From assembly GCA_947447625.1 (NCBI GenBank), contig CANFKS010000006.1:1-64000 (forward strand): DNA of 64,000 nt, in the 5' to 3' direction. This document shows, one piece after another, positions 1-64,000 of the stretch (positions are counted from its first letter, which is position 1; each line of letters opens with the position of its first letter). The DNA comes from Rhodospirillales bacterium (GTDB taxonomy: Bacteria > Pseudomonadota > Alphaproteobacteria > Acetobacterales > Acetobacteraceae). The position numbers and the translations under genes are program-made. The notes below the pieces were generated by a model. The model saw only the letters and a program-made list of their open reading frames with translations. It was not told where the DNA came from and did no database searches.

Positions 1-3000
1 GGGGCGTTTTGTTCACCGGCCTCGCCAGCGCCGAGGGCCATCGGGATCATGCCGAGGACCATGGCCAGCGCCGTCATCATGATGGGGCGCAGGCGGGTGC
101 GGCCTGCGGCGACGACGGCTTCGAAGGGGGTCACGCCATGTCGGGAGCGGACATCATTGGCGAAGCTGACGACGAGGATGGAGTTCGAGACCGAGATGCC
201 GACCGTCATGATGGTGCCCATCAGCGATTCGACATTGATGGTGGTGCCAGTCAGCACCAGCATCCAGATGATGCCGATGAGGGCGCCGGGGACGGCCATC
301 ATGATGATGAAGGGGTCGACCCAGGACTGGAACAGCACGACAAGCAGGGCATAGACCAGGATAATGGCGATCAGGAGGCCCTGGGCGAGGTTGCGGAACG
401 AGGTGTCCATCACTTCGGGCTGACCGCGCAGGTCAATCCGCGTGGTAATCGGGAGATCCTTGGAGATTTCAGCGATGACTTTGCGGATATCGGCCGAGAC
501 GGAGCCGAGATCGCGACCATCAACATTGGCGGCAACATCGACGACGCGCTGGACTGAGCTGTGGTTGATGGTGGCAAACGAGGTGCGCGGGCGGAGCGAG
601 GCGACGTCGGACATGCGGGTGACGGGCGCGTTGGGCATGGCCGCGTATTGCATGGTGGAGAACAGGTTCGACACCGTGGTGGGCACCGGGGCGAGCGGCT
701 GGCTGATCGGGAGGTCCATCAGGTCATCGACGCTGGTGATCGCTTCCATCGGCTGACGGACGGCGACGAAGTAGTTCACGTTGTTGACCGGGTTCAGGAA
801 GTAGGACGGCGCGACCAGCGAGGACGATGAGAGCGAAACCAGAAGGTTGTTGGAGATGTCACGCTGGGTGATGCCGAGGCCGGCGGCGCGCAGGCGGTCG
901 ACCTCGATTTGCAGGGTCGGATAGTCCAGCACCTGGGTGATGTGAGCGTCGGCCACGCCGGGGATTTTCTGGATGGCGACGAGCAGGCGCTGCGCGATGG
1001 CGAAGGAGCGGGTGAAGTTGGGGTCAGTGATCTGGATGTCGATGGGAGCAGAGAGGCCGAAATTCAGCACCTGGGAGACGATGTCGGCGGTCTGGAAGTA
1101 GAAGATGCCGCCGGGGAAGGCCTCCGGGAGCTGGGCGCGCAGGGCGCGGACGTGATCGATGCTGGGCTTATGGCCCTTTTTGAGCTGGATGAGGATTTCG
1201 GCGTCGGCGCTGGTCACGTTGTCCGACGGCAACATGGCGAGGTTGGAGGAGAACGGAACGCCGACGACGTCATTGATGGTGAGGATTTCGTCCTTGCCGA
1301 TGACCTGGCGGATTTTGTCTTCGATCGCGAGGACGTTGGTCTCGGTCACTTCCAGCCGGGTGCCGGAGGCACCGCGGTAGTGGAGCTTGATGATGCCGAC
1401 GTCGGCAGTGGGGAAGAAGTCCTGCCCGGCGACGGTGGCGACGGCGAGGCTGGCGCCGAGCAGGCCGGCGAAGCAGAACAGGACGAAGCCGCGGTTGCGC
1501 AGGCAGGCGCCGAGCATACTGGCATAGGCGTCACTCAGGCGGTTGAAGCCGCGTTCGAAGGCCGCGGCGAAGCCGGTGGGGGCGTGGGCGTGTTCGCTCA
1601 GCAACATGCGCGCCATGGTGGGCACGACAGTGAAGGTAAGGACGAAGGAGGCCAGCATCGCCAGCACCACCGTGATGCCGAGCGGGATGAAAAGGAAGCG
1701 GGCCGGGCCGGTGAGGAGGAAGACCGGAAAGAACACGATGCAGATCGCCAGCGTGGCGACAGTGAGCGGTGTGACGACCTCGCCGCAGCCGTCGAGAATG
1801 GCGACAGTGAGGGATTTGCCGAGGGACTGGTTGCGATGGATGTTTTCGATGGCCACCGTGGCGTTGTCGACGAGAAGACCGATGGCCAGCGCGAGGCCGC
1901 CCAGGGTCATCAGGTTGATCGACTGGCCCGTTGCGAACAGGCCGGCGAGGGCGGCGAAAATCGAGAGCGGGATGGAGGCGGAGACGATGACCATGTTGCG
2001 CCACGAACCCAGGAATACCAGGATCATCAGCGACACGAGGACCGACGAGATCAGCGCCTCTTCGAGCACGTTGTGGATGGCCGAGGAGACGAAGACGGAC
2101 TGGTCGAAATCGAGGCTCATGTCGAGCCCGTCGGGGGCGGCGGCCTTGATTTCGGGGAGGATGGCTTTGGCGGCTTCGACGACGGCGAGGGTGGAGGCGT
2201 CAGCATGGCGCAGGATGGTGACGTAGGTGGCGCGTTCGCCGTTGACGTGAACGATGTTGGTCTGATTGGCGAAGCTGTCGCCGACCTTGGCGACATCGCC
2301 CAACGTCACGGTGATGCCGTTGCGGACGACGAGGGGAAGGTTGGCGAACTGGTCGACCGCGGCGGGGCTTGAATTCATCGCCACCGAGTATTCGCGCTCG
2401 CCCATGCGCGCGACGCCGGCGGGGACGATGACGTTGGAGGCTTGCAGGGCGACGACGACGTCATTGGGCGAGACACCCTTGGCGGCCATGCGAGCGGGGT
2501 CGAGGTCGACAACGATCTGACGGCTCTTGCCGCCGTAGGGCGCAGAGAGGGCAATGCCGGGGATGGTGTAGAGTTTGAGGCGAATGAAGTTGAACGTGTA
2601 GTCAACGATATTTTGCTCAGACATCGTTTTCGACGACGTCGTCATCTGCATGACGCCGACCGAGGAGGCGTTGAACGGCAGGAGGGCGGGTGGGGTCATG
2701 CCCGGGGGCATGACGCGCAGCGCCTGGTTGTTGACGGCGTTGATCTGCGCCATCGCGCCACCGATCGAGGCGCCGGGCGCGAAGTAGATCTTGATGATGC
2801 CGGTGCCGGCGATCGACTGGCTTTCGATGCGGTCGATGCCATCGACGTTCTGGGTGTAGGAGCGTTCGGCAACGAGGACGACGCGGCGTTCCATTTCCTC
2901 AGCGGGCAGGCCGCCATAGTTCCAGGCGACAAGCACGACCGGAATGTCGATGATCGGAAAAATGTCCACGATCATGCGCGTGAGGGACATCGCCCCCCCC

Positions 3001-3071
3001 AGCATGATGACGAACGCGACGATTGCCGAAGTATAGGGGCGCCGCAAAGCCTGGCGCACCAGCCCCATCAT
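1..3071 (-). CDS. RND (AcrB/HAE1-type) multidrug efflux permease, C-terminus truncated by window edge
   Basis: Minus-strand translation from CAT at 3069-3071: MMGLVRQALRRPYTSAIVAFVIMLGG..VDIFPIIDIPVVLVAWNYGGL; near the window edge ..VDPFIIMMAVPGALIG..GTIMTVGISVSNSILVVSFAN..RLRPIMMTALAMVLGMIPMALG, typical RND motifs. Reading frame runs off position 1. Confidence 0.9.
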   Translation of the reverse strand, partial: MMGLVRQALRRPYTSAIVAFVIMLGGAMSLTRMIVDIFPIIDIPVVLVAWNYGGLPAEEMERRVVLVAERSYTQNVDGIDRIESQSIAGTGIIKIYFAPGASIGGAMAQINAVNNQALRVMPPGMTPPALLPFNASSVGVMQMTTSSKTMSEQNIVDYTFNFIRLKLYTIPGIALSAPYGGKSRQIVVDLDPARMAAKGVSPNDVVVALQASNVIVPAGVARMGEREYSVAMNSSPAAVDQFANLPLVVRNGITVTLGDVAKVGDSFANQTNIVHVNGERATYVTILRHADASTLAVVEAAKAILPEIKAAAPDGLDMSLDFDQSVFVSSAIHNVLEEALISSVLVSLMILVFLGSWRNMVIVSASIPLSIFAALAGLFATGQSINLMTLGGLALAIGLLVDNATVAIENIHRNQSLGKSLTVAILDGCGEVVTPLTVATLAICIVFFPVFLLTGPARFLFIPLGITVVLAMLASFVLTFTVVPTMARMLLSEHAHAPTGFAAAFERGFNRLSDAYASMLGACLRNRGFVLFCFAGLLGASLAVATVAGQDFFPTADVGIIKLHYRGASGTRLEVTETNVLAIEDKIRQVIGKDEILTINDVVGVPFSSNLAMLPSDNVTSADAEILIQLKKGHKPSIDHVRALRAQLPEAFPGGIFYFQTADIVSQVLNFGLSAPIDIQITDPNFTRSFAIAQRLLVAIQKIPGVADAHITQVLDYPTLQIEVDRLRAAGLGITQRDISNNLLVSLSSSSLVAPSYFLNPVNNVNYFVAVRQPMEAITSVDDLMDLPISQPLAPVPTTVSNLFSTMQYAAMPNAPVTRMSDVASLRPRTSFATINHSSVQRVVDVAANVDGRDLGSVSADIRKVIAEISKDLPITTRIDLRGQPEVMDTSFRNLAQGLLIAIILVYALLVVLFQSWVDPFIIMMAVPGALIGIIWMLVLTGTTINVESLMGTIMTVGISVSNSILVVSFANDVRSRHGVTPFEAVVAAGRTRLRPIMMTALAMVLGMIPMALGAGEAGEQNA

Positions 3072-3210
3072 GGATTTTGATCCCCTCTGCCGCCTGGGGC
3101 CCGACCGGATGGTGCGGGCTCCGCTTTAACACACCTTATCGTGAACGGATTGCTGACGGATCGCAAGACGGGATCGTTCCCCACCAGCGTCGTGCTGTTA
3201 TCACCGCTGC

Positions 3211-4404
3211 TCATTCGCCCTTGAGCCAGCGTTGGCGGCCGAGGCGGGACTGGACGTAGACCGACGAGCTTTCGGTGCCGGCCGCGTAGTCACCCTTGCC
3301 GAGGCCGACGTTGCGCTGGCTCGGGTAGCGGGCGATTTCGGATTCGACGATATCGACGCCGAGGCCCGGGGCAGTGGGGACAGCAATGTGCCCGTCGATG
3401 GTGACGGGCGCAGGGGTGATGACGGTGGGGCGCGCCGCCCAGTCGATTTCGACCCTTTCGAGCATCAGCGCATTGGGCACGGCGGCGAGGACATGCAGTG
3501 CGGCGTATTCGGCAATGGGGCCGAGTGAGCCGGAATGCGGGGCGAGCATGATGCCGTGGGCCTCGGCCATGGCAGCGATTTTCTTCAGAACCGTGATGCC
3601 GCCGGAGCGGCCGGTATCGGGTTGCACGACGTCAACCAGGTCGCGCTCGATGAGGGGGCGCAGGCCCCAGATCGTGGCGAGGCGTTCGCCGGCGGCGAGC
3701 GGGATGGCGACCGCGTCGCGGATGCGCTGGTAGGCGTCGGTTTGTTCTGGGGCGACGGGGTCTTCCATGAAGAGCAGGCCCAAGGGTTCAAGGCGGCGGC
3801 CAAGGGCGATGGCGTCGGCAGTGGTGAGCCAGGGCGGACCGTGCAGGTCGACCATCAGGTCCATCTCGTCGCCGATGGCCTCACGCAGGCCTTCGAGCAT
3901 GCGGACGGGTTGCTTCAGGCCGCCGGCCTTGATGGCGGTGACGCCCTGGGCTTTGAGTTGCAAGGCGACTTCGGGAGTGGAGGCGTGGGCGTAGATGCGG
4001 ATACGGTCGCGCATCTTGCCGCCGAGGAGGTTCCACACCGGGGTGTTCAGCGCCTTGCCCTTGATGTCCCACAGCGCCATGTCGATTCCGCTCATGGCGC
4101 CGGCGCCGACGACGCCGGTGATGCCATGCCCCATGATGGCGACCTGCATTTTCTGCCACAGGCGCTCGATGTTCTGCGGGTCTTCGCCGATGAGGATGGA
4201 GCGGAGGTCCTGCACGGCGGTTTCGATGACGCGGGGCCAGCCGCTGCATTCGCCGACGCCGGTGATGCCTTCGTCGGTGTATATTTTCACGAAGAGCCAA
4301 TTGCGCCAGCCGGTGGAGATGGTATCGAAATTTGCGGCCCAGGCGCCGGAATTGGGCGGCGAGCCAGCCTGCATCAGGAATGTCTTGATATCGGTGATCT
4401 TCAT
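3211..4404 (-). CDS. mandelate racemase/muconate lactonizing enzyme family (enolase superfamily) dehydratase
   Basis: 397 aa; MKITDIKTFLMQ..GITGVGECSG..GAMSGIDMALWDIKGKALNTPVWNLLGGKMRDRIRIYAH, typical MR/GalD-like. Confidence 0.9.
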   Translation of the reverse strand: MKITDIKTFLMQAGSPPNSGAWAANFDTISTGWRNWLFVKIYTDEGITGVGECSGWPRVIETAVQDLRSILIGEDPQNIERLWQKMQVAIMGHGITGVVGAGAMSGIDMALWDIKGKALNTPVWNLLGGKMRDRIRIYAHASTPEVALQLKAQGVTAIKAGGLKQPVRMLEGLREAIGDEMDLMVDLHGPPWLTTADAIALGRRLEPLGLLFMEDPVAPEQTDAYQRIRDAVAIPLAAGERLATIWGLRPLIERDLVDVVQPDTGRSGGITVLKKIAAMAEAHGIMLAPHSGSLGPIAEYAALHVLAAVPNALMLERVEIDWAARPTVITPAPVTIDGHIAVPTAPGLGVDIVESEIARYPSQRNVGLGKGDYAAGTESSSVYVQSRLGRQRWLKGE

Positions 4405-4552
4405 GCCGCCGTCTCCTCTGTAACACCGAGTATCGGGGCGGATGGCGCCGGCGTCCAGCGGGTGGATGTCATGGGAACGTCATGCCAGGCAGGGGCGGGG
4501 CGGATTGCCGGGCGCGGGGGCGGACAATATTATGCGCCATAACAAATGAAAG

Positions 4553-5128
4553 TTGGATGAAATGAACATCAGCGATCCGCGCCTCGACGAACTTGCCGCG
4601 ATCATCGATGGCAAGGGGCATGGGCAGTACGGGTTGAGCGCGATCAACCAGCGGCAGCACGCGTTGCAAGCGGCGCTGCTGGCGGAAGCGCAGGGGGAAA
4701 GCGCGGCATTGATTACCGCAGCGCTGCTGCATGATATCGGGCACATGGTGCATGACCTCGGCGACAATCCGGCCGAAGCGGGGATCGACGATCACCATGA
4801 GGACCTCGGGCATGCGTGGCTCCTTGCCTGGTTCGGGCCGGAGGTGACGGAGCCGGTGCGGCTTCATGTCGCGGCCAAGCGATATCTGTGCGGCACGGAC
4901 CCAAGCTATTTCGGCAAGTTGTCGAAGGATTCGGTGCTGAGCCTGTCGTTGCAGGGCGGCCCGATGTCGGCGGCGGAGATCGCGGCGTTCGAGGAATTGC
5001 CGGGCTACGCCGAGGCGGTGCGGCTGCGGCGGTGGGACGAGGGGGCGAAGGTGAAGGATTTGGCCACGCCTGGGTTTGCGCACTTCGCGCGGTATGTGGC
5101 GGCGTGTCTCAAGCCGATGGGGGTGTAG
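4553..5128 (+). CDS. HD-domain protein resembling PhnZ (phosphonate-associated HD oxygenase family)
   Basis: 191 aa; YGLSAINQRQHALQAALLAEAQGESAALITAALLHDIGHMVHD..DDHHEDLGHAWL..VRLHVAAKRYL. Confidence 0.75.
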   Translation: MDEMNISDPRLDELAAIIDGKGHGQYGLSAINQRQHALQAALLAEAQGESAALITAALLHDIGHMVHDLGDNPAEAGIDDHHEDLGHAWLLAWFGPEVTEPVRLHVAAKRYLCGTDPSYFGKLSKDSVLSLSLQGGPMSAAEIAAFEELPGYAEAVRLRRWDEGAKVKDLATPGFAHFARYVAACLKPMGV

Positions 5129-5214
5129 GGCGTCCCGTTCAGGTCCCGCGATCGGCGAGGAGGCCGGCGGCGGCAAGCGCGGTTTCGATTTCCAGCGCCT
5201 GGATGGGGCGATCG

Positions 5215-5952
5215 TCAGGCATGGATGATCTGGGCAATCGCCTCGACATCGCGGGCGGCGGCAGCGGCGGGATGGCGGCGCAGCAGGGGGGTTTGGCGGC
5301 GGATGGCGTCACGCACACGATCGTCGCGGCGGACGATGCCGAGGAGATCCGGCGTGGTGGCGAGGTAGCGCCGGCACGCCTGGGCGAGGGTGGCGAAGAC
5401 CCGGGCGCCGGAAGCGGGGCTGCTCGCCTGGTTGACGACGATATGGGTGGGGATGGGGCGCGCGCAGTCCTGCCCGTGGAGTTTGAGCACGGCGTACCCG
5501 TCGGTCAGACTGGTGGGGTCCTCGGTGATCACGACGAGGAGAGCATCGGCAACGGCTGCAAGGTGGCGCAGCGTGGGGTCCAGGCCCGAGCCAAGATCGA
5601 GCAGGACGAGGTCGTAGTGTGAGGCAAGCGATTTGAGGGATGGGAGAAGGTCGGTCAGGCATCCCTGGGGCAGGCCTGCGGCGCCGGAGCGGCCGGGGAT
5701 GATGTCGAACCCGGCATCGTGGCGAGTGACGGCGGCAGCGAGCGGGATGGTGCCGGCGAGGACGTGCGACAGGTCCCGCTCCGGCATCAGCCCGAGTTGG
5801 ATATCGACGTTGGCGAGGCCGAAATCGGCGTCAACCAGCAGGACGGAGGCGCCTTGCGCGGCAAGGGCATGGGCGAGGGTGATGGCGAGCCAGGTCTTGC
5901 CGACACCGCCTTTGCCAGAAGCGATGGCGAGCAGGGTTCCGTGTCGATACAT
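5215..5952 (-). CDS. flhG: MinD/ParA-type ATPase FlhG (FleN)
   Basis: SGKGGVGKTWLAITLAHALA Walker motif, DADFGLANVDIQLGL; directly downstream of flhF. Confidence 0.88.
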   Translation of the reverse strand: MYRHGTLLAIASGKGGVGKTWLAITLAHALAAQGASVLLVDADFGLANVDIQLGLMPERDLSHVLAGTIPLAAAVTRHDAGFDIIPGRSGAAGLPQGCLTDLLPSLKSLASHYDLVLLDLGSGLDPTLRHLAAVADALLVVITEDPTSLTDGYAVLKLHGQDCARPIPTHIVVNQASSPASGARVFATLAQACRRYLATTPDLLGIVRRDDRVRDAIRRQTPLLRRHPAAAAARDVEAIAQIIHA

Positions 5953-6821
5953 CAGCTTGCTCTCCGGGTCGGCACAACAGCGAGGCGCTGGGCGAGGCGT
6001 TCGGGGGTGAAGGGCACGAGGCCGCCGGGTGCGTCGGGGCCGATGCCGGCTTCGGCAAACGGGAGACGGGTCGCGGCGGCAAGGATGCCGCCGAGGCGGC
6101 GGGCAACGTCGAGCCTGGTGGCGATGAGGCGGGTGGCACCAAGACCAGCGAAGCCGTCGGCGAGGTCGAGCGCCTCGTTGGCGTCGAGCCCGGCAGGGAG
6201 GACGAGGATGGGGATGGCGCCGGTGTGACGCACGAGGCCAGCGAGCTCGTCACGGTCGGTACGTTCAAAAGGGTCGAGGCCGGGGGCGTCAATCAGGGTG
6301 AGACCGGTGGGTGCGGTGGCGCCCAGGCTGTGCAGGCGCAGGCCAAGGAGATCGGTATAGGCAGCCAGTTGTTCGAAGGCGCCGGTGCGGCGGGTGTCGG
6401 CAGTGATGACGGTGGGGGGGGTTTTGGCGATGACAAGGCGGGTGGCGAGGCGGGCGACGGTGAGGGTCTTGCCGGCACCGGGGGGGCCGATGAAGAGCAG
6501 CGGTCGGCGCAGTGTGGCGGGGTCGATCGGCTGGAAGCGGAAGGCGACCGAGAGGGCGAAGGGCAGCGGACCCGCCCTGAGCTTGGCAGCGAGAGGCTCG
6601 GGCGTGCCGTGGGCGAGGAGGGGGCAGGATTCGGCGCGGGCAAAGGCGAGCGGCGACGGCGGGAGGGTTGATGCTGAGGCCTGTTCGTCGTGCGCGGCCA
6701 TGACTTCGACGCCGCCGGCAGTGCGGCGCGAGTTGAGGATAACGGCGTCCGGGCCCAGTTCGGAGCGGATCAGGGCCATCACCTCGGGCATGCCTCGCGC
6801 GGTGTAAAGTTTAATCCGCAT
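5952..6821 (-). CDS. flhF: flagellar biosynthesis GTPase FlhF (SRP family)
   Basis: MRIKLYTARGMPEVMALIRSELGPDAVILNSRR..FIGPPGAGKTLTVARLATRL..TADTRRTGAFEQLAAYTDLLG; 1-bp overlap with flhG. Confidence 0.88.
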   Translation of the reverse strand: MRIKLYTARGMPEVMALIRSELGPDAVILNSRRTAGGVEVMAAHDEQASASTLPPSPLAFARAESCPLLAHGTPEPLAAKLRAGPLPFALSVAFRFQPIDPATLRRPLLFIGPPGAGKTLTVARLATRLVIAKTPPTVITADTRRTGAFEQLAAYTDLLGLRLHSLGATAPTGLTLIDAPGLDPFERTDRDELAGLVRHTGAIPILVLPAGLDANEALDLADGFAGLGATRLIATRLDVARRLGGILAAATRLPFAEAGIGPDAPGGLVPFTPERLAQRLAVVPTRRAS

Positions 6822-6829
6822 GGTGCGCC

Positions 6830-8893
6830 TCAGACCGTGCCGATGGTGCGGATACGGGCCCGCGGGTGGATTTCGGCCTGGGCGAGCACGGCTGTGCCGG
6901 GGCGGACACGTTCGACCACGGCGCGGATGTGATGGCGGATGGCGCCGCTTGTGAGCAGCACAGGGTTTTCGCCGGCGTTGGCTGCGGTTTCGCAGGCGTT
7001 GCGCAGGCGGACGACAAAGTCGCTCAGCTTCGAAGGCGCGATGGAGAGTTGGCGGTCCTCCGCCGGGCCGACCAGGGATTCGGCAAAGGCCCCCTCCCAG
7101 TCCGGCGACAGGGTGATGAGCGGGATGTAGCCGGCGGGGCCAACATGGGCGTCGCTCAACTGGCGGGCGAGGCGGCTGCGGACATGGCCGATGATGGACG
7201 GAATGGCGCGGATCTGGCCACCGCTCGCCTCCTGGATGCCTTCGAGGATGGTCGGCAAGTCCCGGATCGAGACCAGTTCGGCGAGCAGGCCCTGCAGCAC
7301 GCGCTGCACACTGCCGACCGAAATCATGGAGGGGATCAGTTCGGTGACGAGTTTCTGGTGCTCGCGCGGCAGGTCATCGATCAACTTTTGCGTTTCGGCG
7401 AAGGAAAGCAGTTCGGCGAGGTTCTGCTTGACGACCTCGGTCAGGTGCGTCGCCAGCACGGAGGAGGCGTCAACCACGGTGATGCCGCGCATCCCGGCGG
7501 CGTCCTTCTCGAGCGCGTCGATCCATGTGGCGGCGAGGCCGAAGGCAGGTTCCAAGGTGCGTTCGCCGGGCAAGTCGGGGCCGGTTTCGCCCATCGCAAG
7601 GTATTTGGTGGGGCGGAGCTGGCCGCGGCCGGCGACGATTTCCTTGATGCGGATACAGTATTCCTCGGCGCCCAACTCCATGTTGTCCTGGATGCGGACG
7701 GCAGGGAGAATGAAGCCGAGTTCGGCGGCGATGCTGCGACGCAGGCCCTTGATCTGATCGGTGAGGCGCGCGCTTTCGCCGCCGGCGAGGCCGAGCAGCC
7801 CATAGCCGAGTTCGATGCGGATCATGTCGATGCGCAGGCTTTCGGCGATCGGCAGCTCGCTGGCAACCGGGGCAGGCGGTGGAGCCGGCTCGGCGCCCTG
7901 GTCAGGCAAGTTCCAGCGCAGCCAGGACGCGCCGCCGAACAGCCCCGCCAGCGCGATGAAGGGAATGAACGGCAATCCCGGCATGATGGCCAGCACGCCC
8001 GCGGCGCCAGCCGCGAGGGCGAGAGGCTTGGAGCCGCCGAGCTGGCGGATGATGGTGGCCTCGGTACTGCCTTCCATACCGCCTTTGGTCACCACGATGC
8101 CGGCCGCGGTTGAGACCAGCAGAGCCGGGATCTGGCTCACCAGGCCGTCACCGACGGTCAACGTCGTGAAGGTGGCGGCAGCGCTGGTGAAGCTCATGCC
8201 GTGACGCAGCACGCCGATGGCAAGGCCGCCCACGATGTTGATGACAGTGATGATAAGGGCGGCGATCGCGTCACCGCGGACGAATTTCGCCGCGCCATCC
8301 ATCGCGCCGTAAAACGCGCTCTCCTCCTCCAGTTCGCGGCGGCGCTTGCGGGCAACCTTCTCCTCGATGAGGCCAGCCGAGAGGTCCGCGTCGATCGCCA
8401 TCTGCTTGCCCGGCATGGCATCAAGGCTGAAGCGAGCGGCGACTTCGGCGATGCGGCCCGAGCCCTTGGTGATGACCATAAAATTGATCACCAGCAGGAT
8501 GGCGAACAGGATAACGCCGATCAGCACATCCCCGCCCATCAGCAGGCCGCCGAAGGCCGCCACGACATGGCCGGCGGCGAGCATGCCCTCGCTGCCGTGT
8601 TGCAGGATCAGCCGCGTTGTCGCAACGTTGAGGGACAGGCGGAGCAAGGTGGTGAGCAGCAGCAGCGTCGGGAAGCTGGTGAATTCGAGCGGCTTGGACA
8701 GAAACATCGCCACCATCAGCACCAGCACCGAGGCGGTGATGGACAGCGCAAGGCCGACATCGAGCATGACGCGCGGCAGGGGCAGCACCAGCACCGAGAG
8801 CAGCACCACCACACCGACGGCGAGCCCGACATCCTTCGCCGGCACATAGCGCTGCAGGCGATCGAATATGGCGGGGAAGGTGATGGCGGCCAT
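6830..8893 (-). CDS. flhA: flagellar export apparatus protein FlhA
   Basis: 687 aa; LLLLTTLLRLSLNVATTRLIL..FMVITKGSGRIAEVAARFSLDAMPGKQMAIDADLSAGLI, FlhA signature. Confidence 0.97.
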   Translation of the reverse strand: MAAITFPAIFDRLQRYVPAKDVGLAVGVVVLLSVLVLPLPRVMLDVGLALSITASVLVLMVAMFLSKPLEFTSFPTLLLLTTLLRLSLNVATTRLILQHGSEGMLAAGHVVAAFGGLLMGGDVLIGVILFAILLVINFMVITKGSGRIAEVAARFSLDAMPGKQMAIDADLSAGLIEEKVARKRRRELEEESAFYGAMDGAAKFVRGDAIAALIITVINIVGGLAIGVLRHGMSFTSAAATFTTLTVGDGLVSQIPALLVSTAAGIVVTKGGMEGSTEATIIRQLGGSKPLALAAGAAGVLAIMPGLPFIPFIALAGLFGGASWLRWNLPDQGAEPAPPPAPVASELPIAESLRIDMIRIELGYGLLGLAGGESARLTDQIKGLRRSIAAELGFILPAVRIQDNMELGAEEYCIRIKEIVAGRGQLRPTKYLAMGETGPDLPGERTLEPAFGLAATWIDALEKDAAGMRGITVVDASSVLATHLTEVVKQNLAELLSFAETQKLIDDLPREHQKLVTELIPSMISVGSVQRVLQGLLAELVSIRDLPTILEGIQEASGGQIRAIPSIIGHVRSRLARQLSDAHVGPAGYIPLITLSPDWEGAFAESLVGPAEDRQLSIAPSKLSDFVVRLRNACETAANAGENPVLLTSGAIRHHIRAVVERVRPGTAVLAQAEIHPRARIRTIGTV

Positions 8894-8901
8894 TCAGCGT
8901 C

Positions 8902-10224
8902 TCACGCTGCGACGCCAGCGAGCGGGGGCGGAATATCGACACCGCTCAGCGCGTAGTCGCGCAGCTTGTTGCGCAGGGCACGGATCGAAATGCCGAGCAT
9001 CACGGCAGCGTGAGTGCGGTTGCCGTTGGTGTGGGAGAGTGTGGTGAGGATGAGATCGCGTTCGACGTCCTCGATGCGGCGGCCGACAAAGGTTTCGTCC
9101 GGTTGTAAGCCGGTGGGACGGGGGGGGCGGGATTCGAGGTCAAGCGCGTCGGGGCCAATTTCGCTGCCCTCGGCCAGCAGGACAGCGCGGTGCATGGTGT
9201 TTTCGAGTTCGCGCACATTGCCGGGCCAGGGCGCGCGCTGGAGGCTGGCGAGGGCGGATGGCATCAGCCGGCGCACGGGCACGCCGTTCAGTTTGGCGTA
9301 GTGCTCGGCGAAATGTTCGGCAAGGCGGGCGATATCGGAGGGCCGCTCGGCAAGGGAGGGGAGCCGCAGGCTGACCACATTGAGGCGGAAATAGAGGTCC
9401 TCCCGAAAGCGACCACCGGCGATTTCCTCGGTCAGGGCGCGGTTCGAGGTCGCGATGATGCGGACATCGACACGCACCGGTTTGCCGCCGCCGAGCCGGT
9501 CGACTTCGCGCTCCTGGATCGCGCGGAGCAGCTTGGCCTGGATGCGAACGTCCATTTCCGAGATTTCGTCGAGCAGCAATGTGCCGCCATCGGCCATTTC
9601 GAATTTCCCGAGACGGCGGGTGACGGCACCGCTGAAGGCACCTTTTTCATGGCCGAACAACTCGCTTTCAAGCATCGTCTCGGGGATGGCGGCACAGTTG
9701 ACGCCGACGAAGGGGCCCCGGGCGCGGCGCGAAAGGGAGTGTATGTAGCGGGACATCACCTCCTTGCCCGTGCCGGACGCACCTGTCAGCAGGATGGAGG
9801 CATCCGTGCGGGCGATCTGTTCGGCGCGCTTGAGGACAGCGATCATGGCCGGATCGCGGGCAATCGGGGTGTGCCGGTCCCGGCTGGCCTCGTGCAGGAT
9901 GGCGGCGATGAGCAGCGGATCCGGCGGCAGGGGCAGGTATTCCCGGGCGCCGGCGCGGATGGCGGCGACCGCCTCGTCGGCCTGTGCATTGGTGCCGCAG
10001 GCGATAACGAAAATGTCGTGGCGCTGGGCGCGCAGATAGTCGAGCAGGGTGGCGATCGGCAGCGCAACATCGCAGAACACCATCTCCACATGGGTGCCGC
10101 GGCCGATCGCCTGGATCGCCTGGTCAACGCTGTCGGCGTGTTCCAGCGCGGCGCCGGCGTCCCGCGCGATGCGAGAGGCCTCGCCGAGGCGGCCGGCAAG
10201 CGCTCCGACAATCATGATGCGCAT
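8902..10224 (-). CDS. flbD: sigma-54-dependent flagellar transcriptional regulator FlbD
   Basis: Receiver-like N-terminus, AAA+ GASGTGKEVMSRYIH, GAFSGA, Fis-like C-terminus; Caulobacter-like fliF-fliG-flbE-fliN-flbD order. Confidence 0.88.
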   Translation of the reverse strand: MRIMIVGALAGRLGEASRIARDAGAALEHADSVDQAIQAIGRGTHVEMVFCDVALPIATLLDYLRAQRHDIFVIACGTNAQADEAVAAIRAGAREYLPLPPDPLLIAAILHEASRDRHTPIARDPAMIAVLKRAEQIARTDASILLTGASGTGKEVMSRYIHSLSRRARGPFVGVNCAAIPETMLESELFGHEKGAFSGAVTRRLGKFEMADGGTLLLDEISEMDVRIQAKLLRAIQEREVDRLGGGKPVRVDVRIIATSNRALTEEIAGGRFREDLYFRLNVVSLRLPSLAERPSDIARLAEHFAEHYAKLNGVPVRRLMPSALASLQRAPWPGNVRELENTMHRAVLLAEGSEIGPDALDLESRPPRPTGLQPDETFVGRRIEDVERDLILTTLSHTNGNRTHAAVMLGISIRALRNKLRDYALSGVDIPPPLAGVAA

Positions 10225-10245
10225 CGGGATGCTCCTGAACCGGAG

Positions 10246-10294
10246 GTCATGGGTCTGATCGTCATGGGTCTGATCGTCATGGGTCTGATCGTCA
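10246..10294. repeat. 15-bp tandem direct repeat (gtcatgggtctgatc x3 plus 4 bp) between flbD and fliN
   Basis: Exact units at 10246-10260, 10261-10275, 10276-10290. Confidence 0.95.
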
Positions 10295-10618
10295 CAGGGC
10301 GCGGTCGGCCTTGACGATTTCTGTCATCGTCACCCCGAGGCGGCTATCATCGACCATCACCACTTCGCCACGGGCAACGAGACGGTTGTTGACGTAGATG
10401 TCGATTGCCTCGCCCAATCTGCGGTCAAGCTCGACGACCGCGCCGCGGCCCAGCTTAAGCAACTGGCTTACCTGCATGGTGGATTTGCCCAGCACGGCGC
10501 TGACGGTGACGGGGATGTCGTAAACCGCTTCAAGGTTACGTCCGGCCTTGGTGCCGGGCGGTTCGATGGTGCCGGAGGTCACGTCGGGAAGGTCAGTCAG
10601 GCCGAGACGTTCATCCAT
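10292..10618 (-). CDS. fliN: flagellar motor switch protein FliN
   Basis: 108 aa; VTVSAVLGKSTMQVSQLLKLGRGAVVELDRRLGEAIDIYVNNRLVARGEVVMVDDSRLGVTMTEIV. Confidence 0.95.
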   Translation of the reverse strand: MDERLGLTDLPDVTSGTIEPPGTKAGRNLEAVYDIPVTVSAVLGKSTMQVSQLLKLGRGAVVELDRRLGEAIDIYVNNRLVARGEVVMVDDSRLGVTMTEIVKADRAL

Positions 10619-11300
10619 GGAGCAGAGCCTCTTCTGGGGTGGGGGCGGTCAGCCCAAGTTCATCGAGCACGGCACGCACGTTGCGCAGCGCCAGGGCGGG
10701 ATCGCGATGCAGGGCGCCGCCGGGCCAGGCAATTCTGAGGGCGCCAGGGACGGTGCGAGTCGAGATCCGCAGTTCCACCCGGGATCGTTCTGATGGCGGC
10801 AGATGAGCGATAGCAGCCTGCAGGTCGTCCTCGACGTCAGGCGCGGCATCAATCGTGATGTGCGGCGCCTGGGCGAGGGTGGGCAGCACGGCTGCGGCGA
10901 TGGCGCTGACTTCGCGGGCGGCATGCTGGGACTGGGTGGTGGGGAGCAAGGCAGCGAACATCGCAATGACAGTCTGGCCTAGTGCTTGGGCGGCCCTTTC
11001 GGCGATGTCGTTGACCGTCGATTGCGCGGCGGCGAGGGCATCGGACACGTCGAGCGCGAGGCGGGTGGCGTGATCCTGGTCGGCGTTGCGGCGCTGGATC
11101 AGGCCTGCCTGATACCCCTCCTCATAAAGGTCGCTCTGGCAGCGCAACTTGTGCGGATCCGCGGCGCAGCGCGGGCAGGTGCAACCTGCGGGAGGTTTGG
11201 CGACCGGGCGCGGCGCTTCGTCGAAATCCTCGATGTTCAGGCGCAAATGCGCCATGCCGGAGCCTGTTGCAGGCGCGCGGGCGGCGGGATGGGTGCTCAA
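10611..11300 (-). CDS. fliH: FliH/FlbE-like flagellar assembly protein
   Basis: 229 aa at the flbE/fliH position between fliG and fliN; overlaps both neighbours. Confidence 0.7.
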   Translation of the reverse strand: MSTHPAARAPATGSGMAHLRLNIEDFDEAPRPVAKPPAGCTCPRCAADPHKLRCQSDLYEEGYQAGLIQRRNADQDHATRLALDVSDALAAAQSTVNDIAERAAQALGQTVIAMFAALLPTTQSQHAAREVSAIAAAVLPTLAQAPHITIDAAPDVEDDLQAAIAHLPPSERSRVELRISTRTVPGALRIAWPGGALHRDPALALRNVRAVLDELGLTAPTPEEALLHG

Positions 11301-12334
11301 TAGACCATCTCCTCGTCCTTACCTTCGTTGATTTCAATCTGGCCCTGGGCTGCGAGTTCCTTTGCCTGAGCGACGATGGTGGCCTGCGCGTCATCGACGT
11401 CGCGCAGCTTGACGGCGCCGAGGGCCTCGATGTCGTCGCGCAGCATTTTGCCAGCACGCTCGGAGAGGTTGGTGAAGAACATCTCGCGCAGCTTCTCCGA
11501 TGCGCCCTTGAGGGCGAGAGGCAATTTCTCCTTGTTGACGCTGCGCAGCAGGGTCTGCACCGCCATGGGGGTGAGGCGCGAGAGGTCGTCGAAGGTGAAC
11601 ATGAGCGACTTGATCTTCTCGGCCGACTCCCGGTTACGCTCCTCAAGAGCCGAGATGAAGCGGCCCTCGGCCTGGCGGTCGAGGTTGTTGAAGATTTCGG
11701 CAATCATTTCGTGAGCGTCATGCCGGGTGCTGCGCGAGAGGTTGGACATGAATTCGGCGCGCAAGGTGCGCTCTACCCCGTCAAGTACGTCGCGCTGGAT
11801 GCTTTCCATCCGGAGCATCCGCATCACCACCTCCATCGCGAAGCCATCCGGCAGCAGAGCGATAACGCGGGCGGCATGATCGGCGCGGATCTTGGAGAGC
11901 ACGACGGCGACGGTCTGCGGGTATTCGTTCTTGAGGTAGTTCGCGAGCACCACCTCGTTCACATTGCCGAGCTTGTCCCACATGGTGCGCCCGGCGGGAC
12001 CGCGGATTTCCTCCATAATCTGGCTGACGCGGTCGCGCGGCATGGTTTTCATGAGCAGGCGCTCGGTATTGTCGAAGCCACCAACCAGATTGCCGGCGCC
12101 ACCGAGCTGTTCGATGAACTCGTTGCAGATATGCTCGATGGTTTCGGCATGGACAGGGCCGAGCTGGGCCATGGCGACCGACAGCTCCTTGATTTCATCC
12201 TCGTGCATGAGGCTGAAGATGTGCGCGCAGCGTTCCTCGCCGAGCGCCAACATAAGAATCGCTGCCTTGTGCGGGCCGGGGAGGCCGCGATAATCGTCAC
12301 GGGCTGCCATCAGTTCTGCTCCTGTCGCAGCCAT
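11297..12334 (-). CDS. fliG: flagellar motor switch protein FliG
   Basis: 345 aa; GPHKAAILMLALGEERCAHIFSLMHEDEIKELSVAMAQLG..FTFDDLSRLTPMAVQTLLRSVNKEKLPLALKGA. Confidence 0.96.
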   Translation of the reverse strand: MAATGAELMAARDDYRGLPGPHKAAILMLALGEERCAHIFSLMHEDEIKELSVAMAQLGPVHAETIEHICNEFIEQLGGAGNLVGGFDNTERLLMKTMPRDRVSQIMEEIRGPAGRTMWDKLGNVNEVVLANYLKNEYPQTVAVVLSKIRADHAARVIALLPDGFAMEVVMRMLRMESIQRDVLDGVERTLRAEFMSNLSRSTRHDAHEMIAEIFNNLDRQAEGRFISALEERNRESAEKIKSLMFTFDDLSRLTPMAVQTLLRSVNKEKLPLALKGASEKLREMFFTNLSERAGKMLRDDIEALGAVKLRDVDDAQATIVAQAKELAAQGQIEINEGKDEEMVY

Positions 12335-13995
12335 GCGCGCACGATAGACAACGATTCCTCGGGATGCCGCTCGACCAGCGCCGTCAAGCGCCGCACTGAG
12401 GTGGCCTTGAGCGCGCCCTCGACGTTGGCCAAGCTGATTTCCTCGTCATCGCTCTGCCCGCCGCCGCCATCGAGGGTGGCGAGCGCGCCGCGGCCTCCGC
12501 CCGAGCGAGCCCCTCCGGGATCGCCGGATTCGCCACCAAGCATGCGGGCATCGCCGCCGCCAGCGAGGGCAAGGCCGTCATCGCCGGCCAGGGCGCTACC
12601 GACGGTGGTGAGCCGGGTGATCATCGGGCGCAGAATGAACAACAGCATCGCCAACACCACGATCGCCGGGATCGCCGGTCGGGACAGGGCCATCAGGTCG
12701 TCCTTGGCGATCGGCAAGCCAAACAGCCTGGCAGGCTCGGCAATGGACGGATCTTCGCGGGCGGCAAAGCGCATGTTGACGATTTCGAGTTGGTCGCCGC
12801 GCCTGACGTCGAAACCGATGGCGGTTTTGACGAGGCGGGCCATCTGGTCGAGCTCGTCTTGCGGCCGCGGCTTCCAGACGATCTCCCCCATGGGTGCCCT
12901 CTCCTCGATGCCATCGACCAGAACGGCGACGCTCAAGCGGCGGATCTGCGCCTGATCGCGCACCAAATTGCGGACGGTCTTGGTGATTTCGTAGTTCGTC
13001 GTCTCGTCCTGGCGCTGCTCCTGGCTGCCAGTGACACCGGACTGGCCAGCATCGGCATTGGGCAGGTTGTTCTGGACAGAGACCGTGTTTGTGCCGGCCT
13101 CGGTGCTGCGGTTGCTGCTCGTGGTATTCTGGCTGCTGCGCACGACCTGGCCTTCGGGGTCGAACTGCTCGCGGGTTTCGTTGATGCGGTCGAGATCGAG
13201 ATCGACCGTCGCCTCGACCCTGACCCGGCCTTGGCCGGCGCTGCGTTCGAGGATTTCCTCGACCGAGCGGCTGACCCGCATTTCGATGCCGCGGCGCAAT
13301 TCCTCCGCTCGCTCATTGCTGCGCCCCGCACCCGCCTCGCCCGAACGGCTCAACAAGGTGCCGCGATTATCGGCAATCGTGATGTTCTCGACCTTGAGGC
13401 CCGGCACGGCGGTGGCAACGAGATGGGTAATGGCCTGCACGCTCTCACGGTCGATCCCGCCAGGCGCGGTGGTGAGCAGGACCGAGGCCTGGGCCTGCGG
13501 GGTCTGCCGCTCGAACGGCTCACGGCGCGGCAGGACAATATGGACGCGGGCGTTGCGCACGCCGCGGATGCCGCGGATAGTACGGGTCAACTCCCCTTCC
13601 ATGGCGCGCAACTGGTTCATCCGCTGCTCGAACTGGCTCGCGACCATGCCGACATTGCGATCGACGATTTCATAGCCGACAACGCCACCCGATGGTAGCG
13701 CATCGCGCGCCAGGAGCAGGCGGGCCCGTGAAACCTTGTCCGCCGGCACCAGGATTTCCCTGCCGCCGCCCCGCAGCTGGAAGGGGATCTGCTGCTTCTC
13801 GAGATGATCAACAATGAGGCCCGATTCGGAGAGCTCAAGATCGCCATAGAGCAACGCCATCGCTTCGCCGCCGCTGAATGTGGTGAGCGTGAGGAGCGCC
13901 ACGACCGTCATCACAGCAGCGACCACGAGCCCAATAAGCCGGGCCGGGCCAAGGCCGCGCAGGCCGTCGACGATGCCGTTCATGCAGACCCCCAA
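12310..13995 (-). CDS. fliF: flagellar MS-ring protein FliF
   Basis: 561 aa; ALLYGDLELSESGLIVDHLEKQQIPFQLRGGGREILVPADKVSRARLLLARDALP..NFERTIRGI-type region; 25-bp overlap with fliG. Confidence 0.96.
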   Translation of the reverse strand: MGVCMNGIVDGLRGLGPARLIGLVVAAVMTVVALLTLTTFSGGEAMALLYGDLELSESGLIVDHLEKQQIPFQLRGGGREILVPADKVSRARLLLARDALPSGGVVGYEIVDRNVGMVASQFEQRMNQLRAMEGELTRTIRGIRGVRNARVHIVLPRREPFERQTPQAQASVLLTTAPGGIDRESVQAITHLVATAVPGLKVENITIADNRGTLLSRSGEAGAGRSNERAEELRRGIEMRVSRSVEEILERSAGQGRVRVEATVDLDLDRINETREQFDPEGQVVRSSQNTTSSNRSTEAGTNTVSVQNNLPNADAGQSGVTGSQEQRQDETTNYEITKTVRNLVRDQAQIRRLSVAVLVDGIEERAPMGEIVWKPRPQDELDQMARLVKTAIGFDVRRGDQLEIVNMRFAAREDPSIAEPARLFGLPIAKDDLMALSRPAIPAIVVLAMLLFILRPMITRLTTVGSALAGDDGLALAGGGDARMLGGESGDPGGARSGGGRGALATLDGGGGQSDDEEISLANVEGALKATSVRRLTALVERHPEESLSIVRAWLRQEQN

Positions 13996-14121
13996 GCCAT
14001 GGGGCAGCTGCTACGCGGCGGTGATACGCTGGCCTGTGGCGAAGCCATGAAGGAACCTCGATCCGCGGCGATTTTGCCGATGATGTGAGGGTGCCTGCAG
14101 GAACTGAATAAAAGGTAAACC

Positions 14122-14142
14122 GCCCGGCAGGTTTTGCCGGGC
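14122..14142 (-). terminator. putative rho-independent terminator downstream of flgD
   Basis: Minus strand GCCCGGCA-aaacc-TGCCGGGC followed by ggtttaccttttattc. Confidence 0.6.
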
Positions 14143-14148
14143 CTGCGA

Positions 14149-14817
14149 TCAATTCACGATCGACTGCACCGCGCTCATCGGCACACCGAGCTGGCCGAGT
14201 GACAGCACCGGCGTCGTGCCGCTCATGGTTATGCCTGTTGCCCGGCCCAGCACAGTGAACGGCACGGCCGCCTTGCTCCCCGCGGCGGCGGTCACACTGA
14301 CGGTGTAAGCGCCATCGGCAAGGCTCTTGCCACTGCTGTTCACGCCGTTCCAGGTCCAGGCATTGCTGCCCGCATTGCCCTGCACCGTACCTTTATAAAC
14401 GGCGGCGCCCGACGCATCGCTGATTGCGATCTCAACCGGCTGGGCGGTACCGAGGGTGAACTGGAGGCTTGCCGCGCCATCCTGCAACGCAAGTTGAGAG
14501 GACGTGACGCCAACCTGATGCCCGACCATGGCCGAGGCCTGGTAGAGGCTGCTGGCGCGGTTGAGATCGATCAGGGTGGTGAGGTTGGCGTTGGTGTTGA
14601 TCTGCTGTTCGACAGTCGAATACTGCACGAGCTGCTGGGTGAATTGGTTTGTATCGAGCGGGCTAGTCGGGTCTTGGTTCTTCAGTTGTGCGGTCAACAG
14701 GGTAAGGAATGTATTGAAGTTGCCCGATAAAGTCGTACTCGCCGTGGCGGCGGTCGAGGTGACGGACTGAGCGGCGGCGGTGGTAGGGCTGACGGTCATG
14801 GAGAGCTCCGGGGTCAA
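14149..14817 (-). CDS. flgD: flagellar hook-capping protein FlgD
   Basis: 222 aa; FNTFLTLLTAQLKNQDPTSPLDTNQFTQQLVQYSTVEQQINTN. Confidence 0.95.
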   Translation of the reverse strand: MTPELSMTVSPTTAAAQSVTSTAATASTTLSGNFNTFLTLLTAQLKNQDPTSPLDTNQFTQQLVQYSTVEQQINTNANLTTLIDLNRASSLYQASAMVGHQVGVTSSQLALQDGAASLQFTLGTAQPVEIAISDASGAAVYKGTVQGNAGSNAWTWNGVNSSGKSLADGAYTVSVTAAAGSKAAVPFTVLGRATGITMSGTTPVLSLGQLGVPMSAVQSIVN

Positions 14818-16118
14818 GCGATGATGTCGAGATGGGTGCGCGGGCCGATGCGATAGGCTGCAACAGCCGCAGCGGCTTCGGGTTCGGAGTCGTGCGGCCT
14901 GGCGCCATCCGGGCGCTGCGGCGCGCTGCCACGGCTCGGCTGGCCGCCGTTCGGGTCGGAGGAACCAGCAGTGGTGGCGAGGGAGCCCAAGGGGGCAAAG
15001 CCAGGCTCCTGCGGTGTCGGCGGCGCGAGGCTGAAAGTGATCTGGCCGGGATCGGTCGGCAGCCCGGCGCGATCGAGGGCGAGGGCAAGATGGCGCTGAT
15101 CCTGCTGGAACAGTGCCATGGTATCGGCCCGCTCGAACACCACCGCGACACTGCGCAGGCCAGCAGCCGGGGACTGGATGTCGAATCTGACATGACCGAG
15201 TTCGACGGGTGAGAGTTTCAATGTGATGCGCTGGTTCGCACCCGGGCCGGTCGAGACCGCGTGCAGCGTCATCGCGACTGTCATATCGTGTGCCGCAGTC
15301 TCGGTCGGGCGGGCGGCGCCCGCGGATGGCGCGGAGGAGAAGGGCAAGGACGGCGCGATCGTCTGAGTGATCTGCGGCTTTTCGACCGCCATGCGTTCGG
15401 TGGAGAGCGGCGCAAGAGTAGGATCGGGTGGAGCATAAGCCGACGCAGATGCGCTGTCCGAATCGCCAAGATGGCCGAATCGACCATCGCCGGCACGCGG
15501 CGCGCGGAGCTCCGCATGTGGCGGCGGTGCCATCGGGGCGGGCGCAGGCGGCATATCGGGTGGCGGGAGCAACGGCGCTGCCTCACCAACCCCGGGCCCG
15601 ACGGCGCGCGGGGTCGTCGAAGGCGCAGAGGCCGATGGCGGCCCCGCCACCGATGGTATTGCTGGTTGCATCACGGATGCCATCACCGGCGACGGCCCGA
15701 TCGGCAGCAGCATGACGACGGGCGTCGCCTGCTCCGGCGTCGCCGCCGTCGCCACCGTCTCGTCGTCTGATTTGCGAAACACACGCGGCTTCGCGGGGGA
15801 GAGTTCCAGCGCTGTCCCGCCACTCTGCGGGCCAATAAAAGACAGTGCCGCCCCGGTCTGATCTGCCAGCCCAAGAGGCACGGGCGTCCCCGCCACAAGG
15901 CCCGGCCCCAACTCAGCCGGCGCCGCCCCGCCGACCATCGCCAGCAACACAGCGTCGAACCTATCGGATTGATCGTGCGCCACAAGCGACGCCCCCGCCA
16001 CAGGCAGGAGGGACGGTGCGGCAGACGGGGCGGCAGACGGGGCGGCAGCGGGCGCAATAAAGGCCAAGGACCAATGTCTCCGGTGTGTTACCCGCCACCA
16101 AAGCAAGCCCCGGGCCAC
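14814..16118 (-). CDS. fliK: flagellar hook-length control protein FliK (start uncertain; possibly further in)
   Basis: Low-complexity Ala/Pro-rich N-terminus; C-terminal RITLKLSPVELGHVRFDIQSPAAGLRSVAVVFERADTMALFQQDQRHLALALDRAGL typical Flg_hook domain; 4-bp overlap with flgD. Confidence 0.85.
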   Translation of the reverse strand: MARGLLWWRVTHRRHWSLAFIAPAAAPSAAPSAAPSLLPVAGASLVAHDQSDRFDAVLLAMVGGAAPAELGPGLVAGTPVPLGLADQTGAALSFIGPQSGGTALELSPAKPRVFRKSDDETVATAATPEQATPVVMLLPIGPSPVMASVMQPAIPSVAGPPSASAPSTTPRAVGPGVGEAAPLLPPPDMPPAPAPMAPPPHAELRAPRAGDGRFGHLGDSDSASASAYAPPDPTLAPLSTERMAVEKPQITQTIAPSLPFSSAPSAGAARPTETAAHDMTVAMTLHAVSTGPGANQRITLKLSPVELGHVRFDIQSPAAGLRSVAVVFERADTMALFQQDQRHLALALDRAGLPTDPGQITFSLAPPTPQEPGFAPLGSLATTAGSSDPNGGQPSRGSAPQRPDGARPHDSEPEAAAAVAAYRIGPRTHLDIIA

Positions 16119-16179
16119 CGCGCCTTACCGGCCTCCAAGGCTCCTTCCCGCCCCTCAAAGCACCGCGCACAACCCGCCG

Positions 16180-16212
16180 CCCGGCAGAATCAACCCGGCT
16201 GATTTTGCCGGG
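16180..16212. other. 33-bp inverted repeat (hairpin) between fliK and flgE
   Basis: CCCGGCAgAATCA-acccggc-TGATTtTGCCGGG; 13-bp arms with one G/T pairing. Confidence 0.7.
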
Positions 16213-16262
16213 TACTCACCTTCGCATCGCAAGAACCCGCGCAAATCCGACACCACAGACCC

Positions 16263-16277
16263 TGGCACGGAATCTGC
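16263..16277 (+). promoter_or_regulatory. putative sigma-54 (-24/-12) promoter of flgE
   Basis: TGGCACGGAATCTGC: GG-N10-GC spacing, close to TGGCACGNNNNTTGC consensus, 45 bp upstream of flgE ATG; flbD encoded in the same locus. Confidence 0.65.
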
Positions 16278-16321
16278 GAGGCGTCCGCCACCTGACCCAC
16301 GCCCTTCTGGAGCATCCCCGC

Positions 16322-17632
16322 ATGAGTCTCTTCGGCGCGATGAACACCGCCATCACTGGCCTCGGCGCGCAATCCGCCGCCTTCGGCAACATCAGCGACA
16401 ACATCGCGAACAGCCAGACCGTCGGCTACAAGGGCATCGAGACAACCTTCGTTGACTATCTCACCGAGAGCAACGCCATCATCAACAGCAGCGGCTCCGT
16501 CGTCGCCCGGCCGCATTATACCAACTCCGTGCAGGGCGCCCTGTCGCAATCCGGCAGCCCACTGGCGATGGCGCTGACCGGCCAGGGCTTCTTCCCCGTC
16601 AGCCACGTCGCCTCGCTTGCCGACGCAACACCCACCTTCTCCACGATCCCATACTACACCCGCGCCGGCGATTTCAGCCTCAATGAGGCCGGCTTCCTCG
16701 TCAACAGTGCTGGCGAATACCTCAACGGATGGTCCGTCAACCCGGCCACCGGCGTCGTCAACCAGAACGCCATCACACCCATCGAGGTAACTCAGGCGGT
16801 CGGTCTCCCGGTGCCCACCACGCAAGTTGCGCTCTCCGCCAACCTGCCCGCCACCCCCACCACCCCCACCAACATCGCGTCCCAGATCAACATCTACGAC
16901 AGCCTCGGCACCGCCCGCACTGTGGTGCTCAACTGGACCCAAACCGCCACCAATGCCTGGACGGTCGCACTCAACGTGCCAGATGACATCGCCGCCCCCG
17001 CGGTCGGCTCAGCCATAGTCAGGTTCGGCCCCATCGCCAGCAGCAACGCCGTCCCAGACGGCACCATCGGCAGCATCGGCGTCCCCACCGGAACCGTTGC
17101 CGTCACGCCCTTCGCCCTCGGCAGCCCCGCAAGCCTGAGCTTCAGCGCCAATTTCGGCAACGGCCCTCAGTCCGTGACGCTCGACATGGGGATCTTCGGC
17201 CAATCCGCCGGCGTCACCCAATACGCCGGCTCAGCCTACACGCTGCGCGGCCTCACCCAGAACGGCCTCCCCCCCGGCAGCTTCAGCAGCGTCTCGACCG
17301 ACAGTTCAGGCAAGATCATCGTCAACTTCGACAACGGCCAGTCCCGCTCGATCGCCCAGGTGCCGGTGATCATGTTCAACAACCCCGATGGATTGCAGCG
17401 CGAGGACGGCCAATCCTTCACAGCCACCAGCGCCTCCGGTGCCGCACTCGCCAACGCCGCCGGCACCGGCGGCGCCGGCAACATCGTCAACGGTTCGATC
17501 GAGCAATCCAACGTCGACATCGCCACCGAATTCACCCGCCTGATCGTCGCCCAGCGCGCCTATTCCGCCAATGCGAAAATGATCACCACAGCCGATGACA
17601 TGCTGCAACAAACCCTCGACCTCAAGCGCTGA
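16322..17632 (+). CDS. flgE: flagellar hook protein FlgE
   Basis: Start MSLFGAMNTAITGLGAQSAAFGNISDNIANSQTVGYKGIETTF; C-term SNVDIATEFTRLIVAQRAYSANAKMITTADDMLQ. Confidence 0.93.
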   Translation: MSLFGAMNTAITGLGAQSAAFGNISDNIANSQTVGYKGIETTFVDYLTESNAIINSSGSVVARPHYTNSVQGALSQSGSPLAMALTGQGFFPVSHVASLADATPTFSTIPYYTRAGDFSLNEAGFLVNSAGEYLNGWSVNPATGVVNQNAITPIEVTQAVGLPVPTTQVALSANLPATPTTPTNIASQINIYDSLGTARTVVLNWTQTATNAWTVALNVPDDIAAPAVGSAIVRFGPIASSNAVPDGTIGSIGVPTGTVAVTPFALGSPASLSFSANFGNGPQSVTLDMGIFGQSAGVTQYAGSAYTLRGLTQNGLPPGSFSSVSTDSSGKIIVNFDNGQSRSIAQVPVIMFNNPDGLQREDGQSFTATSASGAALANAAGTGGAGNIVNGSIEQSNVDIATEFTRLIVAQRAYSANAKMITTADDMLQQTLDLKR

Positions 17633-17647
17633 GCGGCGGGCTGAACC

Positions 17648-19171
17648 ATGTCACGGATTGACCCGCTGTCCATCGCGCTGTCGGGCATCGCCAACACCAA
17701 CCGCAATCTCGCGGTGCTGTCCCAGAACATCGCCAACGCCAACACCCAAGGCTACATCCACGAAAGCCACCAGCAGACCGCGGCCGACGCCAACGGCCTG
17801 CCGTTCGGCGTCCGCTCCGGGATCACGGTGCGCGATCTCGATACCGCCGTGCAGACCCAACTCCTTCTACAGAACGCCGCCACCGGGCAGGACAGCACCC
17901 GCGCCAATGCCCTCGCCCGCATCGGCCAGGTCCAGGGCAAACCCGGTGCCGGCGTCGATATCACGACGTTGCTCGGCCAGTTGCGCGACAGTTTCTCCAC
18001 CCTGCTGACCGACCCATCCTCCAGCCCGCAGCAGCAATCCGTACTCGACCAGGCCGACAGGCTGACCACCCAACTCCACCTGACCACCGACAGCATCACC
18101 CAGGAACGCCAAACCGCGCAGGACCGCGCGGTCGCCGATATCGGCGCACTCAACACCGGCCTCGCCCATATCGGCGCCCTCAGCCGACAGATCATCCAGC
18201 TCCGTGCCGTCGGCGGCAGCACGGCCAACCTCGAAAACCAGCGCGACTCCGCTGCCCAGGACGCCTCGAAACTGCTCGCCCTCAAATTTATGCCGCAACC
18301 CAACGGCGACATCGCGGTGTTGACCGACAATGGCCTGCAACTGCCGACCGACGGCAGCGCCGGCCTCACCATCAGCGCCACCACCCTGGGCTCTGCCTCC
18401 TTCTATCCCGGCGGTGGCGCCCCCGCCGTCACCCTGCACGGCCAAGACGTCACAGTGTCGCTCAACTCCGGCTCAATCGGCGCCGCCCTCGCCCTGCGGG
18501 ACACCACCCTGCCGACCTACCAGGGCACGCTTGACGAATTCGCCCAGACCCTTGCCACCCGATTTTCAAGCCAGGGCCTAACCCTGTTCACCGATCCCCA
18601 GGGCACCGTGCCAAGCCCCGCGCCGACCGGCCCGCGCCAGGCGCCCTATGTCGGGTTCGCCGGCACCATCACCGTCAATCCCGCCGTGCGAGCGCAGCCC
18701 TCTCTGGTGCGCGATGGCACGCAGTCCATCCCCGCCGGCAGTGGCCCCACCGCCTTCACCCCCAATCCCTCGGGCGGCCCGGCTGGATTCACCACCATGA
18801 TCACCCGCGTCATCAGCTACGCCCTGAGCGGCAGCATCGCGCCCAGTGTCGCCCAACCCGCGCCCTCCCTCTCTGCGATGGGCCCAACCGGCCTGCTGGT
18901 CTCACCGATCGCCGCCCCCGCCGCGCTCGCAGACTTCGCCACCGCCCTGCTCGCCAGTCAGGCCGCCGACGCTACCGACGCCAGCAACACCGCCACCGCC
19001 AGCAGCGACACCCAAAAGGCGCTGCAACAAAGCCTCTCCCAAAGCTCAGGCGTGAACATGGACACCGAACTGGCGCAAATGGTGCAGTTGCAGAACGCCT
19101 ACGCCGCCAATGCCCGCGTCATCACCACCATGCAGTCGCTGTGGGCGCAGCTGCTGCAGACCGTCCAGTAG
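17648..19171 (+). CDS. flgK: flagellar hook-associated protein 1 FlgK
   Basis: 507 aa; IALSGIANTNRNLAVLSQNIANANTQGYIHE..; C-term SQSSGVNMDTELAQMVQLQNAYAANARVITTMQSLWAQLL. Confidence 0.93.
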   Translation: MSRIDPLSIALSGIANTNRNLAVLSQNIANANTQGYIHESHQQTAADANGLPFGVRSGITVRDLDTAVQTQLLLQNAATGQDSTRANALARIGQVQGKPGAGVDITTLLGQLRDSFSTLLTDPSSSPQQQSVLDQADRLTTQLHLTTDSITQERQTAQDRAVADIGALNTGLAHIGALSRQIIQLRAVGGSTANLENQRDSAAQDASKLLALKFMPQPNGDIAVLTDNGLQLPTDGSAGLTISATTLGSASFYPGGGAPAVTLHGQDVTVSLNSGSIGAALALRDTTLPTYQGTLDEFAQTLATRFSSQGLTLFTDPQGTVPSPAPTGPRQAPYVGFAGTITVNPAVRAQPSLVRDGTQSIPAGSGPTAFTPNPSGGPAGFTTMITRVISYALSGSIAPSVAQPAPSLSAMGPTGLLVSPIAAPAALADFATALLASQAADATDASNTATASSDTQKALQQSLSQSSGVNMDTELAQMVQLQNAYAANARVITTMQSLWAQLLQTVQ

Positions 19172-19182
19172 GCCAGCCCCCC

Positions 19183-20268
19183 ATGCAGATCCCCTCCTCA
19201 AGCCCGACCTTCGGCAACGGCACCCTCTCCCAGGTGGTCAATGACGCCGCCACCATCCGCCGCCAGCTCGACGCCCTGACCCGCCAGGCCGGCGACGGTC
19301 TCGTGGCCGATACCTATTCCGGCCTCGGCGCCGCCGCAGCCATCCCCCTCTCGCTCGGCAGCGCGGTCGACGAGGCCACCACCTGGCAGGCCAACACCCA
19401 GGCCGCCAGCGGCCCGATGCAGACCGCGCAATCTGCCCTCGCGCAAATCAGCGAGATCGCAACCCATTTTTTCGGTCAGACAGCGGCCCTGAACGGCATC
19501 AACACCACCGCAATCGACACCAGCGCCGCCAGCGCGCGCGATGCCCTGACCCAGCTCTCCAGCCTGCTCAACAGCAAGTTCGGCAACATCTTCGTCTTTT
19601 CCGGCACCGACAGCGCCAATCCGCCCATCCCCGGCGACATCCTGGCCAGCGGCATGGTCACGTCAATCGCCACCGCCGTCGCCACCCTCAGCACCAACGG
19701 CGCGGCGGCAACCATCGCCAGCACCCTGGCCGCCGCCAGTTCCAACGCCGCCACCATCTCGCCGTTCTCAACCACCCTCTCGCAACCCGCCGCTGCCCTG
19801 CACGGCACCCGCCCCCTGGTGGTCGCTGGCCCTGGCGCGCCTGTCCCCACCGGCGTGCTCGCGAGCGCCAACGGCGACATCGCCTCGACCGGAAGTTCCA
19901 CCACCGGCTCCTATATCCGCGATATCATGCGCGCTTTAGCAACCATCGGCAGCCTCTCCGGCAGCCAGGCCAGCACATCTGGCCTCGACATTCTGGTGCA
20001 GGATGTCCACACCAGCCTGGGCGACGCGATCGCCGCCCTCAACAGCGACGCCGGCGTGATGGGCAACCGCCAGGCAACATTGCAGGCCCGTCAACTGAGC
20101 CTCGGCGACACCGTAACGGCCCTGCAAGGCCAGATCTCCTCCGTCAGGGACGTCGACATGGCCGCCACCCTGTCGCGCCTCACAGCCACCCAAACCCAGC
20201 TCCAAGCCTCCTATCAGCTGCTCAACACGCTGCGCTCACTGTCGCTGGCCTCGGTTCTGTCCGGCTAA
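19183..20268 (+). CDS. flgL: flagellar hook-associated protein 3 FlgL
   Basis: Located between flgK and flagellin; C-term ISSVRDVDMAATLSRLTATQTQLQASYQLLNTLRSLSLASVL. Confidence 0.88.
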   Translation: MQIPSSSPTFGNGTLSQVVNDAATIRRQLDALTRQAGDGLVADTYSGLGAAAAIPLSLGSAVDEATTWQANTQAASGPMQTAQSALAQISEIATHFFGQTAALNGINTTAIDTSAASARDALTQLSSLLNSKFGNIFVFSGTDSANPPIPGDILASGMVTSIATAVATLSTNGAAATIASTLAAASSNAATISPFSTTLSQPAAALHGTRPLVVAGPGAPVPTGVLASANGDIASTGSSTTGSYIRDIMRALATIGSLSGSQASTSGLDILVQDVHTSLGDAIAALNSDAGVMGNRQATLQARQLSLGDTVTALQGQISSVRDVDMAATLSRLTATQTQLQASYQLLNTLRSLSLASVLSG

Positions 20269-20353
20269 CCCACAATAATAATTTGTGCCCATGGTCAAAA
20301 AATCCGTCCACCTTTCATCGTTGGTTAATCAATTGACGGCACATTGCTGTCAC

Positions 20354-20373
20354 GCCCGCAAAAACAGCGGGGG
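20354..20373 (+). promoter_or_regulatory. putative 5'-UTR hairpin upstream of flagellin
   Basis: GCCCGC-aaaaaca-GCGGG(GG)C, ~40 bp before flagellin ATG. Confidence 0.4.
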
Positions 20374-20409
20374 CATGCTTCAAATTTTGGGCACGTAGGA
20401 AAACTCACC

Positions 20410-21264
20410 ATGCCTCTGAACTCCGTCAACAGCAACTTGGGCGCCACCATCGCCCTGCAGTCATTGAACGCCACCAACAGCGCGCTTCAAATGACTCAAA
20501 AACACATCTCAACCGGCTATCGCGTGGCAGACGCCACGGATGACGGCGCCGCCTATGCAGTGGCCCAACGCATCCGGTCGGACGTCAACGCCATCACCAG
20601 CGCCAACCAGCAACTCGGCAACATCCAGGGCCTGCTATCGACCACCAACACCGCGCTCAACAACGTCTCAAATTTGATGTCCGACGCGCGTCAAGTGCTG
20701 GTAAGGCTGTCCGACAGCAACACACAGGGCACACAGCGCACGCAGTACATCGCGCAGTACAAGTCCATGGTATCCAACTTAAAGAGCTTCTTCCAGGACG
20801 CGAGCTACAGCGGCAAGACCCTGGTCGGTAACATCAACGGCGCCAGTGGCTTCGGACGGGTCGCCGTGGTGCGCAACGAAGTCGGCTCCACCTACGGCAT
20901 CGCGACCTACGGCGGTTCGGCGTTCATGGCCAGCATCTCCTTTACCAGCACCCAACTCGGCGGCGTCAGCACGGTGGCCGCGATGATCGGTACCGCCAGC
21001 AGCGCCACGTTCATGAACAAGCTCAACGCGCTCGGCACCGCGATGGCCACCTATGGCGCGGCCTACAAATATGTTGCCAATCAGGTCAGCTACAACAGTG
21101 ACAAGATGGACGCCCTCAACACCGGCCTCGGCGCCCTCATCGACGCCGATCTTGCCAAGGAATCGGCCAAGCTCCAGGCGCTGCAAATCCGCCAGCAGCT
21201 CGGCACCCAGGCCCTCTCCATCGCCAACCAGGCACCGCAGTCTCTCTTGAGCCTGTTCAAGTAG
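20410..21264 (+). CDS. flagellin
   Basis: 284 aa; NSNLGATIALQSLNATNSALQMTQKHISTGYRVADATDDGAAYAVAQRIRSDV; C-term flagellin helix AKLQALQIRQQLGTQALSIANQAPQSLLSLFK. Confidence 0.95.
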   Translation: MPLNSVNSNLGATIALQSLNATNSALQMTQKHISTGYRVADATDDGAAYAVAQRIRSDVNAITSANQQLGNIQGLLSTTNTALNNVSNLMSDARQVLVRLSDSNTQGTQRTQYIAQYKSMVSNLKSFFQDASYSGKTLVGNINGASGFGRVAVVRNEVGSTYGIATYGGSAFMASISFTSTQLGGVSTVAAMIGTASSATFMNKLNALGTAMATYGAAYKYVANQVSYNSDKMDALNTGLGALIDADLAKESAKLQALQIRQQLGTQALSIANQAPQSLLSLFK

Positions 21265-21354
21265 CGGCGACGATGCAAGCGATCGGGCAAACAAAACGTG
21301 TGCCCGCACGCAATCGCCTCGCCGTTGAACGAGGCACCCGAGGAGAGTGAGCCC

Positions 21355-21813
21355 ATGTCGACGCTGGTTCTCGAACTGCGTCCGGGTGAGGTGATGATCG
21401 TGAACGGCGCACCGATCCGATTCCGCACCAAAACCCGACTGGAATTGACTGCCCATGCCCGCTTCCTGTTCGGCAAGCAGATCATGGCCCCGGACGATGT
21501 CGATTCGCCCGCCCGGCGGATCTATTTTGCTCTGCAATCCGCCTATATCGGCACATCTTTGGAACGCGAGAACGGCCTTGTCGCGGCACGCGGCTACATC
21601 GCCGCCTTCAAGGATTCCACCACGTCCCAACTGGCGCGCGAAATCCTTGACCGGGCGCTGACCGCCGCCGAGGGCGACAACTGCTACCAGGCGCTGAAAC
21701 TGGTCCGGCGGATCATCCGTCATGAGGACTCGGTGCTGGGCCGCCCCGAAATGCCCCCACCCGATCACCCGCCCCGCTCGGATCACACCGCGCGCTCAAT
21801 GGTCGACGCCTGA
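21355..21813 (+). CDS. flbT: flagellar biosynthesis repressor FlbT
   Basis: MSTLVLELRPGEVMIVNGAPIRFRTKTRLELTAHARFLFGKQIM. Confidence 0.92.
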   Translation: MSTLVLELRPGEVMIVNGAPIRFRTKTRLELTAHARFLFGKQIMAPDDVDSPARRIYFALQSAYIGTSLERENGLVAARGYIAAFKDSTTSQLAREILDRALTAAEGDNCYQALKLVRRIIRHEDSVLGRPEMPPPDHPPRSDHTARSMVDA

Positions 21814-21847
21814 TCGATTCCTTCACTTGCATGACGAGGAAAACCCG

Positions 21848-22195
21848 ATGTCATCCCACGCCAAAGCCTCTCGGGCCTATGCTGCAACGCAGGGGTTCCG
21901 CAGCCTGCGCGAACAGGAGGCGGACCTCTTCCTGAGGGCAAATGCGGCCTTGCGCCACTCGCGTGATGCCGGCCCCCTGCCCCTGATCCGCGCTCTGTCT
22001 GACACCGGCCGGTTGTGGAGTGCCGTGATCGACTTGGTCCGTGACCCCGAAAACGCACTTCCCGCCCCCCTCAAAGCCTCGATCGTCTCGGTCGGGCTTG
22101 CCGTTCAGCGCGAGGTCGACCGCCCGGCCCCCGACATCGACTTCCTGATTGCCGTCAACGCCGATCTCGCCGCGGGGCTCGCCAGCCGCCCCTGA
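21848..22195 (+). CDS. flaF: flagellar biosynthesis regulator FlaF
   Basis: 115 aa; YAATQGFRSLREQEADLFLRANAALRHSR..LWSAVIDLVRDPENALPAPLKASIVSVGLAVQRE; follows flbT as usual. Confidence 0.9.
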   Translation: MSSHAKASRAYAATQGFRSLREQEADLFLRANAALRHSRDAGPLPLIRALSDTGRLWSAVIDLVRDPENALPAPLKASIVSVGLAVQREVDRPAPDIDFLIAVNADLAAGLASRP

Positions 22196-22247
22196 TCGGC
22201 TGGCCTGACCCTGATCTTCAGCGCACCGACTCAAAAGGAGTCATGCT

Positions 22248-23687
22248 ATGCAATCCACCACCCAGGATCGCCTCGCCTCCACTCTCATCCAGCAGGCCAA
22301 CCGCCTGTTTACATCCGGGCGCTTCGATGCCTCCCGCATGGTTATCGCAGCACTGCGTCGCAGCACGGCCGCGACATCCGACGCCGACCACATCGAAGCC
22401 CGCCTCTGCATCGCCGAAGGCCGCCTGCCCGACGCCCTTCGCCTGCTTGATGGCGCCATCGGCCGCACCCCCGCCTCCCCCGCACTCCACCTGCTGCGCG
22501 CCGAGGCCCGCTCGCGCCTCGACGACCATGCCGGTGCCGCGGCCGACGCCGCCGAAGCCACGCTGCTCGCACCCGAGGACTCCCATGCCAAGGCGATGCT
22601 CGGCCTCATTATGATCGAACTCGGTCACCTGCCCGACGCCGTCGCCTGCCTCCATGACGCAGTACAACGCACGCCCACCCTCGGTGCCGCATGGCGCGGC
22701 CTCGCTGAAGCCATGACCAGGCTGGGCGACTCCCCCGCCGCCGCCGCCGTGCATGACGCCGCCATCGCCAACATACCGCACGACGCGCCGCTGCGCCTTG
22801 CCGCCATGATGACCGCAATGCGCGAACGCAATTTCGAACGCGCCCTCGCGCTCGGCCTCGCTGCCCGGCAGGACGGCGTGGCCGACGCCTGCATCTTCGG
22901 CCTGCTCGGCCACGGCTGCAGCAAACTCGGCCGCCACGCCGAAGCCGCAGAACACTACCAGGACGCCCTGCGCATGGCCCCCGAAGACCCCTACGTGCGC
23001 CACCTCGTGCGCGCCGCCGGCCTGCTCCCCGACATCGAACACGCCCCCCTGCCCTATCTCGAAACCGTGTTCGACGGCTATGCCGATAGCTTCGATCAAC
23101 ACCTCGCCGACCTGGGCTACCAGGTGCCCGGTGCCATTCGCGAAACTCTCGACCACCTCATTGAACAAAACCAGATCACCACCCTGGGTGACGTCCTTGA
23201 TCTCGGCTGTGGCACCGGCCTCGTCGGCAGTTTCATCGCCGACCTGCCGCTGACCAGCCTGATCGGCATCGACATCTCTGAAAACATGATCGCCAAGGCC
23301 CGTGCCAAGGGCCTTTACACGGACTTCGTGGTCGCCGACATCGCCGCCTACCTCAACACCACACCCGCCCGCTGGAATGTCGTCCTCGGCGGCGATGTGC
23401 TGTGCTACCGCGGCGCCCTGGACAGCCTGTTCACCTCCGCCGCCACCGCTCTGCGGCCAGGCGGCTGGCTGATCTGTACCGTCGAACATGATCCCACGGC
23501 GCTCAATCCAGGCTGGCGTCTCGAGGCCCAGGGCCGATACACGCACCATGCCGACTACGTCGCGGCCTGCCTCACCAGCGCCGGCCTGCAGACCATCGAA
23601 CTCCGTCCCGAGACGCTGCGCTACGAAGGCGGCGCGCCCGTCGATGGCCTGATCATCACCGCGCGCAAAGCCTCGGCCGATGTCTGA
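22248..23687 (+). CDS. TPR-repeat protein with C-terminal class I SAM-dependent methyltransferase
   Basis: 479 aa; TPR-like N-half, then DVLDLGCGTGLVGSFIAD..LIGIDISENMIAKARAKGLY. Confidence 0.88.
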   Translation: MQSTTQDRLASTLIQQANRLFTSGRFDASRMVIAALRRSTAATSDADHIEARLCIAEGRLPDALRLLDGAIGRTPASPALHLLRAEARSRLDDHAGAAADAAEATLLAPEDSHAKAMLGLIMIELGHLPDAVACLHDAVQRTPTLGAAWRGLAEAMTRLGDSPAAAAVHDAAIANIPHDAPLRLAAMMTAMRERNFERALALGLAARQDGVADACIFGLLGHGCSKLGRHAEAAEHYQDALRMAPEDPYVRHLVRAAGLLPDIEHAPLPYLETVFDGYADSFDQHLADLGYQVPGAIRETLDHLIEQNQITTLGDVLDLGCGTGLVGSFIADLPLTSLIGIDISENMIAKARAKGLYTDFVVADIAAYLNTTPARWNVVLGGDVLCYRGALDSLFTSAATALRPGGWLICTVEHDPTALNPGWRLEAQGRYTHHADYVAACLTSAGLQTIELRPETLRYEGGAPVDGLIITARKASADV

Positions 23688-25884
23688 ATCTGCTCACTTG
23701 GATCCCACCGCCGTCCTCAACCGCGCCATCGAGGCCGAACACGCCGGGGACCGCGATGCCGCGCGCAGCCTGATGCGCGCGATGCAACAGCGCCTGCCGT
23801 TCTGGGACGAAATTCCCCTCCGACTGGCCGAATCCTTCCGTGCGGCAGGTGAAACCACCGAAGCCATCGCGGCCTACGAAGCCGTCCTCGACTGCAACCC
23901 CAAACGCCCCGAAGCCCTCCTCGCCCTCGGCGTCCTGCGTCTGGCCACAGGGCAGGTCGACCTCGCCGAGCGCTTGCTGATCCAGTGCTGCGGTATCGCC
24001 CCCGACCATCCCGAAGCATGGGACGCCCTGGGCGCGTCGCTTCTGCTGAGCCATGATCCCCTGGCCGCCGAATCCGCCTTCGCCCAGGCCCAACTCCTTG
24101 CCCCCGATAGCGTCATCTTCGCGCTGCACCGCACCGAAGCCGCCTTCGCCGCCGGCTGCGGCCCGGAGGAAGTCGCCCGCCTCGAATGCATCCGCCAAGA
24201 GGACCCCGCCAACGTCCCCGTCCTGGCAGCGCTCGGCGAAGCCTACGAACGCCTGGGCCGGCGAGCCGAAGCGATAGATGACCTGACACTCGCCACCATG
24301 CTCCGACCCGACGAAGTCCTCCCTGTCGCCTCCCTCGCCCAATGCCTCGTTCGCGCCAACCGCATGATCGAAGCCCTCGCCGCCTTCGACCGCGCCATCA
24401 CCCTCACACAAGACCAACCCAGCGAACGCATCACCCTCGAACTCCGCAACAACCGCGCCGCCACCCTGCTCCGCCTGCATCGCTTCAGGGAGGCAATCAA
24501 CGAACTCGAATCCCTCATCGCCCAACACGGCGACCATCCAGGCCTGCTCAACAACCTCGCCAATGCCCTCGTGTCGCTCGGCCGGCAGCACGAAGGCGCC
24601 GCTGTCGCCCGCCGCGCCATCGCCAACGAACCGCATTCGAACCTCGCCTGGCGCAGCCTGTGCAACGCCCTGCCCTATTGTGCGGATACCGACGGCGCCA
24701 AACTCCTCGCCGCCACCAAAACCACCGGCCGCCAACACCCGCGCCACGATCTCCCCCGCCTCCCCCGCCCGTCTGACCCGCAACGGCGCCTGCGCGTCGG
24801 CCTGCTCTCCCCCACATTGAAAACCCATCCCGTCGGGTGGCTCACCATCGCTGGCTTCGAGAACCTCGACCCCGCCGCCTTCGAACTGCACGCCATCGGC
24901 GCCGAACACGGCGCCGACCCGATCTACCGCCGCTTCCGCCAACTCGCCGCCAGTTGGACCATCCCGTCCGGGCTCGGCGCTGCCGTCCCCACACAAATCC
25001 GCGCCCTAGACCTCGACATCGTCATCGACCTTGGCGGCTACGGCGACCAAGGCCTGATGCCGCTCTGCGCCGATCGTCTTGCCCCGCTTCAAATCAAATG
25101 GGTCGGCTCGCAAAACCACAGCACCGGCCTCGCGGAAATGGACTGGTTCATCACCGACCACCGCGAAACCCCGGCCGGGTTCGAACCGCTCTATTCGGAA
25201 CGCCTTTTGCGCCTGCCAGACGGATACGTCTGCTACAGCCCCCCAGCCTACGCGCCCGCGGTCGCTTCCCTGCCCGCCTTGCGCACCGGCGCCATAACCT
25301 TTGGCTGCTTCAACAATCTCGCCAAGGTCACCCCAACCACCATTGCCGCCTGGGCCGCCATCCTGCGCGCGACTCCAGGCTCTCGCTTCATCATGAAATG
25401 CCACCAGATGAGCGACCCCGAAACGCGCGATACCTTCGTCGCGGCCTTCGCCCATCATGGCGTCGACCCCACCCGCATTGAGCCCCGCGGCGGCTCCCCA
25501 CATCGCACCCTCCTCGAACAATACGGCGACGTCGACATCGTGCTCGACCCCTTCCCCTACGCCGGCGGCCTGACCACATGCGAAGCCCTTTGGATGGGCG
25601 TTCCGGTGATCACCATGCCCGGGGAAATCTTTGCCGCCCGCCACTCGGCCAGCCACCTCGGCAATATTGGCCTCGATGACTGGATTGCCCCAGACCTCGC
25701 CGCCTACCAAACCCAAGCCATCGCCCGCGCCACAGACCTGCCAGCCCTCGCCGCCCTGCGCCAATCCCTCCGCCCGCGCATGAAAGCGAGCCCCCTGTGC
25801 GATGCCCCCCGCTTCGGCCACCACTTGGGCGCCGCACTCCGCAACGCCTGGCAAACCGCCTGCGCCGAAGAGCACGCGGCATGA
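23680..25884 (+). CDS. TPR-containing SPINDLY/OGT-like (GT41) O-linked GlcNAc-transferase-type protein; FlmG-like candidate
   Basis: 734 aa; TPR N-half; PQRRLRVGLLSPTLKTHPVGWLT..IDLGGYGDQGLMPLCADRLAPLQIKWVGSQNHSTGL..ITFGCFNNLAKVTPTTIAAWAAIL..LDPFPYAGGLTTCEALWMGVPVITMPG. Confidence 0.88.
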   Translation: MSESAHLDPTAVLNRAIEAEHAGDRDAARSLMRAMQQRLPFWDEIPLRLAESFRAAGETTEAIAAYEAVLDCNPKRPEALLALGVLRLATGQVDLAERLLIQCCGIAPDHPEAWDALGASLLLSHDPLAAESAFAQAQLLAPDSVIFALHRTEAAFAAGCGPEEVARLECIRQEDPANVPVLAALGEAYERLGRRAEAIDDLTLATMLRPDEVLPVASLAQCLVRANRMIEALAAFDRAITLTQDQPSERITLELRNNRAATLLRLHRFREAINELESLIAQHGDHPGLLNNLANALVSLGRQHEGAAVARRAIANEPHSNLAWRSLCNALPYCADTDGAKLLAATKTTGRQHPRHDLPRLPRPSDPQRRLRVGLLSPTLKTHPVGWLTIAGFENLDPAAFELHAIGAEHGADPIYRRFRQLAASWTIPSGLGAAVPTQIRALDLDIVIDLGGYGDQGLMPLCADRLAPLQIKWVGSQNHSTGLAEMDWFITDHRETPAGFEPLYSERLLRLPDGYVCYSPPAYAPAVASLPALRTGAITFGCFNNLAKVTPTTIAAWAAILRATPGSRFIMKCHQMSDPETRDTFVAAFAHHGVDPTRIEPRGGSPHRTLLEQYGDVDIVLDPFPYAGGLTTCEALWMGVPVITMPGEIFAARHSASHLGNIGLDDWIAPDLAAYQTQAIARATDLPALAALRQSLRPRMKASPLCDAPRFGHHLGAALRNAWQTACAEEHAA

Positions 25885-26939
25885 CCATCAGCCCCAGCGT
25901 CGATGTAAATCTATTCGTCTACAACGCCGCCGACACGATCAGCGAAACCCTGGACTGCATCCTCACCCAGTCCTGGCCCAACCTGCGGCTAACCGTCATC
26001 GACAACGCCTCCACCGACGACACCCCCGCCATTGTCGCCCGCACAACCGACCACCGGATCCGTCTCATCCGCAACCGCATCAACATCGGCCCCGTCCTCA
26101 ACTGCCAACGCGCCTTCTGGCATGGAACGTCGGATTTCGTGATGCCCAAGACTGGCGATGACCTCCTCGCACCCGACTTCATCGCCGAAATCATGGAAAC
26201 CCTGCTCCAAAACCCCGAAACCGCGATGTGCCACGCCGCCGGGCTCATCTTTGACGACGACCGCTCCGTCCGCGCCGCCTACCCGCCCACCCACAGCCTC
26301 GATGCCACCAGCCCCGATCCTGTTGCCCGCGCCCGCCACGTCATGGCGCACTACACCAGCGCACCCGCGTTCTGGGGGATTTACCGCCGTGCCGGTATCG
26401 AACGCCTCGCCCCCCTGGCCTACCGGCCCGGTTGGGATCACGCCGTCCTCGCCGAACTCGCGCTCTACGGCGAAATCCGCGCTCTGGACGCCACCCTGTT
26501 CTGGCGACGACATGGCGGCAAGAACGTCGCCGACCTCGCCCGCGGCTGTTCGCAATTCACCCAGCGCAACCTGCCACTCGACGACGCCCTGGCCGACCTG
26601 TTCTGGCACATACCCCTCACCGCCACGGCGTACGGTCATATCGAACGCTTCGCCGTCGCCCGCATCGATCCGGCCGAACGCCGTGCCCTGATGCAAAGCG
26701 TCCCGCCCATCTTCCGCGCCCGCTGGCTTCCAATGATGCGCCAGGAAGCCGCTCATTTCCGCGCCGCGCTGCCCGATCTGCTCGATCGCCTGGCCGCCGA
26801 ACACGGCGTGGTGGCTCCTTGGGCTGGCCGGCAAATTGCCGACGCGCTCAACGCCCTCAGCGCTCTCGTCCCGGAAGCTGACTTCAGCCCCGAACGCAGC
26901 GCCGTGGAAGCCCTCTCGACCCGGCTGATATCCGCTTGA
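25881..26939 (+). CDS. glycosyltransferase family 2
   Basis: Start MTISPSVDVNLFVYNAADTISETLDCILTQSWPNLRLTVIDNASTDDTPAIVAR; overlaps preceding stop (ATGA). Confidence 0.88.
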   Translation: MTISPSVDVNLFVYNAADTISETLDCILTQSWPNLRLTVIDNASTDDTPAIVARTTDHRIRLIRNRINIGPVLNCQRAFWHGTSDFVMPKTGDDLLAPDFIAEIMETLLQNPETAMCHAAGLIFDDDRSVRAAYPPTHSLDATSPDPVARARHVMAHYTSAPAFWGIYRRAGIERLAPLAYRPGWDHAVLAELALYGEIRALDATLFWRRHGGKNVADLARGCSQFTQRNLPLDDALADLFWHIPLTATAYGHIERFAVARIDPAERRALMQSVPPIFRARWLPMMRQEAAHFRAALPDLLDRLAAEHGVVAPWAGRQIADALNALSALVPEADFSPERSAVEALSTRLISA

Positions 26940-26942
26940 ACC

Positions 26943-27458
26943 TTACGCGTCGTAAGCCATCAAGGTATCGACCGGCACCGGAACCCGACTGCGCCCGTTC
27001 AGAAACGTCAGTTCGATCAACGCCGCCGCAGCCGGCACCACCGCGCCGATCTTCTGCAGCAATTCAATCGCCGCCACCATCGTCCCGCCCGTCGCCAGCA
27101 GGTCATCGACCACAACCACGCGCTGGCCGGGATGCACGGCATCCTTCTGCACCTCCAGACGGTCGGTGCCGTATTCAAGCGCATAATCATGCCCGATCGT
27201 CGGCCCCGGCAGCTTGCCCGGCTTGCGCACCATGATGAACCCGCAGCCGAGTTTCAGCGCCAGCGGCGCCGCAACCAGAAAGCCCCGCGACTCAATCCCC
27301 GCGATCAGGTCCGGCTGATGCTGCCGCACCGCCCGCGCCATCCGCCCCATCGCCACCTGCCAGGCGTCCGCGTCGCGCAACAGTGTCGAAATGTCATAAA
27401 ACAGGATCCCCGGCTTGGGGAAATCGGGAATGCCGCGGATATGTGCCTTGAGGTCCAT
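26943..27458 (-). CDS. apt: adenine phosphoribosyltransferase
   Basis: 171 aa; [56 protein letters not shown]. Confidence 0.96.
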
Positions 27459-27630
27459 GGGTGCCGTCCTTCGAGATTGGTCTCTTTAACGGCGCGGGTG
27501 CCGGCGGGGCAAGCCGCACTCATGCAAACGACGCCATCTGGACCCTTCATCAATCAGTCATAATCGTGTCATGATACCGCAACACCCGAGTTCTACCGAA
27601 CCCGCACTACGCACAGCGAGGAGTTCTTCC

Positions 27631-28956
27631 ATGAAGCGCCGCACCCTACTGGCCGCATCGGCCGCCGCCGCCCTGCCCGCCGCTGCCTTCGCCCAGGCCA
27701 AGACCAAGATCGTCTGGTGGCATGCCATGGGCGGCGCCCTCGGCGAGGAAGTGAACCGGATCGCCAAGGAATTCAACGCCTCGCAAACTGACATCGAAGT
27801 CGAAGCCGTCTTCAAGGGCACCTATCCCGAAACCCTTACCGCCGCCATCGCCGCCTGGCGCGCCGGCCAGGCCCCGCACATCGTGCAGATGTTCGAAGTC
27901 GGCACCGGCTCCATGCTCGCCGCCGGCCCCGCCGTAAAGCAGGTCTGGCAGCTCAGCCAAGAAACCGGCATCGAGTTCGACCCCAAGGCCTATCTCGGCG
28001 GCGTGCGCGGCTACTACAGCCTCTCCGACGGCCGCCTCGCCTCGCTGCCCTTCAATTCCTCATCTTCCGTCATGTGGTACAACAAAGACGCCTTCGAAAA
28101 GGCCGGGCTTGACCCTGAGAAACCGCCCGCAACCTGGAATGACGTCATCGCCGCCTGCCGCGCCCTCAAGGCCAAGGCCGCAACGCCCGTACCGATGGGG
28201 TCCGCCTGGCCGATCTGGATCCAATTCGAACAATTCGCCGCCATGCATGACCTGGTGTTCGCCACCAAGTCCAACGGCTTTGACGGGCTCGACACCGAGC
28301 TGAAGGTCAACGCGCCGCCCTTCGTCAAGCAGATGCAGCGCTTGCTCGACATGTCCAAGGAAGGCCTCTTCAAATACGCCGGCCGCGACAACGCCGCCGA
28401 CGCGATCTTCCCCTCGGGCGAAGCTGCCATCGGCTTCAACTCGTCCGCCGCCCGCGCCGCCGTCGCGCGCGATGCCAAGTTCCGCTGGGGCGAGGCCCTC
28501 CTGCCGATCGACCCGGAAGTCAACGCCAAGCCGATCAACTCCATCATCGGCGGCGCCAGCCTCTGGACCATGACCGCCCCCAACCGCACGGCCGGCGAAT
28601 ACAAGGGCTGCGCGCAATTCCTCAAGTTCATCGGCCGCCCCGACAACGATGCCGTATGGCACCAGCACACCGGCTACGTGCCCGTCACCCTGGCCGGTTA
28701 CGAACTCTCCAAGAAGCAGGGCTATTACGAGAAAACCCCCGGCGCCGACCTGCCCATCCTCCAACTCACCCGCGGCGAAGTCACCGCCAACTCCCGCGGC
28801 TTCCGCCTCGGCCGCATGGCCGAACTGCGCAACATCTTCTCCGAGGAACTCGAAAAAGCCCTCCAGGGCCAGCAAGGCGCCCAGGCCGCCCTCGACGCCA
28901 CCGTCACCCGCGGCAACCGCGTCCTGCGCGAGTTTGAAAAGACAACCAAAGGCTAA
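27631..28956 (+). CDS. ugpB: ABC transporter substrate-binding protein, UgpB-like
   Basis: Signal peptide MKRRTLLAASAAAALPAAAFA; KIVWWHAMGGALGEEVNRIAKEFNASQTDIEVEAVFKGTYPETLTAAIAAWRAGQAPHIVQMFEVGTGSM. Confidence 0.9.
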   Translation: MKRRTLLAASAAAALPAAAFAQAKTKIVWWHAMGGALGEEVNRIAKEFNASQTDIEVEAVFKGTYPETLTAAIAAWRAGQAPHIVQMFEVGTGSMLAAGPAVKQVWQLSQETGIEFDPKAYLGGVRGYYSLSDGRLASLPFNSSSSVMWYNKDAFEKAGLDPEKPPATWNDVIAACRALKAKAATPVPMGSAWPIWIQFEQFAAMHDLVFATKSNGFDGLDTELKVNAPPFVKQMQRLLDMSKEGLFKYAGRDNAADAIFPSGEAAIGFNSSAARAAVARDAKFRWGEALLPIDPEVNAKPINSIIGGASLWTMTAPNRTAGEYKGCAQFLKFIGRPDNDAVWHQHTGYVPVTLAGYELSKKQGYYEKTPGADLPILQLTRGEVTANSRGFRLGRMAELRNIFSEELEKALQGQQGAQAALDATVTRGNRVLREFEKTTKG

Positions 28957-28968
28957 GACGCGCCCCTC

Positions 28969-29850
28969 ATGGAGCGCCGCACACTCTTCGGAGGCTGGGC
29001 CCTGCCGGCAGCATTCGTGCTGCCGCAGGCCCTGCTGACGATCTTATTCTTCCTCTGGCCCGCCGGGCAGGCGATCTACGGCAGCCTGACCCGGCAGGAC
29101 GCATTCGGCCTCAAAACCCAGTTCATCGGCCTCGAAAACTTCGTCGACCTGTTCACCGATCCGCTCTATATCGAATCGATGTGGCGCACCCTCGGCTTCT
29201 GCCTCGCCGTCACCTTTCTCTCGATGGGCGTCGCCCTCCTGCTCGCCGTCTTCGCCGACCGCGAAATCAAGGGCCGCGGCATCTACCGCACGCTGCTGAT
29301 CTGGCCCTACGCCGTCGCCCCCGCCGTCGCCGCCATTCTGTGGATACTGCTGCTCCATCCACAAATCGGCATGGTCTCCCACGCGCTGAAGACGATCGGC
29401 ATCAACTGGGACTACAAAATCAACGGCACCCAGGCGATGCTCGTCGTCATCCTGGCGTCCGCCTGGAAACAGGTCAGCTACAACTTCATCTTCTTCCTCG
29501 CCGGCCTGCAATCCATCCCCCGCTCCGTCATCGAAGCCGCACGGATGGACGGCGCCCGCGGCTGGCGCAGCTTCCGCACCATCATCTTCCCCCTCCTCGC
29601 CCCCACCACCTTCTTCCTCCTCGTCGTCAACCTCGTCTATTCCGCCTTCGACACCTTCGGCACCATCCAGGCCATGACCCAGGGCGGCCCCGGCAAATCC
29701 ACCGAAACCCTCGTCGTCAAAGTCTACCGCGACGGCGTGGTGAACCTTGACCTCGGCGGCTCCTCGGCCCAATCCGTGGTGCTGATGCTCGGCATCGTCG
29801 CCCTCACCGTTCTGCAGTTCCGCTTCCTCGGAAAGCGCGACAAGACATGA
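28969..29850 (+). CDS. ugpA: ABC transporter permease, UgpA-like
   Basis: 293 aa MalF-type permease; EAARMDGARGWRSFRTIIFPLLAPT EAA motif. Confidence 0.9.
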   Translation: MERRTLFGGWALPAAFVLPQALLTILFFLWPAGQAIYGSLTRQDAFGLKTQFIGLENFVDLFTDPLYIESMWRTLGFCLAVTFLSMGVALLLAVFADREIKGRGIYRTLLIWPYAVAPAVAAILWILLLHPQIGMVSHALKTIGINWDYKINGTQAMLVVILASAWKQVSYNFIFFLAGLQSIPRSVIEAARMDGARGWRSFRTIIFPLLAPTTFFLLVVNLVYSAFDTFGTIQAMTQGGPGKSTETLVVKVYRDGVVNLDLGGSSAQSVVLMLGIVALTVLQFRFLGKRDKT

Positions 29851-30674
29851 ACAACCGCACGGACTGGACAGCCCATATCGTCCTCGGCCTCGGCGTGCTG
29901 CTGTTTCTCCTCCCGGTCTGGCTGGTGTTCTCCGCCTCGACGCAGAACCCGGCGATGATCGGCCGCGGCGAACTCTCCTTCATCCCCGGCACCGGGCTTG
30001 ACGTCTACTGGAAGGTACTGACCGAGGGCGCCCCCGGCGTCGCCCCCGTATGGCACCTGCTGCTCGTCTCCTTCGGCATGGCAATGGCGATCGCCATCGG
30101 CAAAATCCTCATCTCCGTGCTCTCCGCCTACGCCATCGCCTTCTTCCGCTTCCCCTTCCGCCTGGCCTGTTTCTGGATGATCTTCTTCACCCTGATGCTC
30201 CCCGTCGAAGTCCGCATCATCCCGACCTACGCCGTCATGGCCGGCTTCGGCCTCATCAACACCTTCACCGGCCTCACCATGCCGCTGATCGCATCGGCCA
30301 CCGCCACCCTGCTGTTACGTCAGACCTTCCTCGCCATCCCCGACGAACTCGTCGAAGCCGCGCGGATGGACGGCGCCGGCCCGCTGCGCTTCCTGCGCGA
30401 CATCCTGCTGCCCGTCTCGGCCGCCAACATTGCCGCCCTCTTCGTCATTCTTTTCGTCTATGGCTGGAACCAATATCTCTGGCCCCTGCTGGTCGCCACC
30501 GACTCGCGCCTGGACACCATCGTCATCGGCATCGTCAAAATGATCGGGGCCGACACCTCGGTCGAATGGAACCGCGTCATGGCCACCGCCGTCCTCGCCA
30601 TGCTGCCCCCGGTCGCGATCGTGGTCCTCATGCAGCACTGGTTCGTCAAGGGCCTCACGGAAGGCGACAAGTAA
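29847..30674 (+). CDS. ugpE: ABC transporter permease, UgpE-like
   Basis: 275 aa; EAARMDGAGPLRFLRDILLPVS EAA motif; 4-bp overlap with ugpA. Confidence 0.9.
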   Translation: MNNRTDWTAHIVLGLGVLLFLLPVWLVFSASTQNPAMIGRGELSFIPGTGLDVYWKVLTEGAPGVAPVWHLLLVSFGMAMAIAIGKILISVLSAYAIAFFRFPFRLACFWMIFFTLMLPVEVRIIPTYAVMAGFGLINTFTGLTMPLIASATATLLLRQTFLAIPDELVEAARMDGAGPLRFLRDILLPVSAANIAALFVILFVYGWNQYLWPLLVATDSRLDTIVIGIVKMIGADTSVEWNRVMATAVLAMLPPVAIVVLMQHWFVKGLTEGDK

Positions 30675-31756
30675 TGGCCACCCTCAAACTCACGGCGCTG
30701 CGCAAAAACTTCGGCCCCGTCGAAGTCCTTCACGGCATCGACCTCGCCCTCACATCCGGTGAAATGCTGGTCATCGTCGGCGCCTCCGGCTGCGGCAAAT
30801 CCACCCTCCTGCGCCTCGTCGCCGGCCTCGAAGCCATCACGTCGGGCGCCATCGAACTCGACGGCCGTGACGTCGCCCGGCTCGACCCCGCCGAGCGCGA
30901 CATCGCCATGGTCTTCCAGAACTACGCGCTCTACCCGCACATGTCGGTCTTCGACAACATGGCCTACGCCCTGAAAATCCGCGGCCTCACCAAGCCCGAC
31001 ATCGCCGCGCGCGTTCGGGAAACCGCCGAAATGCTCGGCCTCGCCCCCCTCCTTGCCCGCAAGCCGCGCCAACTCTCCGGCGGCCAGCGCCAGCGCGTCG
31101 CCATGGGCCGCGCCATCGTCCGTCACCCCAAGCTGTTCCTCTTCGACGAACCCCTCTCCAACCTCGACGCCACGCTGCGCGTCACCATGCGCGCCGAAAT
31201 CAAGCGCCTGCAACGCCGCATGGCCGTCACCTCCCTTTACGTCACGCACGACCAGGTCGAAGCCATGACCCTTGGTGACCGCCTGCTCGTCCTCCACGAA
31301 GGACGCGCCGTCCAACTCGCCACGCCCATGGAGGTCTTCGAACGCCCCGCCAACACCTACGTCGCCGGCTTCATCGGGGCCCCGGCGATGAACTTCCTGC
31401 CCGGCGCCCTGAGCCACGGCGGCACCGCCGTCAGCCTTGACCTCGGCCCCGTCATCCCCTTCGCCGACGGCAAGCGCGACGGCGCCGCCGGTCAACGCCT
31501 CACCATCGGCATCCGCCCCGAACACATCGCCCCCGTCCCGCCGGGCACAGACCCCACCGGCCTCGAACTCCAGGTCGACCTGCTCGAACCCCTCGGATCC
31601 GAAACAATCGTCATCGGCCGCCTGCCCAACAACGAACTCCTCTCCGTCAAACTCCCCAAAAACGACGCCCCCACCCACAGCATGCGCGTCGCCTTCCCCG
31701 CCACCCACCTCCATGTTTTTGACGCCGGCACTGGCCTGCGACTGGACCCGACATGA
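30674..31756 (+). CDS. ugpC: ABC transporter ATP-binding protein, UgpC/MalK-like
   Basis: Start MATLKLTALRKNFGPVEVLHGIDLAL; GASGCGKSTLLRLVAG, QLSGGQRQRVAMGRAIVRHPKLFLFDEPLSNLD; TOBE region. Confidence 0.93.
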   Translation: MATLKLTALRKNFGPVEVLHGIDLALTSGEMLVIVGASGCGKSTLLRLVAGLEAITSGAIELDGRDVARLDPAERDIAMVFQNYALYPHMSVFDNMAYALKIRGLTKPDIAARVRETAEMLGLAPLLARKPRQLSGGQRQRVAMGRAIVRHPKLFLFDEPLSNLDATLRVTMRAEIKRLQRRMAVTSLYVTHDQVEAMTLGDRLLVLHEGRAVQLATPMEVFERPANTYVAGFIGAPAMNFLPGALSHGGTAVSLDLGPVIPFADGKRDGAAGQRLTIGIRPEHIAPVPPGTDPTGLELQVDLLEPLGSETIVIGRLPNNELLSVKLPKNDAPTHSMRVAFPATHLHVFDAGTGLRLDPT

Positions 31757-32928
31757 TCAACACACCGCCCTCGGCCCGCGCCCGCGCCCTCGCCCCCCTG
31801 ATCGAAGCCGCCGCCGGCCGCACCGAAGCCGGCACCCAAATCCCGGCCGACCTCCTCGCCGCCCTGCACGAGGCCCGCCTCTTCCGCACCCTGCTCCCCC
31901 GTTCCCTCGGCGGTGACGAAACCACGCCGGCCGAATTCGTCCGCATGATGGAAATCATCGCCGCCGCCGACGCCTCCACCGCCTGGTGCATCGGCCAAAC
32001 CGCGGGCTGCTCCATGGCCTCGGCCTACATGCCCCCCCATGCCGCCCGCGAAATCTGGGGCCGCCCCGACGCCGCGATGGCCTGGGGCTCCGGCCCGCAA
32101 GGCCGCGCCATCCAGGTCCCCGGCGGCTACCGCGTCACCGGAAAATGGGACTTCGCCTCCGGCAGCCGCGGCGCCACCTGGATCGGCGGCCATTCCCGCA
32201 TCATCGACCCCGACGGCTCCATGCGCCGCTGGGCCGACGGCCCGCTGGCCGGCGATCTCATCGAACGCAGCATGATCATGCCCAAATCCGCCGTCACCAT
32301 GCTTGCCAACTGGAACCCGATGGGCCTGCGCGGCACCGGCAGCGACAGCTACGAAGTCACTGACCTCTTCGTCCCCGATGACTTCAGCGTCATCCGCGAC
32401 CACGCGCCCGACCGCCGCGAAGCAGGCCTGCTCTACCGCTTCGTCACCAACCACATCTACGCCAGCGGCTTCGGCGCCGTCGCCCTCGGCATCGCCCGCG
32501 GCGCCCTCGAAGCCTTCACCGCCCTGGCACGCAGCAAAACCCCGCAATCCAGCGCCCGCATGCTGCGCGACAGCCACCACGTCCAAACCCAGATGGCACT
32601 CGCCACCGCCAAACTCGCCGCCGCCCGAACCCTGCTCACCACCACCCTGGAAGACGCCTGGTCCACCCTCAGAAGCTCAGGCGACCTCCCGCTCGACACC
32701 CGCATGGCCATCCGCCTCGCCGGCAGCTTCGCCACCCACCAGGCCCGCGAAGTCATGGATTTCGCCTATCACGAAGCCGGCGCCACCGCGATCTTCCCCA
32801 CCCAGCCCTTCGAACGCCGCTTCCGCGACCTGCACGCCGTCACCCAGCAAATCCAGGCCCGCGCCGCCCATTTCGAAACCGTGGGCGCCCACCTCCTCGG
32901 CGTCGGCACGCCCACCCGCTTCCTCTAG
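31753..32928 (+). CDS. acyl-CoA dehydrogenase-fold flavoprotein (monooxygenase/hydroxylase-like)
   Basis: 391 aa; AALHEARLFRTLLPRSLGGDETTPAEFVRMMEIIAAADASTAWCIGQ..GYRVTGKWDFASGSRGATWIGGH; ATGA overlap with ugpC. Confidence 0.85.
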   Translation: MINTPPSARARALAPLIEAAAGRTEAGTQIPADLLAALHEARLFRTLLPRSLGGDETTPAEFVRMMEIIAAADASTAWCIGQTAGCSMASAYMPPHAAREIWGRPDAAMAWGSGPQGRAIQVPGGYRVTGKWDFASGSRGATWIGGHSRIIDPDGSMRRWADGPLAGDLIERSMIMPKSAVTMLANWNPMGLRGTGSDSYEVTDLFVPDDFSVIRDHAPDRREAGLLYRFVTNHIYASGFGAVALGIARGALEAFTALARSKTPQSSARMLRDSHHVQTQMALATAKLAAARTLLTTTLEDAWSTLRSSGDLPLDTRMAIRLAGSFATHQAREVMDFAYHEAGATAIFPTQPFERRFRDLHAVTQQIQARAAHFETVGAHLLGVGTPTRFL

Positions 32929-33024
32929 AGCCTGATGATTTTTGGTGGAATCACCAAAATCTGAATCAGGCGATCAATCAAAGAGTTAAAGCCTGATGCC
33001 TTCGCCTATCAGGAAAGCATCACG
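32926..33024 (+). repeat. copy A of dispersed two-hairpin repeat
   Basis: TAGAGCCTGATGATTTTTGGTGGAATCACCAAAATCTGAATCAGGCGATCAATCAAAGAGTTAAAGCCTGATGCCTTCGCCTATCAGGAAAGCATCACG. Confidence 0.85.
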
Positions 33025-33026
33025 AT

Positions 33027-33680
33027 CTACAAAATCCCGTATTTCGCAAACACGGCACCCAGCGGGATGCCGGCCTGAAGGTCGGCGAGGGTGCTTTTTT
33101 CGCCTTTGAGTTTTTCGTAGGCGGCGGCAAGCACTGCGGCCTCGATGGCCTGCGGCACGACGACCACGCCGTCAGCGTCGCCGAAGATAAGATCGCCAGG
33201 GCAAACTTTGACACCGGCGCATTCGATGGGAATGTCGACGGCCATGATCTTGCCGCGGCCCTTGCTGTCGAGCGGGCCGATGCCGCCGTGAAACACGGGG
33301 AAGCCCATGGTGCGGATGGCGCGAATATCGCGCACCAGGCCATCCATCAAAGCCCCAGCCGCGCCGCGCACCTTGGAGGCGGTGCTGAGGAGTTCGCCCC
33401 ACGGGGCAATGCGGCCGGTCTTGCCGCAGGAAAACACCGGGATCTCGCCGGGTTGCAGGCTGTCGATCAGGGCGATTTCGTTTTCGTAGGGGTTTTCCCC
33501 TTCGCGGACTTCGTAGACGTCCATGAACAGCGCTGTGCGGGCGCGCCCGACCATCACCGAGGCATCATCGAGCGGGCGGATCGAGGGGGGCATGGCCTGG
33601 TGCATATGGCCCAGGCTGTCCAACACGTCGGACAGCAAGGAGGCAAACAACTTGGTGCGGATATCATCGAGCGCGGCCAT
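33027..33680 (-). CDS. RraA-family protein (4-hydroxy-4-methyl-2-oxoglutarate aldolase/RraA-like)
   Basis: 217 aa; GRARTALFMD..LQPGEIPVFSCG..GELLSTASKVRGAAGALMDGLVRDIRAIRTMGFPVFHGG..PGDLIFGDADGVVVVPQ. Confidence 0.88.
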   Translation of the reverse strand: MAALDDIRTKLFASLLSDVLDSLGHMHQAMPPSIRPLDDASVMVGRARTALFMDVYEVREGENPYENEIALIDSLQPGEIPVFSCGKTGRIAPWGELLSTASKVRGAAGALMDGLVRDIRAIRTMGFPVFHGGIGPLDSKGRGKIMAVDIPIECAGVKVCPGDLIFGDADGVVVVPQAIEAAVLAAAYEKLKGEKSTLADLQAGIPLGAVFAKYGIL

Positions 33681-33814
33681 CGCTTATCCCCTTAATCGAA
33701 CCGCCCGAACTTTGGCCCCCTGCCCTGCCCGCGGTCAACCACCCCCCCTGGACGAACCGGCCCGCAACCCCCTAGGCTTTATCCAACATCAACAACACAA
33801 CGAGGAACCTCCCG

Positions 33815-34915
33815 ATGCGCGCCGCCGTCCTGCATGCTCCGAACACGCCGATGACGATCGAAAACATCGAAATCTCAAAGCCGAAGCGGCGCGAAGTCCT
33901 GATCCGCACTGCCTTCTCGGGCCTGTGCCACTCCGATCTGCATTTCATGGAGGGGCTGTATCCGGCGCCCCTGCCCTGCGTTCTCGGGCATGAGGCGGCC
34001 GGCATCGTCGAGGAGGTCGGCGAGGATGTGACATACGTGAAAAAAGGCGATCACGTCACGACATGTCTCTCGGTGTTCTGTGGGGACTGCCCGCAATGCG
34101 TCACCGGGCATATGAATTTGTGCGAGAACACCGAGGTCAAGCTGGTGCCCGGCCAGTCGCGCCGCTTGTCGTGGAAAGGACAGGTGGTGCATCAGATGAT
34201 GAACCTGTCGGCGTTCGCGGAGCAGATGTGTGTGCATGAGCATGCCATCGTAAAGATCGACCAGGATATCCCGATGGATCGCGCGGCCCTGGTGGGCTGC
34301 GGCGTGGTGACCGGGGTGATGGCCGTGTTCAATGCGGCGCGGGTCGAGCCGGGTTCGACGGTGGCGGTCATCGGCTGCGGCGGCATCGGGTTGTCGGCCG
34401 TCAATGGCGCGGCGCTGGCGGGCGCCGAGCGGATCGTCGCGATCGACACCAATCCGGCCAAGCTCGAAGTGGCGCTGCAGATGGGTGCCACGGATACCAT
34501 CAATGCCTCCAACGTCGATCCGGTGCTGGCGATCAAGGAGATGTTCGGCGGCGCAAAGAACCGCTTTGCCGGCGTGCAGTATTCGTTCGAGGCACTCGGC
34601 AACAAAACGACGGCCGAACAATCCTTCGCGATGCTGAAGCCGGGCGGGCTGGCGACGATCATCGGGATGATCCCGTTCGGCACCAAGATCGAGTTGCATG
34701 GGGCGGACTTCCTGGCAGATCGCAAAATCCAGGGAACATCGATGGGCGGCAACCGGTTCCGGGTGGATATGCCGCGGCTGCTCAACATGTGGAAGCAGGG
34801 GCGGCTGAAGCTCGATCATCTGATCTCGGGGCATATCAAGCTCGAGCAGATCAACGAGGCCTATGCCGAGATGAAGACAACGCCGAATGTGCGCCAGTTG
34901 ATCAAGTTCTTCTGA
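33815..34915 (+). CDS. zinc-dependent alcohol dehydrogenase (MDR superfamily)
   Basis: 366 aa; GLCHSDLHFMEGLYPAPLPCVLGHEAAGIVEEVGEDV..CGDCPQCVTGHMNLCEN..VAVIGCGGIGLSAVNGAALAGA. Confidence 0.93.
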   Translation: MRAAVLHAPNTPMTIENIEISKPKRREVLIRTAFSGLCHSDLHFMEGLYPAPLPCVLGHEAAGIVEEVGEDVTYVKKGDHVTTCLSVFCGDCPQCVTGHMNLCENTEVKLVPGQSRRLSWKGQVVHQMMNLSAFAEQMCVHEHAIVKIDQDIPMDRAALVGCGVVTGVMAVFNAARVEPGSTVAVIGCGGIGLSAVNGAALAGAERIVAIDTNPAKLEVALQMGATDTINASNVDPVLAIKEMFGGAKNRFAGVQYSFEALGNKTTAEQSFAMLKPGGLATIIGMIPFGTKIELHGADFLADRKIQGTSMGGNRFRVDMPRLLNMWKQGRLKLDHLISGHIKLEQINEAYAEMKTTPNVRQLIKFF

Positions 34916-34990
34916 TGCGCGGGGGCGCGGGACAATCCCGCGCCCTCTCCTTGCGGATCAGGCCGATCGCGCGGCCGGCCTGCGGTCGGC

Positions 34991-35692
34991 TCAGGACCAG
35001 CGCAGCCCATGGCGTTCGACCGTCACCGCATCGCCGAGGCGGATGACGTTGGCAGTCTTCGCCAGTTTCGGGGAGCCGGAATAGTAGGCGCGCACCCGCC
35101 CGTCGCCGGCGGGCGTCGGGCGGTCCCAATGGCCGAGGGCAATATAGTCGGCCCCGGTTTCGGCCAGCGCATCGTTGCTGATGAGCCAGGAGCGATGCGC
35201 CTGGTCCGCCCACTCCTCGGGGGGAACATAATGGCCATGCGCCATCACGACATGGAACCGCGCGCCGCGGGCGCGGGGGGCATGGAAGGGCGCCATGTCT
35301 TCAAAGCTGACATGCGGCTTCCCGCTGATCTCAAGGCTTAGCGCCTCGAAGGCAATCACCTCGGGCGCATGGATGCCAAAGACCTGGACATGGGGGAGAT
35401 CGGCAATGCCGGACCGGCGGAAGATGCAGGGGTCGAGCAGCGGATCGTGATTGCCCGGCAGCATCACCACGGGGCGTCCCGCGCCGGCCAGCAGATCGGC
35501 CGCCGCGTGCAGGGCCGCCGGTTTCACCCGCGGATTGTCGAACGTATCGCCCGCCAAAAGGATCACATCGGCGTTGACCTCGGCCGCAGCATGCAGCACG
35601 GCGCGCAGGCCGGGCGTGCCGCTGTGATAGCCGTCGCCGTCGGCATCATCGACATGCACGTCCGAGGTATGGATCAGGACGATGTCGCGCAT
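34991..35692 (-). CDS. metallophosphoesterase (SbcD/Mre11-like)
   Basis: Start MRDIVLIHTSDVHVDD; DVILLAGDTFDN, VMLPGNHDPL, HGHYVPP, ALGHWDRPT. Confidence 0.88.
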   Translation of the reverse strand: MRDIVLIHTSDVHVDDADGDGYHSGTPGLRAVLHAAAEVNADVILLAGDTFDNPRVKPAALHAAADLLAGAGRPVVMLPGNHDPLLDPCIFRRSGIADLPHVQVFGIHAPEVIAFEALSLEISGKPHVSFEDMAPFHAPRARGARFHVVMAHGHYVPPEEWADQAHRSWLISNDALAETGADYIALGHWDRPTPAGDGRVRAYYSGSPKLAKTANVIRLGDAVTVERHGLRWS

Positions 35693-36681
35693 CAGGCGTT
35701 CCGCCGCAGCGCCTCTGGGTTGACGCAGTAGCCCGGGTCGAGCTTGCCGTCGAAATATTCGATCAGGTTCAGCGCAGCGCGGCGGGACATCTTGGCGTAG
35801 CATTCGAGCGGCGCTGCGGCATTGTGCGGCGCGAGGACGACGTTGGGCAAAGCGAAAAGAGGGTTGGCGGGGTCGGGCGGCTCCTGCACGAGAACATCGA
35901 CGCCGGCAGCCTCGATGGTGCCATCGGCCAGGGCCGCGGCAAGGGCGGCTTCGTCGACCAGGCCGCCGCGGGCGGTGTTGATGAGCCAGGCGGTCGGTTT
36001 CATGTGCTTGAGGAAGCCGGCATTGACCATGTGGCGGGTGCTGTCTTCAAGCGGGCAGTGCAGGCTGACGACATCGGCCTTGGCCACGCCTTCCATCAGA
36101 TCGGCGATCGGCTCGTGCCCGTCCGCGGCGATGCGGGGCAGGGGGAAGTTGGGGTCATGCACCATCACGTGCATGCCAAAGGCAGCGCAGAGCCGGGCCA
36201 CGCGGGTGCCGATGCGGCCGTAGCCGACGATCAGGACGCTGCGTTCGGAGAGTTCGTGCATGCGCCGGCCGTGCTGGATCATCCAGGTGCCGGCGCGAAC
36301 GGAGGCGTCGTATTCGACGGTGCGGCGGGCGACGGCGAGCATGAGCATCATCGCGTGTTCGCAGACCGAAAGGTCATTCGCACCATTGACGACGCCGACA
36401 GTGACGCCCTGTCGGGTGCAGGCGGGGATGTCGAGCGTATCGAAGCCGACGCCGAAGCGGCTGACCACGCGCAGTTTCGGCGCGATGGCGAGGAGGTCGG
36501 CCTGGACTTTTTCAAGCCCGACCATGATCCCGTCGGCGTCGGCGATATGGGCGGCGAGTTCCTTTTGCAGCGGCGGGCCGCGGAATTCGGTGGTCAGAAC
36601 CCTGAGTTCGATATCGCTGCGCGCTTCGAGCATGGCCATGGCGGTGGGGTGCAAGGCACGGCAGAGGACGACTTTATACAT
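35692..36681 (-). CDS. D-2-hydroxyacid dehydrogenase (phosphoglycerate dehydrogenase-like)
   Basis: Start MYKVVLCRALHPTAMAMLEARSD; VLIVGYGRIGTRVARLCAAFGM, HCPLEDSTRHMVNAGFLKHMKPTAWLINTARGGLVDE. Confidence 0.93.
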   Translation of the reverse strand: MYKVVLCRALHPTAMAMLEARSDIELRVLTTEFRGPPLQKELAAHIADADGIMVGLEKVQADLLAIAPKLRVVSRFGVGFDTLDIPACTRQGVTVGVVNGANDLSVCEHAMMLMLAVARRTVEYDASVRAGTWMIQHGRRMHELSERSVLIVGYGRIGTRVARLCAAFGMHVMVHDPNFPLPRIAADGHEPIADLMEGVAKADVVSLHCPLEDSTRHMVNAGFLKHMKPTAWLINTARGGLVDEAALAAALADGTIEAAGVDVLVQEPPDPANPLFALPNVVLAPHNAAAPLECYAKMSRRAALNLIEYFDGKLDPGYCVNPEALRRNA

Positions 36682-36745
36682 GATGATCCTGTCGGGCGTT
36701 TCCGTTTCATCGATTTTGCGGGCGCCGGGGCAGGCGCGCAACCCG

Positions 36746-37966
36746 TCATTCGTCATGACCGGCAGCGACTTCATCGCCGGCGCGGTGCCGTGTCTCGGGC
36801 AGGCCGAACCAGACCAGCATCGCGGCAAGGATGCCGGGCACGGCCAGGATCTGAAAGGCGATGGCATTGCCGAACCGGTCCGCCAGGGCGCCGGCGAGAT
36901 AAGTGCTCAAGGCAGCACCGATCCCCATGAACACGCCGACGATGCCCATGGCCAGATTGAAGCGGCCGCGGCGATGGGTGATGTCGGCCACCACCAGGGG
37001 CACCAGAACGCCCATCACGGCGGCGCTGATGCCGTCAAGCGCCTGAAAGCCGATCATCGGCCACGCCGCGCCGTCTCCGGCAAGAAGCAGGGCGCGCACA
37101 GCCATCGCAAGAAAACCGCCGATCAGCACGGCGCGGCGGCCATAGGCCTGGGCCAGCCGCCCGATCTGCGGCGAGAGCATCGCGGCCAGCACCTGCGGGA
37201 CAACGATGGCGGCAGCGACGAACAATTCGACATGGCGCGCATCCTCCCGCGCCACGATTCCGGCGGCGAGCGGTAGCAGGCCGGCATTGCCGAGATAGAA
37301 CAGAAACACGCAGCCGCCGAACATCAGCAGCGCCGGGTCGCTGATCACCTCGCGCCGGGAATGGGGCTCTTCGCGCAGGGCCGATTTGTGGTCGGTCCGC
37401 AGGCGGGCGGTCGCCATGTCCTTGCGGCGGATGCCCCACAGGGCGCCAAGCGCCGCCGCACCGGCCGCAGCCGCGAGAAACAAGGTCGCGCGGTGGGAAT
37501 ACCAGGTGCCGACCACCCCCATCATGCCGGCCGCGAGCACGCTGCCCATCGCCGCGAAGCGGACGTTGTGGCCGAGCCGCTCCCCCAGCCCCTCCTTGCG
37601 CGTCAAAGCCAGCGTGATCGCGGCGATGGCCGGGCCGAGCACACAGCCGGCCGCCCCCTGCATGATTTCGGCCATCAGCACCGGCCCGTGGCCAGGCGAG
37701 ACGCCGATCACCAGGGCGGCAACCATGACCATGACAACCGCCAGTCCGGCGGCGATCCGCTTGTCGCGGGCCGCATCGACCAGCATTCCGGCCGGCACCT
37801 GTGCCGCCATGCTGGCGAGGGCGGCAGCACTCAGCACGCCGCCGATTTCGCTCGCGCTCCAGCCATGGGTCGTCAGATAGACCGACAGGAACGCCCCGAA
37901 CCCCGTCTGCATCAGCGCGACGAGCAGGTTGACACGATTCAGGGCAGTGAGGCTTGGCTTAACCAC
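36746..37966 (-). CDS. MFS transporter (start uncertain)
   Basis: Multi-TM; SVYLTTHGWSASEIGGVLSAAALASMAAQVPAGMLVDAARDKR. The track start (TTG, 38008) lies in a dispersed repeat; GTG at 37966 is more plausible. Confidence 0.85.
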   Translation of the reverse strand: MVKPSLTALNRVNLLVALMQTGFGAFLSVYLTTHGWSASEIGGVLSAAALASMAAQVPAGMLVDAARDKRIAAGLAVVMVMVAALVIGVSPGHGPVLMAEIMQGAAGCVLGPAIAAITLALTRKEGLGERLGHNVRFAAMGSVLAAGMMGVVGTWYSHRATLFLAAAAGAAALGALWGIRRKDMATARLRTDHKSALREEPHSRREVISDPALLMFGGCVFLFYLGNAGLLPLAAGIVAREDARHVELFVAAAIVVPQVLAAMLSPQIGRLAQAYGRRAVLIGGFLAMAVRALLLAGDGAAWPMIGFQALDGISAAVMGVLVPLVVADITHRRGRFNLAMGIVGVFMGIGAALSTYLAGALADRFGNAIAFQILAVPGILAAMLVWFGLPETRHRAGDEVAAGHDE

Positions 37967-37979
37967 AAATCCATCCCGC

Positions 37980-38041
37980 AGCCTGATGATTTCCGACGGA
38001 ATCGCCAAAAACGATCAGACGATCAAACACAGCGTGAGAGC
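37980..38041 (+). repeat. copy B (partial, diverged) of dispersed two-hairpin repeat
   Basis: AGCCTGATGATTTCCGACGGAATCGCCAAAAACGATCAGACGATCAAACACAGCGTGAGAGCG; hairpin-2 module absent. Confidence 0.8.
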
Positions 38042-38925
38042 GCGCCGCGGGCCTCGATCGCGGCAAAGCGGGCCAGCAGTGCCGCGGCACGGCGCACGAC
38101 GGGCACGTCGATCATTTTGCCGTCGAGCGCCACCGCACCGCGGCCTTCGGCGCGTGCGGCCGCGTCCACCTCGATCACCCGGCGCGCGTATTCGACCTCG
38201 CCGGGCGAGGGGGTGAAGGCGCGATTGAGGGGGGCGACCTGGGCCGGGTTGATGCAGGCGGCGCCGGCGAAACCGAGCCGGCGTGAGCGCATCGCCATCG
38301 CCTCGAAGGCGGCGATATCGCCAAAACCAGCCAGGGTGCCGCTCAGCCCGAGCGGCATGACGCCGGCGGCGCGGGCGGCATAGAGGGTGATGGAACGGGC
38401 GACGGCCAAAGCCTCTTCGGAGGGCTCGCTTTCGATTGCGGTGGCGAAATCCTCCGCACCCAGGCCGAGCGCCACCACGCGGGGCGAGGCGCGGGCGATC
38501 GCCTCGGATTTGGCGAGGGCCTCCGGGGCCTCGACCAACACCTGAAACCACAGACGCCCGACCTCAAGCCCGGCAGCGGCCTCGCATTCGCTGACGAGTT
38601 CATCAAGCAGCGCCACATGATCCGCGCCCCGCGCCTTGGTCACGATGATGCCATCCACGCCCGGCACCACGGCCGCCCGCACATCCTCCACCGCCATCGA
38701 CAAAGGCGCGTTGATCCGCACCAGCACATCGGCACCGGCCTGGCGCACCATGGCGGCCGCAGCCGGGATGGCCCGCCGCGCGGCGGCCTTTTCGCCGGGC
38801 GGAACCGCATCCTCCAGGTCAAGCTGGATGCAGTCGGCACCGCGCGTATGCGCCTTCTCGACGAACCGCCCGACATGCGCCGGCACGTACAGACACGACC
38901 GCCAAACCGGCTTTTCCCGCCTCAT
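38023..38925 (-). CDS. HpcH/HpaI aldolase/citrate lyase beta (CoA ester lyase) family
   Basis: Start MRREKPVWRSCLYVPAHVGRFVEKAHTRGADCIQLDLEDAVPPGEKAAAR..GFAGAACINPAQVAPLNRAFTPSPGEVEYARRVI. Confidence 0.9.
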   Translation of the reverse strand: MRREKPVWRSCLYVPAHVGRFVEKAHTRGADCIQLDLEDAVPPGEKAAARRAIPAAAAMVRQAGADVLVRINAPLSMAVEDVRAAVVPGVDGIIVTKARGADHVALLDELVSECEAAAGLEVGRLWFQVLVEAPEALAKSEAIARASPRVVALGLGAEDFATAIESEPSEEALAVARSITLYAARAAGVMPLGLSGTLAGFGDIAAFEAMAMRSRRLGFAGAACINPAQVAPLNRAFTPSPGEVEYARRVIEVDAAARAEGRGAVALDGKMIDVPVVRRAAALLARFAAIEARGALSRCV

Positions 38926-39067
38926 TCCCAAACCCTTCCCGATGCCGCCGTTGCGTGAGGCCGCCACTGTGCACCACAAAGACCCAAACGCAGAACCTCC
39001 GATGGCGCGCATCGAACGCGACGAACTGCCGATGGTCGATCTGCCGTACGGGGATGACGCAAACAAG

Positions 39068-39170
39068 GAGCCTGATGATTTTTGGCGGAACCGCCAAAAA
39101 TCTGAATCAGGCTATCAAACAAAGCGTTAGAGCAGGATGCCTTCGCCTATCGGAAGGCATCCTGCTCTAA
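39068..39170 (+). repeat. copy C (full-length) of dispersed two-hairpin repeat
   Basis: GAGCCTGATGATTTTTGGCGGAACCGCCAAAAATCTGAATCAGGCTATCAAACAAAGCGTTAGAGCAGGATGCCTTCGCCTATCGGAAGGCATCCTGCTCTAA. Confidence 0.93.
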
Positions 39171-41812
39171 ACCACCAGCCGCGCCTCGACGATATCCGCC
39201 TCGCCGGCCACGCGCTTGACGCTGAACCCAAGTTTCTTGACAAACGCCAGCATCGGCGCGTTGTCCGAGAGCACAAGCCCTACCATTTCGCGCATCCCCT
39301 GCGCCTTGGACCACGCAACCAGCCGGCCCATCAGATGCCGTCCGATGCCGCTGCCCTTGGTATCCGGCTGCACGGCGATGGCAAACTCCCCCTCGTCGCT
39401 GCCGGTTTCGCGCACGATGCGGGCAACGCCCACAGTCTGTCCGTCGCGCACCGCGACAAAGGCCATCTCGCGGGCGTAATCGACCTGGGTCAGCCGGACG
39501 ATCTGCTCGGCGGAGAGTTCGCGCAGCGCAGAAAAAAAGCGGTAACGCACATCCTGCGGCGACAATCGGCGAAAAAAAGCGCCATGGGCCTCGGCGTCCT
39601 CGGGGCGGATCGGGCGGACCACGATATCCTGCCCACGCGTGCGGAAGATCCCGGTCAATTCGGCCGGAAAGGGCAGGATCGCGAGGCGGGCGTGTTCGCC
39701 CTCGGCATGCAGCCGGATCCAGGCATCCGCCGCCATCACGCCATCGGCATCGACGAACAGGGGGTTGAGGTCCAGTTCGGCGATATGCGGGAAATCGACG
39801 AGCAACTGGCTGATGCGCACCAATGTCTCAGCAACGGCGTCGACATTGGCGGCGTTCTGATCGTGCAAGGCACCCAATGTGGCGGCAACCCGCGTGCGGG
39901 CGATCATGCCGCGGGCCAGCGTGAGGTTGAGGGGCGGCAGATCGACCGCGACGTCGTTCCAGGCATCGGCCGCGGTGCCGCCTTGGCCGAAGCGGATCAC
40001 CGGGCCGAACAGCGCATCGATGCCGGCCTGGACGCGCAATTCCCGCGCGCGGCCGACCTGGTGCTGGACGAGAAAGCCGGGCGCCGCATCCTGCGCGGCG
40101 CCGCCCCTGTCAAGAAGTGCGGCGGCGGCATGGACCTGTTCGGCATCGCGCAGATCGAGAACCACACCGCTGCGCGCCGCAGCGTCCGGCCTTGTCGCGC
40201 GGGCGCGCTTCAGAACGACCGGGAAACCCAGGGTCTGCGCCGCCGCAGCCGCCGCGGCGCCGTCATGCGCCACGCAAGACGGCACGGGTTTGACCCCGTA
40301 GGCCGCCAGAACCAGCAACGCCTCGCTTTGGGTCAGCAATCCGCCGCGCGCCTGGCTGAGGAGTGCCCGCACCGCCGCCTGGTCTGGCACGACCTCCAAT
40401 ACCGCGCTGGCCGGCAATTCGCGCGCTGCCGCACGGTTGCGGCGGTCCTGGACGAGGTGAAGAAAGCCGCGCACAGCGTCGGCCGGGGTGGCGAAAACCG
40501 GCACGCCAGCCTTGGCGAGGGCCCGGCGGTGGCCAGCCCCGGTGGTTTCGCCCATCACGCAGACCAGGAGCGGCACCTTGATGGAGTGTGCCGCCGCGAT
40601 GATCGCCGCAACGCCGGCGCCATCACCCGGCCCGGTGGGGGCCATGACGGCCATCACGCCGCCGACTTCGCGCGCACCCGCAAGCAAGGCGGCCGCCGCG
40701 CCGATGGCGAGCGGGGTTTCCGCGCCGGAATAGACGATATCCCCCATCGCCACGCCGGCGGCCAGTTGCGGCTCGCAGGGGGCGGGGCCGAAGGCGTCCG
40801 GCAGCCGCGCCTGGATCAGTGTGCGCGTTTCGGGGCTCAGTTCCGCCAGGGTCAATCCGTCGCGCAAAATGGCATCGGCGGCGAGTTGCGCGGGGCCAAC
40901 GGCGTTGGTGACGATGGCGAGCGCCTCGCTGCGGGCAGGCCGGGCGCGGGACAGGGTTTCGGCAGCGGCGAGCAAATCCTCCAGCGTTTCGACGCAGAGC
41001 ACGCCGCAGCGGCGCAGCGCGGCGGTGAAAACCGCATCGGCGGCCCCGGTCGGGTCGAGCAGGCGGCCGCCGGCACGCAGCGCGACGACGGGGCGCAGAC
41101 GCGCGGCGGCGCGGGCGGCCGAGAGGAAGGCGCGCGCATCCTTCAGGCGCCGGATGTCGAGCAGGATGGCGCCGGTGCCGCCGTCGCGGCTCAGCCAATC
41201 CAGCACCAGGCCAAAGCCGATATCGTCATTGCCGCCGATGCCGACGATGTGGCTGAAGCCGACGCCATTGGGCTCGGCCCAGTCCAGCACGGCGCGGCAC
41301 AGGGCGGCGGATTGCGAGACGAGGGCGATTTTGCCGGCCAGCGGCCCGAGATGGCCGCGCGTTGCATTGAGGCCGATCCCCGGCACTGCGAGGCCGAAGG
41401 AGCCCGGGCCCAGGCTGCGCAGCCCGGTCTCGGCCGCCATGCCGCGCAGCCCGCCCTGCATCCCCATCACGATTGCGGCCCGGGTGCCGCGGGCAGCGAG
41501 GTCGCGCAGAGCCTGGTGGATATCGGGGTCGGCGGTGCAGATCACGGCAAGGTCGGGCGCCAGCGGCAGGTCGGCGATGGTGGGGTATGCCAGCACGCCA
41601 CCGACCGAGGCGAGTCCGGTGCCGATGCCGATGCCGATGCCGACGGGCAGCACCGCGCCCTTGAACCCGGCGGCAAGGATGTTGTGCATCACCTGGGCGC
41701 CGGCCGGGGTCTGCGCGCCGAGCACGGCGAGCGACGTGGGGCGGAACAGCGCCTCGGGATGAAACCGGCCCGGCAGCGCCCGCGTCAACATGGGCATGGC
41801 AGCGATATCCAT
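39167..41812 (-). CDS. bifunctional acyl-CoA synthetase (NDP-forming)-like/GNAT N-acetyltransferase (Pat-like)
   Basis: 881 aa; CoA-binding N-term, ATP-grasp region FPVVLKRARATRPDAAARSGVVLDLRDAEQ, C-term GNAT DVRYRFFSALRELSAEQIVRLTQVDYAREMAFVAVRDGQTVGVARIVRE..GIGRHLMGRLVAWSKAQGMREM. Confidence 0.9.
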   Translation of the reverse strand: MDIAAMPMLTRALPGRFHPEALFRPTSLAVLGAQTPAGAQVMHNILAAGFKGAVLPVGIGIGIGTGLASVGGVLAYPTIADLPLAPDLAVICTADPDIHQALRDLAARGTRAAIVMGMQGGLRGMAAETGLRSLGPGSFGLAVPGIGLNATRGHLGPLAGKIALVSQSAALCRAVLDWAEPNGVGFSHIVGIGGNDDIGFGLVLDWLSRDGGTGAILLDIRRLKDARAFLSAARAAARLRPVVALRAGGRLLDPTGAADAVFTAALRRCGVLCVETLEDLLAAAETLSRARPARSEALAIVTNAVGPAQLAADAILRDGLTLAELSPETRTLIQARLPDAFGPAPCEPQLAAGVAMGDIVYSGAETPLAIGAAAALLAGAREVGGVMAVMAPTGPGDGAGVAAIIAAAHSIKVPLLVCVMGETTGAGHRRALAKAGVPVFATPADAVRGFLHLVQDRRNRAAARELPASAVLEVVPDQAAVRALLSQARGGLLTQSEALLVLAAYGVKPVPSCVAHDGAAAAAAAQTLGFPVVLKRARATRPDAAARSGVVLDLRDAEQVHAAAALLDRGGAAQDAAPGFLVQHQVGRARELRVQAGIDALFGPVIRFGQGGTAADAWNDVAVDLPPLNLTLARGMIARTRVAATLGALHDQNAANVDAVAETLVRISQLLVDFPHIAELDLNPLFVDADGVMAADAWIRLHAEGEHARLAILPFPAELTGIFRTRGQDIVVRPIRPEDAEAHGAFFRRLSPQDVRYRFFSALRELSAEQIVRLTQVDYAREMAFVAVRDGQTVGVARIVRETGSDEGEFAIAVQPDTKGSGIGRHLMGRLVAWSKAQGMREMVGLVLSDNAPMLAFVKKLGFSVKRVAGEADIVEARLVV

Positions 41813-41891
41813 CTCATATACTGCGATGCAGCATACGCCCGAACCGGCCTAGCCGGGCAACATCTTTGCCTCCGCGCCGCGAAAGGCCACT

Positions 41892-42857
41892 ATGGCGAAC
41901 ATTCATCGAGGACCCGACATGACCCACCGCATCGACCCCGAACAAGCCGCCGCCAACGCCACACGCGATGCGCTCGCCGCCACGCTGCCGCCGGTCACCA
42001 TCAGCGAAACCATGGGGCCCAGCCGCGCCGTCAACGAGCGTCTGTCCATGATCTATGGCCAGGGCGGGCCAGAGATGGCGGAAACGAAGGAGCATTGGCT
42101 GCTGATCCGCGGCCGGCGCATCCAGATCCGGGTGCACAAGCCAATTTTGGGGACCAAGCTGCCCGTGCTGGTGTGGTTCCATGGCGGCGGCTGGGTGTTC
42201 CAGTCGATCGACACCCATGACCGGTTGATCCGCGAATATGCCGCGGCGGCGGGGTGCGCGACGGTGAGTGTCGCGTATTCGCTGGCGCCGGAATCGCGCT
42301 TTCCGCAGCCGCTGCTGGAATGCGCCGATGTGGTGCGCGCGCTGGTCGACACCGACTGGGGGCTCGATACCAGCCGCATCGCGCTGGGCGGGGATAGCGC
42401 GGGAGGCAATCTGGCGCTGGCCACGGCGATCCATCTGCGCGATGTCGGCGGGCCGGTGCCGCGCGCGGTGCTGACGCCCTATCCCGTCACATCGTCGGAT
42501 TTCAGCAGCCCGAGCTATGAGGAATTCGCCGCCGGCTACGGGCTGACCCGGGCCGGGATGCAAGCCTATTGGGATCTCTACACGCGCGACCATGCGGACC
42601 GCCTGAATCCGCTGGCGGCGCCGCTGCGGGCGGATTGCGCCGGGTTGCCGCCGACATTCATCCAGTTGGCGGAACTCGACGTGCTGCGCTCGGATGGCGA
42701 ACGGATGGCCGCAAAGATGCAGGCGGCCGGCGTGGATGTGACGTTGGCGACCTATCCGGGCGTGCTGCACGGGTTCATGCGGCTGACCGGGCCGGTGGCG
42801 ATGGCGCGCCGGGCGGTGGCGGAGGCGGGGGTCTGGTTGAAGGGGAAGCTGGGTTAG
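41892..42857 (+). CDS. alpha/beta hydrolase (HSL-type esterase); start may be 41919
   Basis: LPVLVWFHGGGWVFQSIDTHDRL; GGDSAGGNLALATAIHLRD; C-term GVLHGFMRLTG. Confidence 0.92.
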   Translation: MANIHRGPDMTHRIDPEQAAANATRDALAATLPPVTISETMGPSRAVNERLSMIYGQGGPEMAETKEHWLLIRGRRIQIRVHKPILGTKLPVLVWFHGGGWVFQSIDTHDRLIREYAAAAGCATVSVAYSLAPESRFPQPLLECADVVRALVDTDWGLDTSRIALGGDSAGGNLALATAIHLRDVGGPVPRAVLTPYPVTSSDFSSPSYEEFAAGYGLTRAGMQAYWDLYTRDHADRLNPLAAPLRADCAGLPPTFIQLAELDVLRSDGERMAAKMQAAGVDVTLATYPGVLHGFMRLTGPVAMARRAVAEAGVWLKGKLG

Positions 42858-42896
42858 ATCGGGATGCCTTCGCTATCAGAAGGCATCCCGCTCCAG
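42855..42896 (-). repeat. copy D (hairpin-2 module only) of dispersed repeat
   Basis: TAGATCGGGATGCCTTcgctatcagAAGGCATCCCGCTCCA; strand label arbitrary. Confidence 0.8.
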
Positions 42897-42912
42897 AACA
42901 GCCCCCCAAGGG

Positions 42913-43842
42913 CTACTGGACCGCGCCGTCGCCACGCAGGGGTTTGGCCTTGCCGCTCAGCGTGTTGCCCTTGACCAGCGCCTCGGTGGCGGTCTGGTTG
43001 ACCACGAGGAAGGTTGGGTAACGCCCGGTGTTGCGGAAGATGTTGTCTTCGACGCGGATGTCCCGCGTCGGCTGGGTGACGCCTTCCATGCCGATGACGA
43101 TGGCGCCGGTGTGGTTTTCGGATTTCGGGCCCTTTTCCAGCGTGTTGTTTTTTACCAGGACACCGCCGCCATTGGGGATTTCGATGAGGTAGGAGGCGGT
43201 GCCGTCGGGGCCGTCGGTGATGGTGCAGCCGATCACCTCGGTGCGCGCGGCGCGGGACTTGATGTGGTGGCCCTGTTTGGTTTCGCTGAACGTCGAATTC
43301 TCGACATGAAGCCGCTTGATTCCGCCGGCATAGATGCCGTGCGAGCAGGCGCCGCTGCAGGCGCCGTTGCGGGAGAAGACGCTGTCTTTGACGATGATGG
43401 TGCTGGCTGTGTTGGTGCCGGCGAGGATGCCGTTTTGGTTGTTGATGAATTTAACCCGCTCGACATTCAGATTGGCGCCCTCCGCACGGATGCCGGCGCC
43501 GTTGCCGTCGGGCACACGGGCGCGGGTCAGTGTCAGGTTGCGCACGGTGATGTTGTCCCCGGCGGTGATCAGCAGGGCCTTGCCGGCGCAGGTCTTGTCG
43601 GTGAAGACGGTCGAGCCGTCCTTGCCGGCGCCTTCGATGATGATGTCGTGCAGGGTGATGACCGCGCAGTCGAAATATTCGCCCGCGTCGATCAACAGGC
43701 GATCGCCCGCGGCGGCGCCGGCGATGGCGGCGGCGAGGGTCTTGAGCGGTTTATCCGGCCCGACCGGGATGGTTTTGGCGAACGCGGCGCCGGACACGAC
43801 GAGCAGGCCGAAAAGCCAGCAGAGCAGCGGGTTCCGCGACAT
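42913..43842 (-). CDS. secreted right-handed parallel beta-helix repeat protein
   Basis: 309 aa with signal peptide MSRNPLLCWLFGLLVVSGAAFA; repeated NITVRNLTLTRA / LNVERVKFINNQNGI / IIVKDSVFSRNG / LHVENSTFSETKQG patterns. Confidence 0.85.
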   Translation of the reverse strand: MSRNPLLCWLFGLLVVSGAAFAKTIPVGPDKPLKTLAAAIAGAAAGDRLLIDAGEYFDCAVITLHDIIIEGAGKDGSTVFTDKTCAGKALLITAGDNITVRNLTLTRARVPDGNGAGIRAEGANLNVERVKFINNQNGILAGTNTASTIIVKDSVFSRNGACSGACSHGIYAGGIKRLHVENSTFSETKQGHHIKSRAARTEVIGCTITDGPDGTASYLIEIPNGGGVLVKNNTLEKGPKSENHTGAIVIGMEGVTQPTRDIRVEDNIFRNTGRYPTFLVVNQTATEALVKGNTLSGKAKPLRGDGAVQ

Positions 43843-43955
43843 GGTGCCTCCAGGAACGTGGCGGTCGGATGACGCGGCACGGCGGAGCGTCGCGGCGCGA
43901 GCGCATTGTATCGTATTGCGTGTAATTCCGAAACCGATTTATCGGGCGCGGCCCG

Positions 43956-44711
43956 TTAAAAGATATCGGGATCGTATCCGACATGCATGAAGCACAATCC
44001 GTCCGGCGGCGCGGTTGGTCCCCCGGCGGCGCGACTTCGCGCGGCGAGGGCGGTGGCGACGCGGGCGGCGGGCCATGATCCCTCGCCGACCAGCTTGAGG
44101 GTGCCGACGATGTTGCGGACCTGGTGATGCAGGAAGCTGCGGGCGCCGACCTCGACGATGATGGTTTCGCCGTCGCGCCGGATTTCGAGGTGGTCGAGCG
44201 TGCGGATCGGAGATTTCGCCTGGCATGACGAGGCGCGGAAACTGGTGAAATCGTGGTGCCCGACCAGATGCCGCGCGCCTTCGGCCATCGCGGCGGTATC
44301 GAGCGGGTTGGGGACATGCCAGACAAAGCCCTCGTGCAGCGCGGGGCGGGCGCGGCGGTTGAGGATGAGGTAACGGTAACGCCGCCGCGTGGCGGAAAAC
44401 CGGGGGTTCCAGTCATCCGGCGGGATGGCGGCCTGGAGGACGACGACGGCGTGCGGCTTCATATGAAAATTGAGCGCCTCGCGCACCCGGTTGGGCGGCA
44501 GGTCGCCGGGCAAGACGATGAGGGCGGTTTGCCCGGCGGCGTGGACCCCGGCATCGGTGCGCCCGGCGGCGATGGCGGCGACGGGGGCGCCGCCGTTCAG
44601 CCTGGCGGCGGCTGCCTCGAGCACCTGCTGCACCGAGATGCCATTGACCTGCCGCTGCCAGCCGACGAAGCCACGCCCGTCATATTCGATCAGCAGGGCA
44701 TAGCGGGTCAT
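43956..44711 (-). CDS. truA: tRNA pseudouridine synthase A
   Basis: 251 aa; [61 protein letters not shown]. Confidence 0.97.
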
Positions 44712-45667
44712 GACCCCGGGGGTCCGCCGAGCCGCGTGCCAGCGGGCATTTTGCGGCCGCGCAGAAAGGCATCGGCATCGAGGGGCGCGCGGCCGGGGGC
44801 TTGCAGTTTGGTGATGCGCAGGGCGTCCCGGCCGGCGCGCACAAGGAGGGCGTCGTCCAGCAGGGTGCCGGGGCCAATGCTGTCGGGAGCCGTGCTGTCG
44901 GGGGCGTGGGGCTCGGGGGCGTGGGGCTCGGGGGTGGCGGCGAGAATTTTCAGGATGGTGCCGTCGTATTCCGTGAAGGTGCCGGGCCAGGGGTTGAGGG
45001 CGCGGACCTGGCGGTCGAGGAAGGCGGCGTCGCGGCTCCAGTCGATGCGGCCATCGTCGCGGGTGAGTTTCTCGGCATAGGTGATGCCCTCGGCCGGTTG
45101 CGGTGTGGCGGCTTGGGGGGCGGTGAGGACGCGGAGCATCAGATCGGCGCCGATGGCGGCCAGCCCGTCATGCAGGGCGGTCGCGGTGGTATGGGGACCG
45201 ATGGGGATCGTGCCGCGCAGGAGCATCGCGCCGGTGTCGAGGCCGGCGTCCATCTGCATGATGGTGATGCCGGTTTCGCTGTCGCCGGCGAGGAGGGCGG
45301 CCTGGATGGGGGCGGCGCCGCGCCAGCGGGGCAGGAGGCTCGCGTGGATGTTGAAACAGCCGAGGCGCGGCGCGTCGAGCATCGCCTGGGGCAGGATCAG
45401 CCCGTAGGCCGCCACCACGGCGGCATCGAGGCCGAGGGCAGCGAACGCGGCCTGGGCCGCGAGGTCTTTGCGCAGGCGGGCGGGGGTGCGGACCGGCAGG
45501 CCGAGGCGTTCGGCCGCGGCGTGCACCGGGCAGAGACGGACCGACTGGCCGCGGCCGGCGGGGCGCGGGGGCTGGCAATAGACGGCGGCGATCGCGTGGC
45601 CGGCATGGTGCAGCGCCTCCAGGGCGGGCACCGCGAAATCGGGGCTGCCCATGAAGGCGATGCGCAT
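44708..45667 (-). CDS. fmt: methionyl-tRNA formyltransferase
   Basis: 319 aa; [66 protein letters not shown]. Confidence 0.97.
44879..44938. repeat. four imperfect 15-bp units inside fmt encoding [18 protein letters not shown]-like residues
   Basis: gctgtcgggagccgt / gctgtcgggggcgtg / gggctcgggggcgtg / gggctcgggggtggc. Confidence 0.85.
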
Positions 45668-46209
45668 CAGTCGTCGTCCCGCAGGTCGCGCTTTTCGCGC
45701 TGCTGTTTGACGAGTTTGCGCATGATCATGTTGCGTTTGAGGGTTGAGAGATGGTCAACGAACAGGATGCCGTCGAGGTGGTCGATCTCGTGCTGGAGGC
45801 AGGCCGCGAGCAGGCCGTCGCCCTCGATCTCCTGCTTGATGCCGGCCTGGTCGAGATAGCGGACCTTGACGCGGGCAGGGCGGGTGACTTCGGCGTAGAG
45901 GCCGGGGATCGACAGGCAGCCCTCCTCGCGGGTGGCCGTCTCAGGGCTGCGCGCGACGATTTCAGGGTTGATGAGGACATAGGGCACAACCTTGTCGTCA
46001 GGCATCAGGTCCATGACGAAGAGGCGCAGGCCGATGCCGACCTGGGGGGCGGCGAGGCCGATGCCGGGCGCTTTGTACATGGCGGCGAACATGCGCGGCA
46101 CCAGGTCACGGATGCGATCGGCGTCGGCTGGTGTGACGGCGCGGGCCTTGGCTTTGAGGATCGCCTGGGGCGCGATGAGGATGGGGATCGGCTGCACGTG
46201 GTCGGTCAT
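45667..46209 (-). CDS. def: peptide deformylase
   Basis: 180 aa; [37 protein letters not shown]. Confidence 0.97.
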
Positions 46210-46350
46210 GGCGGTGATCTAGCGCCGACGACGGCGCGGATCAACGGCATAGCCCCCCTTGCATCGCGGGGCCGGTTGACCAACATAGGATGAAGCGCGG
46301 CCGCCATGATGGGGTCGGGCAACCGCTTCGCTCGGTTGAGGGAGCCTTCG

Positions 46351-46800
46351 ATGACCACGCGTATCTTCGCCTCGCCGCTCGTGCTGGGGTTCGATCATAT
46401 CGAACTGCTGCTGGAGCAGGCGACCAAGAAATCCTCCGACGGCTACCCTCCGTTCAATATTGAACAGACCGGGCAGGCCAGCCTGCGCATATCGCTGGCG
46501 GTCGCCGGGTTTACGATGGACGACCTGCAGATCACGCACGAGGACAACCAGCTCGTCATTCGCGGCAAGCAGGCCGATGACGGGCAGGGGCGGGTGTTTA
46601 TTCACCGCGGCATCGCGGCGCGGCAATTCCAGCGCGTGTTCGTGCTGTCCGAGCATATCGAGGTTCGCGGGGCGTGGATGGAGCACGGGTTGCTGCATAT
46701 CGATCTTGCCCGGCCCTTGCCGGAGGGGCGGGTGCGGACGATCCCGATCGGCAAGGCTACAACGGACCAACGCCATGTCGTCGTGGAGGGCAAGGAGTAG
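46351..46800 (+). CDS. small heat shock protein (Hsp20/IbpA family)
   Basis: Start MTTRIFASPLVLGFDHIELLLEQATKKSSDGYPPFNIEQTGQASLRISLAVAGFTMDDLQITHEDNQLVIRGKQ. Confidence 0.93.
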   Translation: MTTRIFASPLVLGFDHIELLLEQATKKSSDGYPPFNIEQTGQASLRISLAVAGFTMDDLQITHEDNQLVIRGKQADDGQGRVFIHRGIAARQFQRVFVLSEHIEVRGAWMEHGLLHIDLARPLPEGRVRTIPIGKATTDQRHVVVEGKE

Positions 46801-46842
46801 GTCTGGCTGGCGGTGCGCGGCGATTGGTCGCATCATGACTGA

Positions 46843-47682
46843 ATGATGACACTTTCTCCGTTTGTGCTGCTCGCGGTGCTCGGCAGCGCGGTGCTGCATG
46901 CCGGCTGGAATGTCGGCGTGCGGCGGCAGACCGACCGGCGGCGCGAAACGGCGCTGATTATCGTGGGGGCGGCGGTGATCTGCGTGGCGGTGCTGCCTTT
47001 TCTGACGCCGCCGGCGCGCGAATCCTGGCCATACCTGGCGATGTCGGGTGTGTTGCATGTGCTGTATTTCATATTGATCGGCGAAGCGTACAGTCGCGGC
47101 GGGGTGTCGCTCGCGTATCCGTTGATGCGCGGCGCGGCGCCGGTTTTGACGGCGATGTTCGCGGTGGGATGGCTGGGGGAGACGATGTCGCCCTGGGCCT
47201 GGGCTGGGGTGATCGGCATTTCATGTGGCGTGATCCTGATGGCGCGGCGGAGCGGGGCGCCGGGGGAGACGGCCGCGATCCCGTTCGCGTTGGCCAATGC
47301 GGTGGTGATTGCGGCCTATACGCTCAACGATGCGCTGGGCGCGCGGGCCTCGCTGTCGCCGGTGGCCTACACGTTGTGGGTGGAGCCGTTGTCGGTGATA
47401 CCGAGTCTGATGTGGCTGTTGCGCAAGCAGGTGATCCGGCTGCCCTCCCGGCAGGAGTGGCTGCGCGGGTTGGGCGGCGGCGGATGCTCGATGGCGGCCT
47501 ATGCGACCGCGCTCTGGGCGATGACGGTGGCGCCGATTGCGCCGGTGGCAGCGATCCGGGAGACGGCGATGCTGTTTGGCGTTGGCTTCGCCTATCTGTT
47601 CCTTGGCGAGCGGCCGGGGGCACGAGGCTGGGCGGCGGCAGGGGTGATCGCGGCGGGGGCGGCGTTGCTGCGGTTTGGGTAG
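46843..47682 (+). CDS. EamA/DMT-family transporter
   Basis: 279 aa, ~10 TM; GEAYSRGGVSLAYPLMRGAAPVLTAMFAVGWLGE; C-terminal ETAMLFGVGFAYLFLGERPGARGWAAAGVIAAGAALL. Confidence 0.9.
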   Translation: MMTLSPFVLLAVLGSAVLHAGWNVGVRRQTDRRRETALIIVGAAVICVAVLPFLTPPARESWPYLAMSGVLHVLYFILIGEAYSRGGVSLAYPLMRGAAPVLTAMFAVGWLGETMSPWAWAGVIGISCGVILMARRSGAPGETAAIPFALANAVVIAAYTLNDALGARASLSPVAYTLWVEPLSVIPSLMWLLRKQVIRLPSRQEWLRGLGGGGCSMAAYATALWAMTVAPIAPVAAIRETAMLFGVGFAYLFLGERPGARGWAAAGVIAAGAALLRFG

Positions 47683-47748
47683 CAGGCGGCGCGCGCAATC
47701 CCGGAAGGGGACGGCACGTTGGGTAGGCTCGGTTCATTTTTCTGACAT

Positions 47749-48054
47749 TCAGGACGGGGCGACGAGGCGCGGGCGCGGCAGGCCGACGGACATGTCGCGC
47801 GGGCGCAGGGCACGCACACGCGACGGCCGCGGAACCGGATTCGGCATACGCGCGGGGGCCTCGGCGACGGGGGCGGGGTTTGCGTCCGGTTCAGCGGTTT
47901 TTCGGGCTGAAACGCGGCGAGTGGGCGCGGGGGGAAGCTGCCCCGCCTGGTGGGCGGCGATCATCGCGCGCAGCCATTCCAGGATCGCCGCCAGAAGGCG
48001 GGCCAATGGATCGGCGTGGCGAAGGGCGTCCGGCGGGGTTATAAATGCTTCCAT
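47749..48054 (-). CDS. hypothetical small Pro/Arg-rich protein
   Basis: 101-aa ORF MEAFITPPDALRHADPLARLLAAILEWLRAMIAAHQAGQLPP.. in an otherwise unexplained gap; no recognised family. Confidence 0.45.
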   Translation of the reverse strand: MEAFITPPDALRHADPLARLLAAILEWLRAMIAAHQAGQLPPAPTRRVSARKTAEPDANPAPVAEAPARMPNPVPRPSRVRALRPRDMSVGLPRPRLVAPS

Positions 48055-48089
48055 GTCGCGGTTTTATCGTAGGAAAAAAACCGTCGCAA

Positions 48090-48140
48090 GGAAAAAAAGC
48101 GGATGCTTTTTCCAAAAAAGAAGCGCTCGCCTTGCCTTCC
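48090..48140 (-). repeat. copy 1 of poly(T)/poly(A) hairpin repeat, terminator-like
   Basis: Minus strand GGAAGGCAAGGCGAGCGCTTCTTTTTTGGAAAAAGCATCCGCTTTTTTTC. Confidence 0.7.
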
Positions 48141-48142
48141 CT

Positions 48143-48865
48143 CTAACACCCCATCCGCAGCGCAAGATCGTTGATATCGCTCGCGATAATGTCGAACGGC
48201 GCGTCGGCCGCGAAGTCGCGGGACTGGTGTGGGCCGTATTCGGTGAGACGGGGGAAGAAGGCGGTTTTCAGGCCGCAGGCCTGGGCGGCGCGGAGATCGC
48301 CGTTATGGGCGGCGGCCATCATCACTTCACCGGGGGCGAGGCCGAGCAGGGCGGCGGCGCCGAGATAGGTTTCGGGGTCGGGCTTGTAGTGGTGGAACAG
48401 TTCGGCGGCGCAGATCATGTCCCATGGGATGGCGGCGTGTTTGGCCATGTTGAGCAGCAGGGCGACGTTGCCGTTGGAGAGGGGGGCGATGGTGTAGCGG
48501 GATTTGAGGCGGGTGAGGCCGGGGATGGCGTCGGGCCAGGGGGTCAGGCGGTGCCAGAAGCGGTTGATGTGGTCGAGGTCGGCGTCCGAGAGGCCCGGGA
48601 TGGCGAACTGGACGACGAGGTGCTCGAGGGTGGTGCGGTGCAGGTCGTCGAGTTTGGTCCAGGGCTGCTCGCCGCGGCGGACGCGGTCCATCGAGGGGGC
48701 GTAGTTGGCGCGCCAGGCGTCGACCAGGGCGGTCCAGTCGGCGGCGATGCTGCGGGCGGCGCCGAAGGCGGTGAGATCGGCGATCAGGCTGGAGCGCCAG
48801 TCCACGACGGAGCCGAAGGTGTCGAACAGGATGGCTTTGACGGTTGTTTTGAGGGCGGCGGTCAT
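48143..48865 (-). CDS. HAD-superfamily hydrolase, haloacid dehalogenase type II-like
   Basis: 240 aa; KAILFDTFGSVVDWRSSL..PLSNGNVALLLNMAKHAAIPWDMICAAELFHHYKPDPETYLGAAALLGLAPGEVMMAAAHNGDLRAAQACGLKTAF. Confidence 0.92.
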   Translation of the reverse strand: MTAALKTTVKAILFDTFGSVVDWRSSLIADLTAFGAARSIAADWTALVDAWRANYAPSMDRVRRGEQPWTKLDDLHRTTLEHLVVQFAIPGLSDADLDHINRFWHRLTPWPDAIPGLTRLKSRYTIAPLSNGNVALLLNMAKHAAIPWDMICAAELFHHYKPDPETYLGAAALLGLAPGEVMMAAAHNGDLRAAQACGLKTAFFPRLTEYGPHQSRDFAADAPFDIIASDINDLALRMGC

Positions 48866-49332
48866 GCGGGGCGTTCCGTACGGTCGAGGAAGGCGGCAAC
48901 GGCGGGGGTTTCGCGCATGGCGGCGCGGTCGGCTTCGGTGGGCAGGCGGGGTTTGTCGCGCAGGGCGTTGACCATGCAGAGGAAGCCGAGCGGTTCGCCG
49001 GCGGTGGCGCGGAACTGGTGCCAGGCCCAGGGCGGGATGGAGACGAGGTCATTGGTTTCGACATGGCGGATTTCGGTGCCGACCATGCAATCGCCGCGGC
49101 CGCGCAGGATCAGCACGGCGTGGGCGTGTTCATGGCGTTCGAGAGTGGAGTAGCCGGCGGGGGCGACTTCGAAATAGCGCAGTTCGCAGCCCATGTCGGG
49201 TTCGTGGAACAGGACCTGTCGGGTGACGGACTTGAACGGGGTGGTCGCGTCTTCCTTGTAGGGCAGATGGGCCACACCCTCCCATCGATAATCATCGAAG
49301 CGGCGGAAGGGGGGGGAGCGGTCCTGGTCCAT
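48862..49332 (-). CDS. cupin-domain protein
   Basis: Start MDQDRSPPFRRFDDYRWEGVAHLPYKEDATTPFKSVTRQVLFHEPDMGCELRYFEVAPAGYSTLERHEHAHAVLILRGRGDCMVG; 4-bp overlap with HAD gene. Confidence 0.88.
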   Translation of the reverse strand: MDQDRSPPFRRFDDYRWEGVAHLPYKEDATTPFKSVTRQVLFHEPDMGCELRYFEVAPAGYSTLERHEHAHAVLILRGRGDCMVGTEIRHVETNDLVSIPPWAWHQFRATAGEPLGFLCMVNALRDKPRLPTEADRAAMRETPAVAAFLDRTERPA

Positions 49333-49361
49333 GGAGTCCTCAAGCAAAGGAAGGGGGGGCC

Positions 49362-50465
49362 TCAGGCGAATGCATGGCGCGCGACGGTGGAGACGAAGGC
49401 TTCGACTTCGTGGGTCAGTCGCTCCCGCGTCGCGAGCAGGGCGCCGCCGATCAATACAATGGTGTCGGGGCCATAGAAATCCAGCATTTCGCCAATGCGG
49501 GCCTGCGTCATGCCGCCGGCCGGGACGGGGAGGCTCGGCTTGATGGCGCGCCAGGGGGCGCGGGCGGCGGCGGCGAGGGACGTGCAGGTGGCGGGGCTGT
49601 AGCCGAAGCGGCCGCCGTGATTGGGGTAGACCACCGCATCGGCGCCGATCATGCGGAAGAGTTTGCCGTAGAAGAGGGGCGGGGCGATGCGGGCGATGCC
49701 GGACAGGGTGGGGTGCGTCATGAACCCGGCGGCGGGGAATTCGCGCACCACGGTGGCGAAGCTGGGCATGCCCGCGATGAGGGGGGCGATGAGGAAGGCG
49801 GGGATGCCGCGGGCGAGGCCGTGGCGGATCTGGGCGCGCATGGCGTCGAGATTGCCGGAGAGGCTGGGGAGGTAATGCGTGCGGTGTCCGCTGCGGGCGG
49901 CGATATTTTCGAGGGCGTCGGTGACGGCGTCAACGCGGTCGATGAAGGGGGAGTAGGGCTGGTCGGCGAGGCCGTGGTCGTCCTTGATGAGGTCGATGCC
50001 GCCTTCGGCCATGCGGGCTGCGATGGCGGCGAGGCCGGCGGGGGGGAGGCCCTGCGGCTTGAGGGCGCCGCTGGTGAGGGCGCGGGCGGGGGCGCCGGCA
50101 AGGGCGCGCAGGCCGGCTGTGCCGAGGTTGGGGCCGGGGAAGGCGTCAACCAGGGAGGCGGGGAGTTCGGCATCGACGAGGTCGATCCCGTCCTGGATGG
50201 AGGTGTTGCCGAACAGCATGTTGAAGAGTTGGCCGGCTTCGTTCGCGATGGTGGCGGTGGCGAGGCCGATGCGGACTTCGAAGCGGCCGGTGCCGAGATC
50301 GGCGATGGCTTCGACCCGGCCGACGATGTCGTTCAGCACATGGGCGTCGTCGATGCCCTCGACCGGCATTTCGACGCTTTGCTCGACGGCGATGCCGTGG
50401 GCGCGAGCCTCGATGGAGGCGGCGGTGGCGGTGACATGATAGATGGCGGTGAGGCGTTCGGACAT
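49362..50465 (-). CDS. RuBisCO large subunit-like protein (form IV, RLP)
   Basis: Start MSERLTAIYHVTATAASIEARAHGIAVEQSVEMP; TSGALKPQGLPPAGLAAIAARMAEGGIDLIKDDHGL (LKPxGL and IKDDH motifs); AGFMTHPTLSGIARIAPP; NHGGRFGYSPATC. Confidence 0.88.
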   Translation of the reverse strand: MSERLTAIYHVTATAASIEARAHGIAVEQSVEMPVEGIDDAHVLNDIVGRVEAIADLGTGRFEVRIGLATATIANEAGQLFNMLFGNTSIQDGIDLVDAELPASLVDAFPGPNLGTAGLRALAGAPARALTSGALKPQGLPPAGLAAIAARMAEGGIDLIKDDHGLADQPYSPFIDRVDAVTDALENIAARSGHRTHYLPSLSGNLDAMRAQIRHGLARGIPAFLIAPLIAGMPSFATVVREFPAAGFMTHPTLSGIARIAPPLFYGKLFRMIGADAVVYPNHGGRFGYSPATCTSLAAAARAPWRAIKPSLPVPAGGMTQARIGEMLDFYGPDTIVLIGGALLATRERLTHEVEAFVSTVARHAFA

Positions 50466-50491
50466 GGCGGTTTCATGCCTGCAAAGGCGGG

Positions 50492-50543
50492 AGGGAGGCA
50501 AGGCAAGGGCTTCTTTTTTGAAAAAAAGAAGCAAAAAACTTTT
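50492..50543 (+). repeat. copy 2 of poly(T)/poly(A) hairpin repeat
   Basis: AGGGAGGCAAGGCAAGGGCTTCTTTTTTGAAAAAAAGAAGCAAAAAACTTTTG; near-perfect inverted repeat GCTTCTTTTTT/AAAAAAAGAAGC. Confidence 0.8.
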
Positions 50544-50722
50544 GTCTGGTTGGGTTGGGGGGATCGGTCGTCGCGCGGGGTTTGCGGCGGTTTTTTACCG
50601 AAAAGCGACCCCTTGCGCGCCTCGGGAGGCGGGTTCGCGCAAAACGGTGCTTGTCGTGGGGGGCAAGGGGGATTAACGGTCCCGCGTTTTGGGCGGCCAG
50701 CGGGGCTGTCGTATCTGGAGGG

Positions 50723-51766
50723 ATGAGCATGGGCTACAGGGTCGCGGTTGTCGGCGCCACCGGGGCGGTCGGGCGCGAGATGTTGAAAACCCTGGCCGAG
50801 CGAAAATTCCCCGTGAGCGAAGTGGCCGCTCTGGCCTCGGCACGTTCGGTTGGCCAGGAGGTTTCGTTCGGCGAAAAGCAGGTGCTCAAGGTGCAGAACC
50901 TGGAGACCTTCGATTTCACGGGCTGGGATATCGGGTTGTTCAGCCCGGGGGCATCGATTTCGGCGGTGCATGCGCCGCGCGCGGCGGCGCAGGGTTGCGT
51001 GGTGATCGACAACACCAGCCATTTCCGCATGGACCCGGATATTCCGCTGGTGGTGCCGGAGGTGAATCCGCAGGCGCTGTTGAAGAACAAGCGCAACATC
51101 ATCGCCAATCCGAACTGCTCGACGATTCAGATGGTGGTGGCGCTCAAGCCGCTGCACGACAAATACAAGATCAAGCGCGTGGTGGTATCGACCTATCAGG
51201 CGGTGGCGGGCGCGGGCAAGGAAGGGATGGACGAGCTTTACACCCAGACCAAGGGCAGCTTCGTCAACGATCCGCCGCGGATGGAGGTGTTCACCAAGCA
51301 GATCGCCTTCAACTGCATTCCCCATATCGACAAGTTCATGGATGACGGGTCGACCAAGGAGGAGTGGAAGATGGTTGCCGAGACCCGCAAGATCCTCGAC
51401 CCCGATGTGAAGGTGACCGCGACCTGCGTGCGTGTGCCGGTGTTCATCGGCCATTCCGAGGCGATCACGGTTGAATTCGAGCGTCCGGTGACGGTCGAGG
51501 GCGCGCGGGCGGCGCTGCGCGCGGCGCCGGGCGTGGTGGTGATGGATACCCGCGAGGATGGCGGCTATATCACGCCGCTGGAGTGCCAGGGCGAGGATGC
51601 GACCTATGTGAGCCGCATCCGGATCGACCCCACGGTGCCGCATGGGCTGGCGTTCTGGTGCGTGTCGGACAACCTGCGCAAGGGTGCTGCGCTGAACGCG
51701 ATTCAGATTGCGGAGAGCATGGTGGCGCAAGGGCTTATCGGCAAGAAGGCGACCGCGGCGGCGTGA
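50723..51766 (+). CDS. asd: aspartate-semialdehyde dehydrogenase
   Basis: Start MSMGYRVAVVGATGAVGREMLKTLAERKFPVSEV; NPNCSTIQMVVALKPLHD; STYQAVAGAGKEGMDEL. Confidence 0.96.
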   Translation: MSMGYRVAVVGATGAVGREMLKTLAERKFPVSEVAALASARSVGQEVSFGEKQVLKVQNLETFDFTGWDIGLFSPGASISAVHAPRAAAQGCVVIDNTSHFRMDPDIPLVVPEVNPQALLKNKRNIIANPNCSTIQMVVALKPLHDKYKIKRVVVSTYQAVAGAGKEGMDELYTQTKGSFVNDPPRMEVFTKQIAFNCIPHIDKFMDDGSTKEEWKMVAETRKILDPDVKVTATCVRVPVFIGHSEAITVEFERPVTVEGARAALRAAPGVVVMDTREDGGYITPLECQGEDATYVSRIRIDPTVPHGLAFWCVSDNLRKGAALNAIQIAESMVAQGLIGKKATAAA

Positions 51767-51859
51767 TTGCGCCGCGTTGACCGTCCGCCGGGGCAGGCGT
51801 AAGGGAATGGCCGATACGGCGCCGCAGCCACGGTGCCGGGAGCGAAGGAGTTGGCTCGC

Positions 51860-52291
51860 ATGCTGGATACCCGTGAATCGCTGATGGTGGCGCGCACGTC
51901 GGATGGGCGCACCGTCCGCCGGCCGGTTTCACCGCATTTGCAGGTCTATCGGTTGCATCTGCTGATGGTGCTGTCGGGTTCGCATCGCATCACCGGCATG
52001 GCGCTGTCGGTTGGGACGGCGATCCTGCTGTGGTTCCTGGTTGCGGCGGCGTCGTCGGATGCGGCTTATGGCTGGTTTGCGTGGGCGATCGGCTCGCCGA
52101 TCGGATATCTCGCGATGTTCGGCTGGACCGGGGCGCTGTGGTATCATTTCTGCAACGGCATCCGGCATCTGCGCTGGGATTTCGGCAAGGGGTTCGAAAT
52201 TCCGGATCTGTACCGCTCGGGGCGGATGGTGCTGGCGGCGACTGCGGTGCTGACGGTGCTGACCTGGGTTGGCATTTTCCTGGCACGTTGA
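51860..52291 (+). CDS. sdhC: succinate dehydrogenase cytochrome b556 subunit
   Basis: RRPVSPHLQVYRLHLLMVLSGSHRITGMALSVG..HFCNGIRHLRWDFGKGF; sdhCDAB order. Confidence 0.94.
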   Translation: MLDTRESLMVARTSDGRTVRRPVSPHLQVYRLHLLMVLSGSHRITGMALSVGTAILLWFLVAAASSDAAYGWFAWAIGSPIGYLAMFGWTGALWYHFCNGIRHLRWDFGKGFEIPDLYRSGRMVLAATAVLTVLTWVGIFLAR

Positions 52292-52305
52292 GAGAGGGCA
52301 AGCAG

Positions 52306-52707
52306 ATGACAGACCATAATTCCGCGCCCTCGGTGATGCGCAGCAAGCTGGGCCAGGCGCGCGGGTTGGGCGCGGCGGGCTCGGGGTTCCATCACTGGTG
52401 GGCCCAGCGCGTGACGGCGTTTGCGCTGATCCCGCTGACGATCTGGTTTGTGTGGGCCTGTGTCCACATGATCGGCATGACGCGGGCCGATGTGGCGCAT
52501 TTCATGTCCAACCCGCTGGTGGCGGGATCGATGATCGCGATGATCGTCATCACGTTCCATCACCAGCAACTCGGCTTCGACGTGATCGTCGATGACTACG
52601 TGCGGGGCGATACCAAGGTGATGGCCCGGCTGATCCTGAAGGGGGTCAACTGGCTTTTGGCGCTGGTTGCTGTCGTCGCGGTGTTGAAACTCGCATTTTC
52701 CGGCTGA
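52306..52707 (+). CDS. sdhD: succinate dehydrogenase membrane anchor subunit
   Basis: [63 protein letters not shown]. Confidence 0.94.
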
Positions 52708-52756
52708 TCTATACGCTGCCTATCCTGGCCCGCCTCCTCACCTTGGACGCACATCG

Positions 52757-54568
52757 ATGAACGCCATCACGAAACCTTCCCTCGGCGCCTACAACGTGAT
52801 CGACCACACCTATGACGTGCTGGTGGTCGGCGCCGGCGGTGCCGGGTTGCGCGCGACCCTTGGCATGGGCGCGGCCGGGCTGCGCACGGCCTGTATCACC
52901 AAGGTGTTCCCGACCCGCAGCCACACGGTCGCGGCGCAGGGCGGCATTGGGGCGGCGCTGGGCAATATCGGGCCGGACGATTGGCGCTGGCACATGTATG
53001 ACACCGTGAAGGGGTCGGACTGGCTCGGCGACCAGGATGCCATCGAATATATGTGCCGTCAGGCGATTCCGGCGGTTCATGAGCTTGAGCATTTCGGCGT
53101 GCCGTTCAGCCGCACCGAGGACGGGCGGATCTATCAGCGCCCGTTTGGCGGGCATATGACGGAATACGGCAAGGAGCCGGCGATGCGCGCCTGCGCTGCG
53201 GCCGACCGCACCGGCCATGCCATTCTGCACACGCTGTATCAGCAGAGCCTGAAGCATGAGGTCGAATTTTTCGTCGAATATTTTGCCCTCGACCTGATCA
53301 TGGATGAAGACGGCGTTTGCCGCGGCGTGATGGCGTGGTGCCTTGAGGACGGCTCGATGCATCGGTTCCGGGCGCAGACCGTGGTGATGGCGACGGGCGG
53401 GTATGGGCGGGCGTTCCTGTCCTGCACCTCGGCGCATACCTGCACCGGCGATGGGTCGGGCATGGTGCTGCGGGCCGGGTTGCCGGCGCAGGACATGGAG
53501 TTTGTGCAGTTCCATCCGACCGGCATTTTCCCGGCGGGCTGCCTGATCACCGAGGGGGCCCGCGGCGAAGGCGGGTATCTGACGAATTCTGAGGGCGAGC
53601 GGTTCATGGAGCGCTATGCGCCGACCGCGAAGGACCTCGCCTCGCGCGATGTGGTGTCGCGTTCGATGACGCTGGAGATCAATGCCGGGCGGGGCTGCGG
53701 GCCGAACAAGGACCACATCATGCTCCATCTGGAGCATCTCGGCGCCGACATCCTGCATGAGCGCCTGCCCGGCATTTCCGAGACGGCGAAGGTGTTTGCC
53801 GGCGTGGATGTGACGAAGGGGCCGATCCCGGTGCTGCCGACGGTGCACTACAACATGGGCGGTATTCCGACGAATTACCACGGCGAAGTGCTGCGCCCGA
53901 CCAAGGACAATCCGGACGCAACCGTCCCGGGCCTGATGGCCGTTGGCGAGGCGGCCTGCGTTTCGGTTCATGGCGCGAACCGCCTGGGCACCAATTCGTT
54001 GCTCGACCTTGTGGTGTTCGGCCGCGCGGCGGCGATCCGCGCCGCGGAGACGATCAAGCCTGGCGCGAGCCAGCCGACCCTGCCGGCGCGGGCGGGCGAG
54101 AAGTCGCTCGACAACCTCGATCGGGTCCGTCACGCCAAGGGCGGCAGCAAGGTGGCGGACCTGCGGCTCGACATGCAGCGCACCATGCAGGCGCATGCCG
54201 CGGTGTTCCGCAACTCCAAGAGCCTCACCGAGGGCGTCGACAAGATGAGCACGCTGTGGGGCCGGATGGACGACATGCAGATCACCGATCGCAGTCTGAT
54301 CTGGAATTCGGACCTGATGGAGGGTCTCGAACTGCAGAACCTGATGGGCAACGCGATGACCACCATCGTTGGCGCCGAGGCCCGCAAGGAAAGCCGTGGC
54401 GCGCAGGCGCATGACGATTTTCCGGATCGCGATGATGAAAACTGGATGAAGCACACGCTCGCCTGGTGCGACGACAAGGGCAAGGTGACGCTCGATTATC
54501 GTCCGGTGAAGATGCAGACGCTGACCAACGAGGTCTCCGTCTTCCCGCCCAAGAAGCGCGTCTACTAG
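52757..54568 (+). CDS. sdhA: succinate dehydrogenase flavoprotein subunit
   Basis: 603 aa; [58 protein letters not shown]. Confidence 0.98.
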
Positions 54569-54580
54569 AGGTATCGTCCG

Positions 54581-55363
54581 ATGGTCGAATTCAACCTGCC
54601 CAAGAACAGCCGGGTGCAGCCCGGCAAAGTCTACAAGGCGCCGGCTGGGGCCAAGCGCGTCCGCAGCTTCAAGATCTATCGCTGGAACGCCGATGACGGC
54701 AAAAATCCGCAGACCGATACTTTTGAGCTCGATCTCGACGCCTGTGGCCCGATGGTGCTGGATGCGCTGATCAAGATCAAGAACGAGGTGGACCCGACCT
54801 TGACGTTCCGCCGCTCCTGCCGCGAGGGCATTTGCGGCTCCTGTGCGATGACGATCGACGGGTCCAATACGCTGGCTTGCCTCAAGCCGATCGAGGACTG
54901 CAAGGGTGACATCGCGATCAGCCCGCTGCCGCATATGCCGGTGGTGAAGGATTTGGTGGCGGACTTGTCGGGCGCTTACGCCCAGCTGCGCTCGATCGAG
55001 CCGTGGCTGCAGTCCGACACGCCGCCGCCGCCGGATGGGGAGCGGTTGCAGAGCAAGGACGAGCGCGCGCTGCTGGACGGGATGTGGGAATGCATCCTGT
55101 GCTTCTGCTGCACCACGTCGTGCCCGTCCTATTGGTGGAACGGGGATCGCTACCTTGGCCCGGCCGTGCTGCTGGCGGCGTATCGCTTCATTGTGGACAG
55201 CCGGGACGAGCGGACCGGGGAGCGGCTCGATGCGCTGGAGGATCCGTTCAAGCTGTATCGCTGCCACACCATCATGAACTGCACGCAGACCTGTCCGAAG
55301 GGGTTGAACCCCGGCAAGGCGATCGCGCAGATCAAGACGCTGATGATGGAACGCCAGGTCTAG
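54581..55363 (+). CDS. sdhB: succinate dehydrogenase iron-sulfur subunit
   Basis: 260 aa; [53 protein letters not shown]. Confidence 0.98.
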
Positions 55364-55365
55364 CC

Positions 55366-56007
55366 ATGGGCGGCCGGGCTCGGGTGAGCCTGGTCGGGTC
55401 CCTGCTTGGGGATCATGCGTTTTTACGGGCGTGGTGGAGCAACTGGGCCGAGGTTGTGCCCGGGAAGATCTATCGCAGCAATCATCCCGGACCGGGGCGG
55501 CTGCGCCGTGCGGTGGCGCGGTTCGGGTTGCGCACGATCGTCAATTTGCGCGGCACGGCGCCGAATGTGGCGACCGCCTTGTCGGCTGAAGAGGCGGCGC
55601 GGCTCGGGGTCGAGACGGTCTACATGGCGTTCGAGAGCCGGGGCGCGCCGCATCGCGAGCGGATTTTGCGGTTCCATGAGATCTATCGGACGATGAGGCT
55701 GCCGGCGCTGTTGCATTGCAAATCGGGGGCTGACCGGGCCGGGCTGGCCGCGGGGCTGGTGGTGTTGTTCGAGGGGGGGACGGCGGCGGCGGCGGCGCGG
55801 CAGTTGTCGTGGCGCAGGCTGCATGTGGCGGTGTCCCCGACCGGCATCCTGGATGCGTTTTTTCGCATGTATGCCGCCGAGGGCGAGGGGCGCAAGGCGT
55901 TCCTCGACTGGGTGCGCGAGGATTATGACGAGATGCGTCTGCGGCGCGGGTTTAGGCCGTGGCGGCTTGGGACATTCCTGACGGATACGGTTTTGCGGCG
56001 GGAATAG
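55366..56007 (+). CDS. tyrosine/dual-specificity protein phosphatase-like protein
   Basis: PTP loop HCKSGADRAG; KIYRSNHPGPGRLRRAVARFGLRTIVNLRG; starts 2 nt after sdhB stop. Confidence 0.85.
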   Translation: MGGRARVSLVGSLLGDHAFLRAWWSNWAEVVPGKIYRSNHPGPGRLRRAVARFGLRTIVNLRGTAPNVATALSAEEAARLGVETVYMAFESRGAPHRERILRFHEIYRTMRLPALLHCKSGADRAGLAAGLVVLFEGGTAAAAARQLSWRRLHVAVSPTGILDAFFRMYAAEGEGRKAFLDWVREDYDEMRLRRGFRPWRLGTFLTDTVLRRE

Positions 56008-56066
56008 GGTCTTTGCGCGAGCGGCGATCGCGGGCAGAGTTCGTGGATGCGAGACAGGGCGGCGGC

Positions 56067-57065
56067 ATGATGCGCGGGTTGGGTATGCGGCGGGGGTCGG
56101 CGGGGCTGCTGGTGCTGCTTGTGCTTGCCAATATTGCCGCCTGGGCGTGGGCGTGGGCCGGATTTGCCGGGCATTCCGCCCTGCTCGGCACGGCGCTGCT
56201 GGCCTGGGTGTTGGGTCTGCGCCATGGGGTGGATGCCGATCATATCGCGGCGATCGATACCTCGGTGCGCAAGTTGATGCAGGAGGGCGGGCGGCCGGTT
56301 GCGGTGGGGACGTGGTTTGCGCTCGGGCATGCGACGGTGGTGATCCTCGCCAGTGCTGCGATTGCGCTGCTGGCGGCTGCGATGGAGGGGCCGCTCGCGG
56401 ATATGAAGGGCAATCTGGGACTTTACGGCACGCTGCTGTCTGGCCTGTTTCTGCTGGTGATGGCCGGCATGAACCTGGCGATCCTGCGCGCGACCTGGCG
56501 CAATTTTCGGCGGCTGCGGCGCGGCGCGGCGGTGGCCGAGGCGGATTCGTCCTTGGTGGGCGGGGGTCTCGCACGGCTATGCCGGCCGTTGTTCAGGGTG
56601 GTCACACGAAGCTGGCATTTGTATCCGGTCGGCATGCTGTTCGGGCTCGGATTCGACACCGCGACGGAAATCGGACTGCTCGGGATTTCTGCCGCCGAAG
56701 CTGCCAAGGGAACGTCTCCGCTGCTGATCATGGTGTTCCCGGTGCTGTTCACGGTGGGCATGGCGCTGGTGGATACGGCCGATTCGGTGCTGATGGTGGG
56801 GGCCTATGGCTGGGCCTTCCTCGATCCGCTGCGCAAGCTTTGGTATAATCTCACGATTACGGCCGCCTCGGTGCTGGTGGCGGTGCTGATCGGTGGGATC
56901 GAGTTGCTCGGGCTGCTGGTGGATCGGTTTGGGCTGGATGGAGGGGTTTGGACGGTCGTGGCGGAGCTCAATTCGGATATGGCCAATTTCGGCTTTGTGG
57001 TTGTCGCGCTGTTTGCGTTGAGTTGGCTGGTCTCGGCAGCGATCTATAAATGGCGGCTGGCATGA
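56067..57065 (+). CDS. NicO/NixA/HoxN-family nickel-cobalt transporter
   Basis: Signature LGLRHGVDADHIAAIDTSVRK; FALGHATVVIL; LGFDTATEIGLL. Confidence 0.9.
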   Translation: MMRGLGMRRGSAGLLVLLVLANIAAWAWAWAGFAGHSALLGTALLAWVLGLRHGVDADHIAAIDTSVRKLMQEGGRPVAVGTWFALGHATVVILASAAIALLAAAMEGPLADMKGNLGLYGTLLSGLFLLVMAGMNLAILRATWRNFRRLRRGAAVAEADSSLVGGGLARLCRPLFRVVTRSWHLYPVGMLFGLGFDTATEIGLLGISAAEAAKGTSPLLIMVFPVLFTVGMALVDTADSVLMVGAYGWAFLDPLRKLWYNLTITAASVLVAVLIGGIELLGLLVDRFGLDGGVWTVVAELNSDMANFGFVVVALFALSWLVSAAIYKWRLA

Positions 57066-57739
57066 GCCGGGGGTTTCAGGGGTTCCAGCCGGCGGCGGCG
57101 CAGTTTTTTGCGGAGCTTGCCGTCAACCAGGAGCGGGGCTGGTTCAATGACAACAAGGCGCGCTACGCGCGCGATGTGAAGGCGCCGATGGGGGCGCTGA
57201 TGGATGATCTGGCCGCTGAACTGGCCCGGCGCGGCATTCCGATCACGGGCGATGCCAAGCGGGGGCTGTTCCGGATTCATCGTGACGTGCGGTTCAGCCA
57301 CGACAAGGCGCCCTACAAGACTCATGCCGGCGCGGTGCTGACACGCGACGGGCGCAAGGGCACGCCGGGGCTGCTGTATTTCCATCTGGCCCCGACCGGC
57401 TGCTTCATGGCCGCGGGGTTCTATCATCCGGACCCCTCGGAACTCTCCCGCATGCGCGACAGCGTGGCCTATGGGCCGAAGGAATTCGCGGAGCTGGAGA
57501 CACATCTTGCGGGTCATGGCCTCGCTTTGTCGCGCGAGGAGACGCTGAGCCGGCTGCCACGGGGCTATGACATGATGGCCGACAGCCCGCACGCATGGGC
57601 GATCAAGCTCAAGAACTATGTGACCTCGCGGCCCGTGCCGGACGAGGCCCTCGCCACGCCGGCGCTGGTCGGGCATATCGCCGACTTTGCTGCCGTCACC
57701 CTGCCGCTGCTCGAATGGGGCTGGGACGCACTTTCCTGA
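57062..57739 (+). CDS. DUF2461/TIGR02453-like family protein
   Basis: GFQPAAAQFFAELAVNQERGWFNDNKARY..HRDVRFSHDKAPYKTHAGAVLTRDG..FYHPDPSELSRMRD. Confidence 0.82.
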   Translation: MSRGFQGFQPAAAQFFAELAVNQERGWFNDNKARYARDVKAPMGALMDDLAAELARRGIPITGDAKRGLFRIHRDVRFSHDKAPYKTHAGAVLTRDGRKGTPGLLYFHLAPTGCFMAAGFYHPDPSELSRMRDSVAYGPKEFAELETHLAGHGLALSREETLSRLPRGYDMMADSPHAWAIKLKNYVTSRPVPDEALATPALVGHIADFAAVTLPLLEWGWDALS

Positions 57740-57753
57740 ACGAGAGACATCGC

Positions 57754-58242
57754 ATGAGCTTTCCCACGCCTTTTGCCCAGCACCGGGCCGAGGTGCTGCC
57801 GGCCTGGATCGACGGCAACAACCACATGAACATGGGCTACTACACCGTGTTGTTCGACCTCGCGACCGACGATCTGTGGGACGCGTTGGGGATCGGGCGG
57901 AGCTACAAGGTGGAGCGCGGCTGCGGCACGTTCGCGGCCGAGGGGCATATCATCTACGAGCGCGAGATGCTGCTGGGCGAGCGCGGGCTGGTGCATAGCC
58001 GGGTGGTCGGGGTGGATGCCAAGCGGCTGCACATCGCGCATGAGTTGTTCCGCGACAAGGACGGGCTGCGGGCAGCGGCGCAGGAGTTCATTTTTCTCAA
58101 TGTCGATCTCGGGCGCCGCAAGGTGACGCCATGGCCGGAGGATATCCTGCCGGTGCTGCACCGCGCTGCCGCCGCCCATGCCGCGCTGCCACCGCTCGAC
58201 TGGGCCGGGCGGCGCGTGGCCTTGCCGGCGCCGCAGCGGTGA
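57754..58242 (+). CDS. hotdog-fold acyl-CoA thioesterase family protein (paralog 1)
   Basis: MSFPTPFAQHRAEVLPAWIDGNNHMNMGYYTVLFDLATDDLWDALG. Confidence 0.85.
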   Translation: MSFPTPFAQHRAEVLPAWIDGNNHMNMGYYTVLFDLATDDLWDALGIGRSYKVERGCGTFAAEGHIIYEREMLLGERGLVHSRVVGVDAKRLHIAHELFRDKDGLRAAAQEFIFLNVDLGRRKVTPWPEDILPVLHRAAAAHAALPPLDWAGRRVALPAPQR

Positions 58243-58721
58243 GCAACTTCCCGACCCCCTTCGCGCGCTTCGAGGGCGTGGTGCGGCCCGAGTGGATCGA
58301 CCCCAACGGGCACATGAACCTCGCCTACTACCTGGTGCTGTTCGATCATGCGCTGGACGCGATCTGCGAAGTGTTCGACCTCGACTGGGCTTATACCAAG
58401 CGGACCAACCAGAGCATGTTCGCGGTCGAGACCCATACGCTCTACCAGCAGGAGTTGCTGGAGGGTGAGCGCGCGGTGGTGCATTCCTGGGTGCTTGGCG
58501 TGGATACCAAGCGGGTTCATGTGGCGCAGGAGATGTATCGCCTGCCCGATATGACGCGGGCGGCCTGCTGGGAGGCGATGATGCTGCATGTCGATCTCGC
58601 CAGCCGCAAGGTGGTGCCGTGGCCGGAGGCCCAGCGGGTCCGGATGGAGACGGCGGCGGCGGCGCATGCTGCCGTGCCGCCGCCGGACTGGGTGGGTCGC
58701 AAGGTGCAGATGCGCCGGTGA
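58239..58721 (+). CDS. hotdog-fold acyl-CoA thioesterase family protein (paralog 2), GTG start
   Basis: (V/M)SNFPTPFARFEGVVRPEWIDPNGHMNLAYYLVLFDHALDAICEVFD; GTG overlaps preceding TGA. Confidence 0.85.
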   Translation: MSNFPTPFARFEGVVRPEWIDPNGHMNLAYYLVLFDHALDAICEVFDLDWAYTKRTNQSMFAVETHTLYQQELLEGERAVVHSWVLGVDTKRVHVAQEMYRLPDMTRAACWEAMMLHVDLASRKVVPWPEAQRVRMETAAAAHAAVPPPDWVGRKVQMRR

Positions 58722-58776
58722 CGGAACGCTGTTGCGCGCCCTGTTTCCGCGCCGGATCACCCTATATAAACGAAGT

Positions 58777-59841
58777 ATGTCCATAGATCGCCGCCTGACC
58801 GCCCAGCACGACCCGATCGCCCGACGCCGCGTGGCGTTATGGCTGTTCGTGACGTGCGGGATGATCCTGGTCATGATCGGCCTTGGGGGCGCGACCAGGT
58901 TGACCGGGTCGGGGCTGTCGATCATGGAGTGGGCGCCCATCATGGGCACGCTGCCGCCATTGTCCGAGACGGAATGGCAGCGGCTCTATGCGCTGTATCA
59001 GAAAATCGCGCAGTACGAGTTGATCAACAAGGGCTTTGGGATCGAGGGGTTCAAGGCGATTTTCTGGCTCGAATGGGCGCATCGCCTGTGGGGGCGGCTG
59101 ATCGGGCTGGTCTTTATCGGGCCGCTGCTGTGGTTCGCCTGGACGGGCGCGGTTGGACGGCGGCTGCTGCCGCGGCTCGGCCTGCTGTTTGTGCTGGGCG
59201 GCATGCAGGGAGCGGTCGGCTGGTTCATGGTCGCATCGGGGTTTTTCCCGGACAGCACGGCCGTCTCGCCGTATCGGCTGGTGGTCCATCTGACGTTTGC
59301 GTTGGTGCTTTATGCGGCGCTGCTCTGGATCGGGCTGGGCGAATGGCGGGGTGATGCGCCGCGCGATGCGGCTGCGCCGCGCGGGCTGCGCTGGCTGGCG
59401 CGCGGCCTTGCGGGGCTCACCGCGGTTACGATGCTGGCAGGGGGGTTCGTCGCCGGACTCAAGGCCGGCTTTACATACAACACATTCCCGCTGATGGATG
59501 GGCGGCTGGTGCCGGCGGGATATGCCGACCTGTCGCCGTGGCTGCGCAACCTGACCGAAAATGTTGCCGCCGTGCAATTCGATCATCGGTTGCTCGCAAG
59601 CCTCGTGTTGCTTGCCACGCTCGGCGCGGCCCTGCGCTATGTGCGGCACGTGTCCGGGCTTGCGGCTCGGGCGTTGCTGGTTTTGAGTGTCTCGGTGATC
59701 GCCCAATACGTGCTGGGCGTGATGACGCTGCTGTGGGTCGTGCCGGTTTCACTCGGCACCGCCCATCAGGTGCTGGCGGTGCTGGTGCTGACCGCAGCCC
59801 TTGTTCTGTTGCACGCCACGCGTGCCCCCTCTTCGCGCTAG
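58777..59841 (+). CDS. ctaA: heme A synthase, CtaA/COX15 family
   Basis: LGGATRLTGSGLSIMEWAPIMGTLPPLSETEWQRLYALYQKIAQYELINKGFGIEGFKAIFWLEWAHRLWGRLIG. Confidence 0.95.
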   Translation: MSIDRRLTAQHDPIARRRVALWLFVTCGMILVMIGLGGATRLTGSGLSIMEWAPIMGTLPPLSETEWQRLYALYQKIAQYELINKGFGIEGFKAIFWLEWAHRLWGRLIGLVFIGPLLWFAWTGAVGRRLLPRLGLLFVLGGMQGAVGWFMVASGFFPDSTAVSPYRLVVHLTFALVLYAALLWIGLGEWRGDAPRDAAAPRGLRWLARGLAGLTAVTMLAGGFVAGLKAGFTYNTFPLMDGRLVPAGYADLSPWLRNLTENVAAVQFDHRLLASLVLLATLGAALRYVRHVSGLAARALLVLSVSVIAQYVLGVMTLLWVVPVSLGTAHQVLAVLVLTAALVLLHATRAPSSR

Positions 59842-59944
59842 AGCGGGATGCCTTCTGACCGGCGAAGGCATCCCGCTCTAACTCTTTGTTTGATCGCCTG
59901 ATTCGGATTATTTGGCGATCCTGCCCACCGTCATCAGGCTCTAG
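59839..59944 (-). repeat. copy E (full-length, inverted) of dispersed two-hairpin repeat
   Basis: Reverse complement: CTAGAGCCTGATGACGGTGGGCAGGATCGCCAAATAATCCGAATCAGGCGATCAAACAAAGAGTTAGAGCGGGATGCCTTCGCCGGTCAGAAGGCATCCCGCTCTA. Confidence 0.92.
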
Positions 59945-59952
59945 GAAACCCC

Positions 59953-61413
59953 ATGTCCGCTTCCCTCGCCGGCCAGACCCCGCTTGCCACGACCGATGCG
60001 CTGTTTTTCGATCGTCCCGACGCGGCGCTTGACCGCGATGCGGCGGCACGGCTGCTGGGTCGGGCCCTGGCCAATGCCGATGATGGCGAGTTGTTCCTGG
60101 AATACCGGGAGAGCGAGTCCATCAGCCTCGATGACGGACGGATCCGCAGCGCCGAGTTCGATACCTCGCTTGGCTTCGGATTGCGTGCCGTGGCGGGCGA
60201 GGCGACGGGCTTTGCCCATGCCGGGGAAATCAGCGAGGACGCGCTGAAGCGGGCGGCGGCGACGGTGGCGGCGGTGGCTTCCGGACACCAGGGCGTGGCG
60301 GCCGAACCGCCGCGGGCGAGCAATTCGCGGCTCTATAGCGCGGTGAGCCCGTTTGCGGGGACCGATTTCGGCAAGCGGACCGGCCTGCTGGCGGAGATCG
60401 ACCACTACGCGCGCGGCAAGGACGCCGGGGTGCGCCAGGTGATGGCATCGATCACCGGGGAATGGCAGGCCGTGCAGATCCTGCGCGCCGATGGTGGGCG
60501 GGTGGCGGATCTGCGGCCGTTGGTGCGGCTCAACGTGTCGGTCGTGATGGAGAAGGACGGGCGGCGTGAAACCGGCAGCTATGGCACGGGCGGTCGGTTC
60601 GACTATGGGCGGATCATGGAGGAGGGCATCTGGCGCGCTGCCGTCGACGAGGCGATCCGTCAGGCGCTGGTCAATCTCGACAGCCGGCCGGCGCCGGCGG
60701 GGGAAATGCCGGTGGTGCTGGGCTCGGGCTGGCCCGGCATTCTGCTGCACGAGGCGATCGGGCATGGGCTGGAGGGCGACTTCAATCGCAAGAAGACCTC
60801 GGCGTTCTCGGGCCTGATGAACCAGCGGATTGCATCCCCCGGGGTTACGGTGGTGGATGACGGCACTTTGGTGGACCGTCGCGGCAGCATCACGGTAGAC
60901 GACGAAGGGACTCCATCGGGTCGGACCGTGCTGATCGAGGACGGGTATCTTCGTGGATATTTGCAGGACCGGTTGAATGCCCGCCTGATGGGGGTACAGC
61001 CGACCGGAAACGGGCGCCGGCAGTCCTACGCGCATGCGCCGATGCCGCGGATGACCAACACCATCATGCTGGGCGGCCAGCACACCCGCGAGGAGATGAT
61101 CCGCTCGGTGAAGCGCGGCTTGTTCGCGGTGAATTTCGGTGGCGGGCAGGTCGACATCACGTCGGGCAAGTTCGTTTTCTCGGCGAGTGAAGCCTATATG
61201 ATCGAGGACGGACAGATTACGTACCCGGTAAAAGGCGCGACCTTGATCGGCAATGGTCCGGATGCGCTGACCAAGGTGGAGATGATCGGCGATGACCCGG
61301 CGCTTGACCCCGGGATCGGCACGTGCGGCAAGAATGGCCAAGGCGTGCCGGTGGGTGTGGGACAACCGACGTTGAAGGTGTCAGGGTTGACGGTCGGCGG
61401 GACAAGAGCGTGA
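59953..61413 (+). CDS. tldD: metalloprotease TldD
   Basis: 486 aa; DDGRIRSAEFDTSLGFGLRAVAGEATGFAHAGEIS..LLHEAIGHGLEGDFNRKKTSAFSG (HExxxH) ..VDITSGKFVFSASEAYMIEDGQIT. Confidence 0.96.
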   Translation: MSASLAGQTPLATTDALFFDRPDAALDRDAAARLLGRALANADDGELFLEYRESESISLDDGRIRSAEFDTSLGFGLRAVAGEATGFAHAGEISEDALKRAAATVAAVASGHQGVAAEPPRASNSRLYSAVSPFAGTDFGKRTGLLAEIDHYARGKDAGVRQVMASITGEWQAVQILRADGGRVADLRPLVRLNVSVVMEKDGRRETGSYGTGGRFDYGRIMEEGIWRAAVDEAIRQALVNLDSRPAPAGEMPVVLGSGWPGILLHEAIGHGLEGDFNRKKTSAFSGLMNQRIASPGVTVVDDGTLVDRRGSITVDDEGTPSGRTVLIEDGYLRGYLQDRLNARLMGVQPTGNGRRQSYAHAPMPRMTNTIMLGGQHTREEMIRSVKRGLFAVNFGGGQVDITSGKFVFSASEAYMIEDGQITYPVKGATLIGNGPDALTKVEMIGDDPALDPGIGTCGKNGQGVPVGVGQPTLKVSGLTVGGTRA

Positions 61414-61631
61414 ATTTTCGCTGATTGATTAACATTTTATTGAGACCTGATGTGACACATCCGGTGGCCTCCGATGAAGGAACATTGTGGTTGCGCATGA
61501 TTTCCGATTGACGGATGCACTTGTTTTGCTCGAAAAATCGCGCCGCAGAGCCGCGAAGCGGGCTGCGGGGGGGAGAGAAGGCAGATTAACGCGCGGCAGG
61601 CGAAAATTTAGTCCGTTAATAAGTCGTTTTC

Positions 61632-61671
61632 TTAGCGTTTTAACGACGTTTTAACGCCGTTAAAACGCTAA
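61632..61671. promoter_or_regulatory. triple 10-bp motif (CGTTTTAACG/CGTTTTAACG/CGTTAAAACG) in a perfect 14-bp-arm inverted repeat; candidate operator
   Basis: Motif starts at 61636, 61647, 61658 (11-bp phasing); arms TTAGCGTTTTAACG (61632-61645) and CGTTAAAACGCTAA (61658-61671). Confidence 0.65.
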
Positions 61672-61756
61672 TGTGCGAACAGGGGTGTTTACTCCTTCCA
61701 ACGCAACCAAGTTGGGCTGCTCAACCCCATAGCCCACCATCGGAAGGACCTTCATC

Positions 61757-62248
61757 ATGACCAATTCCAACATTGCCACCGCCGATGCCGGCACGGTTCG
61801 TCTCGGCGCGATCGCGCGCACGCTGCCCGTCGCCGATGCCGGCACGGTTCGTCTCGGCGCGATCGCGCGCACGCTGCCCGTCGCCGATGCCGGCGCGGTG
61901 CGTCTCGGCGCTATCGCGCGCACGCTGCCCGTCGCCGATGCCGGCGCGGTGCGTCTCGGCGCGATCGCGCGCACGCTGCCCGTCGCCGATGCCGGCGCGG
62001 TGCGTCTCGGCGCTATCGCGCGCACGCTGCCCGTCGCCGATGCCGGCACGGTGCGTCTCGGCGCGATCGCGCGCACGCTGCCCGTCGCCGATGCCGGCAC
62101 GGTGCGTCTCGGCGCTATCGCGCGCACGCTGCCCGTCGCCGATGCCGGCACGGTGCGTCTCGGCGCGATCGCGCGCACGCTGCCCACCGCCGATGCCGGC
62201 ACGGTGCGTCTCGGCGCCATCGCCCGCACGCTGCCCGTCGCGACCTGA
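61757..62248 (+). CDS. tandem-repeat peptide/protein: 8-aa leader MTNSNIAT + nine 17-aa repeats (ADAG[T/A]VRLGAIARTLP[V/T]) + AT
   Basis: SD-like GGAAGGA 10 nt upstream of ATG; differences between units are mostly synonymous in this frame (gtt/gtg, gcg/gct/gcc). Confidence 0.75.
   Translation: MTNSNIATADAGTVRLGAIARTLPVADAGTVRLGAIARTLPVADAGAVRLGAIARTLPVADAGAVRLGAIARTLPVADAGAVRLGAIARTLPVADAGTVRLGAIARTLPVADAGTVRLGAIARTLPVADAGTVRLGAIARTLPTADAGTVRLGAIARTLPVAT
61781..62239. repeat. 51-bp tandem direct repeat, 9 units
   Basis: Units start 61781, 61832, 61883, 61934, 61985, 62036, 62087, 62138, 62189; no length variation. Confidence 0.97.
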
Positions 62249-62298
62249 GGCCAGGGCGGTCGCGCGCCGTATGGTTCAGCCGCGTCAGACCTCATGAG

Positions 62299-62320
62299 AA
62301 ACCGGGCCTGCGCCCGGTTT
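62299..62320 (+). terminator. putative rho-independent terminator after repeat-peptide gene
   Basis: AAACCGGGC-ctgc-GCCCGGTTT followed by ccttgtg; perfect 9-bp stem. Confidence 0.65.
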
Positions 62321-62369
62321 CCTTGTGTTCAGCCGGCGCGCCCGGCCTCATCCCGCAGCGAGACCCCGC

Positions 62370-63146
62370 ATGACCGAAAAGCCCATCCCAGCCAAAGCCG
62401 ATCCCCGCGTCCGCTTCTACCGCATGATCCCCGACATCCGCCTGCCGCAGCGTGCCGACCGCTCGGCCGCGGGCAGCCTGCCGACCCGGGCCTTCCGCTA
62501 TTGCGACCCCGTCACCACCGCCTCGGCCTTCGGCTATTACGTCTTCACGCCCCTGAACTTCACCCTGATCTGGGACGGGCACGACATCCAATGGACCTAT
62601 GAGGGCAACGAGCACGGCTGGATGCCCCTGAAAACAGCGCAATACCCTTATTTTCCTGCCCATTTCAACGAGCGGGCGCCCGAGGAGATCCAAGGGTTTT
62701 CGCCGCCTATGCTGGCGTCCTTGCAGGAGCCCGGCCTGGTGAATATCTGGTCCGGCCTGATTGCGCGCACCATTCCAGGCTGGAGCTTGCTGGTGCGCCC
62801 CCCGGTGAACTTTGCTCGCCGCGGGGGATATGAATTGTTCGAGGGGATCATCGAGACCGACCGCTGGTTCGGGCCGCTGCTGACAAATATCAGACTGACG
62901 AAGACCGACACACCGATCGAATTCAACAACGAGCTTCCCCTTTTCCAGGTGCAGCCGATTCCGCGCGAAGCCCTGGAGGAGCCGGCACAAAACAACTTCG
63001 CCATCACCCGCGACATTGAGGGTCTGCAACCGGAGGATTGGGACGACTTCTACAACACCGTCGTGCGCCCCAATGTCACCGAGAACCGCCCCCGCGGCGA
63101 ATACGCCGCCGCCGCTCGCCGGCGCCGCAAGGCTGACGAGGCCTAG
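62370..63146 (+). CDS. DUF6065-like conserved hypothetical protein
   Basis: Start MTEKPIPAKADPRVRFYRMIPDIRLPQRADRSAAGSLPTRAFRYCDPVTTASAFGYYVFTPLNFTLIWDG..WSLLVRPPVNFARRGGYELFEGIIETDRWFGPLLTNIRLT; family assignment from memory. Confidence 0.7.
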   Translation: MTEKPIPAKADPRVRFYRMIPDIRLPQRADRSAAGSLPTRAFRYCDPVTTASAFGYYVFTPLNFTLIWDGHDIQWTYEGNEHGWMPLKTAQYPYFPAHFNERAPEEIQGFSPPMLASLQEPGLVNIWSGLIARTIPGWSLLVRPPVNFARRGGYELFEGIIETDRWFGPLLTNIRLTKTDTPIEFNNELPLFQVQPIPREALEEPAQNNFAITRDIEGLQPEDWDDFYNTVVRPNVTENRPRGEYAAAARRRRKADEA

Positions 63147-63164
63147 AGCCTGATGATTTTTGGC
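63144..63164 (+). repeat. copy F (truncated 5' end only) of dispersed two-hairpin repeat
   Basis: TAGAGCCTGATGATTTTTGGC. Confidence 0.7.
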
Positions 63165-63208
63165 CCGTGCGTTGCGCCGAATATGGTCATGGTGATCCAA
63201 CCCAGACG

Positions 63209-64000
63209 CTACCGCCAAGAGATCTCGGGCAACACCGCAACGGGCAGTCGCGCGGCGGACACCGTGCGATCCTTGAGCGCGAACGGCACCGTCAGCTTGC
63301 CATCCGGCGTACGCGGCACCAGGCGCAACAAGGCCTTGGCGGTGCGTGCCGTTATGGCCGGAATGATGCCGGCCCCAACCGCAGCATCGATCGTCTCCGG
63401 CAGGCCGCCGGCGGCGATCATGCCGTTGCCTTCCACCTGCAAGCGGCTGTCAAGGCCGAAGACGCCACCAAGTTCTCCATCAAGCTCGCCCCAACGCAGC
63501 GTCAGGCGATGGATCGACACCTGCCCCCCAGCAGCGCGCCAGGCCTGCGGTGTGGCCCGCGCGGCCGCGAGTCCGGTGATGCCGGCCTCAAGCGTGATCC
63601 GCTCGACCCGCGTGGGCAGCGCGCTCGCCGGCACCGCGTCGCTGAGATCGACACCGGCGATGGTGCCGCGCACCACGGCTGCACTGAATGGGGGCCCGTT
63701 GCCGGGGTCATCCTCCGCCGTCAGATCGACGGCATCGAACCTCACCAGCCCGGCCGTGGTGCGGGCCTCCAGTTCGCGCGCCCAAACGCGTGCGGCATAC
63801 GGTCCGAACAGGCCGAATTCGCCAACCACGGGCGGCCCGTCGATCAGCATCGGCGTGCCGCCGGGCAGGCTCAACACGTGGGGTCCGCTGAGCCGTGCAG
63901 TGATCAGGGTGGGATGCCCGCTCTCGAACGCAACCTCGAAGCCGGCCGACTGCCAGAGGCGCCCCCCCTCCACCAGCCGCAGATCCGGCACGGAGAGCCG
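63209..64000 (-). CDS. DUF2125-like protein, N-terminus beyond window
   Basis: Open frame continues to the window end; ..MLIDGPPVVGEFGLFGPYAARVWARELEARTTAGLVRFDAVDLTAEDD..IHRLTLRWGELDGELGGVFGLDSRLQVEGNGMIAAGGLPETIDAAV. Confidence 0.6.
   Translation of the reverse strand, partial: RLSVPDLRLVEGGRLWQSAGFEVAFESGHPTLITARLSGPHVLSLPGGTPMLIDGPPVVGEFGLFGPYAARVWARELEARTTAGLVRFDAVDLTAEDDPGNGPPFSAAVVRGTIAGVDLSDAVPASALPTRVERITLEAGITGLAAARATPQAWRAAGGQVSIHRLTLRWGELDGELGGVFGLDSRLQVEGNGMIAAGGLPETIDAAVGAGIIPAITARTAKALLRLVPRTPDGKLTVPFALKDRTVSAARLPVAVLPEISWR

Follow-up and report, generated by a model that had tools for sequence, protein, structure and literature searches.

The locus examined here raises the question of what is made from a short gene built almost entirely of one repeated peptide, and of what the gene next to it contributes. 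It was studied within the window, that is, the whole stretch of 64,000 nucleotides of contig CANFKS010000006.1 that was analyzed, and three features describe the repeat gene itself:

61757..62248, + strand: repeat-peptide gene of 163 aa (sequence and repeat analysis), with its ATG at 61757 and its stop ending at 62248
within 61757..62248, + strand: MTNSNIATA (9 residues) at the N-terminus, then nine cores of 14 aa with linkers P(V/T)A of 3 aa, and PVAT at the C-terminus (sequence)
61742..61748, + strand: SD-like GGAAGGA, 8 nt 5' of the ATG (sequence)

The layout given by the initial annotation, an ATG behind an SD-like GGAAGGA followed by nine 51-bp units and a stop, is confirmed from the sequence and by TRF, which reports a period of 51, 9.1 copies, 96% match and a score of 840, by far the strongest array of the window (the runner-up scores 98). 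The nine units, 51 bp each, read ADAG(T/A)VRLGAIARTLP(V/T) and can be divided into a core, DAG(T/A)VRLGAIARTL (DAGTVRLGAIARTL), and a linker, P(V/T)A, with the codons ACG/GCG, GTT/GTG, GCG/GCT/GCC, GCG/GCC and GTC/ACC varying between units. An SD-preceded start is found in about two thirds of the relatives as well (75/110). Elsewhere in the window, at 10246-10294, 3.3 copies of a 15-bp unit (GTCATGGGTCTGATC) form a perfect tandem repeat, which lies in the spacer next to the start of one further gene:

8902-10224, - strand: sigma-54-activator-like gene, adjoining the 15-bp tandem repeat

A search of relatives with the repeat protein recovered homologous arrays from each of the four genomes of the same genus and from several other genera; the contigs of the same-genus relatives break off inside the arrays, and wherever the downstream flank of the relatives could be read, a DUF6065 gene came next. 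One match, in G028, with SLRQWPAPN repeats, was discarded as an unrelated repeat. The unit shared by the family is a core of 14 residues with the consensus D-x-G-K-V-R-L-G-[GA]-x-x-P-x-L, or more fully D-[AST]-G-[KR]-[VI]-R-[LFMIV]-G-[GA]-x-x-[PR]-x-[LP], in which the D at -3 is conserved at 90%, the R at 88% and the Gly invariantly, some of these positions being demanded by the search pattern itself. Core length is constant, while the linkers span 0-11 residues across loci (none in Reyranella and Vineibacter; PTA, KPASVA and PPVRVSAEAVA in others), so that the repeat period differs between loci, mostly within 14-25 residues. Copy number ranges from 1 to about 19 cores per peptide, with single-copy members, 29-50 aa long, at the lower end, such as MKIVLPANDVSDAGRVVLGGGYRLPSARA (L056). 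In most loci the final core is located at the C-terminus or close to it, and in 44/110 proteins the stop comes exactly at the core end. At the other end the peptides begin with a short segment, mostly 11-26 aa ahead of the first core motif, in which conservation is not evident; any classical leader is therefore putative. The proposal that ARTLP is a recurrent cleavage site did not survive this comparison, as ARTL occurs mainly in the genus of the window and its near relatives and the P sits in the variable linker, and what the family conserves instead is D-x-G-K-V-R-L-G. The genome of the window holds a second system outside the window (L051, G000:C10:14500-20000), in which a single-core peptide of the other peptide class, MKTSYTPPARAGVSAKLAARLADAGRVRFGAGVGIISRRRR (also given as ...ADAGRVRFGAGVGIISRRRR), precedes another DUF6065 gene.

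The gene that follows the array was absent from the account of the initial annotation:

62370..63146, + strand: DUF6065 partner of 258 aa with a predicted dUTPase-like fold (PF19541, AF2, Foldseek)

Its product matches PF19541 with E 6.8e-15 and 55.6 bits, above the cut-off of 26.6. A small core-encoding ORF lies directly upstream of DUF6065 in 91 of the 100 distinct loci of the window-type DUF6065 branch that have at least 460 nt upstream, against 1/769 other same-strand positions of the same loci and 0/100 on the opposite strand; in other DUF6065 branches the upstream core peptide was found in 0/28. The pairing of peptide and DUF6065 is solid. It spans several alphaproteobacterial orders and about a hundred loci, with Rhodopila globiformis DSM 161, Elioraea tepidiphila DSM 17972, Roseomonas rosea DSM 14916, a Reyranella, Vineibacter terrae and a Rhizobium plasmid among the carriers; on the plasmid, where DDGKVHIANKSPAF is one of the cores, the same pair is annotated as "hypothetical protein" and "DUF6065 family protein". 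Among 399 genomes of the phylum searched at E <= 1e-20, the branch was matched only in the genome of the window itself, so that its distribution appears largely alphaproteobacterial.

In a tree of 124 DUF6065 proteins, the peptide-bearing branch comprises 119 rows with 100/100 support and long branches to the others, and the core peptide is restricted to it. Peptide classes follow this tree: the GAGxR class (class R) requires 3 changes against 29.4 when shuffled, and all classes together 15 against 55.3, a clustering that is inflated by near-copies, the splits nonetheless being deep. Peptide and DUF6065 have evolved together.

About 9 of the 100 branch loci are without a recognizable upstream peptide. 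A peptide-less sub-branch is formed by L102/L136, L142, L147/L071 and L149/L087, where the peptide may have been lost or unlinked, and an MFS-type gene precedes DUF6065 in L102 and L142. On the Rhizobium plasmid (L269, 5861-6879), two hydrophobic hypothetical genes that resemble pieces of an MFS-type transporter follow the pair and could possibly form an exporter. In L090 (G182:C64), the ORF ahead of a divergent DUF6065 ends in a different, cysteine-bearing repeat, FGDGGCIYRFGDGGCIYRFGDGGCISRFG, which is perhaps another core type.

The partner was modeled by AF2 with a pLDDT of 90.6 and a pTM of 0.82. Among solved structures Foldseek ranks dUTPases first (E 2e-4; TM 0.37 normalized by query, 0.74 by target), and among viral proteins the model matches uncharacterized phage proteins and dUTPases. 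The hhalign comparison of DUF6065 with dUTPases was not significant (E 0.68), its register being as expected with E162 at the position of the catalytic Asp, and the link to the dUTPase fold is accordingly taken from Foldseek. A PDB sequence search with the DUF6065 profile gave a chance-level match only. In the region of DUF6065 aligned to dUTPases the PRSG serine is absent and the Asp is replaced by Glu, the glycine-rich motif V (GGFGSTG) is absent from the partner, and extra helices are present relative to dUTPases. The invariant DUF6065 residues include C45, W68, W75, W127, R143, N147, E158, E162, N173, W224 and R250, which make up no recognizable catalytic motif. The model and its matches suggest that the partner is a repurposed dUTPase-like fold and not a dUTPase.

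Three further elements surround the pair:

62298..62321, + strand: hairpin between the peptide gene and DUF6065, with a perfect 10-bp stem, GAAACCGGGC-CTGC-GCCCGGTTTC, then a T-rich tail, CTTGTGTT
61648..61666, no strand assigned: palindrome GTTTTAACGCCGTTAAAAC, with the half-site GTTTTAACG at 61637-61645 (sequence; element pattern TTTTAACG-x-CGTTAAAA)
59953..61413, + strand: tldD (PmbA/TldD metallopeptidase; Pfam), directly upstream of the repeat-peptide gene

Perfect stems of the kind seen in the window occur in 17/105 loci against 0.2 expected, and the folding energy reaches z < -2 in 71/104 peptide-DUF6065 spacers against 4/104 gene-internal controls. Read from its sequence, the hairpin fits a candidate partial terminator or attenuator, yielding peptide in excess of the partner; alternatively, it is possible that it is a full terminator and that DUF6065 has a separate promoter. 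TAACG[CG]CGTTA also precedes the peptide gene in G001-G004, the genomes of the same genus, in L115 and in L116 (as TAACGTCGTTA), and the stretch 61637-61666 is a candidate operator or promoter element, limited to the genus and two near relatives, no family-wide upstream motif having been found. No Rfam match was obtained within the window. A SARP-like gene lies upstream, mostly divergently, in 40/71 loci and downstream in 7 more, with a BTAD domain in the Vineibacter copy; in the genome of the window, SARP-like homologues occur elsewhere, unlinked to the peptide locus. In L058 and L063 a shared small protein of ~100 aa, ending in ...AIERDF(V/L)(A/T)FE(L/M)..., is encoded in the interval that separates the SARP-like gene from the peptide; for its L063 copy Pfam gave no match.

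The gene tldD is a housekeeping gene. Of the 71 loci whose flank is long enough, 14 have it directly upstream, and since all 14 fall within a single branch of the DUF6065 tree, the linkage may reflect inherited position only; TldD could possibly serve as the processing protease of the peptide. The only linked genes are DUF6065, often the SARP-like regulator, and tldD in the one branch; no consistently linked known RiPP enzyme, recognition element, dedicated protease or exporter was found in the loci examined.

On balance, we hold it probable that the repeat ORF is a multi-core substrate peptide, that DUF6065 recognizes and modifies each core, and that the cores are released at the linkers. The locus would probably be controlled by the SARP-like regulator, which is linked to it in many relatives but not in the window, and the hairpin between the two genes would cut transcription of DUF6065, leaving the peptide in excess over its partner. 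DUF6065, as a repurposed dUTPase-like fold, would recognize the 14-residue DxG[KRT]VRLG[GA]xx[PR]xL and modify every copy, and a protease, possibly TldD/TldE, would then free the cores by cutting within or close to the linkers. We infer the enzymatic action of DUF6065 on the cores, its chemistry, the cleavage, the regulation and the role of the product. The suggestion of a multi-core precursor-like peptide in the initial annotation is strongly strengthened by the range of 1 to ~19 cores, the variable linkers and the adjacent, co-evolving partner gene. The system is a candidate for a new RiPP-like class and for an apparently previously unknown route to modified peptides. That it constitutes a new class of ribosomal natural products or signaling peptides in Alphaproteobacteria, with a dUTPase-fold DUF6065 iteratively modifying up to ~19 cores per substrate, is a possibility that falls a little short of an even prospect.

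Tight pairing and co-evolution suit binding as well as catalysis, and the peptide could therefore be a multivalent ligand, scaffold or regulator in which each core binds one DUF6065 protomer, recruiting, inhibiting or activating it with no cutting or modification. Such an arrangement agrees with the lack of a consistently linked protease or exporter and with variable linkers of a beads-on-a-string kind, and binding of regulatory proteins is known for dUTPase-like folds, Stl complexes being among the Foldseek matches. However, a copy number that runs from 1 to ~19, with single-copy members as small as 29 aa, is unusual for a scaffold, and a hairpin that lowers the partner relative to the peptide suggests an excess of substrate; we regard this alternative, the main rival, as unlikely.

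Much less can be said for a structural, surface or amyloid-like repeat protein with DUF6065 as its chaperone or assembly factor, which we consider improbable. The 17-residue-period solenoid had been put forward in the initial annotation together with structure prediction of the 163-aa protein, and the AF2 model does draw short strands once or twice per unit, which favors a beta-solenoid. It is, however, a weak model (pLDDT 64.7, pTM 0.51) with no PDB fold match at E <= 0.001, and no hydrophobic signal peptide is evident in the N-termini read. The solenoid is disfavored because the period varies between loci and single-unit members exist.

The array could also be open by chance. Two further frames are open across it, of 174 aa on the + strand and 211 aa on the - strand, because 51 is divisible by 3; an open frame alone consequently proves nothing for this array, and coding was tested through selection instead, by counting the differences between units of one array in all six frames. 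In the reported frame the window array has a pN/pS of 0.36, based on few sites. When 50 related arrays are pooled, the ratio in that frame is 0.20, in line with the earlier suggestion of selection on the peptide; the antisense frame with the same wobble position gives 0.29 and the four remaining frames 1.8 to 3.2. Frame-independent substitutions, which had been named as the sign of a satellite, are absent, with 0.20 in frame against at least 1.8 in the off-wobble frames. The repeat peptide is a real protein-coding gene under purifying selection and not a satellite. Non-coding satellite or repetitive DNA has next to no probability, since against a unit length divisible by 3, the other open frames and the repeat-like behavior by which same-genus contigs end inside the array stand this pooled ratio, a peptide motif kept across orders, a constant start, stop, strand and position with respect to DUF6065, and a Rhizobium copy annotated as a CDS.

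The peptide family is apparently undescribed: it is absent from Pfam and NCBIfam, and the literature searched, outside of which lay most subscription papers and preprints, mentions DUF6065 or KVRLGG nowhere and holds nothing relevant tying dUTPase to RiPP precursors. The statement that no described family could be recognized thus holds for the libraries and papers searched. Matches of the repeat protein in Pfam, NCBIfam, PHROGs and PADLOC were of zero stretch or below the cut-off, as is typical of repeats, and are not believed. A dUTPase-like fold has no known precedent in peptide maturation. A domain of unknown function is now tied to a defined partner, 14-residue cores at about a hundred loci; if DUF6065 modifies these cores, a new fold would be added to peptide maturation. 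The natural variants with one to nineteen cores form a ready test bed for iterative enzymes.

With regard to known systems, the partner gene resembles Pfam PF19541 in scoring above its curated cut-off and differs from other DUF6065 in that its branch is separate, fully supported and the sole one with peptides. Its predicted fold is similar to the dUTPase superfamily, with E162 placed at the catalytic Asp by a low-score alignment, whereas the dUTPase catalytic set of PRSG serine, motif III Asp and glycine-rich motif V is not found in it. TldD/TldE proteases remove the leader of microcin B17 (PMC5810440), and in the window tldD lies directly upstream, a housekeeping gene in a linkage confined to one branch. 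Multi-core RiPP precursors are known, as in microviridins with several cores (PMC5934393) and in fungal repeat peptides processed by Kex2 (PMC7329392). Unlike these, the system in the window has no ATP-grasp, Kex2 site or other known maturase, its partner is DUF6065 with a predicted dUTPase-like fold, and no clear conserved leader is present. In terms of RiPPs in general, no known maturase, protease or exporter was found in the cluster, and because the locus is without a known maturase its membership is that of a candidate; a short ribosomal precursor gene does stand beside a conserved partner gene, and conserved cores under purifying selection are joined by variable spacers. Like the multi-core RiPP precursors, it unites near-identical cores in one short polypeptide, varies in spacers and copy number, and is adjoined by a dedicated partner gene.
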